From Sphingopyxis sp. H115 (lineage in GTDB: Bacteria; Pseudomonadota; Alphaproteobacteria; Sphingomonadales; Sphingomonadaceae): 64,000 bases of DNA. Both the position numbers and the translations under genes were made by a program. The stretch lies in contig NZ_LNSA01000003.1 in assembly GCF_001468465.1 (NCBI RefSeq), forward strand, positions 1 to 64,000. The letters are read 5' to 3'. The notes under the pieces are model-generated. The model did not search any database and was not told the origin of the DNA. It saw only the letters and a program-made list of their open reading frames with translations. Of this stretch, positions 1-64,000 are shown piece by piece (the first letter of the stretch is position 1; every line of letters starts with the position of its first letter).

Positions 1-443
1 AGATTCCGCCGCCGAGCGCGGCACCGCCGCCCCCGCCCACCGCAACACGGCCCCCGAGCGGGCGCGTCTACGGCCCGCCGAATATCGGCGGCAGCCGCTC
101 GTCATCCTTTGCCGATTCGGAACGGGTGGGAACGGCACCGAACGGCGAGGCACTTTATGCGGCGCGCTGGTACCGCGAACCGAGCGATGACGAGCTGCGC
201 GGCTATCTGTCGACCGCGAGCGGGCCCGGCTGGGGGCTGATCGCCTGCCGCACCGTGTCCGATTACCGCGTCGAGGATTGCGTCGCGCTCGATGAATATC
301 CGAACGGGTCGCAGATCAACCGCGCGGTGCTGGCGGCCGCTTGGCAGTTCAGGGTGCGCCCGCCGCGCATCGGCGGCAAATCGCAGGTCGGCGCGTGGGT
401 GCGCATTCGCATCGATTACGACATCCACCGCGGGCGCGGCTAG
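1..443 (+). CDS. C-terminal part of a TonB-like protein (partial)
   Basis: The frame is open from position 3 with no start codon, so the gene begins upstream of the window. The first ~40 visible residues are rich in Pro, Gly and Ser. The last third reads as a TonB C-terminal-like domain: NRAVLAAAWQFRVRPPR followed by GAWVRIRIDYD resembles the strand-helix-strand end of energy-transducer TonB homologues. A TonB-type role at the periplasmic face of the inner membrane would fit the receptor-rich neighbourhood, but the membrane anchor is not visible, and a TonB-domain protein of unknown role is equally possible. The gene ends 93 bases before the next one. Confidence 0.6.
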   Translation, partial: IPPPSAAPPPPPTATRPPSGRVYGPPNIGGSRSSSFADSERVGTAPNGEALYAARWYREPSDDELRGYLSTASGPGWGLIACRTVSDYRVEDCVALDEYPNGSQINRAVLAAAWQFRVRPPRIGGKSQVGAWVRIRIDYDIHRGRG

Positions 444-512
444 GCCTGGCCCAGCCGGCTACGGTGCCGGCGTACCCCATGGATGGCGGCGATTTTCGCC
501 TTGGATCGGACG

Positions 513-533
513 AAATGATATCATATATCATTT
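513..533. promoter_or_regulatory. Perfect 9-3-9 palindrome at a gene start
   Basis: AAATGATAT-cat-ATATCATTT is a perfect inverted repeat ending three bases before the ATG at 537. It occupies the place where a ribosome-binding site would lie, and no Shine-Dalgarno sequence is seen. The ATGAT...ATCAT pattern looks like a dimeric repressor operator (PadR- or MarR-type is a guess). Confidence 0.5.
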
Positions 534-536
534 GCG

Positions 537-1319
537 ATGCCGCCGAGTACCGACCTCCGCCCGCCCGCTTCCGGGCTCTTCCGCGAAATCGAAAGAATCC
601 ACGGCGATCGCCCGTGGGGAGCGTTCCTTGACGCCGGGACCGGCACCCATTCGATCGACTGGGTCGGATCGCTCGCGACCGAGCGCTGGACCGCGGTGAG
701 CGGCGCCGAAGCCCATGCCGCGCAAACGGCCGACGCGATTGCCGCAAAGCGCCGCGCGACCGACCGGATCGTCGTCGGCAACTGGGCCGATCCGTCGTTG
801 CTCGCGGGCGAGCGGTACGACACTGTTCTCGCCGACTATCTGCTCGGCGCGATCGACGGCTTTGCTCCCTATTTCCAACACCGGCTTTTCACGCGGCTGC
901 GGCCGCTGGTCGGACGGCGGCTCTATGTCGTCGGGCTCGAGCCCTATGTCGTTGGCGAACCCGACAATGCGGAAGGGCGGATCGTCTGGGAGATCGGGCG
1001 GTTTCGCGACGCCTGCCTCCTGCTTGCCGGCGAACAGCCCTATCGTGAATATCCTTCGCAATGGGCGGTCGATCACCTCGAGGCGTCGGGATACCGCGTC
1101 ATTGCCGCCAAGCGTTACGCAAACCGCTACAAAGAGCGTTTCGTGAACAGCCAGATCGACATGTGCGCCCCGCGGCTCGCCAAGATCGCCGATCGGGACC
1201 TCGCCAAGATGCTCGCCGCGCGCGGCGAGGCGCTGCGCGCCGAAGCGCTGGCGCTTGTCGCCAGCGCGAACGGGCTGCGCCACGGCTTTGACTATATATT
1301 GGCCGCCGAACCCGTCTGA
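537..1319 (+). CDS. Class I SAM-dependent methyltransferase-like protein
   Basis: 260 aa. Residues 31-37 (DAGTGTH) look like SAM-binding motif I at the end of the first Rossmann strand, and VVGNWADPS around residue 80 resembles motif II/III. The YDTVLADYLLGAIDGF segment near 95-110 matches the position of the motif IV strand, and YVVGLEPY follows. No signal peptide or membrane segment is present. The substrate cannot be read from sequence. The ATG is chosen because the protein begins just after the palindrome at 513-533; with no ribosome-binding site the message may be leaderless. It converges on the znuD-like gene, with a shared hairpin terminator between them. Confidence 0.6.
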   Translation: MPPSTDLRPPASGLFREIERIHGDRPWGAFLDAGTGTHSIDWVGSLATERWTAVSGAEAHAAQTADAIAAKRRATDRIVVGNWADPSLLAGERYDTVLADYLLGAIDGFAPYFQHRLFTRLRPLVGRRLYVVGLEPYVVGEPDNAEGRIVWEIGRFRDACLLLAGEQPYREYPSQWAVDHLEASGYRVIAAKRYANRYKERFVNSQIDMCAPRLAKIADRDLAKMLAARGEALRAEALALVASANGLRHGFDYILAAEPV

Positions 1320-1340
1320 CCGGGCCGAGCTATAATCGGC

Positions 1341-1376
1341 GGAAGGAGGGGCGCGGGACTGAACGCCCCTCCTTCC
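1341..1376. terminator. Bidirectional hairpin terminator
   Basis: A perfect 13-bp stem (1341-1353 with 1364-1376) with a 10-base loop lies between two convergent genes. There is no clear T-run on either side. Confidence 0.65.
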
Positions 1377-1392
1377 GACCGCCCCCTTTGGC

Positions 1393-3489
1393 CTAGAAGC
1401 TGGTCCGCAGTCCGAAGACGAAATTGCGCCCGCGTAGCGGCGACGCATTTTTGATGAACGACGCGTGGTTATAGGCGAGCTCGTTGGTCAGATTGGTCGC
1501 GCGCACGAACAATTCGGCGTCGGCCTTTGGCCCGAGCTCCATCTTGTAGGCGAGCGTCGCGTTGAGCATGTCGTAACCCTGCGTCCGCGTCTCGAACGCT
1601 GCGATCCGATCCTGTTCGAAGACATGATAATATTCGACGTCGCCCGACAATGCCCCCCAGCGCCCGTCGGCGCGCGCGCCGAGCCGGCCGGCGGGAATGC
1701 GGGGCAGATTGCCGAGGCCGTCCTTGAACTTCGCGCGGACATAATCGCCGAACAGCGACACGCCGACATCGCCGAAATCATGCCGCACTTCGCCATCGAC
1801 CCCGGTGAAGGTCGCGTCGGCCGCCTCGTAGCGGATGAGACGAAAGTCCTCGAACTGGTCAAGCGTGTTGGCGAAGATATAGTCGTCGAACGACTGATGA
1901 TAGGCGCCGATGGTGAAGGTCGTCGCCCCTTTCGTCTTGCGGAAGGTCAGGTCGACCGACCTGCCCGTCTCCTTGCCGAGCGTCGCGGTGCCGAGCTCAT
2001 AGGTGTTGGTCGCGAGGTGGATACCGCGCGCATAAAGCTCCTGCACATTCGGCGCGCGCTGCGAGCGCGCGAGCGACAGCGCGAGCGAATAGTCGCCGCC
2101 GATGTCCCAGACCGCCGCGCCCGAGATCGAGAAGGGCTTGTGGCTGACCTCGCGGTTCAGCGTCGTCTCGATCTTCTGCCATTCCTGCCGCGCCGCGAGC
2201 TCGAAGCGGATCGGGCCGGCCGTCAGCGTTTCCATCAGGAACAGCGCGGTGCTCCGCGTATCGCTTTCGGGCAGGAAGGCTTCTTCGCCAAGCGCGCTGA
2301 ACTGGCTTTCCGAATGCTGGACCCCGAAGGCGCCGCGCAGCGGGCCGATCGGCTTGTGCGCCAGTTCGAAGCGCAGCTCGTGCGCCTTGTTCTTGAACGT
2401 CGTTGCGACCTCGTCATGCTCGATCTCGTCATGTTCGTAGTCGGTGAACGACAGGCGAAAACGGACCTTGTCGAACCCCGGCAGCGGATCTTCATATTCG
2501 CTGCGGATATCGAAACGCTCGCTGCGCAGTTTCACGAAGGGCACCTCTTCATGCTCATGATCGTGATCATGGTCATGGTCGTGATCCTCGTCGTCATGGC
2601 CGTGGCCGCCGCAGTGCAGGCTGCTGCCGTGTGGGTGGCAGTCCTCATATTCATGGGCGTGACCCGGCAGGCCATATTCGCTGCGCTGGCGCGTATAGGC
2701 GACCCCCAGATAGCCGCCGCTGCCGACCCACGAGCCGCCAACGGTGAAGGTCGATGTGTCGTTGTACGACCCGTCGACATGGCGTTCGCCGAACCCTTTG
2801 GGCACGCGGTAATCGTTCGACGAGCGGTGGACGCCCTCAACGCGGAGCGCCAGACCCTGCCCGCCGATGGTGATCCCGCCGACCAGCGAGCGTTCGTCGT
2901 CGGCGGTGCCGAGGCGGCCCTCGACCGTGCCCGCGATGCCGCCGTCGGGGATCGACGTCGGGACTTTCTCGTCGAGCAGGTTGATCGCGCCGCCGATTGC
3001 GCTGCCGCCATAGAGCAGCGCCGACGGGCCGCGCAGCACCTCAATCCCGCGCAGCAGCAGCGGCTCGGTCGTCACCGCATGGTCGGGCGAGATCGCCGAC
3101 GCGTCGTGGATGCTGGCGCCATCGGACAGCGCCTGGACGCGCGGCGCGGTCTGCCCGCGAATGACCGGCCGGCTCGCGCCGCCGCCGAAATTGTCGAAGT
3201 TGATCCCCGGCTGCCCGGCAAGCGTATCGCCGAGCGTCGCCTGACGGCGATGGATGAGTTCTTCGCCAGATAGTGTGATCACCGGCGTCGCCGTCTCGTC
3301 GGCGCGCAGGCCAAGGACATTGGCCGACACGACGATCTCGGGATCGGCGGTGCTGCCGGCCTGCATAAAGCCCGTGTGCGACGTGGCCGCCGGATTGGCG
3401 GGCACCGGCGGCACCGATTCGGCCGCAAAGGCGACATGCGGAACCGCCGCCGGAACCGCGGCGGACAGGAGGAGAGCTCGAAACTTCAC
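1393..3489 (-). CDS. znuD: ZnuD-type TonB-dependent zinc receptor
   Basis: 698 aa outer-membrane receptor. A signal peptide (MKFRALLLSAAVPAAV...FAAE) precedes a TonB-box-like EIVVSANVLG and a plug domain (GEELIHRRQATLGDTLAG, then RPVIRGQTAPRV). The beta-barrel ends in the terminal aromatic RTSF. An extracellular loop, coded at about 2545-2665, is extremely His/Asp-rich (repeated DH) with a Cys-containing CHPHG/HCGGHGH stretch, the hallmark of ZnuD-like receptors that bind Zn(II). Translation starts at GTG 3489 behind AAAGGGG. The gene diverges from a MerC-family gene, and a Zur-like palindrome lies between the two starts. Role: zinc import across the outer membrane under zinc limitation, energised by TonB. 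Confidence 0.85.
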   Translation of the reverse strand: MKFRALLLSAAVPAAVPHVAFAAESVPPVPANPAATSHTGFMQAGSTADPEIVVSANVLGLRADETATPVITLSGEELIHRRQATLGDTLAGQPGINFDNFGGGASRPVIRGQTAPRVQALSDGASIHDASAISPDHAVTTEPLLLRGIEVLRGPSALLYGGSAIGGAINLLDEKVPTSIPDGGIAGTVEGRLGTADDERSLVGGITIGGQGLALRVEGVHRSSNDYRVPKGFGERHVDGSYNDTSTFTVGGSWVGSGGYLGVAYTRQRSEYGLPGHAHEYEDCHPHGSSLHCGGHGHDDEDHDHDHDHDHEHEEVPFVKLRSERFDIRSEYEDPLPGFDKVRFRLSFTDYEHDEIEHDEVATTFKNKAHELRFELAHKPIGPLRGAFGVQHSESQFSALGEEAFLPESDTRSTALFLMETLTAGPIRFELAARQEWQKIETTLNREVSHKPFSISGAAVWDIGGDYSLALSLARSQRAPNVQELYARGIHLATNTYELGTATLGKETGRSVDLTFRKTKGATTFTIGAYHQSFDDYIFANTLDQFEDFRLIRYEAADATFTGVDGEVRHDFGDVGVSLFGDYVRAKFKDGLGNLPRIPAGRLGARADGRWGALSGDVEYYHVFEQDRIAAFETRTQGYDMLNATLAYKMELGPKADAELFVRATNLTNELAYNHASFIKNASPLRGRNFVFGLRTSF

Positions 3490-3523
3490 AAAAACCCCTT
3501 TCTTCTTTGGACGCCGGCCCTAT

Positions 3524-3543
3524 ATGAGATGTTATCTCATCTC
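3524..3543. promoter_or_regulatory. Zur-like operator between znuD and merC-like genes
   Basis: Two overlapping inverted repeats occur: ATGAGAT-gtt-ATCTCAT (3524-3540) and GAGATG-ttatct-CATCTC (3526-3543). The GAGATGTTAT core resembles proteobacterial Zur boxes (GAAATGTTATA-type). Its place in the 79-base divergent region upstream of a zinc receptor supports zinc-responsive control of both genes. Zur itself is not in the window. Confidence 0.55.
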
Positions 3544-3568
3544 ACAACCCTGACAGGGCTTTTCTTTC

Positions 3569-3976
3569 ATGTGCGTTCTACTCTCGCGTCCCTCGCGGTG
3601 CCTGTCGACGACCGACCTGGTGGAGGGCGCGGCGGTTTCCGCGTCGCTCCTATGCCTCGTCCACTGCCTCGCCCTTCCCTTGCTGCTGCTCGCCCTGCCG
3701 ATGATCGCCGGGGCCTTCTTCGAATCGGAGATGTTCCACATTGTGGCCGCCGCGCTCGTCGTTCCCGCGGCCGGCCTCGCCTTCGTTCTCGGCTATCGCC
3801 GGCATCGCGCCCTGTTCCCGGCCTTGCTGGGATCGACCGGGGTCGCCTGTATCGTCGGCGCGCTATTCCCTGTCCTCGCCGAGCCTGCAGCGGCAGCGGT
3901 CACAGCGATCGGCAGCCTGCTGCTGATCGCCGGCCATGTCGTCAACTGGCGACTGCGCCGGGCCATCGCCCGATAA
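3569..3976 (+). CDS. MerC-domain membrane protein
   Basis: 135 aa with four predicted membrane helices. The first contains the MerC signature SLLCLVHCLALPLLLLALP, in which the Cys pair of CLVHC is the metal-binding motif of the MerC family. MerC carries Hg(II) inward in mer operons, but stand-alone MerC-domain proteins next to zinc receptors are common in sphingomonads, and no merA, merT or merR is present here. The shared regulatory region with the ZnuD-like receptor points to a role in zinc homeostasis, perhaps inner-membrane uptake. That is inference from context. Confidence 0.75.
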   Translation: MCVLLSRPSRCLSTTDLVEGAAVSASLLCLVHCLALPLLLLALPMIAGAFFESEMFHIVAAALVVPAAGLAFVLGYRRHRALFPALLGSTGVACIVGALFPVLAEPAAAAVTAIGSLLLIAGHVVNWRLRRAIAR

Positions 3977-4513
3977 AGGCAGGCTGCCCACCCGCCTGGT
4001 ACAAGCGGGACGACTGATCCGTAGGAGCGCGCGAAATCATATCGTCATTTGCGCGCCGAACGTCCATTGCCAGATTTCAAGTCAACCCAAAATAATATGG
4101 GGTTGCGAGGCGGCGATGCACCAGCGAGCCTTGGAACGGCCTTTTCCTTTTGCATACACGCCGCTTGGGTCGAAAGCGCAAGCAGAAGTGAAAAAGGTAA
4201 GTCTTTACATAAACTTTCGCAAACGCCCCGAAGAAAACCAGATTGCACTCCGATTCGATGAATCTTGCGTAAATATATCTTATGTTAACTGATATCTTTA
4301 CGAAACCTAAGTGCAACATTTTCGTCTCATATCTGTCGCCAAGACGAGATTTATCGGAAAACATGGGGAACCCGTATTATTTTGAGACAGGTTCATTTTT
4401 TCCGAGTCGCGGGGTTTCCATTCCCACTTAACTGAATATTAACTCCGACCGGGTCGCGAATCCCCACCCGTTCGGGTTGGGGTGTCATTGCAGCATTCTG
4501 CCTGGGGGGGCAT
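3977..4513. other. Long non-coding leader upstream of the curli genes
   Basis: About 540 bases without a convincing gene. The stretch from about 4180 to 4400 is clearly richer in A and T than its surroundings and presumably holds the promoter and regulator sites of the csg operon. I see no specific operator, riboswitch or CsgD-type gene. Confidence 0.6.
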
Positions 4514-4939
4514 GTGACTCGCTACGTCCGATATTTTGCTGCTGCCGCGGCAGGCCTGATTTTTGCGCCGATCGCTTGCGCGCAGGACCTGGTGCATGAG
4601 CCCATCAGCCCGACCTTCGGCGGCAACCCGTTCAATTCGAACCATATCCTCGGAACCGCGACGGCGCAGAATGATTACCGCGATCCGCGCGCGACCAGTT
4701 CGTCGTCGCAAGCCGACATTTTTGCGCGCCAGCTCCAGTCGCGGCTGCTCTCGTCGCTTTCATCGCAGATCGTCGACGCGATCTTCGGCGACAACCCGCA
4801 GGAAAGCGGCACGATCAGCTTCGGCGGTCAGACCATCGAATTTTTCCGTTCGCTTGATTCGGTGACGCTCACGATCCGGAACGACGATACCGGCGAGGAA
4901 ACGAAGATCGTCGTGCCGCTCTTCGTCGAGGTGCAATGA
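4514..4939 (+). CDS. csgF: Curli assembly protein CsgF
   Basis: 141 aa. A signal peptide (MTRYVRYFAAAAAGLIFAP...CAQ) precedes the mature CsgF start, where DLVHEPISPTFGGNPFNSN matches the conserved N-terminus that plugs into the CsgG channel. The C-terminal part (TISFGGQTIEF...VTLTIRN) is the usual CsgF beta region. CsgF links the CsgG pore to the nucleator on the cell surface. The start must be the GTG at 4514, because the ATG at 4512 runs straight into a stop. The stop overlaps the csgG start (ATGA), so the two are translationally coupled. Confidence 0.9.
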   Translation: MTRYVRYFAAAAAGLIFAPIACAQDLVHEPISPTFGGNPFNSNHILGTATAQNDYRDPRATSSSSQADIFARQLQSRLLSSLSSQIVDAIFGDNPQESGTISFGGQTIEFFRSLDSVTLTIRNDDTGEETKIVVPLFVEVQ

Positions 4940-5907
4940 TGCACGGTGCCCTGAAAATTGCGGTTGCCCTTTTGTGCGCGTCGTCGCTCGCGGGTTGCAT
5001 GACCGTCGGCAAAAGCGGTCGCGATACCTTCGCCCCGAGTACCAGCCTCGCCTATTTCCCGAAAAAGACGCAGACGCAGCTCCTGCTCAACGACTTGCCG
5101 AAGCCGCAGCGGCAGGTTGCGGTCGCGGTCTATGGCTTCACCGACCAAACGGGCCAGTTCAAGCCGACCGAGGCAGGACAAACGCTGTCGCGCGCGGTGA
5201 CGCAGGGCGCGAATTCGATCCTCGTCAAGGCATTGCAGGATGCGGGCAGCCGCTCGTGGTTCACGATTGTCGAGCGCGAACGGCTCGATAACCTGCTGAA
5301 GGAACGGCAGATCATTACCGAGATGCGCAAGCGCTATCTCGGCGAGGAGGAGCCTGATCGCAAGGCGCTGCCGGCCCTGCTGTTCGCGGGCGTCCTGCTC
5401 GAGGGCGGGATCGTCGGTTATGACTCCAATACCGTGACCGGCGGCGCGGGCGCCGCGTTTCTGGGCATCGGCGCGCGCACCGAATATCGGCAAGATACGG
5501 TTACGGTTTATCTGCGTGCGGTCTCTGTACGGACCGGCGAAGTGCTGACGACGGTGACGGCGTCCAAGACGATTGCGTCGCAGGCGCTGGGCGCGAGCGC
5601 CTATCGTTTCGTCGCCTTCAAGGAATTGCTCGAGGCCGAATGGGGCATCACCAGCAACGAGCCCGATCAAGTCGCCCTTCAGCAGGCGATCGAAAAGGCT
5701 GTCTATGCGTTGGTGATGGAAGGGGTCGAACTCGACCTCTGGAAATTCCAAGATATGAACCTCGCAGGGCCGCTGCGCGATTATTATCGCCGCGAACGCG
5801 ACGGGATATACGAAGCACGCGACGTGCAGGAGGCCGTCGAAAAGGCGGGCTCGCTGTCGGCGCTTCGGATTGTCGAGGACCAGCAGCAGGAAAAGGAGGG
5901 TTCCTGA
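4936..5907 (+). CDS. csgG: Curli secretion channel CsgG
   Basis: 323 aa lipoprotein with lipobox LAGC (Cys at about residue 21), followed by the CsgG core: VAVAVYGFTDQTGQFKP, SRSWFTIVERERLDNLLKERQII and GGIVGYDSNTVTGGAGAAFLGIGA, which includes the channel constriction region. The usual length is about 280 residues; the extra ~40 are a charged C-terminal tail. CsgG forms the outer-membrane pore that exports curlin subunits. The ATGATG start overlaps the csgF stop by four bases. No csgE is visible nearby, so the periplasmic gate is missing or coded elsewhere. Confidence 0.93.
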   Translation: MMHGALKIAVALLCASSLAGCMTVGKSGRDTFAPSTSLAYFPKKTQTQLLLNDLPKPQRQVAVAVYGFTDQTGQFKPTEAGQTLSRAVTQGANSILVKALQDAGSRSWFTIVERERLDNLLKERQIITEMRKRYLGEEEPDRKALPALLFAGVLLEGGIVGYDSNTVTGGAGAAFLGIGARTEYRQDTVTVYLRAVSVRTGEVLTTVTASKTIASQALGASAYRFVAFKELLEAEWGITSNEPDQVALQQAIEKAVYALVMEGVELDLWKFQDMNLAGPLRDYYRRERDGIYEARDVQEAVEKAGSLSALRIVEDQQQEKEGS

Positions 5908-6094
5908 CCGAATATATTGGGGGCGGGTGAATATCTCCAGGCCGGTCCCGAAAAATAAGTCGTTGGAGAAAGGGCACGCAAAGAAGCGGCAACTTCGATG
6001 CGTGCAAATATTAGGCTGCGATAACCTGAAAACGCTCGGCGTCTCCTGCGCCGTGGCGCGTTCGTTATCGCCTTTTTGAAAAGGTGATGCAATC

Positions 6095-7672
6095 ATGAAA
6101 AGCGTATATCTTACCGCCGTCTCGGCCGTCGCGCTTGCGATTTCGGCCCCGGCTTTCGCACAGATCCAATCGTCGACCGTCGACCAAACCGGCCTCGGCA
6201 ACGATGCCACGGTGAGCCAGCTCGGCTCGAACAGCAGCGACCTCGACCAGACGGGCAACGACAACATTGCGACTGTCACGCAGGACGGTGCCAATGAATC
6301 GACGATCACGCAGGACGCACTCGGCGCCGGCGCTTTCGTCACCCAGACCGGCTCGGGCAACGCATCGACGATCGATCAGGACGACGCGTCGACCAACAAT
6401 TCGATCAACCTCCCCGAAGATCCCGAAGCGACGGTTGTGCAGAACGGCACCGATAACGCCTCGAACGTTACGCAGGCGTCTGTCGCTCCGAGCTTCAACC
6501 TCGTTGGCAACGCCACCCAGACCGGCTATCTCAACGATTCGAACATCGAGCAATATGCGAACGGTCCGGGCTTCACCGGCTCGATCCGCACCAACGTCAC
6601 GCAGACCGAGGCGGCGATTTCGGACGTGATCCAGTCGGCGACGGGCGACAATGCGAAAAATCTGTTCGCGACGGTCAACCAGAGCGCGTCGACCTCGATC
6701 GTCAACCAGACCGCGACGGGCGTCCAGGCGGCCGGCGCAACGGCGGTCGTCAACCAGGAAGCCGGTTCGATGTCGACGATCGACCAGACGATCGACGCCA
6801 ACAACGCTGGCAACCTCTACGCCAACGTTCGTCAGGACAATGGCGCGATCTCGACCGTCGAACAAAATGCCCTGGGCGACGGATCGAACAATGCCGATGC
6901 CAACGTCATCCAGGATGGGGCGAGCAGCTCGTCGATCACGCAGACCTTCGAAAATGTCGGCGCGAACACCTTTGCGGCAACCGTGACCCAGGCCGGCGAT
7001 GCTCACTCGTCGATCATCACGCAGGATGACAAGGCGCCGCTCACCCAGGCCGACGCCAACCTCTTTGCGACCGTCGTCCAGACCGGCGAAGGCAACAGCT
7101 CGACGATCGATCAGGACAACAAGGGTGCGACCGCAACCGTCACCCAGGCTGGCCTGAACAATGAGTCGTCGGTAATCCAGGATGGCGCCGGCCTCACCGC
7201 CGATGTCTTCCAGGCGAACGAGAATAACGACTCGTTCGTGACGCAGGTCGGGGCGCTCAACTCGAGCGTCGATGTCGAACAGCTCGGCGAAGGCGGCACC
7301 TCGACGGTCAATCAGGTGCAGAATGCCCGCAACGATACGGCGATCGTACGCCAGCTCGCCGGCTCGATCGGAAACGTGTCGACGATCAACCAATATGGCG
7401 CGGTACCGAGCGCACCGGCGCTCAATCTCGCCACGGTCGAACAGGGCGGTGAAAGCAATGAATCGCTGCTGACGCAGGCCGGCCTCGATAACGTCGCTTT
7501 CGTCGGCCAATATGGCATCGACAACGAAAGCGTCGTCAACCAGACCGGTCTCGATGGCGGCAACAGCGCCACCGTCAACCAGTATTCGGACGGCAACTAT
7601 TCGAACGTGATGCAGAATGGCGCCGGCAACGTCGCCGTCGTGACCCAGGGCTCGGCGCCTTCGGCCAACTAA
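6095..7672 (+). CDS. Long curlin-repeat amyloid subunit
   Basis: 525 aa. A signal peptide (MKSVYLTAVSAVALAISAPAFAQ) precedes an almost unbroken array of curlin repeats. I count about forty x-V/I-x-Q strand motifs (for example TVDQTGLGNDATVSQLG), which is about twenty two-strand repeats against five in E. coli CsgA. Gln, Asn, Gly and Ser dominate and Cys is absent, as in functional amyloids. The product should be exported through CsgG and polymerise on the cell surface. A purine-rich AAAAGGTG precedes the ATG. The gene lies 187 bases after csgG and is followed by two strong hairpins, so it is probably made in excess over the next subunit. Confidence 0.9.
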   Translation: MKSVYLTAVSAVALAISAPAFAQIQSSTVDQTGLGNDATVSQLGSNSSDLDQTGNDNIATVTQDGANESTITQDALGAGAFVTQTGSGNASTIDQDDASTNNSINLPEDPEATVVQNGTDNASNVTQASVAPSFNLVGNATQTGYLNDSNIEQYANGPGFTGSIRTNVTQTEAAISDVIQSATGDNAKNLFATVNQSASTSIVNQTATGVQAAGATAVVNQEAGSMSTIDQTIDANNAGNLYANVRQDNGAISTVEQNALGDGSNNADANVIQDGASSSSITQTFENVGANTFAATVTQAGDAHSSIITQDDKAPLTQADANLFATVVQTGEGNSSTIDQDNKGATATVTQAGLNNESSVIQDGAGLTADVFQANENNDSFVTQVGALNSSVDVEQLGEGGTSTVNQVQNARNDTAIVRQLAGSIGNVSTINQYGAVPSAPALNLATVEQGGESNESLLTQAGLDNVAFVGQYGIDNESVVNQTGLDGGNSATVNQYSDGNYSNVMQNGAGNVAVVTQGSAPSAN

Positions 7673-7679
7673 GCGGTTT

Positions 7680-7750
7680 GAAGGGGTGAACTGCACCACC
7701 CCTTCTACTCCCGGCGGGCCGGTACTCTCCTGAGGGAACCGGCCCGTTTC
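7680..7750 (+). terminator. Double hairpin between the two curlin genes
   Basis: Two perfect stems occur in tandem: GAAGGGGTG (7680-7688) with CACCCCTTC (7697-7705), and CGGGCCGGT (7715-7723) with ACCGGCCCG (7738-7746) followed by TTTC. They lie directly after the long curlin and before the minor curlin, and would act as a partial terminator or 3' stabiliser that sets subunit ratios. Confidence 0.65.
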
Positions 7751-7805
7751 GGATGTATACCGACGCCAGGACCGCGCATTGGCGCGGCGAAGAAAGGAAG
7801 ATCGG

Positions 7806-8435
7806 ATGCCGATCGTCAGACTATCGCTCAAGGCCCTGCTGGCGTTGTTTGCCATTCCTTCGGTGGCCGTGGCAGAGCCGGTACCAGCGCCCGCAGCCCC
7901 CGAATCCGCGAGCGAAAGCGGCGCCTATATCGCCCAGATCGGCGCGGGCAACGAAGCGTCGATCGAGCAGGCCGAACCGGGTGCCCGCGCGTCGATCGCC
8001 CAGGAGGGTAACGGCAATCGCGCGACGATCGTCCAGAAGGGAAGCGGCGGACATCGCGCCGAGGTAGGCCAGGCCGGTACCGATCATGTCGCCGAGATCG
8101 CGCAGGACGGCAGCGGGGAGAATTTGCTCGCGATCCTTCAGGCCGGTGGTCAAAATCATGCCGAAATCCGCCAATATAATGAGGGTGGCCCCACCAATTC
8201 GGCGATCGCAAGCCAACAAGGCCGGAATAACGTCCTGGCACTTGTCCAGGACGGCAGCGACAATCAGGCGCATCTCGTGCAAAATGGCGACGGCAATGCT
8301 ATGACCGCTGCGCAATCCGGAAATTTGAACCGGCTGGATTGGACCCAAAATGGCAGCGGCCTGTCCGATCTGCATATCGAGCAACAAGGCGGCGCAACGA
8401 TCCAGCTCATCCAGAGCAACGGTCCCGGTAACTAG
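7806..8435 (+). CDS. Minor curlin (CsgB-like) repeat protein
   Basis: 209 aa. A signal peptide (MPIVRLSLKALLALF...VAVAEP) precedes about fifteen curlin strand motifs such as AYIAQIGAGNEASIEQ and ATIVQKGSGGHRAEVGQ. Compared with the long subunit it is shorter and has many charged residues in the repeats (Glu, Arg, His, Lys), as expected for a nucleator or minor subunit. The ATG at 7806 is preferred over one further upstream because GAAAGGAAG sits just before it and the signal peptide starts there. It ends 17 bases before the next gene. Confidence 0.8.
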   Translation: MPIVRLSLKALLALFAIPSVAVAEPVPAPAAPESASESGAYIAQIGAGNEASIEQAEPGARASIAQEGNGNRATIVQKGSGGHRAEVGQAGTDHVAEIAQDGSGENLLAILQAGGQNHAEIRQYNEGGPTNSAIASQQGRNNVLALVQDGSDNQAHLVQNGDGNAMTAAQSGNLNRLDWTQNGSGLSDLHIEQQGGATIQLIQSNGPGN

Positions 8436-8451
8436 ACGCAAGGAGGTTCGA

Positions 8452-9024
8452 TTGGCGACGCTGTTGTTGACGATATTGCTCTTCGCCGAACCGGCGTCGA
8501 CCGCCATTGACCAGCTCGGCGCCGACGATCGCGGCGAACCGATCGAACAGGTCGCGAAAGGCGGCAACTCCGCCTTTGTCGAAGATGGGCCGGCGCCTGA
8601 AAAGCCTGGCGGCGAGGTTCTCCAGCTATCGGCGGCCGACAATGAGGTTTCACTGGGCCGGGTCGAAGGTATCGATCGTTGCAGCGCAGAGCTGCTTTCC
8701 GCCAACGACAAAGCCTATTGCAACCGGCGTATCGAGACAAGATCGGCCGAGTTCCGATCCGATCTCGCCGCGCCGCTCAGCCTCGAGCAGAAGCTGGTCG
8801 GCGAACGCCTCTTGCCGCTTCGCGGGATCGAGAAGGCCGCGCGCACCAGCGATGCGTCCGCCGAGGACAGCGACGTCCAGGCGCTCGCATCGATCGCGCT
8901 GACGCCGCCCGCCGCCACGCCGCCGAATGATCCGGCCGCGACCGCGCCGGGCAATCTTTCGACGGAAACGCAAGCGCTCCTCGACGCCATCGTCGCCAGG
9001 CTTGGCGGCCCAGGCAGCAACTGA
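8452..9024 (+). CDS. Curli-operon secreted protein of unknown function
   Basis: 190 aa. The start is taken as TTG 8452 because a full AGGAGG lies five bases upstream; this gives a signal peptide (MATLLLTILLFAEPASTA). The N-terminal part carries two weak curlin-like units (IDQLGADDRGEPIEQVAKGG). A middle segment has two Cys in the pattern IDRCSAELLSANDKAYCNRR, probably a disulfide. The C-terminus is Pro/Ala-rich. It lacks the hallmarks of CsgC, CsgH and CsgE. Position at the end of the curlin genes suggests an accessory or capping role, which is inference only. Confidence 0.65.
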   Translation: MATLLLTILLFAEPASTAIDQLGADDRGEPIEQVAKGGNSAFVEDGPAPEKPGGEVLQLSAADNEVSLGRVEGIDRCSAELLSANDKAYCNRRIETRSAEFRSDLAAPLSLEQKLVGERLLPLRGIEKAARTSDASAEDSDVQALASIALTPPAATPPNDPAATAPGNLSTETQALLDAIVARLGGPGSN

Positions 9025-9138
9025 TTGGCGCGGTCCGACCTTGGGGGGTCGGCGCCACCGTCGGCGAAACAGCAAGCCGATCATCGAACGAACTCGGCCA
9101 AGAATACCGCCCCGGGATGACGCGCGGAGTCGGCGCTC

Positions 9139-9166
9139 GCGAGCCGCCCCATTTGAGGCGGCTCGC
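9139..9166. terminator. Bidirectional hairpin terminator
   Basis: A perfect 10-bp stem (9139-9148 with 9157-9166) with loop CCATTTGA separates the end of the curli operon from the convergent phosphatase gene. Confidence 0.6.
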
Positions 9167-9199
9167 TCCGTAGGAACCCAAGCTTGTCAGGCGCCTATG

Positions 9200-10120
9200 T
9201 CAGACCGTAGCGGGTTCGAGCAAATGGGCTCGAATGGCCTTCTTCATTGCCGGCGTAACGCCAAGCTGTTTCTCGATGAAGGCATCGACCGACCCATATT
9301 TCTTCGCAAGCGCGTCGAGCGCGGCCTCGATATAGACGGGGTCCGACGCAAGCAGCGGTTCGACCGTTTCCCAAGGCAGTTTGGCAAGGCCGGCATAAGC
9401 CGGGTTCATTGCGGCGCTTTCGGTCATTTCCTTGCGATAGTCGACGACATCGTCCGACAGGGCATAGTCGGCGACGACCGCTTCGCGCGGAACGCCGAGC
9501 AGCGTCAGCAGCAGGGCGGCGCCGGTGCCCGCGCGGTCCTTGCCCGCCGAGCAGTTGAAGGCAAGCGGCGTCTTGCCCGCGGCGAGCAGGTGGAACATCT
9601 CGCGATAAGCTTCGGCCTGTTCCTCGGGCAGGACGCGGTAAAAGGCCGTCATCGTCGCGCGCGACTTTTCGGCGCCCGCATCGGGGCCCATCAGCACGCC
9701 CATCAGGTTGCCGCTGTCCATGCGATAGTCGCGCGTCCAATATTCGATATCGCTATTGGCTGCGGCATAGCGGTTCGGTTCGGCCTCGCGCTCGTCATTG
9801 GCACGAAAATCGCAAAAGGCGCGGATCCCGAGCTTGTCGAGCGTCTTATAGTCGTTCGCGGTCAAGTTCGCCGGCGTGCCCGAACGAAAGACGGTGCGCC
9901 ATTTCACCTGCTGGCCGTCGGCCGTTCGGTAACCTCCCAGATCGCGGAAATTCCGCCCGCCTTCGAGATCGAGGACGCGGCGATCGTCCTTTAGCGTTGC
10001 CGCATTCCATTCGGCGACCGTTGCCGCAGACGTCCTTTCGGTGGTCTGCATATCGGCGGGCGCCTGCTGGCAGGCGGGCAGCATCAAAAGCGCTGCAAGC
10101 GGCAGGAACATCTTTTGCAT
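9200..10120 (-). CDS. Tyrosine phosphatase-like lipoprotein
   Basis: 306 aa. The start at ATG 10120, behind AAGGA, gives a lipoprotein signal (MQKMFLPLAALLMLPAC; lipid Cys at 17). The fold is that of bacterial tyrosine/serine phosphatases of the DSP3/Y_phosphatase3 type: GGRNFRDLGGY near residue 54, WRTVFRSG, and the P-loop NCSAGKDRAGTG at 189-200 with nucleophile Cys190 and Arg196. The residue before the Cys is Asn where the family usually has His, which may lower activity. It is the last gene of a minus-strand operon after a TonB receptor and a SurE-like nucleotidase, so it may release phosphate from an imported or periplasmic compound. Confidence 0.8.
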   Translation of the reverse strand: MQKMFLPLAALLMLPACQQAPADMQTTERTSAATVAEWNAATLKDDRRVLDLEGGRNFRDLGGYRTADGQQVKWRTVFRSGTPANLTANDYKTLDKLGIRAFCDFRANDEREAEPNRYAAANSDIEYWTRDYRMDSGNLMGVLMGPDAGAEKSRATMTAFYRVLPEEQAEAYREMFHLLAAGKTPLAFNCSAGKDRAGTGAALLLTLLGVPREAVVADYALSDDVVDYRKEMTESAAMNPAYAGLAKLPWETVEPLLASDPVYIEAALDALAKKYGSVDAFIEKQLGVTPAMKKAIRAHLLEPATV

Positions 10121-10161
10121 GAAACTATCCTTGGATCGAAATGGAACGGGATACAGCGTCA

Positions 10162-11178
10162 TCATGGGCGTCGTTCAGCCTTCGCCGCCGCGAGCGACGC
10201 CAGCAGATCGCCGACCCACGCGCCCGACGCGGGCTGCGCTTCATAACCTGCCTGCATCGGGCTCACCGCGATAGCGCTGCGATAGACGATCGACTCGTCG
10301 TCGGACTGGCCTTCGGTGGGCGGAGTCTGATTGAAATCGAAGGAAAGCCCTGGCAGCGAAGGCAGTTCGGCGCCGTGGCGCTTGGCCATCTCGACCATCG
10401 TCGGCGACGCCGACGCCGCCATATTTTCGACGAAGCCCAGCTTATAGGCGTTATAGGAGCCGATCCGCGTCGCGCGCCAGCGAGCGCCGTCCAGCTTATC
10501 GGGGAAATTGACGTTGAGCGCGAGGTTGGCGGGCAAGAGCGCCCCGCCCTTCGCGCGCGTGCCCAATGTCGTCACGAGATCGACCGAAAGGCGCGCCACC
10601 TCCTCCGATTGCGGGTCGGCGAGCGCCCTGTCGCCGGTGCTGCCGGCACCCGCGCTGAGAGCGATGGCCGGGATACCGCGCACCGCGGCATATTGGGCGT
10701 TGCTGACCGTCCCCGAACTCAGGATGATCGCACCGACATTCTGGCCTTCGTTGGGGCCCGACAGCACAAGGTCTGGCGCCTTGCCCCAGCGACGCGCGGC
10801 TTCGACATCGAGCCCGTAGAGCAGCGCCATCACTGGCGTTCCCGACACGTAGAAAAAGTCGCCGCGCGGCAGGTCGGGCCGCGTCATCGGCCCGGCGCCG
10901 GGCGCGCCGGTCCCCGCAGCATCGTTGAGGCAAGGCTCGGCGAGCGGCGCAAGCGGTCGGGCGATGTGGAGCGCCGCCCCCATGCCGCTCTGGTTGGTGC
11001 AGGGAACCGACACGATGACATCGTGCCCATCGGCTTTCAGCGCGCGGTAAAGCGCAACGACGTTGCTGGTGAGTCCGTCGTCGTTGGTCAGCACGATGGT
11101 GTGCGCCGCGGCGGGCGCCGCGTGGCAAGCGGCGAGCGCTATGGTCGCGGCGGCAGTGCGAAGCAGCAAGGATCGCAT
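10162..11178 (-). CDS. Secreted SurE-like 5'/3'-nucleotidase
   Basis: 338 aa. It shows SurE motifs: TIVLTNDDGLTS near residue 30 (metal-binding Asp pair), the NQSGMGAALHI region, and LVLSGPNEGQNVG, which corresponds to the SGxNxGxN loop. Unlike cytoplasmic SurE (about 250 aa) it begins with a signal peptide (MRSLLLRTAAATIALAACHAA), so it acts in the periplasm or outside. The family removes phosphate from nucleoside monophosphates with a divalent metal. It lies 17 bases after the TonB receptor and 41 before the phosphatase, in one operon. Confidence 0.85.
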   Translation of the reverse strand: MRSLLLRTAAATIALAACHAAPAAAHTIVLTNDDGLTSNVVALYRALKADGHDVIVSVPCTNQSGMGAALHIARPLAPLAEPCLNDAAGTGAPGAGPMTRPDLPRGDFFYVSGTPVMALLYGLDVEAARRWGKAPDLVLSGPNEGQNVGAIILSSGTVSNAQYAAVRGIPAIALSAGAGSTGDRALADPQSEEVARLSVDLVTTLGTRAKGGALLPANLALNVNFPDKLDGARWRATRIGSYNAYKLGFVENMAASASPTMVEMAKRHGAELPSLPGLSFDFNQTPPTEGQSDDESIVYRSAIAVSPMQAGYEAQPASGAWVGDLLASLAAAKAERRP

Positions 11179-11195
11179 GGCAGAAGCCTCCCTTC

Positions 11196-13832
11196 TTAGA
11201 AGTTGAAACGCAGCCCGAACAGGTAACGCGAGCCGATCTGTTCGACCTCGGTCGGGAAGGCAGTCGATCCCGAATAGGCGAGGTAGACTTCGTCGGTCAG
11301 GTTGGCGAGGTCGGCAAAGACGGTCAGATTGTCGTTGACCGCATAGCGGAGCGAAATGTCCAGATTTTCATATCCCTTGCGATATTCGCCGCTGCCAAGC
11401 CCGCCGAGCGTGTCGAGCCAGTCGGAGCGCCACTGATAGCTGACGCGCGCCGAGAAGCCGTATTTTTCATAGAAGAGCGACGCGTTGGCGATCGTATCGG
11501 AGAGCCCCTGGAAGGCGATGCCGCGCTGCGCCGCATTGCCGCCGGCGGCGGGAATGTCGAACTCGCCGTCGAGCAAGGTCAGATTGCCCTGGAATCCCAG
11601 TCCGTCGAAGGGCGACGGCAGGAAATCGAACTGGTTCTGGAAATTGAACTCGACACCATAGAGCTTGCCATTTTCGCCGTTGAAGGTCGAGCTGAGGAGG
11701 TAGTTCGAGCGATCGACGCCGCCCGAATTGAACACGTCCGATCCGACCGGCTGCTGACTTTGATAGAAGACATTATCGACCCAGCGATAAAAGCCGGCGA
11801 CCGACAAAATGCCATTGCCGGGGAGGTAATATTCGACGCTGGCGTCGAGCCCCCACGTATATTCGGGCTTCAGCCCTGGATTGCCGCCGCCGATTTCGCC
11901 GGGCGTCGTCGTGTCGTTGATCGACGCCCCGACGCGGATCGCGCCATAGGCGGGGCGCGACACGCCGCGCTGGCCCGCAAGGCGCAGCACCAGGTCGTCG
12001 CCCGCTTCGTAGCGCATGTTCAGGCTGGGAAAGAAATCGGTATAATCGCGTTCGACGGCCAGGGCCGTCAGCGTGCCGTCGATGTTGGCGGTCCCCGAGT
12101 TGTCGAGCTTGTAATGCTCGATGCGAACGCCGCCATTGATCGTCAGCGCGTCGCGTTCGATCTGCGCGATCGCGTAGCCGGCGAGGGTCTTTTCCTTCTG
12201 GTCGTAAAGATCGGTGGCGGGGATGCTCGCGGCCGGATCGAAAAGGCCCGCGCCCTCCAGCGTCTCGAGCAGCGCATCGATATCGGCGCGCATCCGGCGG
12301 TTGTCGACATAGTTCAGCGTCACGCCGAGCGGGAATTGCGTATCCCACGGGGTGCCCGTGACATAGGAGTTGACGTCGAAAGGTTGACCGACCGCCGATC
12401 CCAGCGCGCCGAGAAAGGCCAGGTTGGCGAAGGAGAAATTATTCCCGGCCACCTTGCGGTCGGCATAATAGAGCCCGCCCTTCAGCGTCAGTCCGCTGTC
12501 GAACGCCTTCGCGAGGTCGAGCTTGGCGGTATAGGCGTCGGCTTCTGTCTCCTGTCGCGCGTCGATCATATAGGTGCCACCGACGCTCAAAATGCCCTGG
12601 TCGAAATTGGTCAGCGCCGGCCCGCGCTCGAGCACGCCGGCGTTGTCGACGGTGGAGTAGAGGGTGACGACGGGAAAGCGCGGGTCGCTGTTGTCATAGG
12701 TCAGCGACGGCGATGCCAGCCCGCTGGTGCTCGACTGGACGAGCGGCAGATAGGTGCTGTTATCGGTCTTGGTATAGTTGAGGCGAAAATTGGCGGTCAG
12801 CCCGTCGTCGCCTTCATAATCGCCGCCGAGCGTCGCGATATAGTTGCGGTTGCGATATTCGCCATAGTTGAAGCTGCCACGCAGCGGCACGCCGACGAGG
12901 TCGCCGCTGTCGATCGATCGCGTGCCGCTCGCGGCCCGGTTCAGCTGGAACTCGTACTGGTTGCGCTGTTCGTCGTCGTTGAATTCGGTGAAGATGGCCT
13001 TTGCGAACAGGCGCAGTTCGGGCGAGGCGGCAACTTCGATGCCGCCAAACAGACCATTGTTCCAGCGTTCGATCTGATATTGCCGGATGTCGAATTCGGT
13101 AGGACCGTTCGCGTCATAGGCACCGACCTCGCGATTGTCGGTGAGCTGCTTGCGGCGGTAATGCGATCCGCCGAGCACGACGCCGATGACGTCGTTCGAC
13201 CAGCTCGCGCGCAGCGATCCCTGGCGCTGTTCGCCCCCGCCCTGGTCCATGAAGCCGTAACCGAGGTCGCCCGTGATGTGAAAGCCGCGCCCGGCGTCGA
13301 GCGGCGAATAGGTCTTGAGGTCGATCGTCGCGACGATCGCGTCCGCCTGCAGGTCGGCGGTCAGCGACTTGTTCACCGTCATCTGCGACAGGAGGACCGC
13401 CGGAACGGCGTCGAAGCGGAAGGCGCGGCTGTCGCCGCCTTCGTCGACGCCGGTGAGCGGAATGCCGTCGATGCTGACCGAGGTCCAGCGGTTGGGTGCG
13501 CCGCGCACCTGGATATAGCGTTCCTGCCCCTGATCGCGCTGCACCGCCACTGCGGGCAGGCGCGACAGCGCGGCGGCGCTGTTCTGGTCGGGGAAGCGCC
13601 CCACCGAATCGGCGGCGGCGATGTCGGCCAGGTTGACCGCATCGCGCTTCGCATCGATCGACGCCTCCTGCGATTGGCGGATCGAACCGGTGACGACAAT
13701 TTCATCGGCATATTCGCTGTTTGGTGCCATATCGGCCTGCTGCGCGGCGCCGGGCGTCGCCAGGATTGCGGAAGCGAGCGTCGATCCGGCAAGCAGGAAA
13801 CAGCGCGCAGTCTTGGGAGAGTTGACGAACAT
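11196..13832 (-). CDS. TonB-dependent receptor, first gene of the nucleotidase operon
   Basis: 878 aa. A signal peptide ends at GAAQQ. The TonB box region is EIVVTGSIRQSQEASIDAKR; the plug shows SVGRFPDQNSAAALSRLPAV and RGAPNRWTSVSIDGIPL; the barrel ends in FGLRFNF. The plug sequence fits the large Xanthomonas-Caulobacter type of receptors that import sugars and other organic nutrients, not classical siderophore receptors. Next to a secreted nucleotidase and a phosphatase, the likely cargo is a nucleoside, nucleotide or phosphorylated compound (inference). It diverges from the double-TetR regulator with 139 bases between starts. Confidence 0.85.
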   Translation of the reverse strand: MFVNSPKTARCFLLAGSTLASAILATPGAAQQADMAPNSEYADEIVVTGSIRQSQEASIDAKRDAVNLADIAAADSVGRFPDQNSAAALSRLPAVAVQRDQGQERYIQVRGAPNRWTSVSIDGIPLTGVDEGGDSRAFRFDAVPAVLLSQMTVNKSLTADLQADAIVATIDLKTYSPLDAGRGFHITGDLGYGFMDQGGGEQRQGSLRASWSNDVIGVVLGGSHYRRKQLTDNREVGAYDANGPTEFDIRQYQIERWNNGLFGGIEVAASPELRLFAKAIFTEFNDDEQRNQYEFQLNRAASGTRSIDSGDLVGVPLRGSFNYGEYRNRNYIATLGGDYEGDDGLTANFRLNYTKTDNSTYLPLVQSSTSGLASPSLTYDNSDPRFPVVTLYSTVDNAGVLERGPALTNFDQGILSVGGTYMIDARQETEADAYTAKLDLAKAFDSGLTLKGGLYYADRKVAGNNFSFANLAFLGALGSAVGQPFDVNSYVTGTPWDTQFPLGVTLNYVDNRRMRADIDALLETLEGAGLFDPAASIPATDLYDQKEKTLAGYAIAQIERDALTINGGVRIEHYKLDNSGTANIDGTLTALAVERDYTDFFPSLNMRYEAGDDLVLRLAGQRGVSRPAYGAIRVGASINDTTTPGEIGGGNPGLKPEYTWGLDASVEYYLPGNGILSVAGFYRWVDNVFYQSQQPVGSDVFNSGGVDRSNYLLSSTFNGENGKLYGVEFNFQNQFDFLPSPFDGLGFQGNLTLLDGEFDIPAAGGNAAQRGIAFQGLSDTIANASLFYEKYGFSARVSYQWRSDWLDTLGGLGSGEYRKGYENLDISLRYAVNDNLTVFADLANLTDEVYLAYSGSTAFPTEVEQIGSRYLFGLRFNF

Positions 13833-13971
13833 TCTGAGCTACCCCTTTTCTTGAAGTTGGCGGCCAGCTAGAACGCTTGTATGTAGCTTTTGTGACCGAC
13901 CCCCACGCTTCAATTACCCCGAAACATTCAGCCCAACACTCTTCCACCTTACCCGACGAGAGCAGCGCGCC

Positions 13972-15213
13972 ATGACACCGAGCGACCCAAATCCGTCACA
14001 AAAATTGCGAACATCTGTCACTAATAGCACAGATGAACGCCTGATCCGCGCCCTTGCCGCGCTATGGGAACGACTTGATAAGAGCGAGATATCGGTTCGC
14101 ACGATCGCGGCAGAGGCCGATGCATCGCCCTCCGCAATCGACTATCATTTTGGAGGATTAGAACAGTTGTTTGAGGCGGCGCAAAACGCCGCGATCGGCG
14201 AAGCGCGGCGATGGATGGACGCGAAGCTGGTCGAAATCGGAGACGCCAACGCAAATGATTGGCCGCTCGCCGCCCGTGCCGGCCTGCTCGCCTCGATCAT
14301 CGACGAGTGGACCGCGGCGCAGCGCCCGCTGGCTCTTGCATGGCGCGAGGCGCAAGCGGCCGGAGCGGCGCCCACGCACCGAACCGACGCGCATCGGCGC
14401 TGGGCAGAATTGTGGCGCGAGTTCATCACCGGCCTAAGCACGCAGACCGGGCTCGATCGGTGGAACGAACTCCTGCTTCTGTTTTTCGATGGCGAGGCCG
14501 GGCAGCATCTCGTCCGCTGGCGGCGACCGCTCGACCGCGCCCTTCTCGACGAGACGATTTTCGCGCTGTTCGATTTCCTCATCAACGGCAACAATGTGCC
14601 GTCTTCCGCTGTGCGCGACTCCTACCAGCACGCCGCCGACGCCGAATATGCCGTATCGCGCCCAATCCTGAACACGGCGACGCCGTTCGACGATGCTGCG
14701 GCATCGCTCCTCGCCGACGAAGGGCTTTCCGCCCTGACCTTTCGCGCCGTCGCGAAGCGTGCCGGCGCAACGCTGGGCACAGTCGCCTATCAATTCGGAT
14801 CGAAGGCGGAAATGGCGCAGCGCGCGGTTCGCCGCCTTTACGAGATGAGCGTCGAATATCCGGGCGCGGATCTGGCAACGTCGCTCCCGGCTTCGCCCGC
14901 ACAGCTCCTCGACGAGGTTATCGAAGCGGTCGTCACGGGAAATTCGCCGGTACTGCGAGCCTTCGACGAAATATCGCTCCACCTGGCGCGCGGCGACGGC
15001 AATCCTGCTTTTCGCGCGGTCACCCGAAGTTTCCGGGACCCCATCGGCGTGGCGGTCGTCGGCCGGTTGCTGCAAATCGACGCTGCCACCACATCGTTAG
15101 CCGCAGCATTTTCGTCAATCATCCGCGGTTACGGACACCACTGCCATTCGCTTTCCGCCGACGAAGGCCGGGGGCTTGGGCGGCGCGCCTTGAATGCCTT
15201 TGTTCCGTGCTGA
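13972..15213 (+). CDS. Regulator with two tandem TetR-type domains
   Basis: 413 aa, about twice the usual TetR length. The first helix-turn-helix (VRTIAAEADASPSAIDYHF, residues 42-60) is followed by its ligand domain; a second one (LTFRAVAKRAGATLGTVAYQF, 255-275) starts a second TetR unit. The single chain therefore resembles a covalent TetR dimer. It is divergent from the TonB-receptor/SurE/phosphatase operon and most likely represses it. A 7-10-7 inverted repeat overlaps the start of the coding region. The ATG lacks a good ribosome-binding site; TTG at codon 12 is an alternative start. Confidence 0.8.
   Translation: MTPSDPNPSQKLRTSVTNSTDERLIRALAALWERLDKSEISVRTIAAEADASPSAIDYHFGGLEQLFEAAQNAAIGEARRWMDAKLVEIGDANANDWPLAARAGLLASIIDEWTAAQRPLALAWREAQAAGAAPTHRTDAHRRWAELWREFITGLSTQTGLDRWNELLLLFFDGEAGQHLVRWRRPLDRALLDETIFALFDFLINGNNVPSSAVRDSYQHAADAEYAVSRPILNTATPFDDAAASLLADEGLSALTFRAVAKRAGATLGTVAYQFGSKAEMAQRAVRRLYEMSVEYPGADLATSLPASPAQLLDEVIEAVVTGNSPVLRAFDEISLHLARGDGNPAFRAVTRSFRDPIGVAVVGRLLQIDAATTSLAAAFSSIIRGYGHHCHSLSADEGRGLGRRALNAFVPC
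14012..14035. promoter_or_regulatory. Inverted repeat in the first codons of the TetR gene
   Basis: CATCTGT (14012-14018) and ACAGATG (14029-14035) flank ten bases. If translation began downstream, this could be an autoregulatory operator; as it stands it lies inside the coding region. The evidence is the symmetry alone. Confidence 0.25.
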
Positions 15214-15582
15214 CCGCGGGAATCTGCAATCGCAATATATAGTGACTGGAGATTAGATCGGCAGACGACCCGACGGTCGAGGCGGGGCGATTTCGGCCAG
15301 TCGCCTTTGCGGCGGCTTCGCCGGCTCCGGAAGCGGGCAGACGTCGGCCCCGCGCATTGCCGCCACCAAATAAGCCGGCAGCCCGCATGAAGCGGGCAAA
15401 ATTTTTTTCCCGTGGCCGAGCGGGTTCGAACGCAAAGTTCAATCGACACCGATACAGACATGCCATGTCGGAACGCGGCACCGCAAAAAATGCCTCCCGC
15501 TCTCCACGATTTCCCAAATCCTCTGGTGTTTCGTCTCCCTGTATCACTACAGACAGGATGATATGCCCACAGGATTAGACAC
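15214..15582. other. Intergenic region with an internal terminator
   Basis: 370 bases with no credible protein gene. It contains the intrinsic terminator at 15381-15408, 168 bases after the TetR stop. That is far for a simple end of the TetR message, so a small RNA between about 15220 and 15400 is possible. AGGA at 15571 serves the dipeptidase gene. Confidence 0.4.
15381..15408 (+). terminator. Intrinsic terminator with T-run
   Basis: Stem GCCCGC (15381-15386) with GCGGGC (15392-15397) and loop ATGAA, followed by AAAATTTTTTT. It is the clearest rho-independent terminator in the window. Confidence 0.7.
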
Positions 15583-16701
15583 ATGATTTCACCACGCCAT
15601 TCGACGATGAGCCGCAGATCGTTTCTTGCCGCAGGTGCGGCGTTGATGCTCGGGAGCGAAGAGGGCGCGGCGGCCGCAGGGAAGCGTCGGCTTGCCATGG
15701 ACGGCCTGAGCTTCCTGCCCGACGATCTCGCCGAGCTTCGCGCGGCAGGCCTTGGCGGCATGATCTGCGACATTTCGGAAGTCGAGGAGGTCCGCGACGC
15801 GGACGATGTTCCCCGCTATTTGCGGACCTATGAAAAATGCAGCGCGGCGCTCGATACGGTGGTAACGCGACTCGCGAACCAGCGCGAAGCGTTTGTCGCG
15901 TTGAAGGGTTCGGACATCGGGTCGCGCCCCGGCTGCGCGACCTTCCTGCAATTCCAGTCGTGCGAGCCCGTCGGCACCGACCTGACGCGGATCGCCGATT
16001 TTCATCGCCGCGGCCTACGCGTCCTGCAATTTACCCATCACAACGACAACCTCTTCGCCGGCGGTGCGCTCGAGCGCGAATGGAGCGGACTGACGCCGCT
16101 CGGCATCGAGGGGCTGGCCGAGATGAACCGCTCCGGAATCGTGCCCGACGTTTCGCACGGGTCCGAACCGACGATGCTGGAGGCGGCACGGCGCAGCACC
16201 ACGCCGATCCTGCTGTCGCACGGCGCGTGCAAGGCGATCGTCGACCATCCCCGCTGCGCCTCCGACGCCGTGATCCGCGCGATCGCCGACAAGGGCGGCA
16301 TGATGGGCATTTTCATGATGAGTTTCTGGCTGACGCGCGATGCCGTTCCGACGGTCGATCATTTGATCGCGCAAATCCGCCATGTCGCGAATGTCGGGGG
16401 CGTCGATGCGGTAGGGATTTCGAACGACTTTCCGATGGCGGGCCAGACCAACCTCGTTGCACTGAACAACGACAATGCTGCGGGTGTGCAAGAATATCTG
16501 CCCTGGTGGCACGCGATGCGCGACCAGCGAATCGCTGGCTTCGACTGGACGCCCGAGCATGTGGTGATCCCCGCGCTCAACAATATCGGTCGCATGGCGA
16601 CGATCGCCGCGGCGCTCGACAAGGCAGGGTTTGCGCCCCGCGAGGTCGACAAGGTCATGGGCGGAAACTGGCAGCGTGTGCTTACCGACGTACTGGGCTG
16701 A
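15583..16701 (+). CDS. Tat-exported membrane dipeptidase (peptidase M19)
   Basis: 372 aa. The twin-arginine signal SRRSFLAAGAALMLG near residue 10 indicates export of a folded, metal-loaded enzyme. The peptidase M19 (renal dipeptidase) pattern follows: LRVLQFTHHNDN, GIVPDVSHGSEPTM, PILLSHGACKAI and VGISNDF supply the zinc-binding and active-site residues. The enzyme hydrolyses dipeptides in the periplasm. The usual N-terminal HxD motif is weak here; MDGLSFLPDD occupies its place, so full activity is not certain. ATG 15583 follows AGGA; ATG 15607 directly before the Tat motif is an alternative. It converges on a TonB receptor. Confidence 0.85.
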   Translation: MISPRHSTMSRRSFLAAGAALMLGSEEGAAAAGKRRLAMDGLSFLPDDLAELRAAGLGGMICDISEVEEVRDADDVPRYLRTYEKCSAALDTVVTRLANQREAFVALKGSDIGSRPGCATFLQFQSCEPVGTDLTRIADFHRRGLRVLQFTHHNDNLFAGGALEREWSGLTPLGIEGLAEMNRSGIVPDVSHGSEPTMLEAARRSTTPILLSHGACKAIVDHPRCASDAVIRAIADKGGMMGIFMMSFWLTRDAVPTVDHLIAQIRHVANVGGVDAVGISNDFPMAGQTNLVALNNDNAAGVQEYLPWWHAMRDQRIAGFDWTPEHVVIPALNNIGRMATIAAALDKAGFAPREVDKVMGGNWQRVLTDVLG

Positions 16702-16704
16702 GAC

Positions 16705-16748
16705 AAAAGAAAAGGGGCGGCCCCGCGAGGAGCCGCCCCTTTTCTTTT
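16705..16748. terminator. Strong bidirectional terminator
   Basis: A perfect 17-bp stem (16705-16721 with 16732-16748), GC-rich at the tip and A/T-rich at the base, gives T-runs in both directions. It serves the dipeptidase and the convergent receptor. Confidence 0.85.
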
Positions 16749-16782
16749 CTGCGGCCCCCGGCGAACCGGGGGCCCATGGTCT

Positions 16783-19689
16783 TTAGAAGCGGAAGTCCAC
16801 ACCGGCGTAGAACAGACGGCCGTAAAGGTCGTAAGTCGTTGCCGACGTCTGGGCGCCCGGGAAGGTCACAGGGTTCGTGTCACCGAACACCGGCGGCTTC
16901 TTGTCGAACACATTGTCGATGCCGAGGTAGAATTCATACTTCTTGCTGTCGTCAATACCGAAGCGCAGCTGGGCATCGTGGTACCAATAGGCACCGGTGC
17001 TGATGCGGTTCGGATCGGTCAGATCGTCGACGACCGACGACAGATAGTTCACGCGCCAGTTGAGCGAGACATTATCCCAGCCAACGGTGGCCGAAACATT
17101 GACCTTGTCACGGAAACCCGTGCCGAGACGGCCGCAGCTATAGCAGTCAAGCTGGCCGACTTCCTTCTGCGTCGGACCGCCCGGATAGGAGGTCTGCTGC
17201 TGTTTCAGAAGATGCGTCCAGAAGGCGGACAGGTCGAACCGGCCCGCTTCGCCGAAGGTCGTGCTGTACTTGACCTGCGTGTCGATGCCCGAAACGAGGA
17301 ACGAACCGGTGTTCAGGTTGAACGCATCGACCTGCGTGACCCGGCCGGTCGCGTCGCGGGTGATATTGTCGCAGAACAGCGCGTCTCCATTGCCGGTCAT
17401 GCACTCGTTAAGCGAGGTCTGCTGGCCGATGATGCCGATCGCGTTCTTCAGCTTGATCCGGTAATAGTCGACCGTCAGGCTGAGCCCCCGGGCGAAGCGC
17501 GGCTGGAACACCGCACCGAGCGTCAGGGTCTTCGCGGTTTCCTCTTCGAGGTTGGGGTTGCCGCCAAGGAAGCCGTTGATCGTCTGGATCTGCGCCGTCG
17601 AATAGACGAAGCCGCCACCGTTCGCTGCGGCCGCGATGGCCGGGATTGCGAGACAGGCTGCCGACAGGCTGCCCGCCGGAACGGTGATCGGCGCGCCGTC
17701 GCCTTCACCTTCGCGCTGGTCGCACGGGTCGACAATCGCGGGGAAGGTTTCGCTCTGGGCCGAGAAGAGCTCCGAGATGTTCGGCGCGCGGGTCGCTTCC
17801 GAATAGATACCGCGGAAACGGATATCCGGAATCGGCGCCCATTCACCGCCGGCCTTCCAGCTCCACACGCCGCCGACCGTCGAATAGTCGGAATAGCGCA
17901 CAGCGCCTTCGAGGCCGAGATAGTGGAAGAAGGGACGATCCGACAGGACCGGCGCGACGACTTCGAGGAAGCCTTCCTTCACATTATACTTGCCGCGGGT
18001 GTCGGTCAGCAGGTTGCCGAGCGTCTGGCCGAGGTTTGTCGCGTCGTCGAAATCTTCGCTGCTCTTTTCGCGCCGATATTCGAAACCGGTCGCAAAGCTC
18101 AGCGCGCCGCCCGGAAGTTCGAACACTTCGCCCGACACCGACGCAGAGAAGACGTCCTGCTTCACCTTGGCACGATATTCCGACAGCTGGCCGCCACGGG
18201 TCACATAGTCGGCGGCTGCGGCCGAAACCGTGTTGAAGCCGAAGATGTCGATCGGCGCGCATGCCGCGTCATCGTTGTTCGGATCGGCGTCGGCGTTGAT
18301 GCTGCAGACGGGGCCGTTCGGGCCCGCGACGGCGTTCAGCGCGTTGACATATTGCGGACCAAAGATCGTGCCCGAACGGGTGTAGTCCTTGGTTTCGCCA
18401 TGGCCGTAATAGACCTCATAGTTGAGGCTGTCGGCAAAGCTGCCGCGCAGGCCGGCGACGGCGCGCCAGGTTTCGCGGTCGTTTTTGTTGCTGCGGTCGA
18501 AGATGTCGTTCGAACGGCGGCGGAACGGTAGGTCGGTCGTGCTGATATCGTTGTCGGGATCGGCATCGTTGTTGAGGATCGGTGCCATCGTCGTGACATA
18601 GTCACGGATCGCCTGAGGCACGAAGGGGTTGCTGAGCGGAATGCCCGCATAGGGCGTACCGTCGGCGTTAACGAGGTCGGTGTTGGCAACCGCCTGCGGC
18701 TCGAGGCTCGAACGCGACTTACTCTTGGCATAGCTGCCTTCGAAAAACAGCGTGGCATTGTCCGACAGTTCGTAGCTTGCGAGGCCGGTCAAGAGATAGC
18801 GCTCGACCGGAACGCCGAGGTAGCGGTCCTGGTTGCGGTTGTACCCGTCGATGTTGGCGCCTTCGTAAGGCTTCAGGGTGTTGCCCGGGCCATAAGTGAA
18901 GGTGCCGGCGCCCGGTGCGAACGCGCCGCTGGGGCTGAACAGACCCTGCGAAGCGAACGAGCTGCGGTTCGGGTTGTCATTCGCAGAGAAATCGCGATTG
19001 CGCGAACGCAGGCCGTTATCGCGATCGTAGCTGCCGTTGACGACGATATGGCCGCGGCCATCGGCGAACGCCGTACCGGCGGTCAGGCTTGCGAGATAAC
19101 GACCCGAGTCGCCTTCGTCGCTGATCGTGCCCTGACCATGGAAGCGGATGCCTTCGAACTTGTCGTCGAGGATGAAGTTGACGACGCCCGCGATCGCTTC
19201 CGAACCATAGACGGCCGACGCGCCGCCGGTCACGACCTGGACGTCCTTGATCAGGTCGGTCGGGATGGTGTTGAGGTCGACGACCGAAGTGCCCGGCAGA
19301 CCGGCCACAAAACGGCGGCCGTTGACGAGGACGAGGGTGCGTGCCGAACCGAGGTTGCGCAGGTTGACGGTCGCGATCCCGTTGCCCGTGGTCGAGAAGT
19401 TCGTCGAATTGCGGCTGATGTTCTGGCCGACCGACGGCAGTTCGTTCAGCACGTCCTGAATGTTCGCCGCACCGGTCTGCTGGATCTGCTCCTGGCTGAC
19501 GACCGAAACGGGAACCGACGAGGTAAGGTCGGCGCGCGCGATACGCGAACCGGTGACGACGATCGTGTCTTCGCTGGCCTCATCGGCGGGGGTCGCATCC
19601 TGCGCGTGCGCGGGGACAGCAAGCATCGCCGCGCTGAGCGCAAAGGGGGCGGCCGTCAATTTCAAAAAGGAGAGAATGTCTTTTTTCAC
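16783..19689 (-). CDS. TonB-dependent receptor
   Basis: 968 aa from the GTG at 19689, chosen because GAGGAA precedes it and a clean signal peptide follows (MKKDILSFLKLTAAPFALSA...AHAQ). The TonB box is DTIVVTGSRIARADL. The plug is well conserved (NIQDVLNELPSVGQN, RTLVLVNGRRFV, VVTGGASAVYGSEAIAGVVNF), and the barrel ends in FYAGVDFRF. These features fit the large sphingomonad receptors with the GSRI-type N-terminus, which import varied organic substrates. Barrel loops contain several Cys pairs. The only neighbour with a hint is the convergent dipeptidase, so peptide uptake is a guess. Confidence 0.85.
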   Translation of the reverse strand: MKKDILSFLKLTAAPFALSAAMLAVPAHAQDATPADEASEDTIVVTGSRIARADLTSSVPVSVVSQEQIQQTGAANIQDVLNELPSVGQNISRNSTNFSTTGNGIATVNLRNLGSARTLVLVNGRRFVAGLPGTSVVDLNTIPTDLIKDVQVVTGGASAVYGSEAIAGVVNFILDDKFEGIRFHGQGTISDEGDSGRYLASLTAGTAFADGRGHIVVNGSYDRDNGLRSRNRDFSANDNPNRSSFASQGLFSPSGAFAPGAGTFTYGPGNTLKPYEGANIDGYNRNQDRYLGVPVERYLLTGLASYELSDNATLFFEGSYAKSKSRSSLEPQAVANTDLVNADGTPYAGIPLSNPFVPQAIRDYVTTMAPILNNDADPDNDISTTDLPFRRRSNDIFDRSNKNDRETWRAVAGLRGSFADSLNYEVYYGHGETKDYTRSGTIFGPQYVNALNAVAGPNGPVCSINADADPNNDDAACAPIDIFGFNTVSAAAADYVTRGGQLSEYRAKVKQDVFSASVSGEVFELPGGALSFATGFEYRREKSSEDFDDATNLGQTLGNLLTDTRGKYNVKEGFLEVVAPVLSDRPFFHYLGLEGAVRYSDYSTVGGVWSWKAGGEWAPIPDIRFRGIYSEATRAPNISELFSAQSETFPAIVDPCDQREGEGDGAPITVPAGSLSAACLAIPAIAAAANGGGFVYSTAQIQTINGFLGGNPNLEEETAKTLTLGAVFQPRFARGLSLTVDYYRIKLKNAIGIIGQQTSLNECMTGNGDALFCDNITRDATGRVTQVDAFNLNTGSFLVSGIDTQVKYSTTFGEAGRFDLSAFWTHLLKQQQTSYPGGPTQKEVGQLDCYSCGRLGTGFRDKVNVSATVGWDNVSLNWRVNYLSSVVDDLTDPNRISTGAYWYHDAQLRFGIDDSKKYEFYLGIDNVFDKKPPVFGDTNPVTFPGAQTSATTYDLYGRLFYAGVDFRF

Positions 19690-20211
19690 AGTGCAGTTTC
19701 CTCGCTGCTTGGATGGCAGAAACAACGAGGACGGCACTTAGGAGGGACTGCAACCTAGCGCCGCCCCCGGATGGCCGCGATGCGCGCGCGGCAGCGTTCG
19801 GTAAAGGGAATTTGATCTGACTGAGCATTTTTTACAACTTTGTGACACGTTTGCAACAGCGAGGCCATCCTGCTGCTGGCGAAGCCAAGCAAGGCTCAGC
19901 AAGCCGCACGTCCGGCTTTCGTGCCGAACCTTGTTCCTGAAACTGGCCGGTAGGAGACCGACCGCTTTTACCAGTGGATTGAAGATAGCCGACATTCGGC
20001 ACGTCGCAGCGACGACGCGAATCGACCGAAATAGGTCGACACCCCAAGGCGTCAGACGCTAGCTCAGCTTCGACGCTGCCTGCCGGTTGGGCAAACTTCG
20101 AGCGTCGCGCGTACGCCAAGCCATCCTTTCTGAAACCAGCGGGAAGTTCAATGACCCCAAGCGGGCCGTCGGCTGCGTCCAAGCGATGCAAGGTGTTAAG
20201 GGCCCGACGGG
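19690..20211. other. Intergenic region without a convincing gene
   Basis: About 520 bases upstream of a TonB receptor. The minus strand has a long open frame from 20227, but its composition is unlike a protein and it overlaps the start of nothing. Segments such as the one around 19950-20060 have the look of degenerate intergenic repeats common in sphingomonads; I cannot prove that here. The receptor promoter should lie near 19700-19830. Confidence 0.4.
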
Positions 20212-20598
20212 CTATGGATTTGGCCACTCGTTCTCAAAGCGCCAGCCAAGGAATGTCTTGATATCGGAAATCGCATCGGCGGCTCGGCCGCTAACGATCC
20301 GCTCTTCGTCACGAAGCGAAACCTCGAGGATATGTTGGATCCTTGCCTGACGATCGAGTTTGCCCAAGACCCGCGCCAGATGTCCGAATGCGGTGCACGC
20401 GTTGCCGCGCACCCACGCATCGGCGTGAAGCGCAAGGTCAAGGCAGATACGCTCGACGTCCACATTGTCCGGCGGGTCCATAGAGAGCGCGATCGGCAGC
20501 ACCCGCAAATCGCGGATCGGGCCGTGGGCAAGAATGTCGTCGATGGCGTCCGGTGTGAGTTCACGGTCGATCATCTGTCCGGGTTCCTCATAGATCAT
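20212..20598 (-). CDS. Small HEAT-repeat-like protein
   Basis: 128 aa, no signal peptide. The sequence is made of paired helices (RICLDLALHADAWVRGNACTAFGHLARVL and similar), typical of HEAT repeats; ADAWVRGNACTAFGHLA is the clearest unit. Such small repeat proteins often bind a partner, and some serve as immunity proteins. It is the last gene of a coupled run; its ATG overlaps the stop of the 43-aa gene (ATGA). Confidence 0.7.
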   Translation of the reverse strand: MIYEEPGQMIDRELTPDAIDDILAHGPIRDLRVLPIALSMDPPDNVDVERICLDLALHADAWVRGNACTAFGHLARVLGKLDRQARIQHILEVSLRDEERIVSGRAADAISDIKTFLGWRFENEWPNP

Positions 20599-20726
20599 GG
20601 CGACTCGTCCCCGAGTGGTGCGAAACGGAACCGGCCGATGGTGTCGAGCAGACGTTCGACCTTGCCGATCACCGCCGCGCGGTCGCGGCTTTCGAAGGAA
20701 AGACGTTTCTGCCCGTGGACACTCAC
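20595..20726 (-). CDS. 43-aa protein coupled at both ends
   Basis: A short frame from GTG 20726 to TGA at 20595. The start overlaps the stop of the 139-aa gene (GTGA) and its stop overlaps the start of the HEAT-like gene (ATGA), so it fills the gap exactly; that is the main evidence for a real gene. The product begins MSVHGQKRLSFESRDRAAV and continues with KVERLLDTIGRFRF, a soluble, mostly helical peptide with no signal. It could bridge translation between neighbours or be a small partner protein. No family recognised. Confidence 0.6.
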   Translation of the reverse strand: MSVHGQKRLSFESRDRAAVIGKVERLLDTIGRFRFAPLGDESP

Positions 20727-21142
20727 GGCCCCTCCATCGGCTCGCCGGTCAGCCCGCTGCTCGCGGAGCCGTCACCGCAACCTTGGCCACCATCGCACAC
20801 GCTGTAACCTTCGCAGATCGCCGTCACCCGCGCTCGCAACCGTTCGGGCAGGCTTTCGCCTTGCGGCATGTCGCGTCGATCGAAGATCACGCGCCGCATT
20901 CCGGGTTCGACGGTTTCCCAACCCTCTCGCAATTGCTGCGCGGCGCCGGCGGTCCCAGCGGATGCTTCGTCGACGGCCTCGGCATATTTGAGATCGAGCA
21001 GCAACGCCTCGATCCGCCGCAATCCATAGCGCAGCTTGCCCAGCGAAGTCAGAAAAGCGTCGATGCGCTCGCCCGCCAGATCGGCGGCGGCATGGTGCCT
21101 CCGCCCCGCCGCGCCCAATCGAAGCGGGAGGCTATTTTTCAT
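20723..21142 (-). CDS. 139-aa cytoplasmic protein of unknown function
   Basis: Predicted soluble, helical N-terminal half (AGERIDAFLTSLGKLRYGLR, RIEALLLDLKYAEAVDEASA) and a C-terminal half with two Cys and many Gly (GYSVCDGGQGCGDG). No signal peptide. The start overlaps the end of the SH3-like gene by 11 bases, and the stop overlaps the 43-aa gene. No family recognised. Confidence 0.55.
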   Translation of the reverse strand: MKNSLPLRLGAAGRRHHAAADLAGERIDAFLTSLGKLRYGLRRIEALLLDLKYAEAVDEASAGTAGAAQQLREGWETVEPGMRRVIFDRRDMPQGESLPERLRARVTAICEGYSVCDGGQGCGDGSASSGLTGEPMEGP

Positions 21143-21881
21143 AGATGTAGGTCGCCCGGCAAACCCACGCCCGATCGTCGCTTTCGCCCGTCTGACGGCA
21201 CTCTCGCCTGCCGCGATCGACCACCGTCCCGCCTTCGGCCGCGGCGCGCCGATCGGCTCGCAGGTTCAGGTAATTGGCCGCCACGAATTCGGTGCTGCCG
21301 AATCCGTCGGCGTCGAACGAAAATCGGCTGGCGGCGACTGGTTCGGGCACATAGGGCTCGTCGCTGTCCTGTCCGTGAGGGACCAGATATTTGGCCGACA
21401 CCCAGCCGGTCAGGCATGGCCCCTCATAGGGGCGGACGCTTCCGACATTTTCTTCGGCGCGGCAGCTATCGTCGGTCGGCAGATAGCCATTCGCCTGATA
21501 AACAATGCCGATCCAGCTGCCGTCGCTGTTCTGGTCGCAGATATAGACCGGCGCATCGTCCTTCAGCTTGTCGATGCGCTTGGCTTCGACCGTCGGCCCC
21601 TCGCGCACCGCGAGGAAATCGTCGGCGCCGCCGGGGAGGTTGGCGACCGATCCGACACCGCGGCACGCATCGGCATGGGGACCGCCGGTGCCGACGCGAA
21701 CGGGGCGCCGCAGCGAAGCGGCTTCTACGCCCGCGGGAGTGGCGTCGTTCTTTTCGGTCGCCACCTCGATCGGTGCGGGCTCCTCGCGCGCCGGGGCCGC
21801 ACTTTGCTGCCCCAACAAATACATGACCGCACCGACAAGCAGTACGATCACCGCGACCAATCCCCCCACCATCTTATTCAT
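21132..21881 (-). CDS. Membrane-anchored SH3-like domain protein
   Basis: 249 aa from ATG 21881. An N-terminal helix (VGGLVAVIVLLVGAVMYLLG) anchors it in the inner membrane with the rest in the periplasm. Two bacterial SH3-like units can be seen: FLAVREGPTVEAKRIDKLKDD with VYICDQNSDGSWIGIVY, and YLNLRADRRAAAEGGTVVD with the final VCRATYIYE. SH3b domains usually bind peptidoglycan or peptides. Four or more Cys suggest disulfides. The start lies eight bases inside the end of the preceding gene. Confidence 0.7.
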   Translation of the reverse strand: MNKMVGGLVAVIVLLVGAVMYLLGQQSAAPAREEPAPIEVATEKNDATPAGVEAASLRRPVRVGTGGPHADACRGVGSVANLPGGADDFLAVREGPTVEAKRIDKLKDDAPVYICDQNSDGSWIGIVYQANGYLPTDDSCRAEENVGSVRPYEGPCLTGWVSAKYLVPHGQDSDEPYVPEPVAASRFSFDADGFGSTEFVAANYLNLRADRRAAAEGGTVVDRGRRECRQTGESDDRAWVCRATYIYEK

Positions 21882-23094
21882 GACCCGTTCCTGTCGCCGT
21901 TTGCTCAACCTCCACAATCTTTCGATGCGCCCTTAGATTGGCGGCGTTCATTGCCTGCCACGCATCGGCAACCCCGGTCAGCGGCGTGCGAAGCGTCACC
22001 GTGTCGATGCGCCCATTTTCCAACCGCATCGCGAAGCTCGCGGTCACGAACGCAGCCTCTGGGTCAAGCATCAGCCGCATGTCCTCGGCCGTCGGCAACA
22101 TCGCGGCATGGATGCGATAGCTGTCAAAGCTGGTATAAAAGGCGGGCGCATTTTCAGGCAGCGAGTGAAAGCGGACGGGCGAGCCCAGCGCGCGGCGCGA
22201 TCCGTCGGCCATTTCGATGGCCAGCGTCGCGGCATCGCTGTCGATCAGAATGTCGAACATATAGGTTTGAAAATGAAGGCGCGGACGCTGGGCATAGCGC
22301 CCCACCTGCGCGGGCATTCCTGTCTTGTCGGCAAGCTCGCGCACCTGTTTCGTCGTCGCCGCATCGAGCTCGTCCGCTTTCTGGCGCAGCATTTCGATGC
22401 TGAACGCCCATTGGCCGATATCGTTCGCGAGCGGCCGTCCGTCTTCGCCTTTCACCGCCTCGTTGATCGCGGCGATATGGGCAATCCCGCTCACCGAATG
22501 CCCATCGAGCATGGGGCCACGATCGTTCGCCGGACGCCAGCGCTTCGGGGCGAACGCCGCACCTTTGGAATATAGGTCGCCAACCTTGTTCCAAGCGAGG
22601 CCACGCACAAATCCCCACTTGTCCGCTACCAGTTCGACACCGGGCAGCGCAGGGCCGGACAGCTGTGCGCAAAAGCGGTTATCGCTCCGCTGACGCGCGC
22701 ATAGATGTTCGAGCGCGGGACGATAAAACTGCCCCTTGCACTTGGCGATGTTGGGCAGATGCTCGGCCGCCCTACGCTCCAGCATCGCCAGCCGACGGCG
22801 CTCCTCGGCCTGCGCCGAATCTTCCTTGTGCGTGCGTTGCAAGGCGTCGCGGCGTCGGGCGATCTCTTCCGGCACACCCTCGAACGAATAGGCGATCACG
22901 CAGACTTCGTGGTTCCAGTTGGCGTCGGCGAACGCGGGTCGCTTCGCCGCCGACGCCGCCTGTTCGGCGGCAGACATGCTGCCGCCCCAGGGAGAGGGAA
23001 TGAGCGGAAGGGTGGGCTGGGCATAGGCCGGCCCCACAATCGTCACGAAGGCCGCAGCCACCGCAAGATATATGTTCGCCAGGCGCATCGTCAT
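21874..23094 (-). CDS. Secreted protein of unknown function (406 aa)
   Basis: A signal peptide (MTMRLANIYLAVAAAFVTIVGPAYAQ) precedes a 380-residue mature part. Residues around 75-115 form a charged helix likely to be a coiled coil (RRRDALQRTHKEDSAQAEERRRLAMLE; given in pieces, positions about 22760-22860). Several Cys occur in the first half (EVCVIAY, IAKCKGQ, EHLCARQ, RFCAQL). No catalytic motif or known family is seen. It is in the run of secreted proteins and directly upstream of the SH3-like gene. Confidence 0.6.
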   Translation of the reverse strand: MTMRLANIYLAVAAAFVTIVGPAYAQPTLPLIPSPWGGSMSAAEQAASAAKRPAFADANWNHEVCVIAYSFEGVPEEIARRRDALQRTHKEDSAQAEERRRLAMLERRAAEHLPNIAKCKGQFYRPALEHLCARQRSDNRFCAQLSGPALPGVELVADKWGFVRGLAWNKVGDLYSKGAAFAPKRWRPANDRGPMLDGHSVSGIAHIAAINEAVKGEDGRPLANDIGQWAFSIEMLRQKADELDAATTKQVRELADKTGMPAQVGRYAQRPRLHFQTYMFDILIDSDAATLAIEMADGSRRALGSPVRFHSLPENAPAFYTSFDSYRIHAAMLPTAEDMRLMLDPEAAFVTASFAMRLENGRIDTVTLRTPLTGVADAWQAMNAANLRAHRKIVEVEQTATGTGHE

Positions 23095-23100
23095 GATCCT

Positions 23101-23520
23101 TCAGGGATAGCCCGATCCATAATAGGCCGGGTGCGGAATGCAGGGACGGCCGTCGAGCGTCGCGTCATAGGTATAGGTGCCCGTCAGCGAAGGCGGGCGG
23201 CCGTCCGAATACCAGGTTGCGTTGAAGCCGCGCCCGCCATTGGCCCATTGGGGACAGCGATAGGCGGAGGAATAGCGGCGCTCATAGCCGCCGCGCCGGT
23301 AGCGGGGACGGTAGTCCTCATCATTCTCCAGCCGCCGGATCGCCGCGCGCTTGCGCTCGAGGCAGACGCTGTCGTGCCCGACGAAGCGCCCGTCGCGATA
23401 GATCGAGCATTGCTCATAATCGCCATCGGAAAGCGATTGAGCCGCGGCGGCGGCGGGCAAGAAAAACAACGCCAGCGCCACCCCGACGCCAATGCCGCCC
23501 GCCTCAGTCGAGATAGACAT
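23101..23520 (-). CDS. Small secreted Arg/Tyr-rich protein
   Basis: 139 aa from ATG 23520, picked because a signal peptide follows at once ([20 protein letters not shown]...AAQ); ATG 23526 is equivalent. The mature part is rich in Arg and Tyr ([18 protein letters not shown]) with four Cys (YEQCSIY, DSVCLE, YRCPQW, RPCIPH). The start lies within the end of the upstream small gene. Function unknown. Confidence 0.55.
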
Positions 23521-23764
23521 CGACATAGCAACTGTGAATGACGCGCGTCCCATCGCGCCTCGTCCGGACGTCTCGCGTCTTGCACTCGCCGCAGGTGCCA
23601 ACGCTCCTGAAGCGCTTGCCGTGAACGCTTCGGGCATTGCGTTCGGCCGCGGCGCAGGCTTTTTCGACCGTATCGCCCTGCCCCCCGCTCTTCCTCACCT
23701 CTGCCTGGGCCGGACTGGAAGCCATGGCGATGCCCAGCACCGCGGCGACAAACGCCATTTTCAT
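23504..23764 (-). CDS. Small secreted Cys protein, paralogue A
   Basis: 86 aa with a signal peptide ([22 protein letters not shown]). The mature part follows a pattern shared by four genes here: G-x-G-x-T-x-x-x-A-C ([11 protein letters not shown]), then a helix, then C-G-x-C (GTCGECKTR), then a last Cys before a beta-like end ([10 protein letters not shown]). The four Cys suggest two disulfides. No known family name. Confidence 0.65.
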
Positions 23765-23820
23765 GGTATTTCCTTTCCTTCAATGCGAACTCGCCGATCA
23801 ATAATCGTGATCGAAGACTG

Positions 23821-24081
23821 TCAGCGCCGCGGCTCGTAATAGATGTTGACCGAGCAAAGGTAGCGGCCCTCGCGGCGGTTCCGCTCGGTGCAGTCGCCGC
23901 ACTTGCCGAAGCCCAGAACCTTCACGTCGCTATAGACGCGCAGCCCGCTGGCGGTGGCGCGGTAACAGGCCTGTTCGTGCGTATCGCCATAGCCGTGGAC
24001 CTTCTTCACCTCTTCGGCAGCAATCGCCTGCGCCGCGAACGCAGCGCCGAGCGCGCCGACGGAAAACAAAATGCGCTTCAT
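23821..24081 (-). CDS. Small secreted Cys protein, paralogue B
   Basis: 86 aa; signal peptide MKRILFSVGALGAAFAAQ...AAE. The mature part shows HGYGDTHEQACYRA, then GFGKCGDCTERN and YLCSVNIYYE, matching paralogue A in order and spacing. Clearly a duplicate of the same ancestral gene. It lies 56 bases upstream of paralogue A on the same strand. Confidence 0.7.
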   Translation of the reverse strand: MKRILFSVGALGAAFAAQAIAAEEVKKVHGYGDTHEQACYRATASGLRVYSDVKVLGFGKCGDCTERNRREGRYLCSVNIYYEPRR

Positions 24082-24135
24082 CGCAATTCTCCTTTCATGA
24101 CGGATGATTTCGGCCTCGCAGCGTCACGAGGTTCG

Positions 24136-24453
24136 TTACCTCGGAGCAGCGCTGCCTTTCGGACGATCGGGTCGGTCGGGCGTGCGGTTGTAGGAAATGA
24201 CCGTACAGACATGCTTGTATTTTGAGCCCTTGCTGAACGCCGCTTGTCCGCAGTTGCACGAACTATAAGCCTGATGGTGTCGGGGGCTGTCCGCATAGCT
24301 CAGGGCAACGCGCCGGGCGGTCGTACAGGCATCGCCCTGCGTTTCGCCATAGCCGCGACCCTTGGTTTGATAGACGCTGCCTTCTTTCGCGAGAGCGCCC
24401 CCCGAAAACGTCAACGCACAAAGTGCCGCGGCACCCCATATTGCCTTCGTCAT
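24136..24453 (-). CDS. Small secreted Cys protein, paralogue C
   Basis: 105 aa; signal peptide MTKAIWGAAALCALTFSGGALA. The mature part has RGYGETQGDACTTARRVA, SSCNCGQA (C-x-C instead of C-x-x-C) and HVCTVISYN, then a Pro/Arg-rich tail. Same fold signature as paralogues A and B with a longer middle loop. Confidence 0.7.
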   Translation of the reverse strand: MTKAIWGAAALCALTFSGGALAKEGSVYQTKGRGYGETQGDACTTARRVALSYADSPRHHQAYSSCNCGQAAFSKGSKYKHVCTVISYNRTPDRPDRPKGSAAPR

Positions 24454-24571
24454 GCCGGCTTCCTTTCCATCCGTTTGAACGCGACCAGTTTGAACACGCT
24501 AAATGAGAATCCCATGGCTTGCCTGGCGGCACGGTCTGCAAGCGCACCCCTCACCCCGCCACGGGCCAACC

Positions 24572-24967
24572 CTATCGGCCACCCGGGCGCCATCCGGTCA
24601 TGACATGCTCGTATAGAGATTTGGTCGTTTGATAGCGGTAGAGCTTCTCGGCATGCGCCTTGTCCCCCTTCTCTACGCAACGCTTTTCATATACCCTGTC
24701 GGCGGCGGGGTATTTGCCCTCGACATAGCGGAGCAGGCTGGCCTCGATCTCGCTGCGAGTGGACAAGTCCATTGCCTTCGCTGCGGGAAACAAGGCGGAG
24801 TGGTAAAAAACCACCCGGCTACCGCCATTCTTTCCGCCCTTGGAATAATAATTGGCGACGTGACAATGATAATAGCTGACGCCGCTCTGCGCCGCAGCGG
24901 TCGCGGCAGGGCCGACGAGCGTTGCCGGCATCGCGGCAATGGCAAAAATACGAGTGATCGGCTTCAT
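24572..24967 (-). CDS. Secreted protein of unknown function (131 aa)
   Basis: Signal peptide MKPITRIFAIAAMPATLVGPA...AAQ. The mature part begins GVSYYHCHVANYYSKGGKN and ends with a helical stretch rich in Tyr and Lys (EKLYRYQTTKSLYEHVMTG). It has two Cys and does not share the paralogue pattern of its neighbours. The gene lies 14 bases after the end of the next upstream gene. Confidence 0.6.
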   Translation of the reverse strand: MKPITRIFAIAAMPATLVGPAATAAAQSGVSYYHCHVANYYSKGGKNGGSRVVFYHSALFPAAKAMDLSTRSEIEASLLRYVEGKYPAADRVYEKRCVEKGDKAHAEKLYRYQTTKSLYEHVMTGWRPGGR

Positions 24968-24981
24968 GACAAATCGCTCCC

Positions 24982-25269
24982 TCAGTTTAAACCCGTTCGA
25001 ACCAGAACTTCATATGTCACCCGACATCGATAGCCTGCCGACGGGCCGTCGCCTTTCGACGCAACGGGCGCGCAGGCGCAGGTGCGAATGTTCAGCCCCA
25101 GATATTTGCGCGCCTCCGCCACCGCCCGTGCGCGCGCTGCGGCGCAACCGCCCGCCTCGCTGCGCCCCGTGGCGTCGACCGTCCGCACCGCCCAGCGCGC
25201 ATCCTGCGCCGAGGCTCCCGGAGCCGCCGCCGCGCAAATCAGGGCCGTCAATGCACTCGCACCTCTCAC
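24982..25269 (-). CDS. Small secreted Cys protein, paralogue D
   Basis: 95 aa from GTG 25269, which overlaps the stop of the upstream gene (GTGA). The signal peptide is MRGASALTALICAAAAPGASAQ. The mature part carries ATGRSEAGGCAAARARAVAEA, TCACAPV and YRCRVTYEV, the same order of Gly-rich turn, first Cys, helix, paired Cys and last Cys as A-C, more diverged. Confidence 0.6.
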   Translation of the reverse strand: MRGASALTALICAAAAPGASAQDARWAVRTVDATGRSEAGGCAAARARAVAEARKYLGLNIRTCACAPVASKGDGPSAGYRCRVTYEVLVRTGLN

Positions 25270-25667
25270 CGCACCGGCTCGACCTTGCGCCACGTAATGT
25301 TGACCAAGCCACCGCTGTTCTTGTGACTGCAAAGATAGCAGGAGCCTTTCGACTCCTCACGGCTCCTGACTACGAGCTTGCAGGCACGGGAGGACCTGCC
25401 GTTGTTAAAATGAAGCGTCCAGCAGACAGACATGTCGCGGTTCGTGTTATTGCGAAGGATCGTATATCCCGAACCGCCGCCTTCATATTCACACGCCTCC
25501 ATCTCCACTGCGCGGCCGTTCGGCCAGAAGGTGCGGTAACAGCTCGACGGCTGCGCTCTTGCTTCGCTCGCGACCGGAATCCCGGTGGTGTAGCCGGCTC
25601 CCGCAAGCACGACCGCCAATGTCAGTGCAGAAAAAATGAACCGGCGCGATCCAGTTTTCGATGCCAT
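25266..25667 (-). CDS. Small secreted Cys-rich protein
   Basis: 133 aa, first structural gene of the run after the regulators. Signal peptide up to about EARAQ. The mature protein has at least six Cys (SSCYRTF, MEACEYE, SVCWTLHF, RACKLVV, GSCYLCSH) and short beta-like segments ending in VNITWRKVEPV. No family recognised. Its stop overlaps the start of paralogue D. Confidence 0.6.
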   Translation of the reverse strand: MASKTGSRRFIFSALTLAVVLAGAGYTTGIPVASEARAQPSSCYRTFWPNGRAVEMEACEYEGGGSGYTILRNNTNRDMSVCWTLHFNNGRSSRACKLVVRSREESKGSCYLCSHKNSGGLVNITWRKVEPVR

Positions 25668-25817
25668 GACGACTTTCCCTCCACGTTGAACGATGGAGTG
25701 TCGGCTAGCTGACGCCGCTGCTGAAAATCTTTGCCCGGCCGCTGAAAAAGACTGAAATATCTTACCGGCCGATTCTGAAAATTATGAACTGCAGCCTTTT
25801 CAGAAGGTTGCCGTCCA

Positions 25818-27656
25818 TCACCGCATCGCGCGCGCATCCCGTCCGGCGATCCTTTTCGCTTCGGCCAGCGCCGGATAGGTCGGCGGCAAGCGGTCAGCGG
25901 CGTCCAGAGCCGACAGGCAAGTCCGCGCCGACTGCCGGGCCGCCGCCTCGTCGCGCCGCGCCAGCGCGATCCGCGCCGACAGGCAATGCAGACGCGCGCG
26001 CCACGGATGGTCGGGCATAAAACCGCTGCGATCCATCGCCTGCGCCGCGCGGCGGCGTTCGTCCTCGGCCTCGTCGGTCTTGCCCAATGCCGCCAGAGCG
26101 CGCGCCCAACGCATATGGAAATGCGCCGCTTTGCCCTCGCGACCATAAAGCACGCGGGCGCCCGTCTGCCGCGCTTCGCGCAGCAGTGCGGCGGCGCGAT
26201 CTTCCTCGCCCGTTCGCGCCTCGGCCAGCGCCAGTTCGCTCATCGCATAAAGCGTCCAGAAATGGTCCGATCCCAGGCTTTCGCGATAACGCGCGAGCAG
26301 CGGGCGCAGGATCGCACGAGCGCCGGCCCAATCGCGCTGCCACAGGGCAGCGATGCCGCGGCTATAGTCGGGCGACAGCGATTCGGGATGATCGGCGCCC
26401 AGCGACGCATCGAAAATCGTTTGGGCGCGCTCCAGATGCTCCTCCGCCTTCGCAAATTGCCCCGCCGACACCAGGAAATCGCCATAGTCGGCATGCGCCC
26501 AGCCGGTCAGCGGATGGGCATCACCCAGCGTCGTCTGCCGAATCGTAAGATGCCGCCGGAACGCGCCTTCGGCTAGGTCGAAGCGCGCCAGCTTGCGCAG
26601 GCTGAGCGCGTTGAACCATTCGGCGTCGGCGCGTTCGGCAGCCGATAAGCCTTTGGCATGTTGCAGCACGCCCGCGAGTGCCGCGGCCGCCGCGTCATAT
26701 TCGCCGATTTCGAATTGCAACTTGGCGCGGGTGATTTGCGCCGCGCGCAGCTGCGACGAGCGTGTCGCGCGGGCGACCTGTTCGGCACGCAGACAGATGC
26801 GTTCGGCGCGGCGCGTTTCGCCTGCCAGCCGCAGATTTTGGCACAGGCCGATATCGACGGGGACATTCTGGCGCGCCATCGCGCCGTGCAGCCGTGTGTT
26901 AAGCACCTGCGCCCGATCGAAATGGCTCACTGCCTTTTCATATTCGCCCCAGCCCGAAAAGGCTTGCGCGACGGTGCGGTGTAGAATCGCGCGCGCGGCG
27001 GGATCGTTGCGCAGCCGATTGTCGATCGTCGCGGCAGAGCGTTCGACGACTTGCCGCACCGACTGGTCGCGATACCCCGGTGCATAGGGATCGGCGGACG
27101 CCAGTAGGTCGGAAGACAGAAAGGCGAGCAGCACCTCGACCTCGCGTTCCTGTTCGGCCAATTGTGCGCGCGCGGAAAGGACCCACCATGCGGCAAATCC
27201 CGCCGCGGCCAGGCCGATCGCCGCGATCGCCACCGCAGCACTCGTGGTCGCGCGGCGCCGGTCACCGAACAGGCGCGCACGAAGCCGCGTCACGAGGCCG
27301 CTGCCCGCCGCGGAGCCAGCCGCCAAGTCCGTGAGACGCCGGACCGGACCGGTCAGCCGATAGCCACTGCCATAAACCGCCTCGATTCGCGCGCCATCGG
27401 TGCCCAGCGCCTGCCGCAGCCGACCGATCGCCTTGGCCAGCGAATTTTCGTGGACGACACGGCCCGGCCAGCCAGTTTCGAGCAGTTCGTCCTTGCCGAG
27501 CGGTGCATCGACGTGGCGCAGCAACGCGGCAAGCAGCGCGGCGCAGCTGCGATCGATCTCAACGGCCTGGCCGGCGACGGTCAGGCGACCGGCCGCTTCA
27601 TCGAACAGGGTGTGGCCGAACCGCCACCGGCCGGATTCGCTGTCGTTTACCCCCAT
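25818..27656 (-). CDS. Membrane-anchored winged-helix regulator with TPR repeats
   Basis: 612 aa. Residues 10-102 are an OmpR/CadC-type winged helix (GKDELLETGWPGRVVHENSLAKAIGRL is the recognition part, read in pieces; ends VYGSGYRL). A single membrane helix follows at about 138-160 (AAVAIAAIGLAAAGFAAWWV), then ~430 residues of TPR-like helical repeats on the far side. This is the CadC-like layout: a sensor beyond the membrane linked to a cytoplasmic DNA-binding domain. Its winged helix is nearly the same as in the next gene, so the two are duplicates. It stands just upstream of the secreted-protein run and is its likely regulator. Confidence 0.8.
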   Translation of the reverse strand: MGVNDSESGRWRFGHTLFDEAAGRLTVAGQAVEIDRSCAALLAALLRHVDAPLGKDELLETGWPGRVVHENSLAKAIGRLRQALGTDGARIEAVYGSGYRLTGPVRRLTDLAAGSAAGSGLVTRLRARLFGDRRRATTSAAVAIAAIGLAAAGFAAWWVLSARAQLAEQEREVEVLLAFLSSDLLASADPYAPGYRDQSVRQVVERSAATIDNRLRNDPAARAILHRTVAQAFSGWGEYEKAVSHFDRAQVLNTRLHGAMARQNVPVDIGLCQNLRLAGETRRAERICLRAEQVARATRSSQLRAAQITRAKLQFEIGEYDAAAAALAGVLQHAKGLSAAERADAEWFNALSLRKLARFDLAEGAFRRHLTIRQTTLGDAHPLTGWAHADYGDFLVSAGQFAKAEEHLERAQTIFDASLGADHPESLSPDYSRGIAALWQRDWAGARAILRPLLARYRESLGSDHFWTLYAMSELALAEARTGEEDRAAALLREARQTGARVLYGREGKAAHFHMRWARALAALGKTDEAEDERRRAAQAMDRSGFMPDHPWRARLHCLSARIALARRDEAAARQSARTCLSALDAADRLPPTYPALAEAKRIAGRDARAMR

Positions 27657-27707
27657 GTCCTTGTCATAGCCGCAAAACGGTGCGGCACAATGCGCCGGGC
27701 GCAGGCA

Positions 27708-28553
27708 TTATCGATCGTCGCGGGCCGGGAGCAGGAAACTGTACAGCCCGTCCGAAGTCACCGCGACCCCCTGCCCGCCGTGCTCCGCCAGCAGGTCGCG
27801 CTGCGCCTGCGACGGCATGATCGTATAGAGATAAAAGGGCGTGTGATCGCCGCGCGCGCGCATCGCTTGTACAAGCTCCAACCCGGCGAGCGGATTGCCG
27901 TGGCGCCCCATGTCCGACACCACCGCGTCGTAGCGATACATGGCGAGCAGCTTCAGCGCATCCTCGCTCGACGTGACGCTATAGACCGCCATGCATCGCC
28001 GTTCCAGAAAGCGCCTTTCCTTCGCATTATTTTCGGGATGATCGTCGACCCACAGGATACGGCCCATGACGTCGGGCGCTTCCCCGATCTTAAGCGCCGA
28101 CTCGTTCGGCTGAGCACGGAAGAGGGCGGCGGCGAGCAGCGCGCAAATCCCGACGATCGCGACCAGCGCGAGGAGGACACGCGGGCGGCGCCACGGCGGC
28201 GACGGGTTCGAAGGCGTTGAAGGCGTCGGCGCCTTGTCGGTATCTTGGACGAACCGATAGCCATGCCCATAGACCGCCTCGATACGCCAGCCATCATCAC
28301 CCAGCGCCTGGCGCAGTCGCCCGATCGCCTTGGCGAGCGAATTTTCGTGAACGGCCCGTCCCGGCCAGCCCGTTTCCAGCAAATAATCCTTGCCAAGAGG
28401 CTCGTCGGCATGACGGACAAGCGCCGCGAGCAGCGCCGCGCAACTGCGATCGATCTCGACGGATTGCCCGTCGACAGTCAGCCGCCCATCCGCTTCGTCG
28501 AACAGAATCGCGCCGAAACGCCACCTGCCGGATTCGTCGTCGTCTACCCCCAT
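27708..28553 (-). CDS. Winged-helix / membrane helix / receiver-like regulator
   Basis: 281 aa from ATG 28553, whose product start MGVDDDESGRWRFG mirrors the paralogue. The winged helix is at 10-102, a Pro-rich linker to 122, a membrane helix at about 124-146 (VLLALVAIVGICALLAAALF), and a receiver-like domain at 163-277: ILWVDDHPENN (acidic pair 170-171), YDAVVSDMGR (Asp214 at the phospho-acceptor place) and FYLYTIM for the Ser/Thr strand. The usual Lys of the last strand is missing (GVAVTSDG). With one membrane helix the receiver would face the periplasm, which would be odd for a phosphorylated domain; either topology differs or the domain senses something else. Confidence 0.75.
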   Translation of the reverse strand: MGVDDDESGRWRFGAILFDEADGRLTVDGQSVEIDRSCAALLAALVRHADEPLGKDYLLETGWPGRAVHENSLAKAIGRLRQALGDDGWRIEAVYGHGYRFVQDTDKAPTPSTPSNPSPPWRRPRVLLALVAIVGICALLAAALFRAQPNESALKIGEAPDVMGRILWVDDHPENNAKERRFLERRCMAVYSVTSSEDALKLLAMYRYDAVVSDMGRHGNPLAGLELVQAMRARGDHTPFYLYTIMPSQAQRDLLAEHGGQGVAVTSDGLYSFLLPARDDR

Positions 28554-28714
28554 GGACTTTTCATAGCCGGAAACTGGCTGCACTCAATCCGCTCTGTCCC
28601 GCGCCATGTCTCTGGAAAAGTAGCGCGATCAATGCAAGCCAAGCCATCGCGCGTGCTCCAACTAAATCCTGTAGGAGACCGGCCGGAGAAGCGTTCAGTG
28701 CCTTCTTCGGCGGT

Positions 28715-29108
28715 CTAGATTTCGGGTCGTTCGGAATCGCCGCGCTGGACAAGATAGCGAGGCGTCAGGCTCGCATCCTCGATCTTGGGGAGAATGACAT
28801 TCGTACCCGACCGGCATTCTGCGAGTGCGGGAACGGGGGAGCTTAGGAAGCTCGTCGAGCTTCGACGTGCGGATCTTGGCGATTAACCCAAGCCGCCTCG
28901 ATATCCGAGCGAAGTCCTCGACGCCCCGAGGCTCTTCGCCCCGCCCGCGGTCATGGATCATCCGCGCGGGATCAGCGGGCGTCCCGAGAAATTTCGCCAG
29001 AAGAACGAAACAGATAAGCGAAGGGTCGAGCGGCTTCTCGGGCAAAAGTTGAACTGCCTCCGCGGCGGACGCGTGTTCGGCCACATTCGCTTCGTCCGCG
29101 TCCGACAT
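28715..29108 (-). pseudogene. Decayed N-terminus of a type I secretion ATPase
   Basis: The first ~105 codons from 29108 read like the C39-peptidase-like domain of an RtxB/HlyB-type ABC transporter (LDPSLICFVLLAKFLG, ISRRLGLIAKIRTSKLDELPKL). At about 28855 the frame shifts: the next frame continues the family sequence (VPALAECRSGTNVILPKIED, then YLVQRGDSERPE) until a stop at 28715. The membrane and ATPase domains are absent. It is therefore a truncated, frameshifted remnant, lying next to the edge of the putative mobile element. Confidence 0.65.
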
Positions 29109-29599
29109 GCGTCCCTTATCTAAACCTCAAATTCGAACCAGCGCCGCGCACTGTCGGCCACTCGCGGAGCTTCTGGCTGCCGTATCATTCTTTCCGCCGC
29201 GAAGAATAGGCATCTAAAATTACTGTCTAATCTGGAGGCAAATAGTCTCGAAGCGACCATGCGCGGCTCCCGAGTGTTAGAATGTGAAGGACGTTGCTGC
29301 GGCTGCCGAGCTTGGGGATGATCTTCGGGTTGCGAAGGTCGCAGGATCGGCCGGCACAGGCTTCCAGCAATTTTAGGAGATATCCTCGGACCACAGGGTG
29401 GCGGCAGGGCTGGATTCGAGCCCGCCAGCGTCGCTTGCCGACGCGGTCCAGCCAGGAAGGGCTGGTTCGATCGCGATGTCGGGGAGATGGTGGCAGGGCT
29501 TGTATCGAACCAGTAGACTAACTATTGATTTTATTATCTTTATTTTCCAGATAAATTTTTCTATCCCCACATTTACCCCCACACTCCCTGTGTGCTGGG
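29109..29599. other. Non-coding junction region
   Basis: About 490 bases with no credible gene. It contains the T-arm-like repeats listed separately, an A/T-rich block (about 29515-29565), and two short direct repeats, TCCCCACA and CCCCCACA, at 29564-29583. Pyrimidine-rich CCCCACA repeats next to an A/T-rich stretch are what I would expect beside an integrase attachment site. Confidence 0.5.
29397..29511. repeat. Three imperfect T-arm-like repeats (possible attachment-site scars)
   Basis: AGGGCTGGATTCGA (29406-29419), AGGGCTGGTTCGA (29458-29470) and AGGGCTTGTATCGA (29496-29509) are similar; the first and third share a longer match that begins GGCAGGGCT and ends TCGA-CC. A related GGATTCGAACTG lies inverted at 29613-29624. 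They look like pieces of a tRNA T-arm, but no tRNA folds around them. Confidence 0.4.
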
Positions 29600-29755
29600 T
29601 CAAAAATAACCACAGTTCGAATCCAAAAATGCATCGTCGAATCGGTCAAAATTGAGCAGGTGGCGGGGCGCATCAAGATAGTCAAAGGCGTCATGTTGTG
29701 CAGCCGCGCCGGACGCTATTAAGGCCGCATCGGCTCCGCTATCCATTGATGACAT
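29600..29755 (-). CDS. Short, probably truncated gene after chrA
   Basis: 51 aa from ATG 29755, with GGGGGAGG four bases upstream, and 46 bases after the chrA stop, so it is well placed as an operon member. The product starts MSSMDSGADAALIASGAAAQ and ends in a stretch coded by one of the T-arm-like repeats (GGATTCGAACTG on this strand). I think the gene was cut at the element boundary and its last residues are foreign. No family recognised. Confidence 0.4.
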   Translation of the reverse strand: MSSMDSGADAALIASGAAAQHDAFDYLDAPRHLLNFDRFDDAFLDSNCGYF

Positions 29756-29801
29756 CCGACCTCCCCCAAAAGGGCAATCGGCACGGGCGCCTATCATGGC
29801 A

Positions 29802-30989
29802 TCACAGACCCAATAGCCAGCCCGCAATGCCGCCGGCGATGACGAGCGCGGGCAGGACGAACTTCCCCTTGAGCCGCCAGACGAGAATGAGCGCAGCGAC
29901 GAAGAGCAGCACTGGCAATAATATACTCGATGCCCGGGCGACGGTCGACCAGCCCAATTGAACTAGCGTAGCGGCGATCACGCCAACCACGGCGGCGGCC
30001 ACGCCAGCGAGAAGCCCGTGCAGTGCCGGATTCTCGATCACGGCTTCGAGGCGCTCGAAGAAGATCATCGAGAAGGCAAAGGCTGGGAGGAACATGCCCG
30101 CCGTGATGGCGATGGCACCTGCCCATCCGCCTGCGACATAACCCGCGAAAGTCGCGAATATGACAAGCGGCGCCGGCAAGACGCCCGCAAGAGCGACACC
30201 ATCGAGAAACGAGCCATCGGAGAGCCAGCCCCGCCCAACGGTGTCGGCTCTGACATAGGGAATGGCCGTATAAGCGCCCCCGAAGGTCAACATGCCGCCC
30301 TTCAACCCTGCCGCGAAGAGCGCGAGCGCCGTGACCGTCCCGCCCGCGCCTCCGGAGGTGACCGGTTGAAACGGGTTGGCTGCCGGAATGACGAAACCCA
30401 GTGCCACCGCAGCGAGGGCGATAAGCACGGCGATCGTCCGCCTTTCCGATATCGCATAGACCAGCCCGCCAGCCAGAAGCGGTATCCAGAATGAAACCCC
30501 GGCGAGCGTGGCCGCAAAGCTCGCCGCGGCAATGATCCAGAGCAACAGATCTTCGAGAATATGACTGCCGATCCGGTGCACGGCACGCAGGATGATCGCG
30601 AGCACCACAACCTGAATTCCGAAAAAGATGCTGGCTGCGCCGGGTAAGCCGACGATCCAGCCTTCATAAAGCCATGCCGCGAGAAGCATCAGGAAGAAGC
30701 CGGGCAGCATGAAGCCGAGCCCGGCAAGCAGCCCGCCGATCCGGCCACGCGCCACCATGCCGAGATGGACGCAAAGCTCGTGCGCCTCCGGCCCCGGAAG
30801 AATCTGCATGACCGCCAACAGCCGGTTGAAGCGCGCGGGCGATATCCAACGCTCCTCCTCGACGAGGGCGTGCCGCACCATCGCGATTTGTGCGACGGGG
30901 CCGCCGAAGGCGAGGCAGCCGAAACGAAGAAATTTCAGGAACAGCCGTGTGAGACTAAGGGTCGGCGGTGAAGGTTCGGACGTCGTCAT
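29802..30989 (-). CDS. chrA: Chromate transporter ChrA
   Basis: 395 aa from ATG 30989 (AGGAG upstream). Two homologous halves, each beginning with the CHR signature: FGCLAFGGPVAQIAMVRH and ILPGPEAHELCVHLG in the first, GGMLTFGGAYTAIPYVR and GVLPAPLVIFATFAGY in the second. About ten to twelve membrane helices. ChrA proteins export chromate across the inner membrane. No chrB or chrF regulator is found; it is divergent from the metal-efflux operon, with a 232-base shared upstream region. Confidence 0.9.
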   Translation of the reverse strand: MTTSEPSPPTLSLTRLFLKFLRFGCLAFGGPVAQIAMVRHALVEEERWISPARFNRLLAVMQILPGPEAHELCVHLGMVARGRIGGLLAGLGFMLPGFFLMLLAAWLYEGWIVGLPGAASIFFGIQVVVLAIILRAVHRIGSHILEDLLLWIIAAASFAATLAGVSFWIPLLAGGLVYAISERRTIAVLIALAAVALGFVIPAANPFQPVTSGGAGGTVTALALFAAGLKGGMLTFGGAYTAIPYVRADTVGRGWLSDGSFLDGVALAGVLPAPLVIFATFAGYVAGGWAGAIAITAGMFLPAFAFSMIFFERLEAVIENPALHGLLAGVAAAVVGVIAATLVQLGWSTVARASSILLPVLLFVAALILVWRLKGKFVLPALVIAGGIAGWLLGL

Positions 30990-31221
30990 GCCAAGCGCGC
31001 TCCTGCCGCGAATCGCGGCCCGTGGAGCGGAACTTGGGCGGCTTCCCGCCTGGACGGGCGTCCGCATTGCCCGTTCGCGCAGCTATATCGCCCGCGCGGA
31101 CAAAAGGAAGACAGAGTTTCCAGCCTCGCGGCGCGCTGGCCTATGCCCGCTCTTTCAATTCGGCGCTGATGTCCGCCCCGCCGGGTTGCCAACTGGCGGC
31201 CTCCCAATTACACGCTTTGGG

Positions 31222-31653
31222 GTGATCCGTTCGACTGCCCTTTTCGACCGTCTGATCGCGGCACTCTGCGTCGCGCTGATGATCGCCTATGCGGCGGCGG
31301 TGCCGGCGAAGGCGGCCGACCAGATCCAGCACAGCCCGGCCTTCATGATCTCGCACGACCATGGCGATGTCGGTAATTTTACGCTCGACGCGGTGCATGA
31401 CAGTCACGACGAGCATGCCGATCATCATGACGATGCGCCTGCCGATGACGAAGGAACGCGCGCCGACCATTTGGCGGGCGGACATCATCATCATGGCGAT
31501 ACCGGACCCAATCTACTCGTGCCGAATGCGGCGGTGGCGGCAGCAATTGCGGTCAGCGCAGCGCTGCATGGCATCGGCAAGGACCGGCAATTCGCGGGCC
31601 TGAGACCCATCGGGCCCGAGCGCCCTCCCAGACTTGGCTCGCTGACCGCCTGA
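31222..31653 (+). CDS. His-rich periplasmic protein at the head of the metal-efflux operon
   Basis: 143 aa from GTG 31222. A hydrophobic N-terminus (LFDRLIAALCVALMIAYAAA) acts as signal or anchor. The mature part is full of His and Asp (SHDHGDVGN, HDSHDEHADHHDDAPADD, GGHHHHGDTG), then a second hydrophobic stretch (AAVAAAIAVSAALHG). Similar small His-rich proteins head czc/ncc/cus-type operons (CzcI- or CnrX-like position) and may buffer or sense metal. The upstream reading frame stays open, so the start is not certain. Confidence 0.6.
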   Translation: MIRSTALFDRLIAALCVALMIAYAAAVPAKAADQIQHSPAFMISHDHGDVGNFTLDAVHDSHDEHADHHDDAPADDEGTRADHLAGGHHHHGDTGPNLLVPNAAVAAAIAVSAALHGIGKDRQFAGLRPIGPERPPRLGSLTA

Positions 31654-31712
31654 GTTCCCGCGCCTCCTGAGGCGTGGGATGTTCCCATGCCTTTCAGCGA
31701 GGCCATTATCAC

Positions 31713-32992
31713 ATGTACTTCAAATCTCGAGCGCGCCTCGGCGCGCATGCTATCCGCAGGGCCCTGCTCTCCGGAGGCGTCCTGCTGGCTGCGAGCGCAC
31801 AGCCTGTCTGGGCGCAAAATCTAGGTCTCGACGAAGCGCTATCGCGCGTCGCGACAAGCGATCCCGCCATTGCCGCGAACGCCGCGCGCCTCGAGGCCGC
31901 GGACGCCGCCATATTGCAGGCCGACGTCCGACCGCGCGATGTCGTCGGGGTCGACTTCGAGGATTTTGCGGGCACCGGTCCCTATTCTCCGCTCAATCGC
32001 TCGCAAACCACCGGCTGGTACGAGCGAACCTGGGAGCGCGGCGGCAAGCGCGAGGCGCGCATCGGCGCCGCGCGCGCCGACGTCGCTGTTGTCGGTGCGC
32101 AAAACCGCGTCCGCCTGCTCGACCGGCTTGCACGGGTACAAGCGGCGTGGGTCGAGGCGCTCGCCGCCGAGGCGGCTATTCCCATTGCCGAGGCGCGGCT
32201 CGCCGATCTGAAGCGCGTCGAACTCGATGTCGTAAAGCGGGTCACCGGCGCGCTCGATCCGTGGTTCGCCGCCGAGCGAGCGCGCACCAACGTGACGCAG
32301 GCCGAGATTGCGGTCGAACAGGCACGCGAGAATGCCCGTATCGCCCGCTCCGCATTGGCGGCCTGGTGGGGTGGAACGGGAGAATTCAAACTCGATCCGG
32401 CGCTGTTCCAGAATGTCGAGTTCTCCGTTCCGGCGGGCGGAGATTCGGTCGATGTCGCAGTGCTGAACGCCGAGCTCGCGGCGGCTGGTGCCAAGGTTAA
32501 GCTCGCGGAGAGCGGCAATGTCGCCGACCCCAGCGGGCGTGTCGGCCTGCGTCATTTCGGCGAAGGCAACGACTTCGCGGTGATGGTCGGCGGCTCGATT
32601 CCGCTCGGAACCAAGGCGGCGAACCGCGGCAATGTGATCCGCGCCGAGGCCGACCAGCGCGCCATCGAAGCGGATGTCGCGGTCGCACGGATCGAGATCG
32701 AACGCGAGATCGACAAGCTGATCGCGGACCGCCGCCTGATCGCGGCCGAAGTGAAGCGGATCGATGCCGAAGTGCTGCCGAGCGCAAATCGCGCGACGCG
32801 GCTGATCCGCGACGGGCTTGCACGCGGCGGCACCGCTTTCACCTTCCTTGAATATGCGCAGGCGCAGACCGCCGTGAACGAGGCGCAGACGCGCCGCGTC
32901 GAACTGCTCCGGCGCTTTCATTTGCTCGGCGTAAGGCTCGACCGTCTCACCGGTCGCCACACGCCCCTTCTTGCCACGATGGAGACGATCCG

Positions 32993-32996
<4 letters not shown>
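31713..32996 (+). CDS. czcC: CzcC-type outer-membrane efflux protein
   Basis: 427 aa from ATG 31713, preceded by GAGG. A signal peptide ends at PVWAQ. Two TolC-like halves with long helical stretches (AAILQADVRPRDVVGVDFED, KREARIGAARADVAVVGAQ, EADQRAIEADVAVARIEIER) identify the OMF family used by heavy-metal RND pumps. It forms the outer-membrane duct of the tripartite pump. The stop overlaps the czcB start (ATGA). Confidence 0.85.
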
Positions 32997-37478
<4,482 letters not shown>

Positions 37479-37536
37479 TCGCTTGCCCCGCGTGCCCGTT
37501 CGGCGCGCGGGGCGTTCCCCTTCAAGGAGACTATCC

Positions 37537-38259
37537 ATGTTCACCCGCACGCTCGCGCCACCGGGGTCAACAACTCGAAGGCTTTTGCTTGCTACAAGCC
37601 TGATCCTCCTCTTCCTCGCAGCTGGCGCCGAAGCCTGGGCCCACAATGTCGCCGAAGGCGACAAGGGCTATATCCAGGAAAGCAGCGGCGTCCTCTTCTG
37701 GCCGTTCGTCTATCTCGGCGCCAAGCATATGGTCACCGGCTACGACCATCTGCTCTTCCTCTTCGGTGTGATCTTCTTCCTCTACCGGATGAAGGACATC
37801 GGCCTTTATGTGACGCTTTTCGCGATCGGCCATTCGACGACGATGCTGTTCGGTGTGCTCACCGGCATCAGCGCGAATGCTTATGTCATCGACGCGATCA
37901 TCGGGCTGTCGGTCGTCTACAAGGCGCTCGACAATCTCGGCGCCTATCAGCGCTGGTTCGGCTTCCAGCCGAACACCAAGGCCGCGACGCTCATCTTCGG
38001 CTTCTTCCACGGCTTCGGTCTCGCGACGAAGATCATCGAGTTCGAGATCGCCAATGAGGGGCTGATCCCCAACCTCCTCGCATTCAACATCGGCGTCGAG
38101 ATTGGGCAGCTGCTCGCGCTAGGCGCCATCCTGATCCTCATGGGGTACTGGCGCCGCACCCCCAGTTTCATGCGCCATGCCTTCGCCGCCAACGTGCTGC
38201 TGATGACCGCGGGCTTCGTGCTCGTCGGCTACCAGCTCGCCGGCTATGCCATCAGCTAA
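37537..38259 (+). CDS. HupE/UreJ-family membrane protein
   Basis: 240 aa from ATG 37537, with AAGGAGA seven bases upstream. A signal-like helix ends at EAWAH; the mature start HNVAEGDKGYIQE and the motif GYDHLLFLFGVIFFLY are HupE/UreJ hallmarks, as is GIGHST-like FAIGHSTTM. About six membrane helices, several His in them (HDLL-type, FGFFHGFGLA). The family is linked to nickel or cobalt movement, which is why I favour Ni/Co for this operon. Confidence 0.8.
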   Translation: MFTRTLAPPGSTTRRLLLATSLILLFLAAGAEAWAHNVAEGDKGYIQESSGVLFWPFVYLGAKHMVTGYDHLLFLFGVIFFLYRMKDIGLYVTLFAIGHSTTMLFGVLTGISANAYVIDAIIGLSVVYKALDNLGAYQRWFGFQPNTKAATLIFGFFHGFGLATKIIEFEIANEGLIPNLLAFNIGVEIGQLLALGAILILMGYWRRTPSFMRHAFAANVLLMTAGFVLVGYQLAGYAIS

Positions 38260-38276
38260 ATCAGAGGAAATTCATC

Positions 38277-38891
38277 ATGTTCAATTCCCAGCGTCCCAAG
38301 CTCGAAGACCTGCCGACCACCGGTCAGCTCCTCCGCGCCACCGGCCTTGCGATCGTTGCCGCCGGCGCGATCCTCGTCACGGTCGTCCTTCCCAGCGAAT
38401 ATGCGATCGACCCGACGGGCATCGGCCGCCAGCTCGGCCTCACCCAGATGGGCGAGATCAAGGCACAACTCGCCGAAGAAGCCGCTCAGGATGCGGCGGC
38501 CGAAGCAGCTGGCGCGGCCCCCGCCGCGGTTGCAACCGCAAGCGCCTCCGCGCCGAAGGCAGCCGAAACCGGACAGCGCACCGACACCATGAAGCTCACG
38601 CTCGCCCCCGGTCAGGGCGCCGAGATCAAGGCGACCATGGCGAACGGGGCAAAACTCTCGTTCGACTGGTCGGTCGAGGGCGGCCGGGTCAATTTCGACA
38701 CGCATGGCGATGCGCCCGGCGTCGATTATCACGGCTATGGCAAAGGCAAGGAGACGACGGGCGAGAAAGGCGAGCTCGTCGCGGCCTTCGACGGCAAGCA
38801 CGGCTGGTTCTGGCGCAATCGTTCGGCCGCGCCGGTGACGATTACGCTCCGCACCGAAGGCGCCTATACCGACATCCGCCGCGTCGTCTGA
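38277..38891 (+). CDS. Single-helix membrane-anchored protein of the metal operon
   Basis: 204 aa; AGAGGA lies upstream of the ATG. An N-terminal membrane helix (AIVAAGAILVTVVLP, about residues 25-40), an Ala-rich linker, then a periplasmic domain of beta character with DTHGDAPGVDYHGYGKGKE and a Trp-rich end (HGWFWRN). Proteins of this kind recur in sphingomonad ncc/czc operons next to HupE and are called transmembrane anchor proteins. Function unknown. Confidence 0.65.
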   Translation: MFNSQRPKLEDLPTTGQLLRATGLAIVAAGAILVTVVLPSEYAIDPTGIGRQLGLTQMGEIKAQLAEEAAQDAAAEAAGAAPAAVATASASAPKAAETGQRTDTMKLTLAPGQGAEIKATMANGAKLSFDWSVEGGRVNFDTHGDAPGVDYHGYGKGKETTGEKGELVAAFDGKHGWFWRNRSAAPVTITLRTEGAYTDIRRVV

Positions 38892-38951
38892 CACGCGGCA
38901 ACCGACCTCTGGCCGGCACCCCCGGCCGGAGGATCAATTCAGGATCGATCC

Positions 38952-40286
38952 ATGCTCGACGTGCTCGCGAACCGCACCTACCGTCATCTCTTTTTCGCGC
39001 AGATCATCGCGCTTGTCGGCACGGGCCTCGCGACCGTCGCGCTCGGCCTCCTCGCCTATGACATTGCGGGGGCCGATGCCGGCGCCGTCCTCGGCACCGC
39101 AATGGCGATCAAGATGGTCGCCTATATCGGCATCGCGCCGGTGGTCGGTGCCTATGCGAACCGCCTGCCGCGCAAGACCTTTCTCGTCGCGATGGACCTT
39201 GTTCGCTGCGCCGTTGCGCTGGTGCTGCCCTTTGTCGACCAGGTGTGGCAGGTCTATCTGCTGATCTTCATCCTGCAATCGGCTTCGGCCGGCTTCACCC
39301 CCACCTTTCAGGCAACGATCCCCGACGTCCTTCCCGAAGAGAAGGACTATACCAACGCCCTCTCACTCTCGCGGCTTGCCTACGACATGGAAAGCCTCGC
39401 GAGCCCGGTACTCGCCGCCGCGCTGCTCGGCATCATGAACTTCCACTGGCTCTTTTCGGGAACCGCGATCGGTTTCGCGGCCTCGGCGTTGCTCGTGCTG
39501 TCGGTGACTCTTCCCAGCACCACCGCGAAACCACAAGCCGGCGGCGTCTGGGACAAGACGACCCGCGGCGCCCGGCAATATCTCAAGACCCCGCGCCTTC
39601 GCGGCCTGCTCGCGGTCACGCTGGCCGCCGCGGCCGCGAGCGCGATGGTCATCGTCAACACCCCTGTACTGGTGCGCGGGGCGCTCGGCCTCGATCAGAG
39701 CGCCGTCGCGATCACCCTCGCCGCGTTCGGCGGCGGCTCGATGATCGCTGCGCTCCTGTTGCCGCGCCTCCTAGACCGCATCGCCGACCGGCGCATCATG
39801 ATCAGCGCCGCGCTCTTCATGACCACTACCCTCGCGGCACTCGCGGCTGCCTGGTCACTCTCCGATCCCTCCGAACGCTGGCCGATCATCCTCGCGGGCT
39901 GGTTTGCGCTCGGTCTCAGCTACGCCGCGAGCATTACGCCCGGCGGCCGCCTGCTACGGCGCTCATCGGGGTCGGAAGGTCGCCCCGCCCTGTTCGCAGC
40001 CCAGTTCGCGCTCAGCCATATCTGCTGGCTCATTGCCTATCCGCTTGCGGGCCAAGTGGGTGCCGGTTGGGGCATGAACTCTGCACTGGCCGCGAGCGCC
40101 GCGCTCGCGGTTGCCGGAACGCTGCTCGCGATCCTGATCTGGCCAAGCGAGGATCCTGAGATCGTCCAACACAGCCACGACGATCTACCCGCTGATCACC
40201 CGCATATGGTCGAAAGCCACGCGAATGGCGAGGCGACGCACGCCTATGTCATCGACGAGCTTCATCCGAGCTGGCCAGAACGGTGA
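38952..40286 (+). CDS. MFS exporter with His-rich tail (NreB-like)
   Basis: 444 aa with twelve predicted helices. MFS cues are RTYRHLFFAQIIALVGTGLA at the start, the loop after helix 2 (YANRLPRKTFLVAMD), and LLDRIADRRIMISA before helix 8. The last ~35 residues are rich in His and acidic residues (EIVQHSHDDLPADHPHMVE), as in nickel exporters of the NreB/NrsD group. It is the last gene of the metal operon and would move metal from cytoplasm to periplasm, feeding the RND pump. Confidence 0.78.
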   Translation: MLDVLANRTYRHLFFAQIIALVGTGLATVALGLLAYDIAGADAGAVLGTAMAIKMVAYIGIAPVVGAYANRLPRKTFLVAMDLVRCAVALVLPFVDQVWQVYLLIFILQSASAGFTPTFQATIPDVLPEEKDYTNALSLSRLAYDMESLASPVLAAALLGIMNFHWLFSGTAIGFAASALLVLSVTLPSTTAKPQAGGVWDKTTRGARQYLKTPRLRGLLAVTLAAAAASAMVIVNTPVLVRGALGLDQSAVAITLAAFGGGSMIAALLLPRLLDRIADRRIMISAALFMTTTLAALAAAWSLSDPSERWPIILAGWFALGLSYAASITPGGRLLRRSSGSEGRPALFAAQFALSHICWLIAYPLAGQVGAGWGMNSALAASAALAVAGTLLAILIWPSEDPEIVQHSHDDLPADHPHMVESHANGEATHAYVIDELHPSWPER

Positions 40287-40440
40287 TGGCCGATAGTCGA
40301 CCCTCTCGGTGTAAACGAGATGCTCTAGAATAACGGCCACTGGCCGGTTGGAGACTGTCAGCTTTCGGGGACCAAAAAAGGAGAGCGGACGTTCTAAGGC
40401 ACGCCAGAGCGTTCGCTCCCAGAATTTCGAGTTTTTAGCG

Positions 40441-41070
40441 CTAGACTTCGATGCCCTCCGCCAAAGTCAGCGCGTCTTCGACGTCGACGCCAAGATATCG
40501 AACCGTATTCTCAATCTTGGTGTGACCGAGCAGAATTTGCACGGCACGCAAATTCCCAGTGGCCTTGTAAATGATCGACGCCTTCGTTCTGCGTAGCGAA
40601 TGCGTTCCGTAGTCTTCGCTTCGGAGGCCAACCGCAGTAACCCATTCGTCAACGAGACGCGCGTATTGCCGCGTGCTCATATGCGCTGAGTGATCGACGC
40701 GGCTTGGAAACGCGTAATCTTCGATCGATCCGCCGCGACGCTCAAGCCAAGCCAATAGGCTCCCGCGTGCATCCGACATGATTTCGAACTGCACCGGTCG
40801 ACCGGTCTTCTGCTGAATGACCATCGCCCGCGTTCTCAACTCACCGCCGGCGACAAGGTCGCCGATCTTTATCTTCACTAGGTCGCAGCCTCTCAGTTTG
40901 CTGTCGATCGCAAGATCGAAAAGCGCCCGGTCTCGAAGCCGATGCTCCCGATCCAGATGAAAGCGAATTGCCCATATCTGTCGTGGCTTCAGCGGACGCT
41001 TTGCACCTACCTTTCGACCGGCATTCCACGCCGGTCGTGGAGGTAAATAGTCGAATTCTGACCTACCCAT
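40441..41070 (-). CDS. Stand-alone tyrosine recombinase
   Basis: 209 aa. The catalytic set is complete: Arg60 (SKLRGCDL), Lys88 (QQKTG), His157-x-x-Arg160 (THSLRRTK), His183 (LLGHTKIENT) and Tyr192 (RYLG). The protein lacks the usual N-terminal arm-binding and core-binding domains, so it is a short catalytic-domain-like recombinase of a kind common as a single gene in proteobacteria. It may act on its own small module here, or be a remnant of an older insertion. Confidence 0.85.
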   Translation of the reverse strand: MGRSEFDYLPPRPAWNAGRKVGAKRPLKPRQIWAIRFHLDREHRLRDRALFDLAIDSKLRGCDLVKIKIGDLVAGGELRTRAMVIQQKTGRPVQFEIMSDARGSLLAWLERRGGSIEDYAFPSRVDHSAHMSTRQYARLVDEWVTAVGLRSEDYGTHSLRRTKASIIYKATGNLRAVQILLGHTKIENTVRYLGVDVEDALTLAEGIEV

Positions 41071-41117
41071 GATCGTTCTCCTGTGGCCAAAATGGCCAAT
41101 AGGAAAACACTCAAGCC

Positions 41118-42941
41118 TTAAGCCGCGCGCTCGGTCTCTTCTTCGATTTCGATCCGGCTGGTTTTCAGCGATTTTCCGAGCGAACGCCGCGCATCTTGCA
41201 TAGAATCGAAATAGTTGTCAGCGGCGAGACTTAGGCTTTCCGGCTCCAACGCTTTGCTCATGGCTTCCTCGTCCCACTGCTTATTCAACCGTTTCGCGAG
41301 CGCGAACACCACGGCGAGGCCGACGCGTTGAATCATCGAATTGCGCGAATGGCCCCTCGCCATGACCTGCATCACCTCGGGATCCGGCGTATGAGCATAC
41401 TCCTTGATCAACTGGTCAAACATCTCGCCTACCGCCGGATATTTCATATTGATGAACAACTCGCCTGACTTGGGATAGTAACGCCCGGCGCGGCCGATGA
41501 TCTGCTTCTCCTCGATCTGTTCGTTGTCGTCGAGCGGTATAAGTTTGGGCGCCCGTTCGAGATTCTGTGAGAGGCGTGCCATCTGAGCGCCCGAAGGCAC
41601 GATGGTCAGGTCGTCAGGCTTATGCCGCGGCGCCGATGTTCCGCCGCCAGAGCCAGCGCCCGTCGGCGTCGCTCCCCTTCCCGTTCCGGGGTTCACGGAG
41701 AGGTCACCGCCGACTTCAATCTTCGGCGAATTGGACCGCACTCGTAGACGGTTCAGAAACTCCTGCAGCTTGTCGCGTATCTCGTCGCTGGAATCTGCCG
41801 TGTTGGGTGCCATAGCGTGAATGAGGTCAACCAGCCATTCGGGCCGGTGCTCCAATACCTGCACAGCAAAGTCGCTGGCCTCGACCTGCTCCTGCTCGCC
41901 CTCAATATACCGCAGGAACTGACGATATCCTTCCGGACGCACAGCGAAATCGTCGGGGAGTTCGATATGAACCGAGATGTGCTTCGCTCCGAACGGAATT
42001 CCGAACGTGGGCGCCTCGATCGTCCAATAACGACCCGACAGGACCCCGTACATCTCGCCGTGAAAGACAACCGCGCAGGTGCTGACATCGGAGGTGATCG
42101 AGCCGCTGACCGAGCGATTGTGCGAGGTGTCGTTGAACGGTTCGTCGTAGATATAATGGATTTTGATGCCATTCGGCAGTTCGGCGGTCTCGTGGCGGGC
42201 GAAGGTGCCTTCTTCGCGCCGTTCGGAGATCGGCCGGAACCGCCGCGACCCAGTCTTGCGCGCATGTGTACCCTCCATGTGCCGAACTTCAACGTTGCCC
42301 GGCAACGTATAAAAGCGGTGATAAAGATAGTTCGCGAGCCAGAAGCGCTTCTGCAGTGGATCGCCGTCATAGGGATCCTCGACAGTGTTTTGCTCCATCC
42401 GGTTGCCAAGGAGCGTGACCTCGGTCCAGTCGGCATCGAGCGAGCGCTCGCCTTCACTGGCGATCAGCCCCGTCACCTCGACGACATCGCCGATGTCGTT
42501 TCCGTCGGTGTCGAAACGGCGTAGGCGACCGTAGACGCCTTCACGTTCGCACAGGATGGTCTCGTGAACACGGCCGTCCTTGCAGGAGCGGTAGCGCAGG
42601 CCCCGCTTGTTGGACGGGAGCGACGCGACCTTGGCGCCCATTCCGAAATTCTTGTCGAGACCCTTTTCTTTGCGGATGGACGCCGCGAGATTGGTCATCC
42701 GTGCAAGCTCTTCCTCATCCATCCCAGGACCGTTGTTCCAGATCGTGAGCTTGGGGGTGCCTTGAACGTCGCTGACAAGGAATTCTACCTTTCCGTCCTC
42801 AGGCGCATCAGCGGCCGCTTCAAGAGCGTTTTTGAACAGCTCGCGGACCATCATGACCTTGGGACAGCGTTCGATCGTGCTGGTGACCAGAAAGTCTTGG
42901 TCATCGACGCGAATGGCTGAAACCTGACTATCGGCGCTCAT
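41118..42941 (-). CDS. GHKL (Hsp90/MORC-like) ATPase
   Basis: 607 aa, no signal or membrane helix. The N-terminal ATP-binding fold is clear: N-box RELFKNALEAA (about 33-43), G1 IWNNGPGMDEEEL (67-79, with Asn in place of the usual first Asp of DxGxG), and G2 KNFGMGAKVASLPSNKRG (97-114). The rest is a large middle region and a helical C-terminus (MARGHSRNSMIQRVGLA). Not MutL, HtpG or gyrase. AAGGAGAG precedes the ATG. It forms an operon with the small upstream gene (nine bases apart) in a region of restriction and nucleotide genes, so an anti-phage or stress role is likely but unproven. Confidence 0.75.
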   Translation of the reverse strand: MSADSQVSAIRVDDQDFLVTSTIERCPKVMMVRELFKNALEAAADAPEDGKVEFLVSDVQGTPKLTIWNNGPGMDEEELARMTNLAASIRKEKGLDKNFGMGAKVASLPSNKRGLRYRSCKDGRVHETILCEREGVYGRLRRFDTDGNDIGDVVEVTGLIASEGERSLDADWTEVTLLGNRMEQNTVEDPYDGDPLQKRFWLANYLYHRFYTLPGNVEVRHMEGTHARKTGSRRFRPISERREEGTFARHETAELPNGIKIHYIYDEPFNDTSHNRSVSGSITSDVSTCAVVFHGEMYGVLSGRYWTIEAPTFGIPFGAKHISVHIELPDDFAVRPEGYRQFLRYIEGEQEQVEASDFAVQVLEHRPEWLVDLIHAMAPNTADSSDEIRDKLQEFLNRLRVRSNSPKIEVGGDLSVNPGTGRGATPTGAGSGGGTSAPRHKPDDLTIVPSGAQMARLSQNLERAPKLIPLDDNEQIEEKQIIGRAGRYYPKSGELFINMKYPAVGEMFDQLIKEYAHTPDPEVMQVMARGHSRNSMIQRVGLAVVFALAKRLNKQWDEEAMSKALEPESLSLAADNYFDSMQDARRSLGKSLKTSRIEIEEETERAA

Positions 42942-42950
42942 GCTCTCTCC

Positions 42951-43181
42951 TTAGAGTTTGAACCGGGCTCTCCGACGGGCATTCGGTCCTTGGAACCGCG
43001 CCTCGACCTTCCCGACCTCGTCCCGCAATGCCTTCAGGATCCTCTTCACCTCGGCTTCGTCCCAAGCGTAGAGCTGCGTATTCGAGAGATTGCCGATCCG
43101 CTCGATCGCTTCGAGAGCCTTGTCCGTGCGATTCTCTGCCAGCTCCCGAAACTTGCCCCTCTTCTTGTCAGTATCCGCCAT
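42951..43181 (-). CDS. Small charged partner of the GHKL ATPase
   Basis: 76 aa from ATG 43181, with AGAAGG six bases upstream. Highly charged and helical (KKRGKFRELAENRTDKALEA, then RIGNLSNTQLYAWDEAEVKR), ending in a basic ARRRARFKL that could bind nucleic acid. No signal peptide. It is the first gene of the operon and probably a subunit or regulator of the ATPase. Confidence 0.6.
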   Translation of the reverse strand: MADTDKKRGKFRELAENRTDKALEAIERIGNLSNTQLYAWDEAEVKRILKALRDEVGKVEARFQGPNARRRARFKL

Positions 43182-43458
43182 TTTTAACCTTCTGAAGCAT
43201 GCATGATTCGCATTATGCCTACGCGAAAATATCATATTCGTCTAATACTGTGGAAAATATGATGCGCTGCCTTACATAATTTGCGGAAAAATTGGTGCAA
43301 ATTTCCTCAATATGGATCGCAATCTTATGACACACTCCCCAATGGATGGCCCATAGAAAGGCACAAGGCGGAACGCTCCACAGCGGCAATGAGAGGATGA
43401 CCCGAGCATTTTTAATAGTTATGGAAACGGTGCAGCGTCAGAACGGTGAGATCAGCAA

Positions 43459-44187
43459 TTGCAGAACAGATATGTTGGCGACGCCGGCGACTATGTAAAG
43501 CTCGCCCTCCTTCGCGCGTTGTCGCCAGGCTTGAAGCTTGGCGTTGCTTGGTATTTGTACCCAGATGAGGGCCACAATGATGATGGGAAGCACATCGCGT
43601 ATCTGAAAAACGCGTCACATTGGCGCCATCTCGACCCCACGCTGTTTGATCATCTTGGCAGTATCGTGGAGTCGGGTCGAAATGTTGCGGCGATCGAGCG
43701 CAGGTGCGGATTGGAGGCCATGTATTCTAGCGAATTGCTAGATCACCAAAAGCTTCATTCTCGACTCCGGTCAGATGCACGCGCAGACTGGTTCGCCCGT
43801 GTGAACCAACAAATGCAGAACTGCGAGCTTGTCTTTGCCGATCCAGACAATGGCCTAACCGACGACCAGCCAGCACGTCGTAGCAAGCCTCGCTTCGGGA
43901 AGAGCCTGCCTATCACAGAAGCGCTTACCCTCGCGGCAGGCCGATCCGCGCTGATCTACCATCATAATAGCCGGTTCAAGGGTGGCCATGATCTTGAAGT
44001 CGATCATTGGCTTGGCAAGCTCGGCGAGAACAGTCTCGCCATCCGTGCCAACGCCTACAGCTGCCGAACGTTCTTTCTCGTCAATCCCACAAAGCTTTTG
44101 GTGGAACGGGCGCGCGCCTTCTGCGCGACCTGGCGCGATCACAAAGTTCGCCTGCACAAAAGAGCTGGCTCGTCCGCCTCGTCCTAA
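43459..44187 (+). CDS. Conserved protein of unknown function with FADPDNGL motif
   Basis: 242 aa. The start is TTG 43459 behind GGTGAG; the product begins with NRYVGDAGDYVKLALLRAL, the typical opening of this widespread uncharacterised family. Other family marks are GVAWYLYPDEGHNDDGKHI, CELVFADPDNGL and ALIYHHNSRFKGGHD. The Asp-rich DPDNG and late His residues suggest a metal-dependent enzyme, perhaps a nuclease. It precedes the nucleotide operon by 217 bases and may or may not belong to it. Confidence 0.65.
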   Translation: MQNRYVGDAGDYVKLALLRALSPGLKLGVAWYLYPDEGHNDDGKHIAYLKNASHWRHLDPTLFDHLGSIVESGRNVAAIERRCGLEAMYSSELLDHQKLHSRLRSDARADWFARVNQQMQNCELVFADPDNGLTDDQPARRSKPRFGKSLPITEALTLAAGRSALIYHHNSRFKGGHDLEVDHWLGKLGENSLAIRANAYSCRTFFLVNPTKLLVERARAFCATWRDHKVRLHKRAGSSASS

Positions 44188-44403
44188 AATTGGCTCGGCG
44201 CCCTCCGATTTCCCATCTGTCCGATCGAGCCTAAGTGGCGTAACATAGTGGAGTCTCCCTCAACTTATGCAGCTCGGCCGAGCCGCGTCGGACAAATTTG
44301 AGTGAGATAGTTTTTGCCTTCCGTTGGAGCCAAGGGTTTTTGTCAGGATGATCATCAAGCCATTCCTGACCTCAAAACTGATCTGGACGAGGGTAATCTG
44401 CTG

Positions 44404-45786
44404 ATGCTGCTCGACCTTTTCTCTCCGACTGCGGAGAATAGCAGATTGGCCATTACCGATCAGGAATCGAGGGTGGCTGCGAAACCTGCTCATCAACGGC
44501 CCAAATCTAGTGCCGATCTGACGCCGCTCTTCGTTCATCCTAACGAAGTGCTGTTTCTCGATATCGAAACTACTGGGCTGAGCCGCTATTATGACTATGT
44601 AACGCTCATCGGCTTCGCCATCGGCGGCAAATATGAGGTCGTTCTTGCGGGAGAGGATCCTCAGCCATTTCTTAATGCGCTCGCAAACGCTCACAGTTTG
44701 GTCACATTCAACGGCTCGGGATTCGACCTCGCATTTTTGGAAGATCTGATCGGAGAGATCCGGTGGCCCGCGCATCATGTCGATCTTCGATATAGTTGCC
44801 GGTCTATGGGGCTATCGGGAGGCCAGAAAGAGATAGAACGGATTCTGGGTATCGATTGCCGCGCCGGTGTTGAGGACGTCGACGGGGCAGGCGCGGTTAT
44901 TCTCTGGCACCGCTACATGCGCGGCGATCGGATCGCTTTGCGGCAACTTATCGAATATAATCGTGCGGACATCCAAGCGATGCAGCTAATTCTCGATCAC
45001 GTAGTTCGAGCGCGGACGACTAGCGACCTATTCTTACGGCCAGATCAGTTGCGAGGCTTATGCCTCGCGCGATTGAAACGATCAGGTTTCGCAAATGCCG
45101 ATGCAGTCCTGCCCCCGCCTCCAACAGATCTTCGCAGCGTCGTTCACTTTATGGACTTGTTCGGAGGCACGCCTGCTGAGACCGCAACCGTGGTCGGCCT
45201 CGATCTCACCGGGTCGGCAGAACGGCTTTCCGGCTTTTGCCGCATGCGCGGATGCGAAGCCGAGACAACTACATTAGGCGACGACTCTGCGATTATCGAT
45301 GCCGTCTTGGCGTCTGAACCGGATCTGGTTTCGATCGACTCACCGCTCTGCTTGCCGGTGGGCAGGACTAAGGTGACAGACGACGACCCCGCCCGAAATG
45401 AGGCTGGAATTTTGCGAGTCAGCGAGCGGATACTCAAACGGAGGGGCATCAACGTCTATCCCTGCCTGTTGCCGAGTATGCAAAAGCTTACCGAGCGCGG
45501 AATCAGGCTGGCGGCCGCCCTGCGCAATCAGGGCTTGCAGGTGATCGAATGCTATCCTGGTGCTGCCCAAGATATCATGGGGATCCCACGCAAGGGTGCG
45601 GGTGAGGAATGGTTGAAGCTAGGACTGTCGGAATTTGGCGTCACCGGACGGTTCAAAAACGACAAGCTCACGCATGACGAACTTGATGCGATTACCTGTT
45701 CTCTTGTAGGGTTTTTCCATCTGGCTGGCCGCACCGAAGCGCTCGGCGGAGAAGGCGAAGAACCGATGCTAGTACCAAAGATATGA
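44404..45786 (+). CDS. RNase H-like (YprB-type) domain fused to DUF429
   Basis: 460 aa from ATG 44404; a TTG at 44314 would add 30 residues. The first half is a YprB/RNase H-like 3'-5' exonuclease fold: FLDIETTGLSRYY (51-63, first acidic pair), TFNGSGFDLAFLED (101-114) and EYNRADIQAM (184-193). From about 262 it is a DUF429 domain: VVGLDLTGSAERLSG, LVSIDSPLCLPVG, RRGINVYPCLLPSMQKLT and LQVIECYPGAAQDIMG, with LTHDELDAITCSLVGF near the end. DUF429 is also of RNase H fold and a predicted nuclease. The stop overlaps the kinase start (ATGA). As first gene of the operon it may cut nucleic acid or sense a nucleotide product. Confidence 0.75.
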   Translation: MLLDLFSPTAENSRLAITDQESRVAAKPAHQRPKSSADLTPLFVHPNEVLFLDIETTGLSRYYDYVTLIGFAIGGKYEVVLAGEDPQPFLNALANAHSLVTFNGSGFDLAFLEDLIGEIRWPAHHVDLRYSCRSMGLSGGQKEIERILGIDCRAGVEDVDGAGAVILWHRYMRGDRIALRQLIEYNRADIQAMQLILDHVVRARTTSDLFLRPDQLRGLCLARLKRSGFANADAVLPPPPTDLRSVVHFMDLFGGTPAETATVVGLDLTGSAERLSGFCRMRGCEAETTTLGDDSAIIDAVLASEPDLVSIDSPLCLPVGRTKVTDDDPARNEAGILRVSERILKRRGINVYPCLLPSMQKLTERGIRLAAALRNQGLQVIECYPGAAQDIMGIPRKGAGEEWLKLGLSEFGVTGRFKNDKLTHDELDAITCSLVGFFHLAGRTEALGGEGEEPMLVPKI

Positions 45787-46316
45787 GCCAAGCCCGCGTG
45801 ATCGTGATTAGCGGTGAAGTGGCCGCAGGGAAGACAACCGCGGCGAAATTGCTTCGCAGCCAAGGGTTCCAATATGCACGCATAAGTCAGGCAATTCGGA
45901 CGCGCTGGGACGGCTCATTTGGGGAAAAGCCGCCCCGAAGCTGGTACCAAGACATGGGGATGCAGCTGCATCGCGAAATCGGGCAGTGGGCGCTGTGCCA
46001 AGAGACCCTCGATCTCATACCCGACCCCTCGGTGGATTTCGTGATCGACGGCGCCCGATGGCATGAGGACATATCTTTTTTCAGGACGCAATTTGGATCG
46101 GATATGCTACATATCCACCTAGTCGCATCCGCCGACGTGCGCAAAATGCGCTTCGACGCGCGCGAAAAGGATGTCTCTTTCGAAGAGGCTGATGCAGACG
46201 AGGTCGAGCTTGAGGTCAAAGAGCTGAACCTGAATGCCGACATGGTCTTCGATAATAGTACGAACGATCTCTCCAAGCTGGAAGAGTTTATCAATTTCGT
46301 CATGAAAAAGGTTTGA
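45783..46316 (+). CDS. P-loop nucleotide kinase-like protein
   Basis: 177 aa. Walker A VISGEVAAGKTTAAK at residues 8-22. The layout is that of small NMP/dephospho-CoA kinase-type enzymes: a strand VDFVIDGARWHEDISFF in the Walker B place, an Arg-bearing lid region KMRFDAREKDVSFEEADADE, and a closing ADMVFDNSTNDLSKLEEFI. It would phosphorylate a (deoxy)nucleoside monophosphate or similar. Coupled with the preceding gene by ATGA, and three bases before the PurZ-like gene. Confidence 0.7.
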   Translation: MSQARVIVISGEVAAGKTTAAKLLRSQGFQYARISQAIRTRWDGSFGEKPPRSWYQDMGMQLHREIGQWALCQETLDLIPDPSVDFVIDGARWHEDISFFRTQFGSDMLHIHLVASADVRKMRFDAREKDVSFEEADADEVELEVKELNLNADMVFDNSTNDLSKLEEFINFVMKKV

Positions 46317-46319
46317 ATC

Positions 46320-47372
46320 ATGCCCGTTAGCATCGTCGTCGGTGGCCAATATGGATCCGAAGGCAAAGGCAAGGTAGCGCTAGCGCTAGCGCGGCAGGAA
46401 CGCGGCGAAGCTGTGGTGGTGAGGGTCGGCGGCCCCAATTCCGGTCATACCGGTTATGACCGAAGCGGGCGGCGCTGGGTATTGCGACAGCTCCCCGTTG
46501 CAGCGGTCGACGGAGTTCGCCTGATCGTGCTCCCCGCGGGATCTTATCTTGATCCCGACCTGCTACTTGAAGAAATCGCATCGCTGGGCCTTGCCCCGGA
46601 GGATGTTGCCATTAGTCCGCAAGCGCGCGTCATTACATCTGGACATATCGACCATGAGGTGAACTCCAAAATCAACCAGTCCATCGGCTCAACCGCGACT
46701 GGTACCGGTGCTGCGGTCGTCGCGGCCATTCAGCGGGGCGCGCCAGATGCGGGCCCGGCCGCTGCCTTCGCTAAGAATGACGATCGACTTAAACCCTATG
46801 TCAAATCCACGATTGACCTCTTGCGCCAAGCTCTGGACGAAGGTCGCCGGGTCATCATCGAAGGAACGCAGGGCTTTGGGCTCTCTCCGCTCCATTCCCC
46901 GCATTGGCCCAATGTGACGAGCCGCGACACCAGTGCAGCGGGCTTCCTATCGGAAGCCGGCCTGGCGCCCACTGATGTCGACGATGTAACACTTGTGCTG
47001 CGATGCTGGCCCATTCGGGTATCGGGAAACTCGGGGCCGTTGGAAACCGAGACCGATTGGGAGACGGTAACGCGTGAAAGCGGAGCGCACATCGATCTCA
47101 GCGAATTTACGAGTGTTACCAAGAAATTACGAAGAGTCGGCCGCTTTGAATTCGATATCGCGAAGCAAGCGATCGCGGTGAACATGCCGACGAGGATCGT
47201 CCTCAATCACCTCGATCATGTCGATTGGCGCTGCCACGACGGCGCGCTTACAGGTGCAGCGCAGGAATTCATTCACTTTGTCGAGCGGGGGCTGAACCGA
47301 CATGTCGATTGGGTTGGCACGGGTGTGGACAGCTTTGTCAAGCTGGGCCTGCTATCTGCTCTTCGGGCCTAA
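46320..47372 (+). CDS. PurZ-like adenylosuccinate synthetase homologue
   Basis: 350 aa, against about 430 for housekeeping PurA. The GTP-loop is VVGGQYGSEGKGKVALAL: residue 13 is Ser where PurA has the catalytic Asp (GQWGDEGKGK), as reported for the phage PurZ enzymes that join Asp to dGMP on the way to 2-aminoadenine. The second catalytic His is kept (GGPNSGHTG, His43), and the IMP-loop counterpart IEGTQGFGLSPLH plus TSRDTSAAGF are present. It may therefore act on a guanine deoxynucleotide and not IMP. Substrate is inferred from that residue and from the length; a second PurA paralogue with lost activity is the alternative. Confidence 0.75.
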   Translation: MPVSIVVGGQYGSEGKGKVALALARQERGEAVVVRVGGPNSGHTGYDRSGRRWVLRQLPVAAVDGVRLIVLPAGSYLDPDLLLEEIASLGLAPEDVAISPQARVITSGHIDHEVNSKINQSIGSTATGTGAAVVAAIQRGAPDAGPAAAFAKNDDRLKPYVKSTIDLLRQALDEGRRVIIEGTQGFGLSPLHSPHWPNVTSRDTSAAGFLSEAGLAPTDVDDVTLVLRCWPIRVSGNSGPLETETDWETVTRESGAHIDLSEFTSVTKKLRRVGRFEFDIAKQAIAVNMPTRIVLNHLDHVDWRCHDGALTGAAQEFIHFVERGLNRHVDWVGTGVDSFVKLGLLSALRA

Positions 47373-47385
47373 GCCTGTTCCCGCC

Positions 47386-48330
47386 GTGCCGAAAGCCCAG
47401 CCAGCCGATGCCCGCTCTTTGGACCCGGCAACGACGAAGAAAGACTTCGATGATCGAGCGGATTGGTGGGAATTCACGGATCCTTTTGATGACTTGGACC
47501 CGGCGCTACTGACGGCAGAACAGATCAACAATTATGCGCGTGTTACCGGTCTTATTCGGCCTTTTGATGAGAAGCTGTTGAAGGGAGCCACCTACGAGAT
47601 CGGCGTAGGGGGCAATGTATATTCTTGGGATGACAAGAAAAAGAAGAAGGTCTTACCGGTGGCAAATGTCGGCGAGAGCGGAATCGTTCTCGAGGCGAAC
47701 TCGATCACGTTTGTCGAGACCGACGTGGAGTTTCGCCTACCGCAATATATCGCGATGCGCTTTAACCTTCATATCAAGCTGGTTCATCGCGGTCTCCTGC
47801 TCGGCACAGGCCCGATCGTCGACCCGGGTTTTCGGGGACGCCTGCTTATCCCCCTGCACAATCTGACGAGTCAGCCGCTTACCATCAAACAGGGCGAGAA
47901 AATCGTCTGGATTGAATTCACCAAAACCTCGTTTGGCCAGTCATCGGATCGCGAGGGCTATCGCAAAGAGCTCCCGAACTTCAAAGTCTTTCCGAAGAAC
48001 AAAAGATGGATCGAGGCGGAGGCCTACCTACAAAAAGCCAACTCGGGCAATCCTATCATGAGCTCGATTTCTGGATTTATTTCCAAAACTAACAAACAAT
48101 TAAAGAGAAACACCAGATGGGTGAATACGCTCGGAATTACGGGCTTCATAAGCATTGCGCTGACCGTGTTTGGCGGTCTCTACGCAAGCTTGACCGTCCT
48201 CAACAATGCATGGACCGCTGTGAACACAGACGTTGCTCAGCGCAAGGAGCTAGAGGCCCGGCTACAACGTCTTGAACGATGCTTAAAGACCGCGAAGGTT
48301 ACGAACAAACCGCCCACACCCGACTGCTGA
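47386..48330 (+). CDS. dCTP deaminase/dUTPase-fold protein with C-terminal membrane helix
   Basis: 314 aa from GTG 47386; ATG 47302 is possible but would overlap the previous gene by 71 bases. Residues 40-185 follow the Dcd/Dut fold: LLTAEQINNYARVTGLIRPF, KGATYEIGVGG, then TGPIVDPGFRGRLLIPLHNL and the final QGEKIVWIEF. The Ser-Ser-x-x-Arg region is replaced (HIKLVHRGLLLG) and the catalytic Glu of the DPGWEG motif is Arg150, so deamination as in E. coli Dcd is unlikely. A membrane helix at about 248-272 (ITGFISIALTVFGGLYASL) and a short coiled coil (QRKELEARLQRLERCL) follow. Possibly a membrane-tethered nucleotide sensor. Confidence 0.7.
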   Translation: MPKAQPADARSLDPATTKKDFDDRADWWEFTDPFDDLDPALLTAEQINNYARVTGLIRPFDEKLLKGATYEIGVGGNVYSWDDKKKKKVLPVANVGESGIVLEANSITFVETDVEFRLPQYIAMRFNLHIKLVHRGLLLGTGPIVDPGFRGRLLIPLHNLTSQPLTIKQGEKIVWIEFTKTSFGQSSDREGYRKELPNFKVFPKNKRWIEAEAYLQKANSGNPIMSSISGFISKTNKQLKRNTRWVNTLGITGFISIALTVFGGLYASLTVLNNAWTAVNTDVAQRKELEARLQRLERCLKTAKVTNKPPTPDC

Positions 48331-48416
48331 TCGCTGAGTTCTAGCGGGCGTCGATTGAATTGATGTTCGGAGTTTGCGCTTGGCGCCCATTGGCGCGGCG
48401 AGCAAACGCCGATCGT

Positions 48417-49118
48417 CTATAGCCAGAGATGAAACAGACTTATCGGCCCTGGCTCGCAGCTATAACTATCCCCCACATATCTGAAATCCCGTCGATGCGA
48501 CGACTGCTGGGCAGTCGGGTGGAGATCGGGCCTTGCTACGGGGTGGGAAAGCGTCTGCATTGTGTCTGAACGCGCGCGCGCGCATTTGATGAGATGGGGT
48601 GCGAGCCTACTCGTCACGCTCGAGCCATCGCGGACATAGGCTAGCATGATCGCCGATCGGTGCGCCCAAGCATATTCCCCGGCAACAAAGCGCGCGATGC
48701 CCTCTTTGCAGTATAGGCTAACACGCTTTGCGTTCGGATGGTCGATGATCTTGCACTCGACTAAGAATGGGAAATTGCGGTTGCCGACGGTGAATACGAG
48801 CGACAGATCGGGTCGCCCTTCGATTTTGGCGCCGTTATAGCTCATCGACTCCCGGCCCCGGTGCACTGAGTGGACCAGATCCTTCCAAAGCTTCTGTGTT
48901 TGGCAGAAATGATTGAGTCGTGGCTCGAGGAGGGCGTTGACCTCAGCCTCGTCTCCGCTAAGCAAAGCCGGAGCTCCATTGGCGAGAAGCTCATGCCATG
49001 CCAGCGAGATCGTCTCGAGGATGATCTTCAAATGACGATCGTCGATCTGAACCAGAGGCAAACGCACACCGCTGGTTAGCTCCGCTATATGGTTGGGGCG
49101 CGCCTGCTTGACCGCCAT
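48417..49118 (-). CDS. PD-(D/E)xK restriction endonuclease-like protein
   Basis: 233 aa from ATG 49118, directly after the methyltransferase stop. Residues 96-125 show GAKIEGRPDLSLVF (Asp104) and FPFLVECKIIDHP (Glu121-x-Lys123), the PD-(D/E)xK nuclease core. An upstream helix has EPRLNHFCQT, a possible extra acidic residue. The C-terminal ~60 residues look less protein-like and may include a frameshift. Together with the methyltransferase it would form a restriction-modification pair. Confidence 0.7.
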   Translation of the reverse strand: MAVKQARPNHIAELTSGVRLPLVQIDDRHLKIILETISLAWHELLANGAPALLSGDEAEVNALLEPRLNHFCQTQKLWKDLVHSVHRGRESMSYNGAKIEGRPDLSLVFTVGNRNFPFLVECKIIDHPNAKRVSLYCKEGIARFVAGEYAWAHRSAIMLAYVRDGSSVTSRLAPHLIKCARARSDTMQTLSHPVARPDLHPTAQQSSHRRDFRYVGDSYSCEPGPISLFHLWL

Positions 49119-49119
49119 A

Positions 49120-52100
49120 TTATGTAGTGCGCCTGCCCGACAGAAAATCGACATTATCCCAAATAATGCGCCGCGCAACGAGACGCGCTTGGCTAACCGA
49201 CCAATAGCGCGCCTGATTAAGCCGGCCTACGAAGAGGCAATCCAATTGCTCATCCCAATACAGGAGTTCGCTTGCGGACATCGTGTCTGCCATATGCCGC
49301 ATCGCTTCCATAAGCGGCCGATCGGCCGACGCCTTTCTCTCCCCTGCGCCGGCTGCAACCGCGATAAATTGCCAAGGCGACAAAGGCGGCGCCTCCACAG
49401 CCGTGATAGTAAACTGGCGACCGAAATTCTCACCCCAAGGAGCTAGCTCAGCTTCCAACCGCTCGGAGAAAGCTGCTCGAGCAAGTGCGCCAACGGGCGC
49501 CCGAGCTGCGATTCGGTTTTTGCCGAAGGGGAGCGCAAAGGCGAGTGTATCGGAGATCACCTGAATGTCATCGGGTGTGAGATTGAACAGTGACCCCACC
49601 CACTCGTCGACTTTCTGCCAAACCTCGGGTGTTTCGGCGTCTGCGAGCTCAGCAAAAAGCGCGGTAGCGCATGCGCGATTCTCTGCCGTTAGCGTCTCGA
49701 AAGGCAGCAACGGAGCTTCTTGGATAACAAATTTCTCGACCGGGTCGCGTTCAACACCGAAGCCCCCGCTTGTGATCAAGGCGTGCCAGAGCGCGATTTT
49801 ACTACTGATGATCAGGCAAAGATATTTGACCAGATCGGCGGCCGATTCCTGCCGATGCGCGGTGTAGCCGTAATAGCTTTGGTTGAATGTCAGGTCTTCT
49901 AGCGAAACGGCTGTCTTGATCCGCCCGTCTCTGGCGTCGGGGGATTTTTTCACTAGCAGCATCGGCCCAGTATAAAGGCTCAGCGAGCGCCGCTGATCGA
50001 GACGCGGCATGCCCAGATCACGAAACAGTCGGAAGCTCGACGTGTCCAAGAGCACGCCGCGAAACGCCTCGTGATCCAGTAAAGGCAAGTCGAGCATTTT
50101 CTCCGCGGAATAGCCGGGCAGATGGTCTTCAAGGGGATTGGGCCTGCTACCTTCAAAGAGATTTCCGAAGCCTTTTCCGGCGCAGTTCGGTTGGTTGACA
50201 GTACCGCCATGCAGACCCTGCCAATATTCTCCAAATGTCGAAAATTGCGTCGCGGACAATCGCTCGAAGATGTCGAGGTCGAGCCGCGTGCCCCGAAACA
50301 GGATTTTCAGTAGCTCGGGTCTTTGTCTTAGCTCGTCGATTGCGATGGTTTCGGTATTGGTCGGGTCGATCCTCCACCCTCCGCTGGCAGTAAGTGGGCC
50401 TTCTAGATGGGGGCTGACGTACCGAAAAGCGGCGCCCGCGGCGGAGCACCGATTGCGAGCGAAGAACAAACAAAATGGCGCAGCCACTTTGGGCCAAACC
50501 TGCGATTGGCGAACCTCTGCGCCGTTCACCACACCGGTAATATCGATAGCCCGGCAGAGCGCCGCAAGCGCCTTGTCCATGCCTTCGCCACGTTGGAATA
50601 GCAGGCGACCATGCAAGGCGAAGGCGATCTGTCCGTCCGGTTTCGCCCATTCCATGGCGCGCCAGACAAATGGCAAATCAAGCGCTTCGTTGGGAAGCGG
50701 CGCCGCGATCCGGTCGTTCAATCGTTCGCGGGCGATCTGAGCTGTTCGCTTGATGACCGATGGCCAGTCGGCGAGACCTGTTGCGGAAGACCAGGGCGGG
50801 TTCCCGATCACCAGATCATATTGGCCAGCGTGCTCGGGGCCTACTTGGTCGCCCAAACTTCCGAGGCTGCCATCTGCTGCCTCGTCGCTCTGACCGAGTT
50901 CAAAAATGACGGTCTGACGAAGATCGCGGCTGAACTTGAGCTTCTCGACAGGCTTGGGTGCAGCATCGAGTTCGATCGAAATTAAATAAAGACCAAGTGC
51001 CGCGAAGCGCAGCGCGGAGTCATTGATATCAAATCCGCGGATTTGATCGTAGAGAATCTGGCGGAGAGCCTTCGTATCGGGCCGTTTGCCATCATGCTGC
51101 CAACGCTCTTTTACGATTTGCCGAAACGCGGTGATCAAAAAAACTCCCGCCCCCGCCGCCGGGTCCAATATTTTCGCCGTGTGCGCTACGCCTTCGCGCC
51201 GCAAGGTCGCGAACGTCGCATGAACCATAAGATCGGCGATGTGCCTTGGGGTATAGTAGCTGCCCTCCTTACGCTGCTTGTCCTTCTGGTGCCGGCCCAA
51301 GTAGCGCTCATAAGCTTGACTCAGAACCCCCACGGGGATGTGTGCAAAGTCGAGCCTTGCCCAATCCTCCGCCCATTCGATCGGCAATTGCCCGTCCGGG
51401 GCCCGCCGCATGATGTTTCCAACGGTCTGGAACGCCGCTTCCGGAATGGAGTGGATACTGGCATCCGACAGCGGCAGGAAATCCCCGTTGAACGTTTCAT
51501 CAAGCCAGACCGACACCTTTGCCGCGCTTGCAGCGCTGTCGAAAAGGTGGTTGATTCCGCCATCGCAAGCTTGGCTAACAGTGCCGGGCAACAGCCCGCG
51601 ATCAGCCAAGAAGCGCGTAAATAGCGCTCGCCCCACTAGCGAAATAGCGTCCCCGTCGTCGATTTTCAGAGCCACGAGGGCATCAAGCGCTGCCGTCAAA
51701 AGGTTCAAAATTACGTCGCTGATCCAGACCTGACGCGACGACGCATTCGGCCGTGTATTAGCGATGAATGGGATGACCATGCCAAGGTCGTCCAGCTCTT
51801 CGGAAATTGCCCGCGTTGCGTCGAAGGATTCGTTGTCCAGGCCGACGCTGTGAAAGCTGAGCCTTCCCATCTGGAGCACCGCGATGTACGGGGCGTCGCC
51901 GCGCATGGCGACCAAGCGCCGGAGACGCGCCAATCCCTCCGGGTCACCCGTCACCGCGTCGCCATCGACAAGCATAAACAATGGCCCGCTCTGCCACTCG
52001 TACACGCCCATCAGTGCCGAAATTGGATCGGTCTTCCCTGTTGATCGTGCTGCTGACAGCGTGGCGTAAGGCAAGAGGTGAACTTGGTCACCCTCATCAT

Positions 52101-52164
52101 CAAAGTTGAGGAAGCAGGCTGGGTCCCCCCCGTGCTCCGCTATGATATCCTTGAACGGGATCAT
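49120..52164 (-). CDS. N6-adenine DNA methyltransferase (type IIG/Eco57I-like)
   Basis: 1014 aa. A large N-terminal region precedes the methyltransferase core: KEGSYYTPRHIADLMV (299-314), motif I KILDPAAGAGVFLITAF (331-347), RGFDINDSALRFAALGLYL (376-394) and motif IV YDLVIGNPPWSS (449-460), the NPPW catalytic loop of gamma-class N6-adenine methylases. The C-terminal half is a likely target-recognition region. No own nuclease motif is obvious; the next gene supplies one. A 20-codon leader frame ends five bases before its start. Confidence 0.85.
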   Translation of the reverse strand: MIPFKDIIAEHGGDPACFLNFDDEGDQVHLLPYATLSAARSTGKTDPISALMGVYEWQSGPLFMLVDGDAVTGDPEGLARLRRLVAMRGDAPYIAVLQMGRLSFHSVGLDNESFDATRAISEELDDLGMVIPFIANTRPNASSRQVWISDVILNLLTAALDALVALKIDDGDAISLVGRALFTRFLADRGLLPGTVSQACDGGINHLFDSAASAAKVSVWLDETFNGDFLPLSDASIHSIPEAAFQTVGNIMRRAPDGQLPIEWAEDWARLDFAHIPVGVLSQAYERYLGRHQKDKQRKEGSYYTPRHIADLMVHATFATLRREGVAHTAKILDPAAGAGVFLITAFRQIVKERWQHDGKRPDTKALRQILYDQIRGFDINDSALRFAALGLYLISIELDAAPKPVEKLKFSRDLRQTVIFELGQSDEAADGSLGSLGDQVGPEHAGQYDLVIGNPPWSSATGLADWPSVIKRTAQIARERLNDRIAAPLPNEALDLPFVWRAMEWAKPDGQIAFALHGRLLFQRGEGMDKALAALCRAIDITGVVNGAEVRQSQVWPKVAAPFCLFFARNRCSAAGAAFRYVSPHLEGPLTASGGWRIDPTNTETIAIDELRQRPELLKILFRGTRLDLDIFERLSATQFSTFGEYWQGLHGGTVNQPNCAGKGFGNLFEGSRPNPLEDHLPGYSAEKMLDLPLLDHEAFRGVLLDTSSFRLFRDLGMPRLDQRRSLSLYTGPMLLVKKSPDARDGRIKTAVSLEDLTFNQSYYGYTAHRQESAADLVKYLCLIISSKIALWHALITSGGFGVERDPVEKFVIQEAPLLPFETLTAENRACATALFAELADAETPEVWQKVDEWVGSLFNLTPDDIQVISDTLAFALPFGKNRIAARAPVGALARAAFSERLEAELAPWGENFGRQFTITAVEAPPLSPWQFIAVAAGAGERKASADRPLMEAMRHMADTMSASELLYWDEQLDCLFVGRLNQARYWSVSQARLVARRIIWDNVDFLSGRRTT

Positions 52165-52169
52165 TTGGT

Positions 52170-52232
52170 TCAGCGCAGTAGATTGGGGCGGAATCGGGAA
52201 TGAAGCACGGTTTTGCCGCTACCGTCGCTCAT
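52170..52232 (-). promoter_or_regulatory. Possible leader peptide before the methyltransferase
   Basis: A 20-codon frame (ATG 52232, TGA 52170-52172) with an upstream GGGGG stops five bases before the methyltransferase ATG. It could couple or dampen translation of the enzyme. Evidence is position only. Confidence 0.25.
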
Positions 52233-52418
52233 GGTGCCCCCTGAAAATTGCGGCGACGCCCTGCCGCTCGTAATCAGTTATCGCGAGCGGACTCTTCATG
52301 CAACCGCAATGATCTAAAACCGGCTCGCGCATCGGCAGAATGACTGCTTTGAAGCGCATCCAAATCGATGATCGAACGACCGACTTCGGGCGCAAAGCTG
52401 ACAGTACCCTTGAGCCGG

Positions 52419-52877
52419 CTAATTCAAAACTGCGACGCCGATCAGCGCCAGGAATAATCCGAACAAAAGACCACCGGTTGCCGCCCAGGTGACCCACCAG
52501 TCCTGCTCTTCGGTCGAGCGGCGCTGCTTGATCATGCCCTCGACACGGCCAAGTGTGCGCGCCAAGGTGTCGCGTGCTTCGCCGATCGATTTGGCGTCAT
52601 CGGCTCGGTAGCTCATCAAAGCTTCGTGTATCTCCATAGCGATCGTTCGCGGCGTGAGCTGCATCGCTGGCTTCCCGTCGATGCTTTTGATGTGCTCCTC
52701 GATCTCGCCGAGACGGGAGGCGATATCGCGCAAGGTGGGCAAATAGTCGGGAAGTTTTTCCTTCGCTGATGTGAGGCCTTGGATCGCGGTTCGCTGCAGG
52801 GAGATTTCATGGCGCAGCTCTTCGAAGGCTTTGGCGGCATCGGCGGCGGGCGGGGTGCGGGCTGATTTCTGGGTCAT
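52419..52877 (-). CDS. DUF6118-like membrane protein, possibly shortened
   Basis: 152 aa. Helical, coiled-coil-like first part (AAKAFEELRHEISLQRTAIQ, TLRDIASRLGEIEEHIKS), then QDWWVTWAATGGLLFGLFLAL as a single membrane helix at the very end. This is the pattern of DUF6118 proteins coded after traA in alphaproteobacterial elements; those I recall are longer, with a cytoplasmic tail after the helix, so this copy looks truncated. Starts nine bases after the traA stop. Confidence 0.65.
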   Translation of the reverse strand: MTQKSARTPPAADAAKAFEELRHEISLQRTAIQGLTSAKEKLPDYLPTLRDIASRLGEIEEHIKSIDGKPAMQLTPRTIAMEIHEALMSYRADDAKSIGEARDTLARTLGRVEGMIKQRRSTEEQDWWVTWAATGGLLFGLFLALIGVAVLN

Positions 52878-52886
52878 GGGAGCAGC

Positions 52887-55871
52887 TTACATCGAGATAC
52901 CCATGCCGCGTCCACGCCCGAGATATTGCTGGAGATCGTGAGACAACGATCCTGTCGCAGAGGGTTTCAGGCCAAGGTCCGCGCGTCGATTCTGTAGCAG
53001 CGACTCGAGCTGCGGGTCCCGGTGCAGGCTCTTCGCCATGTCGTTGAGGTTGGCGCGCGCCTCGTCCCGCGCGGCATAGGTTGGCGCCTTGCGCGCCAGC
53101 GCACTTTCCTTCTTCCACGAGGCGACGAACAGCTCGGCGCGCTTCTCGGCCTCGGCGGTGAGCCGCCTTGCCGCAGCCGCCTGCCGCACCTGCTCGCGGG
53201 CCGCGCGCTCGGCGGCCGCGCGCTCGGCGGCACGTTCGGCGGCCCGGACCGCGACCGCGCTGTCCATCGCCGCGATCGCGCCCGTGGTCCGTCCTGCCGC
53301 TGCCTCGCTGGCCAGCTGGTAGCTTTTCCCGAACGCTTCGCGCAGATCGCGCGCGCCGCCAGGCCGAAGCGCATCGAGATCCTGCCGGGCCTTCCTGTAG
53401 GCATCGAGCTCGTGCGGCAGTTCCTTCCCGCCGGCGCGCCGGACATCGACGATCTCCTTCGTCACCCGCGCAAAGCGCTCGACCGCCTTGTCGAGCGCCG
53501 ACGGGGCCGCGGCCGTATCGAGGGCGCGGGCGCTGACGCGGACGTCCGAGAGCCCGACGGTTCGCCGCAGCTTCGGCACCTCCTCCCGCAACGGCTCGCG
53601 CGAGACGGTGAGCTTAAGCCCGTCGAACATGCTGCACTTGGGCTCTGCCGCCTGCGCGGTCTCCCGAACCCGATAGTCGCTCGCCATATCCTTGCCACGC
53701 TCGCGGCCAAGCGTGCGCACAAGCTTCGACTGGCTGGCGAAGTCATCCTTGCCATAATGGACGTCGACCGCCTCGCGATGCCGCGACAGGGCCACATAGG
53801 CACCATGCCGATCCATGCCCGGCGTCGCCAGTAGCTGCACCCGATCGACCGTCATGCCCTGCGCCTTGTGGATCGTTGCCGCATAGCCGTGATCGACATG
53901 GGCGTAGTCCTTCAGATCGAACGCCACGCGCCGCCCGTCGTCGAGCGTTACTGCCATGCGCGCCGGGCCGACGCTCTCGACGCTACCGAGCGACCCGTTC
54001 TTCACACCCAAGTCACGTTCATTCTTGAGGAACATGATGCGGTCGCCTTCCGCAAAAGCGCGCTCGCCGCGCTCGACATTGAGCGCAACCTCATTGCCGA
54101 GCGCCTCGCCCGCTTTCAGCCGCTCACGCACCGCCTCGTTGAGCTCACGGACCTCGTCATTGGTGTGGGTCAGGATGATCCGGCTCGCATCCGGATAGGC
54201 CTGCCGGTCACGATCCCACGCATCGACAAGCTCCGCGCGAGCAGCTTCGCGTGTGTCGGCGACGTGGACAAAGCCAGCATCCGCATAGTGCCCGATCGCC
54301 TCGCCGGTCCGCCCGGTGGCAAGCTCGCGCGTCGCGTCACGCTGCCAGTCCTCCTGCTGGCGGCGGATATCCATGATCTCGACGGCTCCATGACGCTCGG
54401 CGGCGGCACGGAACGCGGCACCAGCCTCGATCGCCTGGAGCTGCTCGGGGTCGCCAACAAGAACGACCTTCGTGCCTTGGCGTTCGGCTTCTGACACGAC
54501 ACGCTCGAGCTGCCGCGTGCCGACCATGCCGGCTTCATCGATGACGAGGATATGTTTGTCAGTCAGCCGCTCGCGATCATTCGCCCATTGATGCTCGATA
54601 CTTGCGAGCGTCCGTGAGCCGATCCCCGAGCCATGCTCCAAGCCTTCCGCGGCAATGCCTGACAGCGCGGCGCCCTGCACCTGATAGCCCGCCGCTTCCC
54701 AGGCCTCGCGGGCAACGCCGAGCATCGCGCTCTTGCCCGTCCCGGCATAGCCGATGACATTGCTGACGCCGCGTGCCGATGTGACATGTTCGAACGCACT
54801 GCGCTGTTCGGCGGAGAGCTCGAGGCCCCGCGCCGAGGCATTCGCCAGCGCCCGTTCGCGATGGCGCTCGGCAACGGCATGATTACGCCGCGCATCGAGC
54901 GTGGCGGTCGCCCGCTCAAGCCGTTCTTCGGTCTCGATCATCGACCGCGACGTGAACCGATCATCGCCGCGTCCATCCTGACCGATCGCCACGAGCTCAG
55001 GCGACGATTTGACCGCCGACATGACGGCGTCGAACTGCTCCTTGCCGTCGCTATGCCGGTGCACGAACATCGCGAGGTCGCGGCTCGTGAACGTCGCCTG
55101 ACGGTGCGTGATCGCGTCGAGCGCGATGCCCGGATCGGCGAGGATCTTCTCTCCGTTCGACCGCGCGATCTCGATATGCTCGGCGAGCCGGTCGGCTTCC
55201 AGCCCTTCGGCTGCCATGCGCGACGCCGCCGGGCCGATCTTGTGCTGCGGTTCGAGGTCGATGCCCTGTGCTTCCAAGGTTCGATGATCGACGCGCGCGT
55301 CGATATCGAGCTCGGCTAAGCGGGTGTTGACGTGTTCCGCCCAGGCTTCGCGCCAATGGGTCAACAGTTCGGTGCGGTTCCAGTCGCGGACCTTGGCGCC
55401 GAACTCGGCCGATCCGTCTTCGCCGATCCTGATCTCGCGCATCGTCAGCATGACATGCGCGTGCGGCTTCGCCAGCCCGTCGGCACCGATATCCCAATGG
55501 ACATTGAGATCGGCGATCATGCCCCGGTCGACGAACTCGGCTTGTACAAAATCACGAGCGAGCTCGATGCCCTGTTCCTGCGTCATCTCGCGCGGGATCG
55601 CGAACTCGACTTCACGGGAAAGCTGCGCGTCCTTCCGGAGCTCGGCCGCCTCGACATCGTTCCAGAGTCGTTCCCGATCGCGCCACTGCTCGTCAGCGCC
55701 CTCTGACAGCATCACCTCGCTGTGAACGACGCCCGCCTTGTTCGAGAAGTCATGGCTGCGGCCGAGCCGCTCGTCATGGAGCCGGTCGGCCGAGCGATAG
55801 GCGGCCGCGGCGACCGCGCTGCTGCCCGCGGCGCGGGAAATGACTTTTGCCGAGAAATGATAGATCGCCAT
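52887..55871 (-). CDS. traA: Ti-type conjugative relaxase/helicase TraA
   Basis: 994 aa from ATG 55871; MAIYHFSAKVISRAAGSS is the standard TraA/MobQ opening. The relaxase domain carries KPHAHVMLTMREI (metal-binding His-x-His at 137-139). The second domain is a TrwC/RecD-like helicase: Walker A VIGYAGTGKSAML (372-384), Walker B HILVIDEAGMVGTRQLE, VLVGDPEQLQAIEAG and HKAQGMTVDRVQLL. The C-terminus is a long Ala/Arg/Glu helix region. TraA nicks oriT and unwinds the strand to be transferred. It diverges from traC/traD, as in Ti plasmids. Confidence 0.93.
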   Translation of the reverse strand: MAIYHFSAKVISRAAGSSAVAAAAYRSADRLHDERLGRSHDFSNKAGVVHSEVMLSEGADEQWRDRERLWNDVEAAELRKDAQLSREVEFAIPREMTQEQGIELARDFVQAEFVDRGMIADLNVHWDIGADGLAKPHAHVMLTMREIRIGEDGSAEFGAKVRDWNRTELLTHWREAWAEHVNTRLAELDIDARVDHRTLEAQGIDLEPQHKIGPAASRMAAEGLEADRLAEHIEIARSNGEKILADPGIALDAITHRQATFTSRDLAMFVHRHSDGKEQFDAVMSAVKSSPELVAIGQDGRGDDRFTSRSMIETEERLERATATLDARRNHAVAERHRERALANASARGLELSAEQRSAFEHVTSARGVSNVIGYAGTGKSAMLGVAREAWEAAGYQVQGAALSGIAAEGLEHGSGIGSRTLASIEHQWANDRERLTDKHILVIDEAGMVGTRQLERVVSEAERQGTKVVLVGDPEQLQAIEAGAAFRAAAERHGAVEIMDIRRQQEDWQRDATRELATGRTGEAIGHYADAGFVHVADTREAARAELVDAWDRDRQAYPDASRIILTHTNDEVRELNEAVRERLKAGEALGNEVALNVERGERAFAEGDRIMFLKNERDLGVKNGSLGSVESVGPARMAVTLDDGRRVAFDLKDYAHVDHGYAATIHKAQGMTVDRVQLLATPGMDRHGAYVALSRHREAVDVHYGKDDFASQSKLVRTLGRERGKDMASDYRVRETAQAAEPKCSMFDGLKLTVSREPLREEVPKLRRTVGLSDVRVSARALDTAAAPSALDKAVERFARVTKEIVDVRRAGGKELPHELDAYRKARQDLDALRPGGARDLREAFGKSYQLASEAAAGRTTGAIAAMDSAVAVRAAERAAERAAAERAAREQVRQAAAARRLTAEAEKRAELFVASWKKESALARKAPTYAARDEARANLNDMAKSLHRDPQLESLLQNRRADLGLKPSATGSLSHDLQQYLGRGRGMGISM

Positions 55872-56044
55872 GAGGGCTATCCATTTACAGCAAAACGAGC
55901 ACGTCGGCACGACGTATAAGCGCGCCCTCACACGATTTCATCGCGCTCGGGATCACAGCTTCTCACAAGATTTCAGCTACTTGAACGACGTTGAGACTCG
56001 GCATAGCTGGTTCGTCCGACCCCAGGAACATGGAAGGACAGACG

Positions 56045-56368
56045 ATGCGCAAACCCCGCGATTTTGACGCCGAACTCCAGGCCCTCACCGACAAGGCGAA
56101 GGCGCTCAAGACGAAGAAGCAAAGCCAGCTCGGCGAGCTGGTGATTTCGACAGGCGCGGACATCCTATCGATCGAGCTGCTCGCGGGCGCGCTGCTCGAC
56201 GCGGTCGGCGCGGACGCGACGCGAAAGGAGACGTGGCGCAAGAGCGGCGCGAGCTTCTTTCGGGGCGACAGCGCCCGCGCTCGCAAGGGAGCTGGCCGCA
56301 GCGCGGGCGGCGCATCGCCGGACGGTTCAAGCGCGCAACCGCCTGCAGGCGAAGCGGACGCGGCATGA
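56045..56368 (+). CDS. traC: TraC-like conjugal transfer protein
   Basis: 107 aa from ATG 56045 behind GGAAGGA. Begins MRKPRDFDAELQALTDKAKA, continues QLGELVISTGADILSIELLA and ETWRKSGASFFRG, the TraC pattern of Ti-type systems, an accessory DNA-processing protein that helps TraA at oriT. The intergenic region toward traA (55872-56044) is the expected place of oriT; I do not recognise the nick site. Confidence 0.7.
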   Translation: MRKPRDFDAELQALTDKAKALKTKKQSQLGELVISTGADILSIELLAGALLDAVGADATRKETWRKSGASFFRGDSARARKGAGRSAGGASPDGSSAQPPAGEADAA

Positions 56369-56384
56369 CACGCGGGCGTGGCAG

Positions 56385-56600
56385 GTGAAGCGCCGCGAGC
56401 GCACGCGCCAGCTGATCGAGCTGGGCGGGCTCATCGCCAAGGCCGACCTCGTTGAGCTGACCGGTGACGATCGCGCGGTCCTGCTCGGCCTGCTCGTCGA
56501 GGCGGCGGCAACGCTACGCAGCGAAGCGCGCGAGCAGCAATTGCTGCTCTGGCGACGGCGCGGGCAGCGCGCCTTCGATGCAGCAGCGACCGACCTGTAA
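56385..56600 (+). CDS. traD: TraD-like conjugal transfer protein
   Basis: 71 aa from GTG 56385. RRERTRQLIELGGLIAKADL is the TraD signature of Ti-type mobilisation regions (RxxRxxELGGLVxKAGL). The frame is open further upstream through similar Arg-rich sequence, so the start could be earlier. The coupling protein gene traG, which usually follows, is absent. Confidence 0.65.
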   Translation: MKRRERTRQLIELGGLIAKADLVELTGDDRAVLLGLLVEAAATLRSEAREQQLLLWRRRGQRAFDAAATDL

Positions 56601-56644
56601 GGCTCCCTTACTGGAGATTTACCTTCGGCTGTCATGATCCGGGC

Positions 56645-56983
56645 ATGGCACGGCAATGGCAGCAGCATAAAGGGAGACGCCGGCCGAAGAATTCGGCCGT
56701 CAATTTTCTCGTCGGCGCAGGGGTGGTCGGCGCGGTCGTCGGCCTAGGCTCCGCCGCGACCACCCCCGAAGGACGCACGCAATTAATGTCGGCGGCGAGT
56801 GACGCGGCGGTAGCGACCGGGATGGCTCGTGCGCGCGAACCGAAAGAGGGTGATTATTGGCGACGCTGCGACGACGCGCGCGCAGCTGGCTCGGCACCGA
56901 TTTATCGGAGCGAGCCGGGCTATCGCGATGACCTCGATGCAGACAATGACGGGATCGCGTGCGAGCCCTATCGCGGGCAGTAG
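56645..56983 (+). CDS. Excalibur calcium-binding domain protein
   Basis: 112 aa. A short basic start, one membrane helix (VNFLVGAGVVGAVVGLGSAA, about residues 19-38), and a C-terminal Excalibur domain: RRCDDARAAGSAPIYRSEPG then DDLDADNDGIACEPY, the DxDxDGxxCE calcium loop. The domain is typical of extracellular proteins and nuclease-linked proteins. It sits where traG would be expected. Role unknown. Confidence 0.8.
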   Translation: MARQWQQHKGRRRPKNSAVNFLVGAGVVGAVVGLGSAATTPEGRTQLMSAASDAAVATGMARAREPKEGDYWRRCDDARAAGSAPIYRSEPGYRDDLDADNDGIACEPYRGQ

Positions 56984-56989
56984 CGAGCG

Positions 56990-57430
56990 CTATTTCGCTT
57001 TGGCGCGGCCGTGCGTTGCGGGCTTACGGCCCCCGCCGCGCCCCTTGGTGCCGAGACCAATCTGCTTCGCAAGTGCACGGCGCGTTTCGGCATAGTTGGG
57101 CGCGACCATCGGATAATCCTTCGGCAGGTTCCATTTCGCGCGGTAATCTTCAGGCGTCATGCCATAATGCGTCATCAAATGGCGGCGCATCATCTTGAGC
57201 TTTTTGCCGTCTTCGAGACAGACAATATAATCGGGTTTGATCGACGCGCGGACCGACACGGCAGGCTGCTGCGGCTCGGGTTCGGGCTCAACCTTGGAAG
57301 ACAGACCGGACAGCGCTTCATGCACTGAACGGATGACAAGCGGGATGTCCGAAATCGCGACGCTGTTGTTGCTGACGTGGGCGGCGACAATATCGGCGGT
57401 CAGCGTGACCAGCGTTTCGGCATCTTCCAT
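56990..57430 (-). CDS. MucR/Ros-family transcriptional regulator
   Basis: 146 aa from ATG 57430 (GAAGGA upstream). The zinc-finger-like DNA-binding domain is VCLEDGKKLKMMRRHLMTHY (Cys71, Asp74, His84, His88), then GMTPEDYRAKWNLPKDYPMV and APNYAETRRALAKQIGLG, as in MucR and Ros. Such regulators silence horizontally acquired and conjugation genes by binding A/T-rich DNA. It may regulate the element or a host function. Confidence 0.88.
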   Translation of the reverse strand: MEDAETLVTLTADIVAAHVSNNSVAISDIPLVIRSVHEALSGLSSKVEPEPEPQQPAVSVRASIKPDYIVCLEDGKKLKMMRRHLMTHYGMTPEDYRAKWNLPKDYPMVAPNYAETRRALAKQIGLGTKGRGGGRKPATHGRAKAK

Positions 57431-57533
57431 TTGCGTTTTCCTTCGAGGTCTAACCACTTCGGTTGTCCCTTAGCGCCACATTCCCTTTCGGACAAATGAC
57501 GTAGTTCTCGCAAATGGAATAAATCATGCCGCG

Positions 57534-58469
57534 CTATTCTGGCGGCAGTCGCCCAGCCGTGCGGCGAAGCTGTTCGAGCCGCTCCGAACAAATGGCATGC
57601 ACGACCCGCCCGAGTTCTTCGACGCGCGCCCCAAGCCAGCGCAATTCCTCTTCGGTGATGCGGTAGTGCTTCGAGTAGCGCGCCTTCACATAGGCTTCCT
57701 TGAGCTTCTCGAAGTGCCTGCGATCCGATTTCAGTTCGCGCGGCCAAACATCGACGAGCCGCATATCAAGGCGTTCTGCCTGGGTACGCAGAAAGCCCAG
57801 ATTGTGGACATGCGGCGTATAGAAGGTGCAGACCAGAAGAACGCCGTGATAGAGGCTCTCCGTGCCCTGATGTAGAAGAAACGCCGCTTTCTTCCAGTCT
57901 CGTTCTTCCAAATAGAAGCGGTACCCTTTTAAGAAACTCGCTGCGCCGGGTATCCACTCATCAAAATACTCCTGCGCCATGTCGAGCGCCTCATCGGGCG
58001 TCTTCGGCTTGGGCTTGTGCAATTCCTTGTCGTCATATTCGTAGAGGGCGATGCCGTCCTTCGCGATGTCCATGAAGAAATAGCGGCCATGCGCGAGGCC
58101 ATCGTTCACTTCCTGCATAGTATGAATGATGAGGTTCACCGGCGTGTGCAGCGTCTTATCGATCGCCAGTTCGCGGTCGAGCCGATCCTCGATCTTCGGC
58201 CAAAACTCGACCTTGTCGGTGAGGCGCTTGTCGCTGACAATAATGAGCAGATCGAAGTCCGAACGATAGCCCTTGGCGGTGTGCGGCTCGTCGACCCAGC
58301 CGCCGCGCGCATAGCTGCCGTAGAGGATGATCTTGTCGATCCGGCCCTTCTTCTTCCAGCTCATCGTCGCGAGCGCGATGCTGTCGGCAAATTCCTCGAA
58401 GATGATCTGCTTCACGCGCTCGAGTTCGCGCTGCTTGTTCGCGGGCAGATGATCGAGATCGGTTCTCAT
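57534..58469 (-). CDS. Fused MNT nucleotidyltransferase-HEPN protein
   Basis: 311 aa from ATG 58469. Residues 45-80 form a minimal nucleotidyltransferase: IILYGSYARGGWVDEP (GSxARG at 51-56) and RSDFDLLIIV (DxD at 71-73). The C-terminal half (about 165-290) is a HEPN helical bundle: FFDEWIPGAASF-like amphipathic helices, KKAAFLLHQGTESLYHGVLL, and KARYSKHYRITEEEL with an Arg-x3-His pair. In split systems HEPN is the RNase toxin and MNT the antitoxin that AMPylates it; here both are in one chain, as in some self-regulated versions. A perfect hairpin separates it from the upstream ArdC operon. Confidence 0.8.
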   Translation of the reverse strand: MRTDLDHLPANKQRELERVKQIIFEEFADSIALATMSWKKKGRIDKIILYGSYARGGWVDEPHTAKGYRSDFDLLIIVSDKRLTDKVEFWPKIEDRLDRELAIDKTLHTPVNLIIHTMQEVNDGLAHGRYFFMDIAKDGIALYEYDDKELHKPKPKTPDEALDMAQEYFDEWIPGAASFLKGYRFYLEERDWKKAAFLLHQGTESLYHGVLLVCTFYTPHVHNLGFLRTQAERLDMRLVDVWPRELKSDRRHFEKLKEAYVKARYSKHYRITEEELRWLGARVEELGRVVHAICSERLEQLRRTAGRLPPE

Positions 58470-58487
58470 TGTTATCACCCTGTAATT

Positions 58488-58523
58488 GCGAAGGCCGGAT
58501 GGCAAGCGCCATCCGGCCTTCGC
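58488..58523 (-). terminator. Terminator of the ArdC operon
   Basis: A perfect 16-bp stem (58488-58503 with 58508-58523) and a 4-base loop lie seven bases after the stop of the sigma-like gene and before the MNT-HEPN gene. Confidence 0.75.
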
Positions 58524-58530
58524 GCCGTCC

Positions 58531-58779
58531 TCAAAGCCGGAAACGCCACCACCATGGATCCTTTTCGTCCATTGCAGTCATGAGGACGCGAAGGCTTCCG
58601 ACAAAATGCCATTCGACATCGGCGACGGTGATGCCGAAGCGCTGTGCGATTTCCGAATAGCTCAATTCCTCGACACGGATCGCGAGGAAGACCTTGCGGT
58701 CCATTTCCTCCATCCGGTCGACAGCGCGCTCGGCGCGCCACAGGCGAAGCCGGTCCTCGCGGCTCGTGGGCGCGCTCAT
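58531..58779 (-). CDS. Sigma-70 region 4-like small protein
   Basis: 82 aa from ATG 58779, overlapping the ArdC stop (ATGA). The helix-turn-helix KVFLAIRVEELSYSEIAQRF then GITVADVEWHFVGSLRVL is a sigma region 4 pattern (ELSYxEIAxxxGIxxxxVxxxxxxAL), without region 2. It could act as a small DNA-binding regulator or anti-/co-sigma factor for the element's genes. Confidence 0.7.
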   Translation of the reverse strand: MSAPTSREDRLRLWRAERAVDRMEEMDRKVFLAIRVEELSYSEIAQRFGITVADVEWHFVGSLRVLMTAMDEKDPWWWRFRL

Positions 58780-59669
58780 TGCGCCGCTCCTGCAAAGGCC
58801 AGAAGGAAGTCCGCCGCCCTGCTCGCCTGACTGGCGGCGCGGAAAATCGCCTTCTCGTCGCCGCGCAGCACCGACAGCCATGACGCGATGTAATCGGCAT
58901 GCCTGACCGTCGGCGCGATGCCGAGCGATGCGCAGGTGAATGCCGACGCCATTTCGGCGACAAGTTCTTCCTTGGCATAGCTCTCCGATCCGAAACAGCC
59001 CTTCTGGTCGCGGTCCAAACGGCTGCGGTTGCCGGTCCAATGGCCAAGCTCGTGCAGCGCGGTGCGATACCAGTTGATCGGCTCGTGGAATGCCGCCTGC
59101 GGCGGCACCTGCACAAAGTCATAGCTGGGGCTGTAGAAAGCTTCACCGCCGCCGGTGTGGAACCGCGCCCCAGACGCGGCAATCAGCGTATCGGCCTCGG
59201 CAATGGCGAGCACCGGATCGGGGCTGACCATCGGAGCGATAGAGCCGTCGGGCAGTCCCTCGCACTGGTCGACATTGAACACGACAAATCGCTTAAGGAA
59301 CGCCACCTGCCGCGCCTCACGATCCTCGCCGCGCGCGGCTTCGGCTTCCGCCTTCGGGGTGAACCGGTCGGCATAGCAGATGACCGTGCCTTTCTCGCCG
59401 CGCCGGACATTGCCGCCTGCGGTCTCGGCCTGCCGGTAAGTCAGCCAGCGCTGCGACGTATAGCCCTTGGCGACAACCTCGGCCCACAGGATCAGCACAT
59501 TGATCCCGCTATATTTGCGCGTCGTTCCCGCATTCTGCGGCATCGTGCATCCGCAAGACGCGCTATCCCAAGGCTGCACCCATGGCAGCCGCCCTTCTTC
59601 GAGTTCGTCGACGATCCGGTTCGTGACCTCGGAATAGAGGCTTGCCATCTCGATCCTTTCCTTACGCAT
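58776..59669 (-). CDS. ardC: ArdC-type antirestriction protein
   Basis: 297 aa from ATG 59669 with AAGGAG upstream. The N-terminal ArdC-N domain binds single-stranded DNA (LYSEVTNRIVDELEEGRLPW, SGINVLILWAEVVAKGYTSQ, RRGEKGTVICYADRF). The C-terminal part is a zinc metallopeptidase-like domain with YRTALHELGHWTG (HExxH variant HELGH at 206-210) and EELVAEMASAFTC giving the third ligand. ArdC proteins shield incoming single strands from host restriction during conjugation. Confidence 0.9.
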   Translation of the reverse strand: MRKERIEMASLYSEVTNRIVDELEEGRLPWVQPWDSASCGCTMPQNAGTTRKYSGINVLILWAEVVAKGYTSQRWLTYRQAETAGGNVRRGEKGTVICYADRFTPKAEAEAARGEDREARQVAFLKRFVVFNVDQCEGLPDGSIAPMVSPDPVLAIAEADTLIAASGARFHTGGGEAFYSPSYDFVQVPPQAAFHEPINWYRTALHELGHWTGNRSRLDRDQKGCFGSESYAKEELVAEMASAFTCASLGIAPTVRHADYIASWLSVLRGDEKAIFRAASQASRAADFLLAFAGAAQ

Positions 59670-60215
59670 GTCATTTCTCCTTCCCGCCAACCGCACCCCG
59701 GCCCGGAAGGGGGCGGAGGTGGGCGGCAGGAAGGAGCCGGCAGACCCGCATCATCGGGCGGTCCGCATCCGCAGGACCGGAACGAAGAGCAGGACCCGCA
59801 GGGTTGCGGCCCGGCCGGGCGGGGCTAAGGCGAGTGACGCCCACCTCCGTCCCCGCCGTGCCGGGACAGACAACGCCGCCGCGACGCGGCGTCCGCATGC
59901 GCGCCAGCGGCGCCCTCATCCCAAGCGAATCAGAACATCGCCGTGCCGGACACGGCGCGTCATTTCGGGCGCGGCCGTCGCCGACGGCCTCATTTTCCCC
60001 GGGCGCTGTGGTGCGCGAGACGCTGTGAGAAAAAAAGTTCGCGCTACGCCAATACAGCCCGCAAACCTCCACGGACGCCCATGGATGCCCACAGCACTAC
60101 GCCAACGTACGACGCCAAAAACGGCGGATTTCTGCGGTGTTGACGTAGGCCTACTCGATCCCCTTCTATGATCTCACGTCGACGTATGATCCCCCAGCAT
60201 ATGGAGAAACACCGC
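59670..60215. other. Divergent regulatory region between ardC and alpA-like genes
   Basis: 545 bases without a gene. It should hold both promoters. A perfect palindrome GTAGGCCTAC lies at 60145-60154, with TATGAT at 60167-60172 after it; TTGACG at 60140-60145 is too far (21 bases) to be a standard partner. Several ACGTCGACGTA-like short repeats occur near 60176-60186. Confidence 0.4.
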
Positions 60216-60449
60216 ATGACTTATCAGTCCCCCCTCCGCCTCATGCGCCTCAATGAAGTCCTCGATCTCACCGGGCTCAGCCGCGCCACCCTCTACCGAA
60301 AGATCGCCGCTGGCACCTTCCCGCCGCAGCACAAGCTCGCGACACGCTGCTGCGGCTGGCGCGCCAGCGAGATCAACATGTGGCTCCGCAATCCCGCGTC
60401 CTTCACGCTCGCCGACCTAGTTTCTAGCCCGGACGGCGGCCCCATCTGA
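60216..60449 (+). CDS. AlpA-family excisionase/regulator
   Basis: 77 aa from ATG 60216, with GGAG nine bases upstream. RLNEVLDLTGLSRATLYRKI followed by GTFPPQHKL, then GWRASEINMWL, is the AlpA/MerR-like winged helix of phage and integrative element regulators, which activate integrase or excision genes. Confidence 0.88.
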   Translation: MTYQSPLRLMRLNEVLDLTGLSRATLYRKIAAGTFPPQHKLATRCCGWRASEINMWLRNPASFTLADLVSSPDGGPI

Positions 60450-60468
60450 AACACCAGGCACGCCAAAG

Positions 60469-60494
60469 CCCCGCATCGCCGAAGCGATGCGGGG
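60469..60494. terminator. Bidirectional terminator
   Basis: CCCCGCATCG (60469-60478) pairs with CGATGCGGGG (60485-60494), extended by one inner C-G pair, between the convergent AlpA-like and DUF736 genes. Confidence 0.75.
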
Positions 60495-60506
60495 TGGAAG
60501 CTCGCC

Positions 60507-60830
60507 TCAGTCGGCGGGGTTCCAGATGAGGGCGTAACCATCCTCGCCATCCTGCCCGGCGGCGCGGCCGAGGTTCGCATAAAGCCGGCGCGGTCCGAAC
60601 TCGGGAGCGGCGAGGCTCAGCGACACATAGGGTTCGCCCGAAACCTGACCGACGCGGATCCAGCCGGCACCGATTTCGACGCCTTCAGACCAGACCCGAT
60701 AGTCGGGCTGGACATCGCCGCTCTTGGAGCGGTTGGTCCGGATCTCGATCGCCGCGCGGATCGAGAGAGTCTTGAGCTGGCCCACGAAACCCGTGTCGAT
60801 GGTGCCGTTCACAAAGCCGATAGCTGCCAT
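60507..60830 (-). CDS. DUF736 family protein
   Basis: 107 aa, GGAGACGACC directly upstream of the ATG. IGFVNGTIDTGFVGQLKTLS, YRVWSEGVEIGAGWIRVGQ and SLSLAAPEFGPRRLYANLG are family marks. DUF736 is a small beta-rich protein found almost always in alphaproteobacterial plasmids and integrative elements. Function unknown, probably DNA-related. Confidence 0.9.
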   Translation of the reverse strand: MAAIGFVNGTIDTGFVGQLKTLSIRAAIEIRTNRSKSGDVQPDYRVWSEGVEIGAGWIRVGQVSGEPYVSLSLAAPEFGPRRLYANLGRAAGQDGEDGYALIWNPAD

Positions 60831-61555
60831 TGGTCGTCTCCTTCATTGTACCGCGGGACCATCCCCGCGGCATGGGCGGACCAGGGACCGGCGCATGAGG
60901 CGTTCCGCGAACCCGACAGGGCCGCAGCGAAGCGGAGGAGTGCGGCGTCGCGATTATTTGGAGCGAAGCGGCCGCGAGGAGCGTGCGCAGCACGCGGGGA
61001 CATAATCGCGCCGACGCACTTTCGCGGGACGCGGCGCCGGTCCAGGTCCAATCGCCTGTCGCCGGGATTGTCCTGCGAAGCCGGTGGAGCGAGCCTGCGC
61101 CATTGGTGGAAACGATCAAACATCGACATTTGAGTGAGAAAAGCGATCTGCAAGCGCTTCGTGGCTGCCTAGGGAACGGCCTAGGACGAGCTGGCAATCG
61201 CGATCGCTTCGGGATCATTCGCAAGGTAAGAAAATCATGCCGGACACATACGGTTTGGCGTTTTCGTACAATGCAGGTCGCCCAGCCGACATTATCGGGC
61301 TCGGCAACTTCCGTCCGGGCTTGGCGATTAGCGACCCCGGCAAGTCAGGGACGGTGGGGCGAAGGATGCAGCATCCTCGTATGGGCGGCGCGAAGGCAAC
61401 TTCGCGTCGCCCTTTTCTTTGGCCGAACCGCGCGACGGCGCCGCTTGCGGCGATGGCGCGCGAAAAATCATGAACACCGCGCCGGCCCACAAGGCCGACG
61501 CGCCATTTTGCTCCGCAGAAATTGAGGCGGGCGACCGAAGCCGCCCACCGTCATT
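60831..61555. other. Structured non-coding region between DUF736 and parB
   Basis: 725 bases without a convincing protein. Nested inverted repeats occur: CGCGATTAT (60949-60957) with ATAATCGCG (61002-61010), enclosing GCGTGC-gca-GCACGC (60981-60995), and a near-direct repeat GCGAAGCGG (60928-60936, 60963-60971). Further right a terminator-like hairpin stands at 61383-61420. The region may hold a small RNA, an origin or transfer site, or the DUF736 promoter. Confidence 0.4.
61383..61420 (+). terminator. Terminator-like hairpin with no known gene upstream
   Basis: GGGCGGCGCGAAG (61383-61395) pairs with CTTCGCGTCGCCC (61400-61412), one G-T wobble, loop GCAA, followed by TTTTCTTT. No protein gene points toward it on this strand, so it may end a small RNA from about 61215. 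Confidence 0.55.
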
Positions 61556-63331
61556 TCATGCTGCCAACGGCTGTTCGTCTTCGCCCTCGGGTTCGGGAGC
61601 AGCGGGAACCGCAAGATCGTGCGCGACCCGCCGCGCCGATTTGACGCTGCCCACTCCGCCACGCGCCGTATAGGCCGAAGGCGGAAAAGCCATCCACTGT
61701 GGCACCCATGGCTCAGCCTTCGTCCGACCGTTCGTGCCCTCAAGGCAATCGGCGATGATCGCTTTCAGCGCCTTGCCCTTCTCACCCGCGTTCGCCGCCG
61801 CAACCTCCGGTCCCGCGACCTCGCCGGTGATGGCGAGCAGCACTTCGCGGTCGCGAAGCTGGTCGAAGAAGGCCGCGTCCGCCGACCAGTGCTGGCGCAT
61901 GTCGGTGCCGAGATGGAGGCCGATCATCTCCACCGCCTCGCTTCCGGCCTGTAGCGTCTCGCCCATGACGATTGCCACAATCTCCATCACCAGCGGATCG
62001 GGCAATTCGAGCAGCCGCGCGAATAGCGGCGCAAAAGGGGGACGATGGAGCGGCCTTCCGGTGACGGTGGGCGCTTCCGGATCGAAGCCGAGCACGTCGA
62101 GCACCGCGCGGCGCTTGAGGTCGAACGCCGCCTCGGCGGAGCAGCCCTCGACGCTTTCGGCAATATCTTCCTTCGGCGCTCGCTGGGCCTCGACATCGAC
62201 GCGCCACAGGTCGGCGCCCGAGATGATGTGCGCGAGCATCGCCCTTAGCGCGACTCCACCTTGTCCTGCCAGATCGGCGCGCACCGCCGCATGGCGATGA
62301 AGATCGATATAGGCATTGAGCGGACCCGACACCTCGGGACGCACCGGCTTCGCAAGCCCTGTATCGCCCTCGCCGTCCGCGCTACCGCCCGAAAGCCGCT
62401 TCGCTTCCTTGGCGGTGACGAACCCTTCGTGGAAGGTCACTTCGCCGCTCTCGCGCACCTCGACATAGATACGACCGCCCTTGCGCTTGCCTGCATGGGC
62501 ATGGTCCCACGAGCGGAACCAGTCGCCGCGCGGCATGACAACGACATCGGACCACCCCGCTTCGAGATACTCGGCCTTGCGCGCTTCGATGGCGGCGGTC
62601 TGCGCCGACCAGAAGGCATCGCCGTCGGCAAAGAAGCTGTCCTCGCCGAACAGGTCCGACACGATAGCGAGTTTCGTTTCCGCAACATCGAACAGCGCGT
62701 GTTTCACCGCGATGGCGGTGCCGCCGAACAGCCACGCTTTCAGCTGATGGCCAGTCGGGCAATAACTGCCCTCATCGTCGAACAGCGCCAGCCATGACTT
62801 CTGCTGGCTTTTGGAAGCAAGGGTCAGATGCCGGACGGTGCCCGCATCGATCTCGCCGCCGCGATAGAGGGTGCGGATACGCGGAAGCAGATTGCCGAGC
62901 GCGAGAATGCGCTTCACCGCGCGCGGCTCGAACCCGAAACTATCCCCGACCTCCTCTACACTGCGCCCCGCCTTGACGAGCGCGACAAACGCTTCCCACT
63001 GGCTGACCTCGTCGGGCTGCACCCGCGCAAGATTTTCGAGCATCGACGCTTCGAGCGCATCGGCATCGTCGCCCTCGTCGAGAATGGCGCAAGGAATGGG
63101 CCGTACCGCCCCACCCTCACGCGCCACGGCGCCGACGGCGGTAAAACGCCGACGCCCCGCGACGATCTCGTAATGACCGTCCGCACAGTTCGGACGGACC
63201 AGCAGCGGAACGAGCACGCCCCGCGCGCGAATGCTCGGCATAAGGTCTGCGACGTCGGGGTCTTTCCCCTTCCCGCGCATATTGGCGGCTGCGATGGACA
63301 GGTTGCCCAGTTCAATGAAATCCAGCTTCAT
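61556..63331 (-). CDS. ParB/RepB/Spo0J-family protein
   Basis: 591 aa from ATG 63331 behind GGAAG. The ParB N-terminal (CTPase/nuclease-like) domain has LMPSIRARGVLVPLLVRP, DGHYEIVAGRRRFTAVGAVA (GRRR box 59-62) and EASMLENLARVQPDEVSQWE; a helix-turn-helix follows (RSVEEVGDSFGFEPRAVKRI). The long C-terminal ~350 residues are typical of the enlarged ParB proteins of alphaproteobacterial integrative elements, more likely gene-regulatory or DNA-processing than true partition proteins; no ParA is seen. Confidence 0.88.
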   Translation of the reverse strand: MKLDFIELGNLSIAAANMRGKGKDPDVADLMPSIRARGVLVPLLVRPNCADGHYEIVAGRRRFTAVGAVAREGGAVRPIPCAILDEGDDADALEASMLENLARVQPDEVSQWEAFVALVKAGRSVEEVGDSFGFEPRAVKRILALGNLLPRIRTLYRGGEIDAGTVRHLTLASKSQQKSWLALFDDEGSYCPTGHQLKAWLFGGTAIAVKHALFDVAETKLAIVSDLFGEDSFFADGDAFWSAQTAAIEARKAEYLEAGWSDVVVMPRGDWFRSWDHAHAGKRKGGRIYVEVRESGEVTFHEGFVTAKEAKRLSGGSADGEGDTGLAKPVRPEVSGPLNAYIDLHRHAAVRADLAGQGGVALRAMLAHIISGADLWRVDVEAQRAPKEDIAESVEGCSAEAAFDLKRRAVLDVLGFDPEAPTVTGRPLHRPPFAPLFARLLELPDPLVMEIVAIVMGETLQAGSEAVEMIGLHLGTDMRQHWSADAAFFDQLRDREVLLAITGEVAGPEVAAANAGEKGKALKAIIADCLEGTNGRTKAEPWVPQWMAFPPSAYTARGGVGSVKSARRVAHDLAVPAAPEPEGEDEQPLAA

Positions 63332-63754
63332 GGCGTTCTTCCTTCTCTCTTCAACCACAGCCGGCCCCGGACGGCGGGGCGGGCGGCGAGAAAAGGCGAC
63401 GGGACCGCGCCAAAGGACTGCGCGCACCCGAAGGGCTGCAACGAAGTGTAAGAGCCGGGCATCGCCCGGCTTGCGCGACGGCCGAGCGGTCCCATAGCCG
63501 TGCGCCGAACGGCCCGCTGTCCGTGGCCGGCACAACGGCAACGCCGCCGTGCGGTCAGCGCGGCGTCAACATCGGAGAACAGACGCGCCCTTGGCGAAGC
63601 CGCAGGCGGGACGGCGTGCGCGCGCAGATGTGCTTAGCCGCTGCCCCGACAAGATCAGCGAGCCAAGAGCGCCGCGCGGCAACCCAAGCAAACGTGCGAC
63701 CTCTGGCGGCAGCCTGCCGCCGCCAGTGTGCGCTCAATTGACGCCGAGCTCAGT
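63332..63754. other. Intergenic region between integrase and parB
   Basis: 420 bases, no gene recognised. Hairpins: GCCGGGC (63454-63460) with GCCCGGC (63464-63470), and a TGGCGGCAG...CTGCCGCC structure near 63703-63724, about 30 bases beyond the integrase stop on the minus strand and so possibly its terminator. Confidence 0.45.
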
Positions 63755-64000
63755 TTAGGCCGGCGAAGCCGTATTTTCCGGTGCGACGACGCCGCCGGCA
63801 CAATAGTTACCCCACGCCTCCATCAGCCTGACACGCGCGCCCGGCTGCGCTGGTGTGCCGAGATAAGTTGTACGGCGATAGGCTGCCTGCACCGCGTCGG
63901 GTGTCTTGTGAGCCAGCGCGGCCTCGACCACGGCGTCGGCGAAGTCTTCGTTGGCCGCCCAGTCGGTGAATGTGGAGCGAAAGCCATGCACATGGAACGG
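63755..64000 (-). CDS. C-terminal end of a tyrosine integrase (partial)
   Basis: The last ~81 residues of a P4/DUF4102-type site-specific integrase; the gene continues past the right edge. HGFRSTFTDWAANED gives the His-x-x-Arg pair, ALAHKTPDAVQAAYRRTTYL supplies the late His and the catalytic Tyr, and RVRLMEAWGNYCAG is the usual tail. It would integrate the element, typically into a tRNA 3' end, and its gene normally lies next to an attachment site. Confidence 0.85.
   Translation of the reverse strand, partial: PFHVHGFRSTFTDWAANEDFADAVVEAALAHKTPDAVQAAYRRTTYLGTPAQPGARVRLMEAWGNYCAGGVVAPENTASPA

Follow-up and report, generated by a model that had tools for sequence, protein, structure and literature searches.

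A conserved bacterial PurZ operon with a membrane-anchored DCD-fold partner: a possible anti-phage system

What use might a bacterium have for an enzyme resembling PurZ, encoded within a compact operon? The question is raised by positions 44404-48330 of a 64,000-nucleotide stretch of Sphingopyxis sp. H115 (the window), where the ORF listing gives four coupled genes, A, B, C and D. A preliminary description of this DNA had suggested that such a set could make an unusual deoxynucleotide, or sense or disrupt phage nucleotide pools, which we still regard as plausible. Gene U, upstream, and the block of mobile DNA around the operon are features beyond that description. The features were assigned as follows.

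41826..52402, no strand: mobile block of ∼10.6 kb with U-A-B-C-D and an N6/Eco57I-type methylase gene (near-identity in a second genome of the genus)
43459..44187, + strand: gene U, protein of 242 aa without family assignment, probably an optional accessory (relatives near C)
44404..45786, + strand: gene A, DEDD-type 3'-5' exonuclease domain at the N terminus and DUF429 RNase H-like domain at the C terminus (Pfam, relatives, PDB profiles)
about 44551-45003, + strand: RNase_H_2 domain of A
about 45169-45783, + strand: DUF429 RNase H-like domain of A
45783..46316, + strand: gene B, P-loop nucleotide kinase, AdkA-like (phrog_139, AF2 model of a fused relative)
46320..47372, + strand: gene C, PurZ-type succino-2-aminodeoxyadenylate synthetase homologue (phrog_1211, residues, tree)
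46356-46358, + strand: Ser13 codon of C
47302..48330, + strand: gene D, DCD/dUTPase-fold protein with altered catalytic positions, one membrane helix and a C-terminal helix (Pfam DCD, AF2, Foldseek)
about 48145-48201, + strand: membrane helix of D (hydrophobic 19-mer)

The genes are as tightly coupled as had been described. A was taken to start at ATG 44404, its longest ORF beginning instead at TTG 44314. A and B lie in different frames and share an ATGA overlap, B and C are separated by 3 bases, and the longest D ORF overlaps C by 71 bases. There are alternative in-frame starts for D at TTG 47314, GTG 47323, TTG 47335 and GTG 47386; the start codon is uncertain and the true overlap may be smaller.

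Conservation of the set was assessed in 79 non-redundant loci, fetched via C alone from the best 80 of 266 C relatives, with one locus left out because it covered the same region as another (L066 and L063). By record title these loci span about ten phyla. The phylum search scored two candidates per genome among the matches listed and may give too low a count. D is near C in 77 of the 79, a count that includes a 137-aa piece on the opposite strand (L051) and a copy cut by a contig end (L082). A2-B is near C in 72 loci; A2 and B form a single ORF in 71 of 72 relatives and are separate in the window and in L059. Two rhizobial plasmids carry a kinase-C fusion. A2, B, C and D all occur together in 71/79 loci, and a chance neighbourhood was rejected on this count; scattering of the genes in relatives was not seen. 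Two loci, L079 and L088, look decayed, and L079 also begins near a contig end. Within the genus the operon is rare and patchy (3 of 80 genomes). A profile of D found matches in 95 of 385 genomes of the class, strong only in G000 and G707; the next-best match was 1.7e-9 and the remainder look by and large like ordinary Dcd, and these counts were not used for prevalence. The mean p-distance was highest for D (0.673), followed by U (0.604), C (0.500) and A2 (0.399). The literature search found no description of this gene set, in agreement with the preliminary description, and it is apparently undescribed.

C was matched by Pfam Adenylsucc_synt (E = 7e-45) and by the PurZ family phrog_1211 (E = 1.9e-75). 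Its score against the NCBIfam PurZ model NF038379, 238.9 bits, is under the 300-bit cut-off and is nearly equalled by that against the archaeal adenylosuccinate synthetase model NF003295 (238.3 bits, also under its cut-off). The PurZ-type Ser noticed earlier is indeed present: Ser13 replaces the catalytic Asp13 in the window, and position 13 is Ser in 77 of 84 aligned copies, Gly in 5, Asp in 1 (L020) and a gap in 1, a share that is biased since this Ser formed part of one of the two patterns used in the scan. Some archaeal PurZ members likewise have Gly at this place. The PurZ-specific insertion with its Trp, which follows the conserved Val and is described in PMC8342488, is present in C (G236 in 83/84 copies, W247 in 81/84); it is a gap in the host's own PurA, and Pyrococcus 2d7u is without the G and W. 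V234 is common to C and PurA, and hence does not discriminate. In a tree of 96 sequences the C relatives and phage PurZ0 share a node with support 100, outside which fall the host's own PurA and 2d7u, the single PurA and single archaeal reference used. Support is 56 at the node joining the system to all PurZ, and 69 for the grouping of the 81 bacterial C copies. By sequence, then, window C is sister to phage PurZ0, and because of this sisterhood, Ser13 and the insertion, its predicted substrate is dGMP. Use of IMP in the manner of housekeeping PurA is not indicated by these residues, which are of the dGMP-enzyme type. That C is a duplicated housekeeping PurA was rejected, a full PurA lying on another contig and C grouping with PurZ. 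Asp299, which we take to be the guanine-binding residue in PurA, is kept in 83/84 C copies. GTP as the donor for C was dropped, however, because the PurZ0 proteins of phages Wayne and Ghobes carry the same Asp, yet PurZ0 prefers ATP according to PMC12884076.

D was matched by Pfam DCD (E = 6.8e-11), and Foldseek matched its AF2 model (pLDDT 88.8, pTM 0.73) to 2qlp with TMt 0.79, the closest fold being that of bifunctional dCTP deaminase-dUTPase; both lines place D in the DCD fold. Against NCBIfam dCTP_deam it scored 45 bits (cut-off 92.8). A hydrophobic 19-mer begins at residue 282, and a hydrophobic helix follows the DCD domain in 68 of 69 D members (65 by script, plus L084, L086 and L106 from its listing), bearing out the membrane-tethered DCD/dUTPase fold proposed earlier. 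Ser111, Arg115 and Glu138, which we take to be the catalytic residues of Dcd in that numbering, were mapped onto D by reference to the host's presumed Dcd. The Ser111-like position is Ile or Val in 67/69 members (one has Ser), the Arg115-like position His or Tyr in 68/69, and the Glu138-like position Pro in 69/69. Variants of E138 occur in PDB titles. D's own motif, VDPG/PLHN, is near-invariant across the 69 members, with the VDPG Asp in 68. Since the three catalytic positions are mostly Ile, His and Pro, D is probably no deaminase, and an ordinary dCTP deaminase was rejected on these residues; its sequence points to what is probably a nucleotide-binding membrane protein instead. D was also rejected as a DutZ, as GRSS and GFGS[TS]G, kept in the Ghobes and Wayne proteins, are missing from window D. 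Similar DCD-plus-helix proteins stand beside HMUDK_hel, ThyX and RES genes.

For the RNase H-like/DUF429 fusion described for A, window A was matched by RNase_H_2 (E = 1.9e-29) and not by DUF429 (E up to 1), which matched 25 of 52 aligned A relatives. Its PDB profile matches were to the exonuclease MrfB (2.1e-6), the ancestor of diDNase (0.0006) and diDNase (0.0068); MrfB is a repair exonuclease. B was matched by AAA_18 (3.9e-5, under the Pfam cut-off) and by the dNMP kinase family phrog_139 (5.8e-7), and the AF2 model of a fused B relative (L038) matches 3lw7 with TMt 0.86. Relatives of U lie near C in 23/79 loci and a second kinase in 18/79, the two co-occurring in none of the 79; the two second kinases examined are PF01712 deoxynucleoside kinases. 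U had no Pfam or PADLOC match and the 23 U members had no PADLOC match, while its sole PDB match, a designed helix bundle (0.0012), was judged spurious. An HD gene was found only in L018, L019, L021, L093 and L108, adjoining C-D in L018, L093 and L108, where A-B is missing; the two examined are YfbR-like, under the Pfam cut-off. L047 carries HHH_8 and PHP domains in place of the exonuclease domain of A. The C-D core is thus accompanied by a second kinase, nucleases or HD nucleotidase-like genes. PurB did not recur with the operon. In the literature search no paper on DUF7002 was found, and those found for DUF429 look by title like DUF4297.

The mobile setting claimed for the region was also upheld. 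The ∼10.6 kb block recurs at 99.98% identity, between unrelated flanks, in a second genome of the genus, and is therefore recently mobile. Its left edge in that genome is an IS21-like element, named by eye from its two ORFs, that cuts a GHKL ATPase gene. As to defence neighbours, about which the preliminary description had asked, type I RM-like genes flank 15/79 system loci and 0/20 control loci, a weak contrast since the queries came from system loci and the 20 controls were all alphaproteobacterial; 64/79 system loci have none. The labels HsdM, HsdS, HsdR, YgjP, Int, HipA and TcmP were assigned by eye, with support from Pfam N6_Mtase (window copy), PADLOC REase_I (three sampled neighbours) and Pfam RlmJ (L080). 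The 134 sampled neighbours matched 195 PADLOC families and 134 control neighbours 48, tallies of families and not of proteins that give no per-protein rate; the control families stem largely from one reverse transcriptase, plus dGTPase and PDC-S20. Window C, D and U and the 69 D members had no match in PADLOC 2023. There were weak matches of A to PDC-S44 (1.3e-4) and of B to VakA (4.5e-6, residues 5-27, the P-loop) and dCTPase (1e-4).

Among known defences, the anti-phage dCTP deaminases and dGTPases are, like this operon, centred on deoxynucleotides. They are soluble, catalytic and of another deaminase fold, whereas D has the DCD/dUTPase fold and an altered active site; NCBIfam NF041025 and the PADLOC dCTPase models weakly match B (0.0078 and 1e-4) and not D. 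The sister group of C lies in the PurZ0 branch of the phage Z-genome clusters (PurZ0 and DutZ with or without DmtZ, as in Arthrobacter phage Wayne and Gordonia phage Ghobes), which share Ser13 and the PurZ insertion and, like C beside D, encode a dUTPase-superfamily protein nearby. That protein, DutZ, is reported in 98/98 PurZ0 phage genomes in PMC12884076, so the earlier statement that PurZ partners are DatZ/MazZ and a polymerase was too narrow. The operon differs in that no polymerase gene was seen beside it, D has lost the dUTPase motifs and acquired a membrane helix, there is an additional nuclease-DUF429-kinase protein, and the whole is bacterial and mobile. Among recurring neighbours, judged mostly by eye, neither a polymerase nor DatZ, MazZ or DutZ was found. 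Kongming (KomABC, with a dITP messenger) has a like logic (PMC12948488): a purine dNMP becomes a non-canonical deoxynucleotide, kinases make the triphosphate, and its binding protein triggers an effector. The analogy is one of logic alone. The enzymes differ, with predicted dGMP amination here and dAMP deamination there, the operon has its own kinase, and a membrane protein stands where Kongming depletes NAD. Pfam found neither a SIR2 nor an adenosine-deaminase family in the window genes. Clover (PMC12265719) has in common with the reading below a defence acting via the nucleotide pool and nucleotide signals; no shared family was recognised.

Our tentative reading is that of a conserved bacterial PurZ operon with an anti-phage role, D mediating the effect of a deoxynucleotide that PurZ makes. 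C would join dGMP and aspartate into N6-succino-2-amino-dAMP (dSMP), from which host PurB might form dZMP; PurB itself was not a recurring neighbour, and the identity of the final nucleotide is thus a guess. The substrate could be supplied, or the product phosphorylated, by B and by the second deoxynucleoside-kinase-like enzyme of other loci, and the exonuclease of A may degrade phage or damaged DNA and so provide dGMP. At the membrane, the DCD-fold part of D would bind the product of C, which healthy cells would lack, and the helix of D would then disrupt the membrane or recruit effectors. Alternatively, D may have a ligand other than the product of C.

If the nucleotide were instead a poison, dZTP formed via host PurB and kinases would enter phage or host DNA and disturb replication or mark the DNA for A, D being a mere membrane scaffold. 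The PurZ hallmarks of C, the dNMP-kinase-like B, the PF01712 kinases and the DNA exonuclease domain of A with its substitutes in L047 would all suit this, and a phage Z-cluster is by itself sufficient for Z to enter bacterial DNA (PMC8342488). However, neither a polymerase nor a constant dATP-removing enzyme was found among the recurring neighbour families (mostly by eye), and the near-universal partner D is left unexplained, making this unlikely. A starvation role is quite improbable: C would drain dGMP and D, as an altered membrane-bound nucleotide hydrolase (DutZ- or dGTPase-like), would deprive phage of purine dNTPs. It draws on the fold of D, the kept VDPG motif and the DutZ of PurZ0 phages (PMC12884076), but the changed Dcd positions and missing DutZ motifs argue against it.

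A role outside defence, with a mobile pathway serving nucleotide salvage, DNA repair or the making of a modified nucleoside, would be consistent with the MrfB-like domain of A and with L020, whose related PurA homologue with Asp13 lies in a rhizobial 7-deazapurine-like cluster. We consider it rather unlikely, given an operon that is rare, patchy, on mobile DNA and sometimes near restriction genes, the variability of D, and neighbour clusters in which no export or tailoring gene recurred (by eye). Capture of a phage Z-genome cluster, of which this would be a remnant, was largely rejected and has very little probability. While C is sister to PurZ0, the 50,697 phage records searched at 1e-5 contained no match to D. 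Scanning viral contigs with the single protein, an approach limited to close relatives, gave one weak match, dUTPase-like and without the membrane helix, and the bacterial C copies group together (support only 69).

Extending the anti-phage reading, a new class of immunity is conceivable though doubtful: a cellular PurZ would make a 2-amino- or succino-deoxyadenosine alarm nucleotide, and a DCD-fold membrane receptor without catalytic activity would sense it. The DCD-plus-helix proteins near HMUDK_hel, ThyX and RES would then be sister systems for nucleotides modified in other ways, and the conflict between phage and host would be the common source of phage PurZ0 and the bacterial enzyme.

The operon is a candidate defence system whose C, D and U are without a model in PADLOC 2023, and it bears on the origin of PurZ0. 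In the literature searched, PurZ chemistry is described for phages and for a small number of archaeal sequences. A broad bacterial PurZ branch, nearly always with a membrane DCD-fold partner, would make non-canonical purine deoxynucleotides a product of cells as well, and this compact operon could encode a new signal, or a poison, based on nucleotides.

The genes considered here, all on the plus strand, are as follows.

43459-44187, + strand: U, an upstream gene and probable optional accessory
44404-45786, + strand: A, an RNase_H_2 exonuclease domain (A1) followed by a DUF429 part (A2)
45783-46316, + strand: B, a kinase-related protein
46320-47372, + strand: C, a PurZ-like protein
47302-48330, + strand: D, a DCD-fold protein with a membrane helix (longest ORF; later start codons are also possible)

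A is joined to B by an ATGA overlap in different frames, B is separated from C by 3 bases, and the longest ORF of D shares 71 bases with C. Upstream of the operon are a GHKL ATPase gene and a phage-type integrase; downstream, on the opposite strand, are a gene of 253 aa and a methylase gene of the N6/Eco57I type. The upstream minus-strand stretch 41118-43235 holds the GHKL-type ATPase gene with a 94-aa gene, relatives of which are present in loci L083 and L094. A separate full-length PurA is encoded on contig C8 of the same genome.

Contigs were scanned with a profile from an alignment of eight C proteins and with the patterns GQ[FY]GSEGK and R[VP]GG[PSC]NSGH. The best 80 of 266 C relatives were used, and L066 was dropped as the same region as L063, leaving 79 loci fetched through C alone. 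The two contigs are labelled Dehalococcoidia and Candidatus Binatia, a sign of bin misassignment. Among these 79 loci from the best 80 of 266 relatives, D was found near C in 77, A2 in 72 and A1 in 65; A2, B, C and D occurred together in 71. A2 and B form a single ORF in 71 of 72 loci, and the same-strand order A-B, C, D is kept in 64/79. By record title the loci cover about ten phyla, many being metagenome bins. Pairwise distances between the parts were correlated (Mantel r of 0.63 for A2-C, 0.52 for C-D, 0.37 for A2-D and 0.66 for C-U), values that none of 999 permutations reached. Such correlations would, as expected, fit a unit inherited together; shared host phylogeny could also explain them.

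A-B is absent from seven of the 79 loci: L042, L050, L054 and L092 carry C, D and U, L093 and L108 carry C-D with a divergent HD gene, and L079 looks decayed. Plasmid L018 likewise has C-D plus a divergent HD gene. On two rhizobial plasmids (L019:7449-9741 and L021:7446-9739) a kinase-C fusion is followed by DUF7002 in place of D, with a YfbR-like HD gene nearby; the HD genes of L018 and L019, the two tested, are YfbR-like under the Pfam cut-off. By annotation the fusion neighbours are AbiJ-NTD4 and RelA/SpoT in L019, and SIR2 and AbiEii in L021. Another rhizobial plasmid cluster, with a PurA homologue carrying Asp13 (L020:8001-9008) and annotated folE, purB, queE, IMP dehydrogenase, nitrile hydratase alpha and queC, suggests a pathway for 7-deazapurine nucleosides.

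C matches the PurZ family phrog_1211 (1.9e-75). It scores 238.9 bits with the NCBIfam PurZ model, under the cut-off of 300, and the archaeal PurA model scores it nearly equally (238.3 bits). Of 84 aligned copies, 77 have Ser at position 13, 5 have Gly, 1 (L020) has Asp and 1 has a gap; one scan pattern included this Ser. The PurZ insertion is kept (G236 in 83/84, W247 in 81/84) and is missing, in the alignment, from the host's own PurA and Pyrococcus 2d7u; the Val linked to it also occurs in PurA. In PurZ of S-2L, this Ser is close to the 2-amino group of dGMP, and a Val is drawn by the insertion towards the 2' position of the ribose (PMC8342488). In a tree of 96 sequences, the 81 system copies group together with a support of 69 and share a node with five proteins of the phage branch PurZ0 (support 100), which joins other PurZ with a support of 56. 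PMC12884076 describes PurZ from phages and four archaeal sequences, with no mention of bacterial operons in the part consulted.

D has a DCD match (6.8e-11), and its predicted model (pLDDT 88.8, pTM 0.73) has 2qlp as its best PDB match (TMt 0.79). It is the most variable part of the system. By script count a membrane helix follows the DCD domain in 65/69 aligned members; D of L084, L086 and L106 has three hydrophobic segments each, without the anchor motif on which the script relied, and only L108 D has no hydrophobic helix. Residues were compared with the host's presumed dCTP deaminase (Dcd, L156), using Dcd numbering. At the positions equivalent to Ser111, Arg115 and Glu138, the window D has Ile, His and Pro; across the 69 members these are Ile/Val in 67 (Ser kept in one), His/Tyr in 68 and Pro in all 69. 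DutZ, the dUTPase-fold protein of the PurZ0 phages Ghobes and Wayne, retains GRSS and GFGS[TS]G, whereas the window D has neither. Because of the changed Dcd positions and absent DutZ motifs, D probably does not function as a deaminase or a classical dUTPase. It retains its own conserved motif, R153, N155, G164, P175, P184 and N187 are invariant in the 69 members, and it is read as a putative membrane receptor or anchor. Further DCD-fold-like proteins, with hydrophobic helices at the C-terminus, occur in six loci without C (L028 to L032 and L034), adjoining HMUDK_hel (PF18723) in L030, a RES gene in L031 and, in L034, directly followed by ThyX; these may be sister systems.

A has an RNase_H_2 domain (Pfam 1.9e-29), and DUF429 is detected by Pfam in 25/52 relatives, the window copy having no Pfam match to DUF429. 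The A-B profile matches the exonuclease MrfB (2.1e-6) and diDNase (0.0068). An AlphaFold model of a fused A-B relative (L038; pLDDT 86.8) weakly matches NrnC (TMt 0.54-0.56), and in this model B is akin to the archaeal adenylate-kinase-related protein 3lw7 (TMt 0.86); B is also akin to phage dNMP kinases (5.8e-7). A1 was undetected in six loci with proteins of 908-928 aa (L047 Lachnospiraceae, L067 Prevotella, L069 Fibrobacteria, L104 Bacteroidales, L112 Spirochaetaceae and L113 Clostridia); in L047, the one checked, HHH_8 and PHP domains occupy its place.

A second kinase lies near C in 18/79 loci (in both cases checked, a deoxynucleoside kinase of PF01712) and U in 23/79; the two never share a locus (hypergeometric 0.0008, with no correction for relatedness). 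An RlmJ-family methyltransferase gene lies near the operon in 12/79 loci (L036, L049, L057, L074-L077, L080, L083, L087, L097 and L105; Pfam check on L080 only), possibly marking an insertion hotspot or being an accessory part.

D was found in 13/396 genomes of the order (7 strong), and the A-B profile in 3/80 genus genomes and, with shallow scoring, in 2/398 phylum genomes, one being Sphingopyxis sp. H115 itself. A search of 50,697 phage records gave no match to D at 1e-5. A 10.6 kb block (window 41826-52402) is 99.98% identical in G1129, another genome of the genus, and the rest of the window has no match within the 60 kb of G1129 sequence compared. There an IS21-like element forms the left edge of the block and cuts the GHKL ATPase gene.

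Genes resembling type I restriction subunits flank 15/79 loci versus 0/20 control loci (around weak D-profile matches taken as ordinary Dcd), a count skewed by the queries having been drawn from the system loci. PADLOC at 1e-10 gave family counts of 195 from 134 sampled neighbours (of 266 available, from 68 loci) versus 48 from 134 control neighbours. The reading with the most support is that of a defence system, which would be built on a predicted PurZ product and a putative membrane DCD-fold receptor, D. The operon may alternatively act through a dZTP poison, deplete nucleotide pools or belong to a non-defence pathway. The defence reading resembles Kongming in logic alone; there, KomB is bound by dITP formed from dAMP, which triggers depletion of NAD (PMC12948488).

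No description of the operon was present among the literature matches listed (titles and abstract openings, with subscription journals and preprints thinly covered). The individual enzymes are members of known families. At the system level the operon does not match the phage Z cluster, Dcd or PADLOC models, and on this basis the system as a whole would be new in kind, the comparison with Kongming and Clover having covered their logic only.
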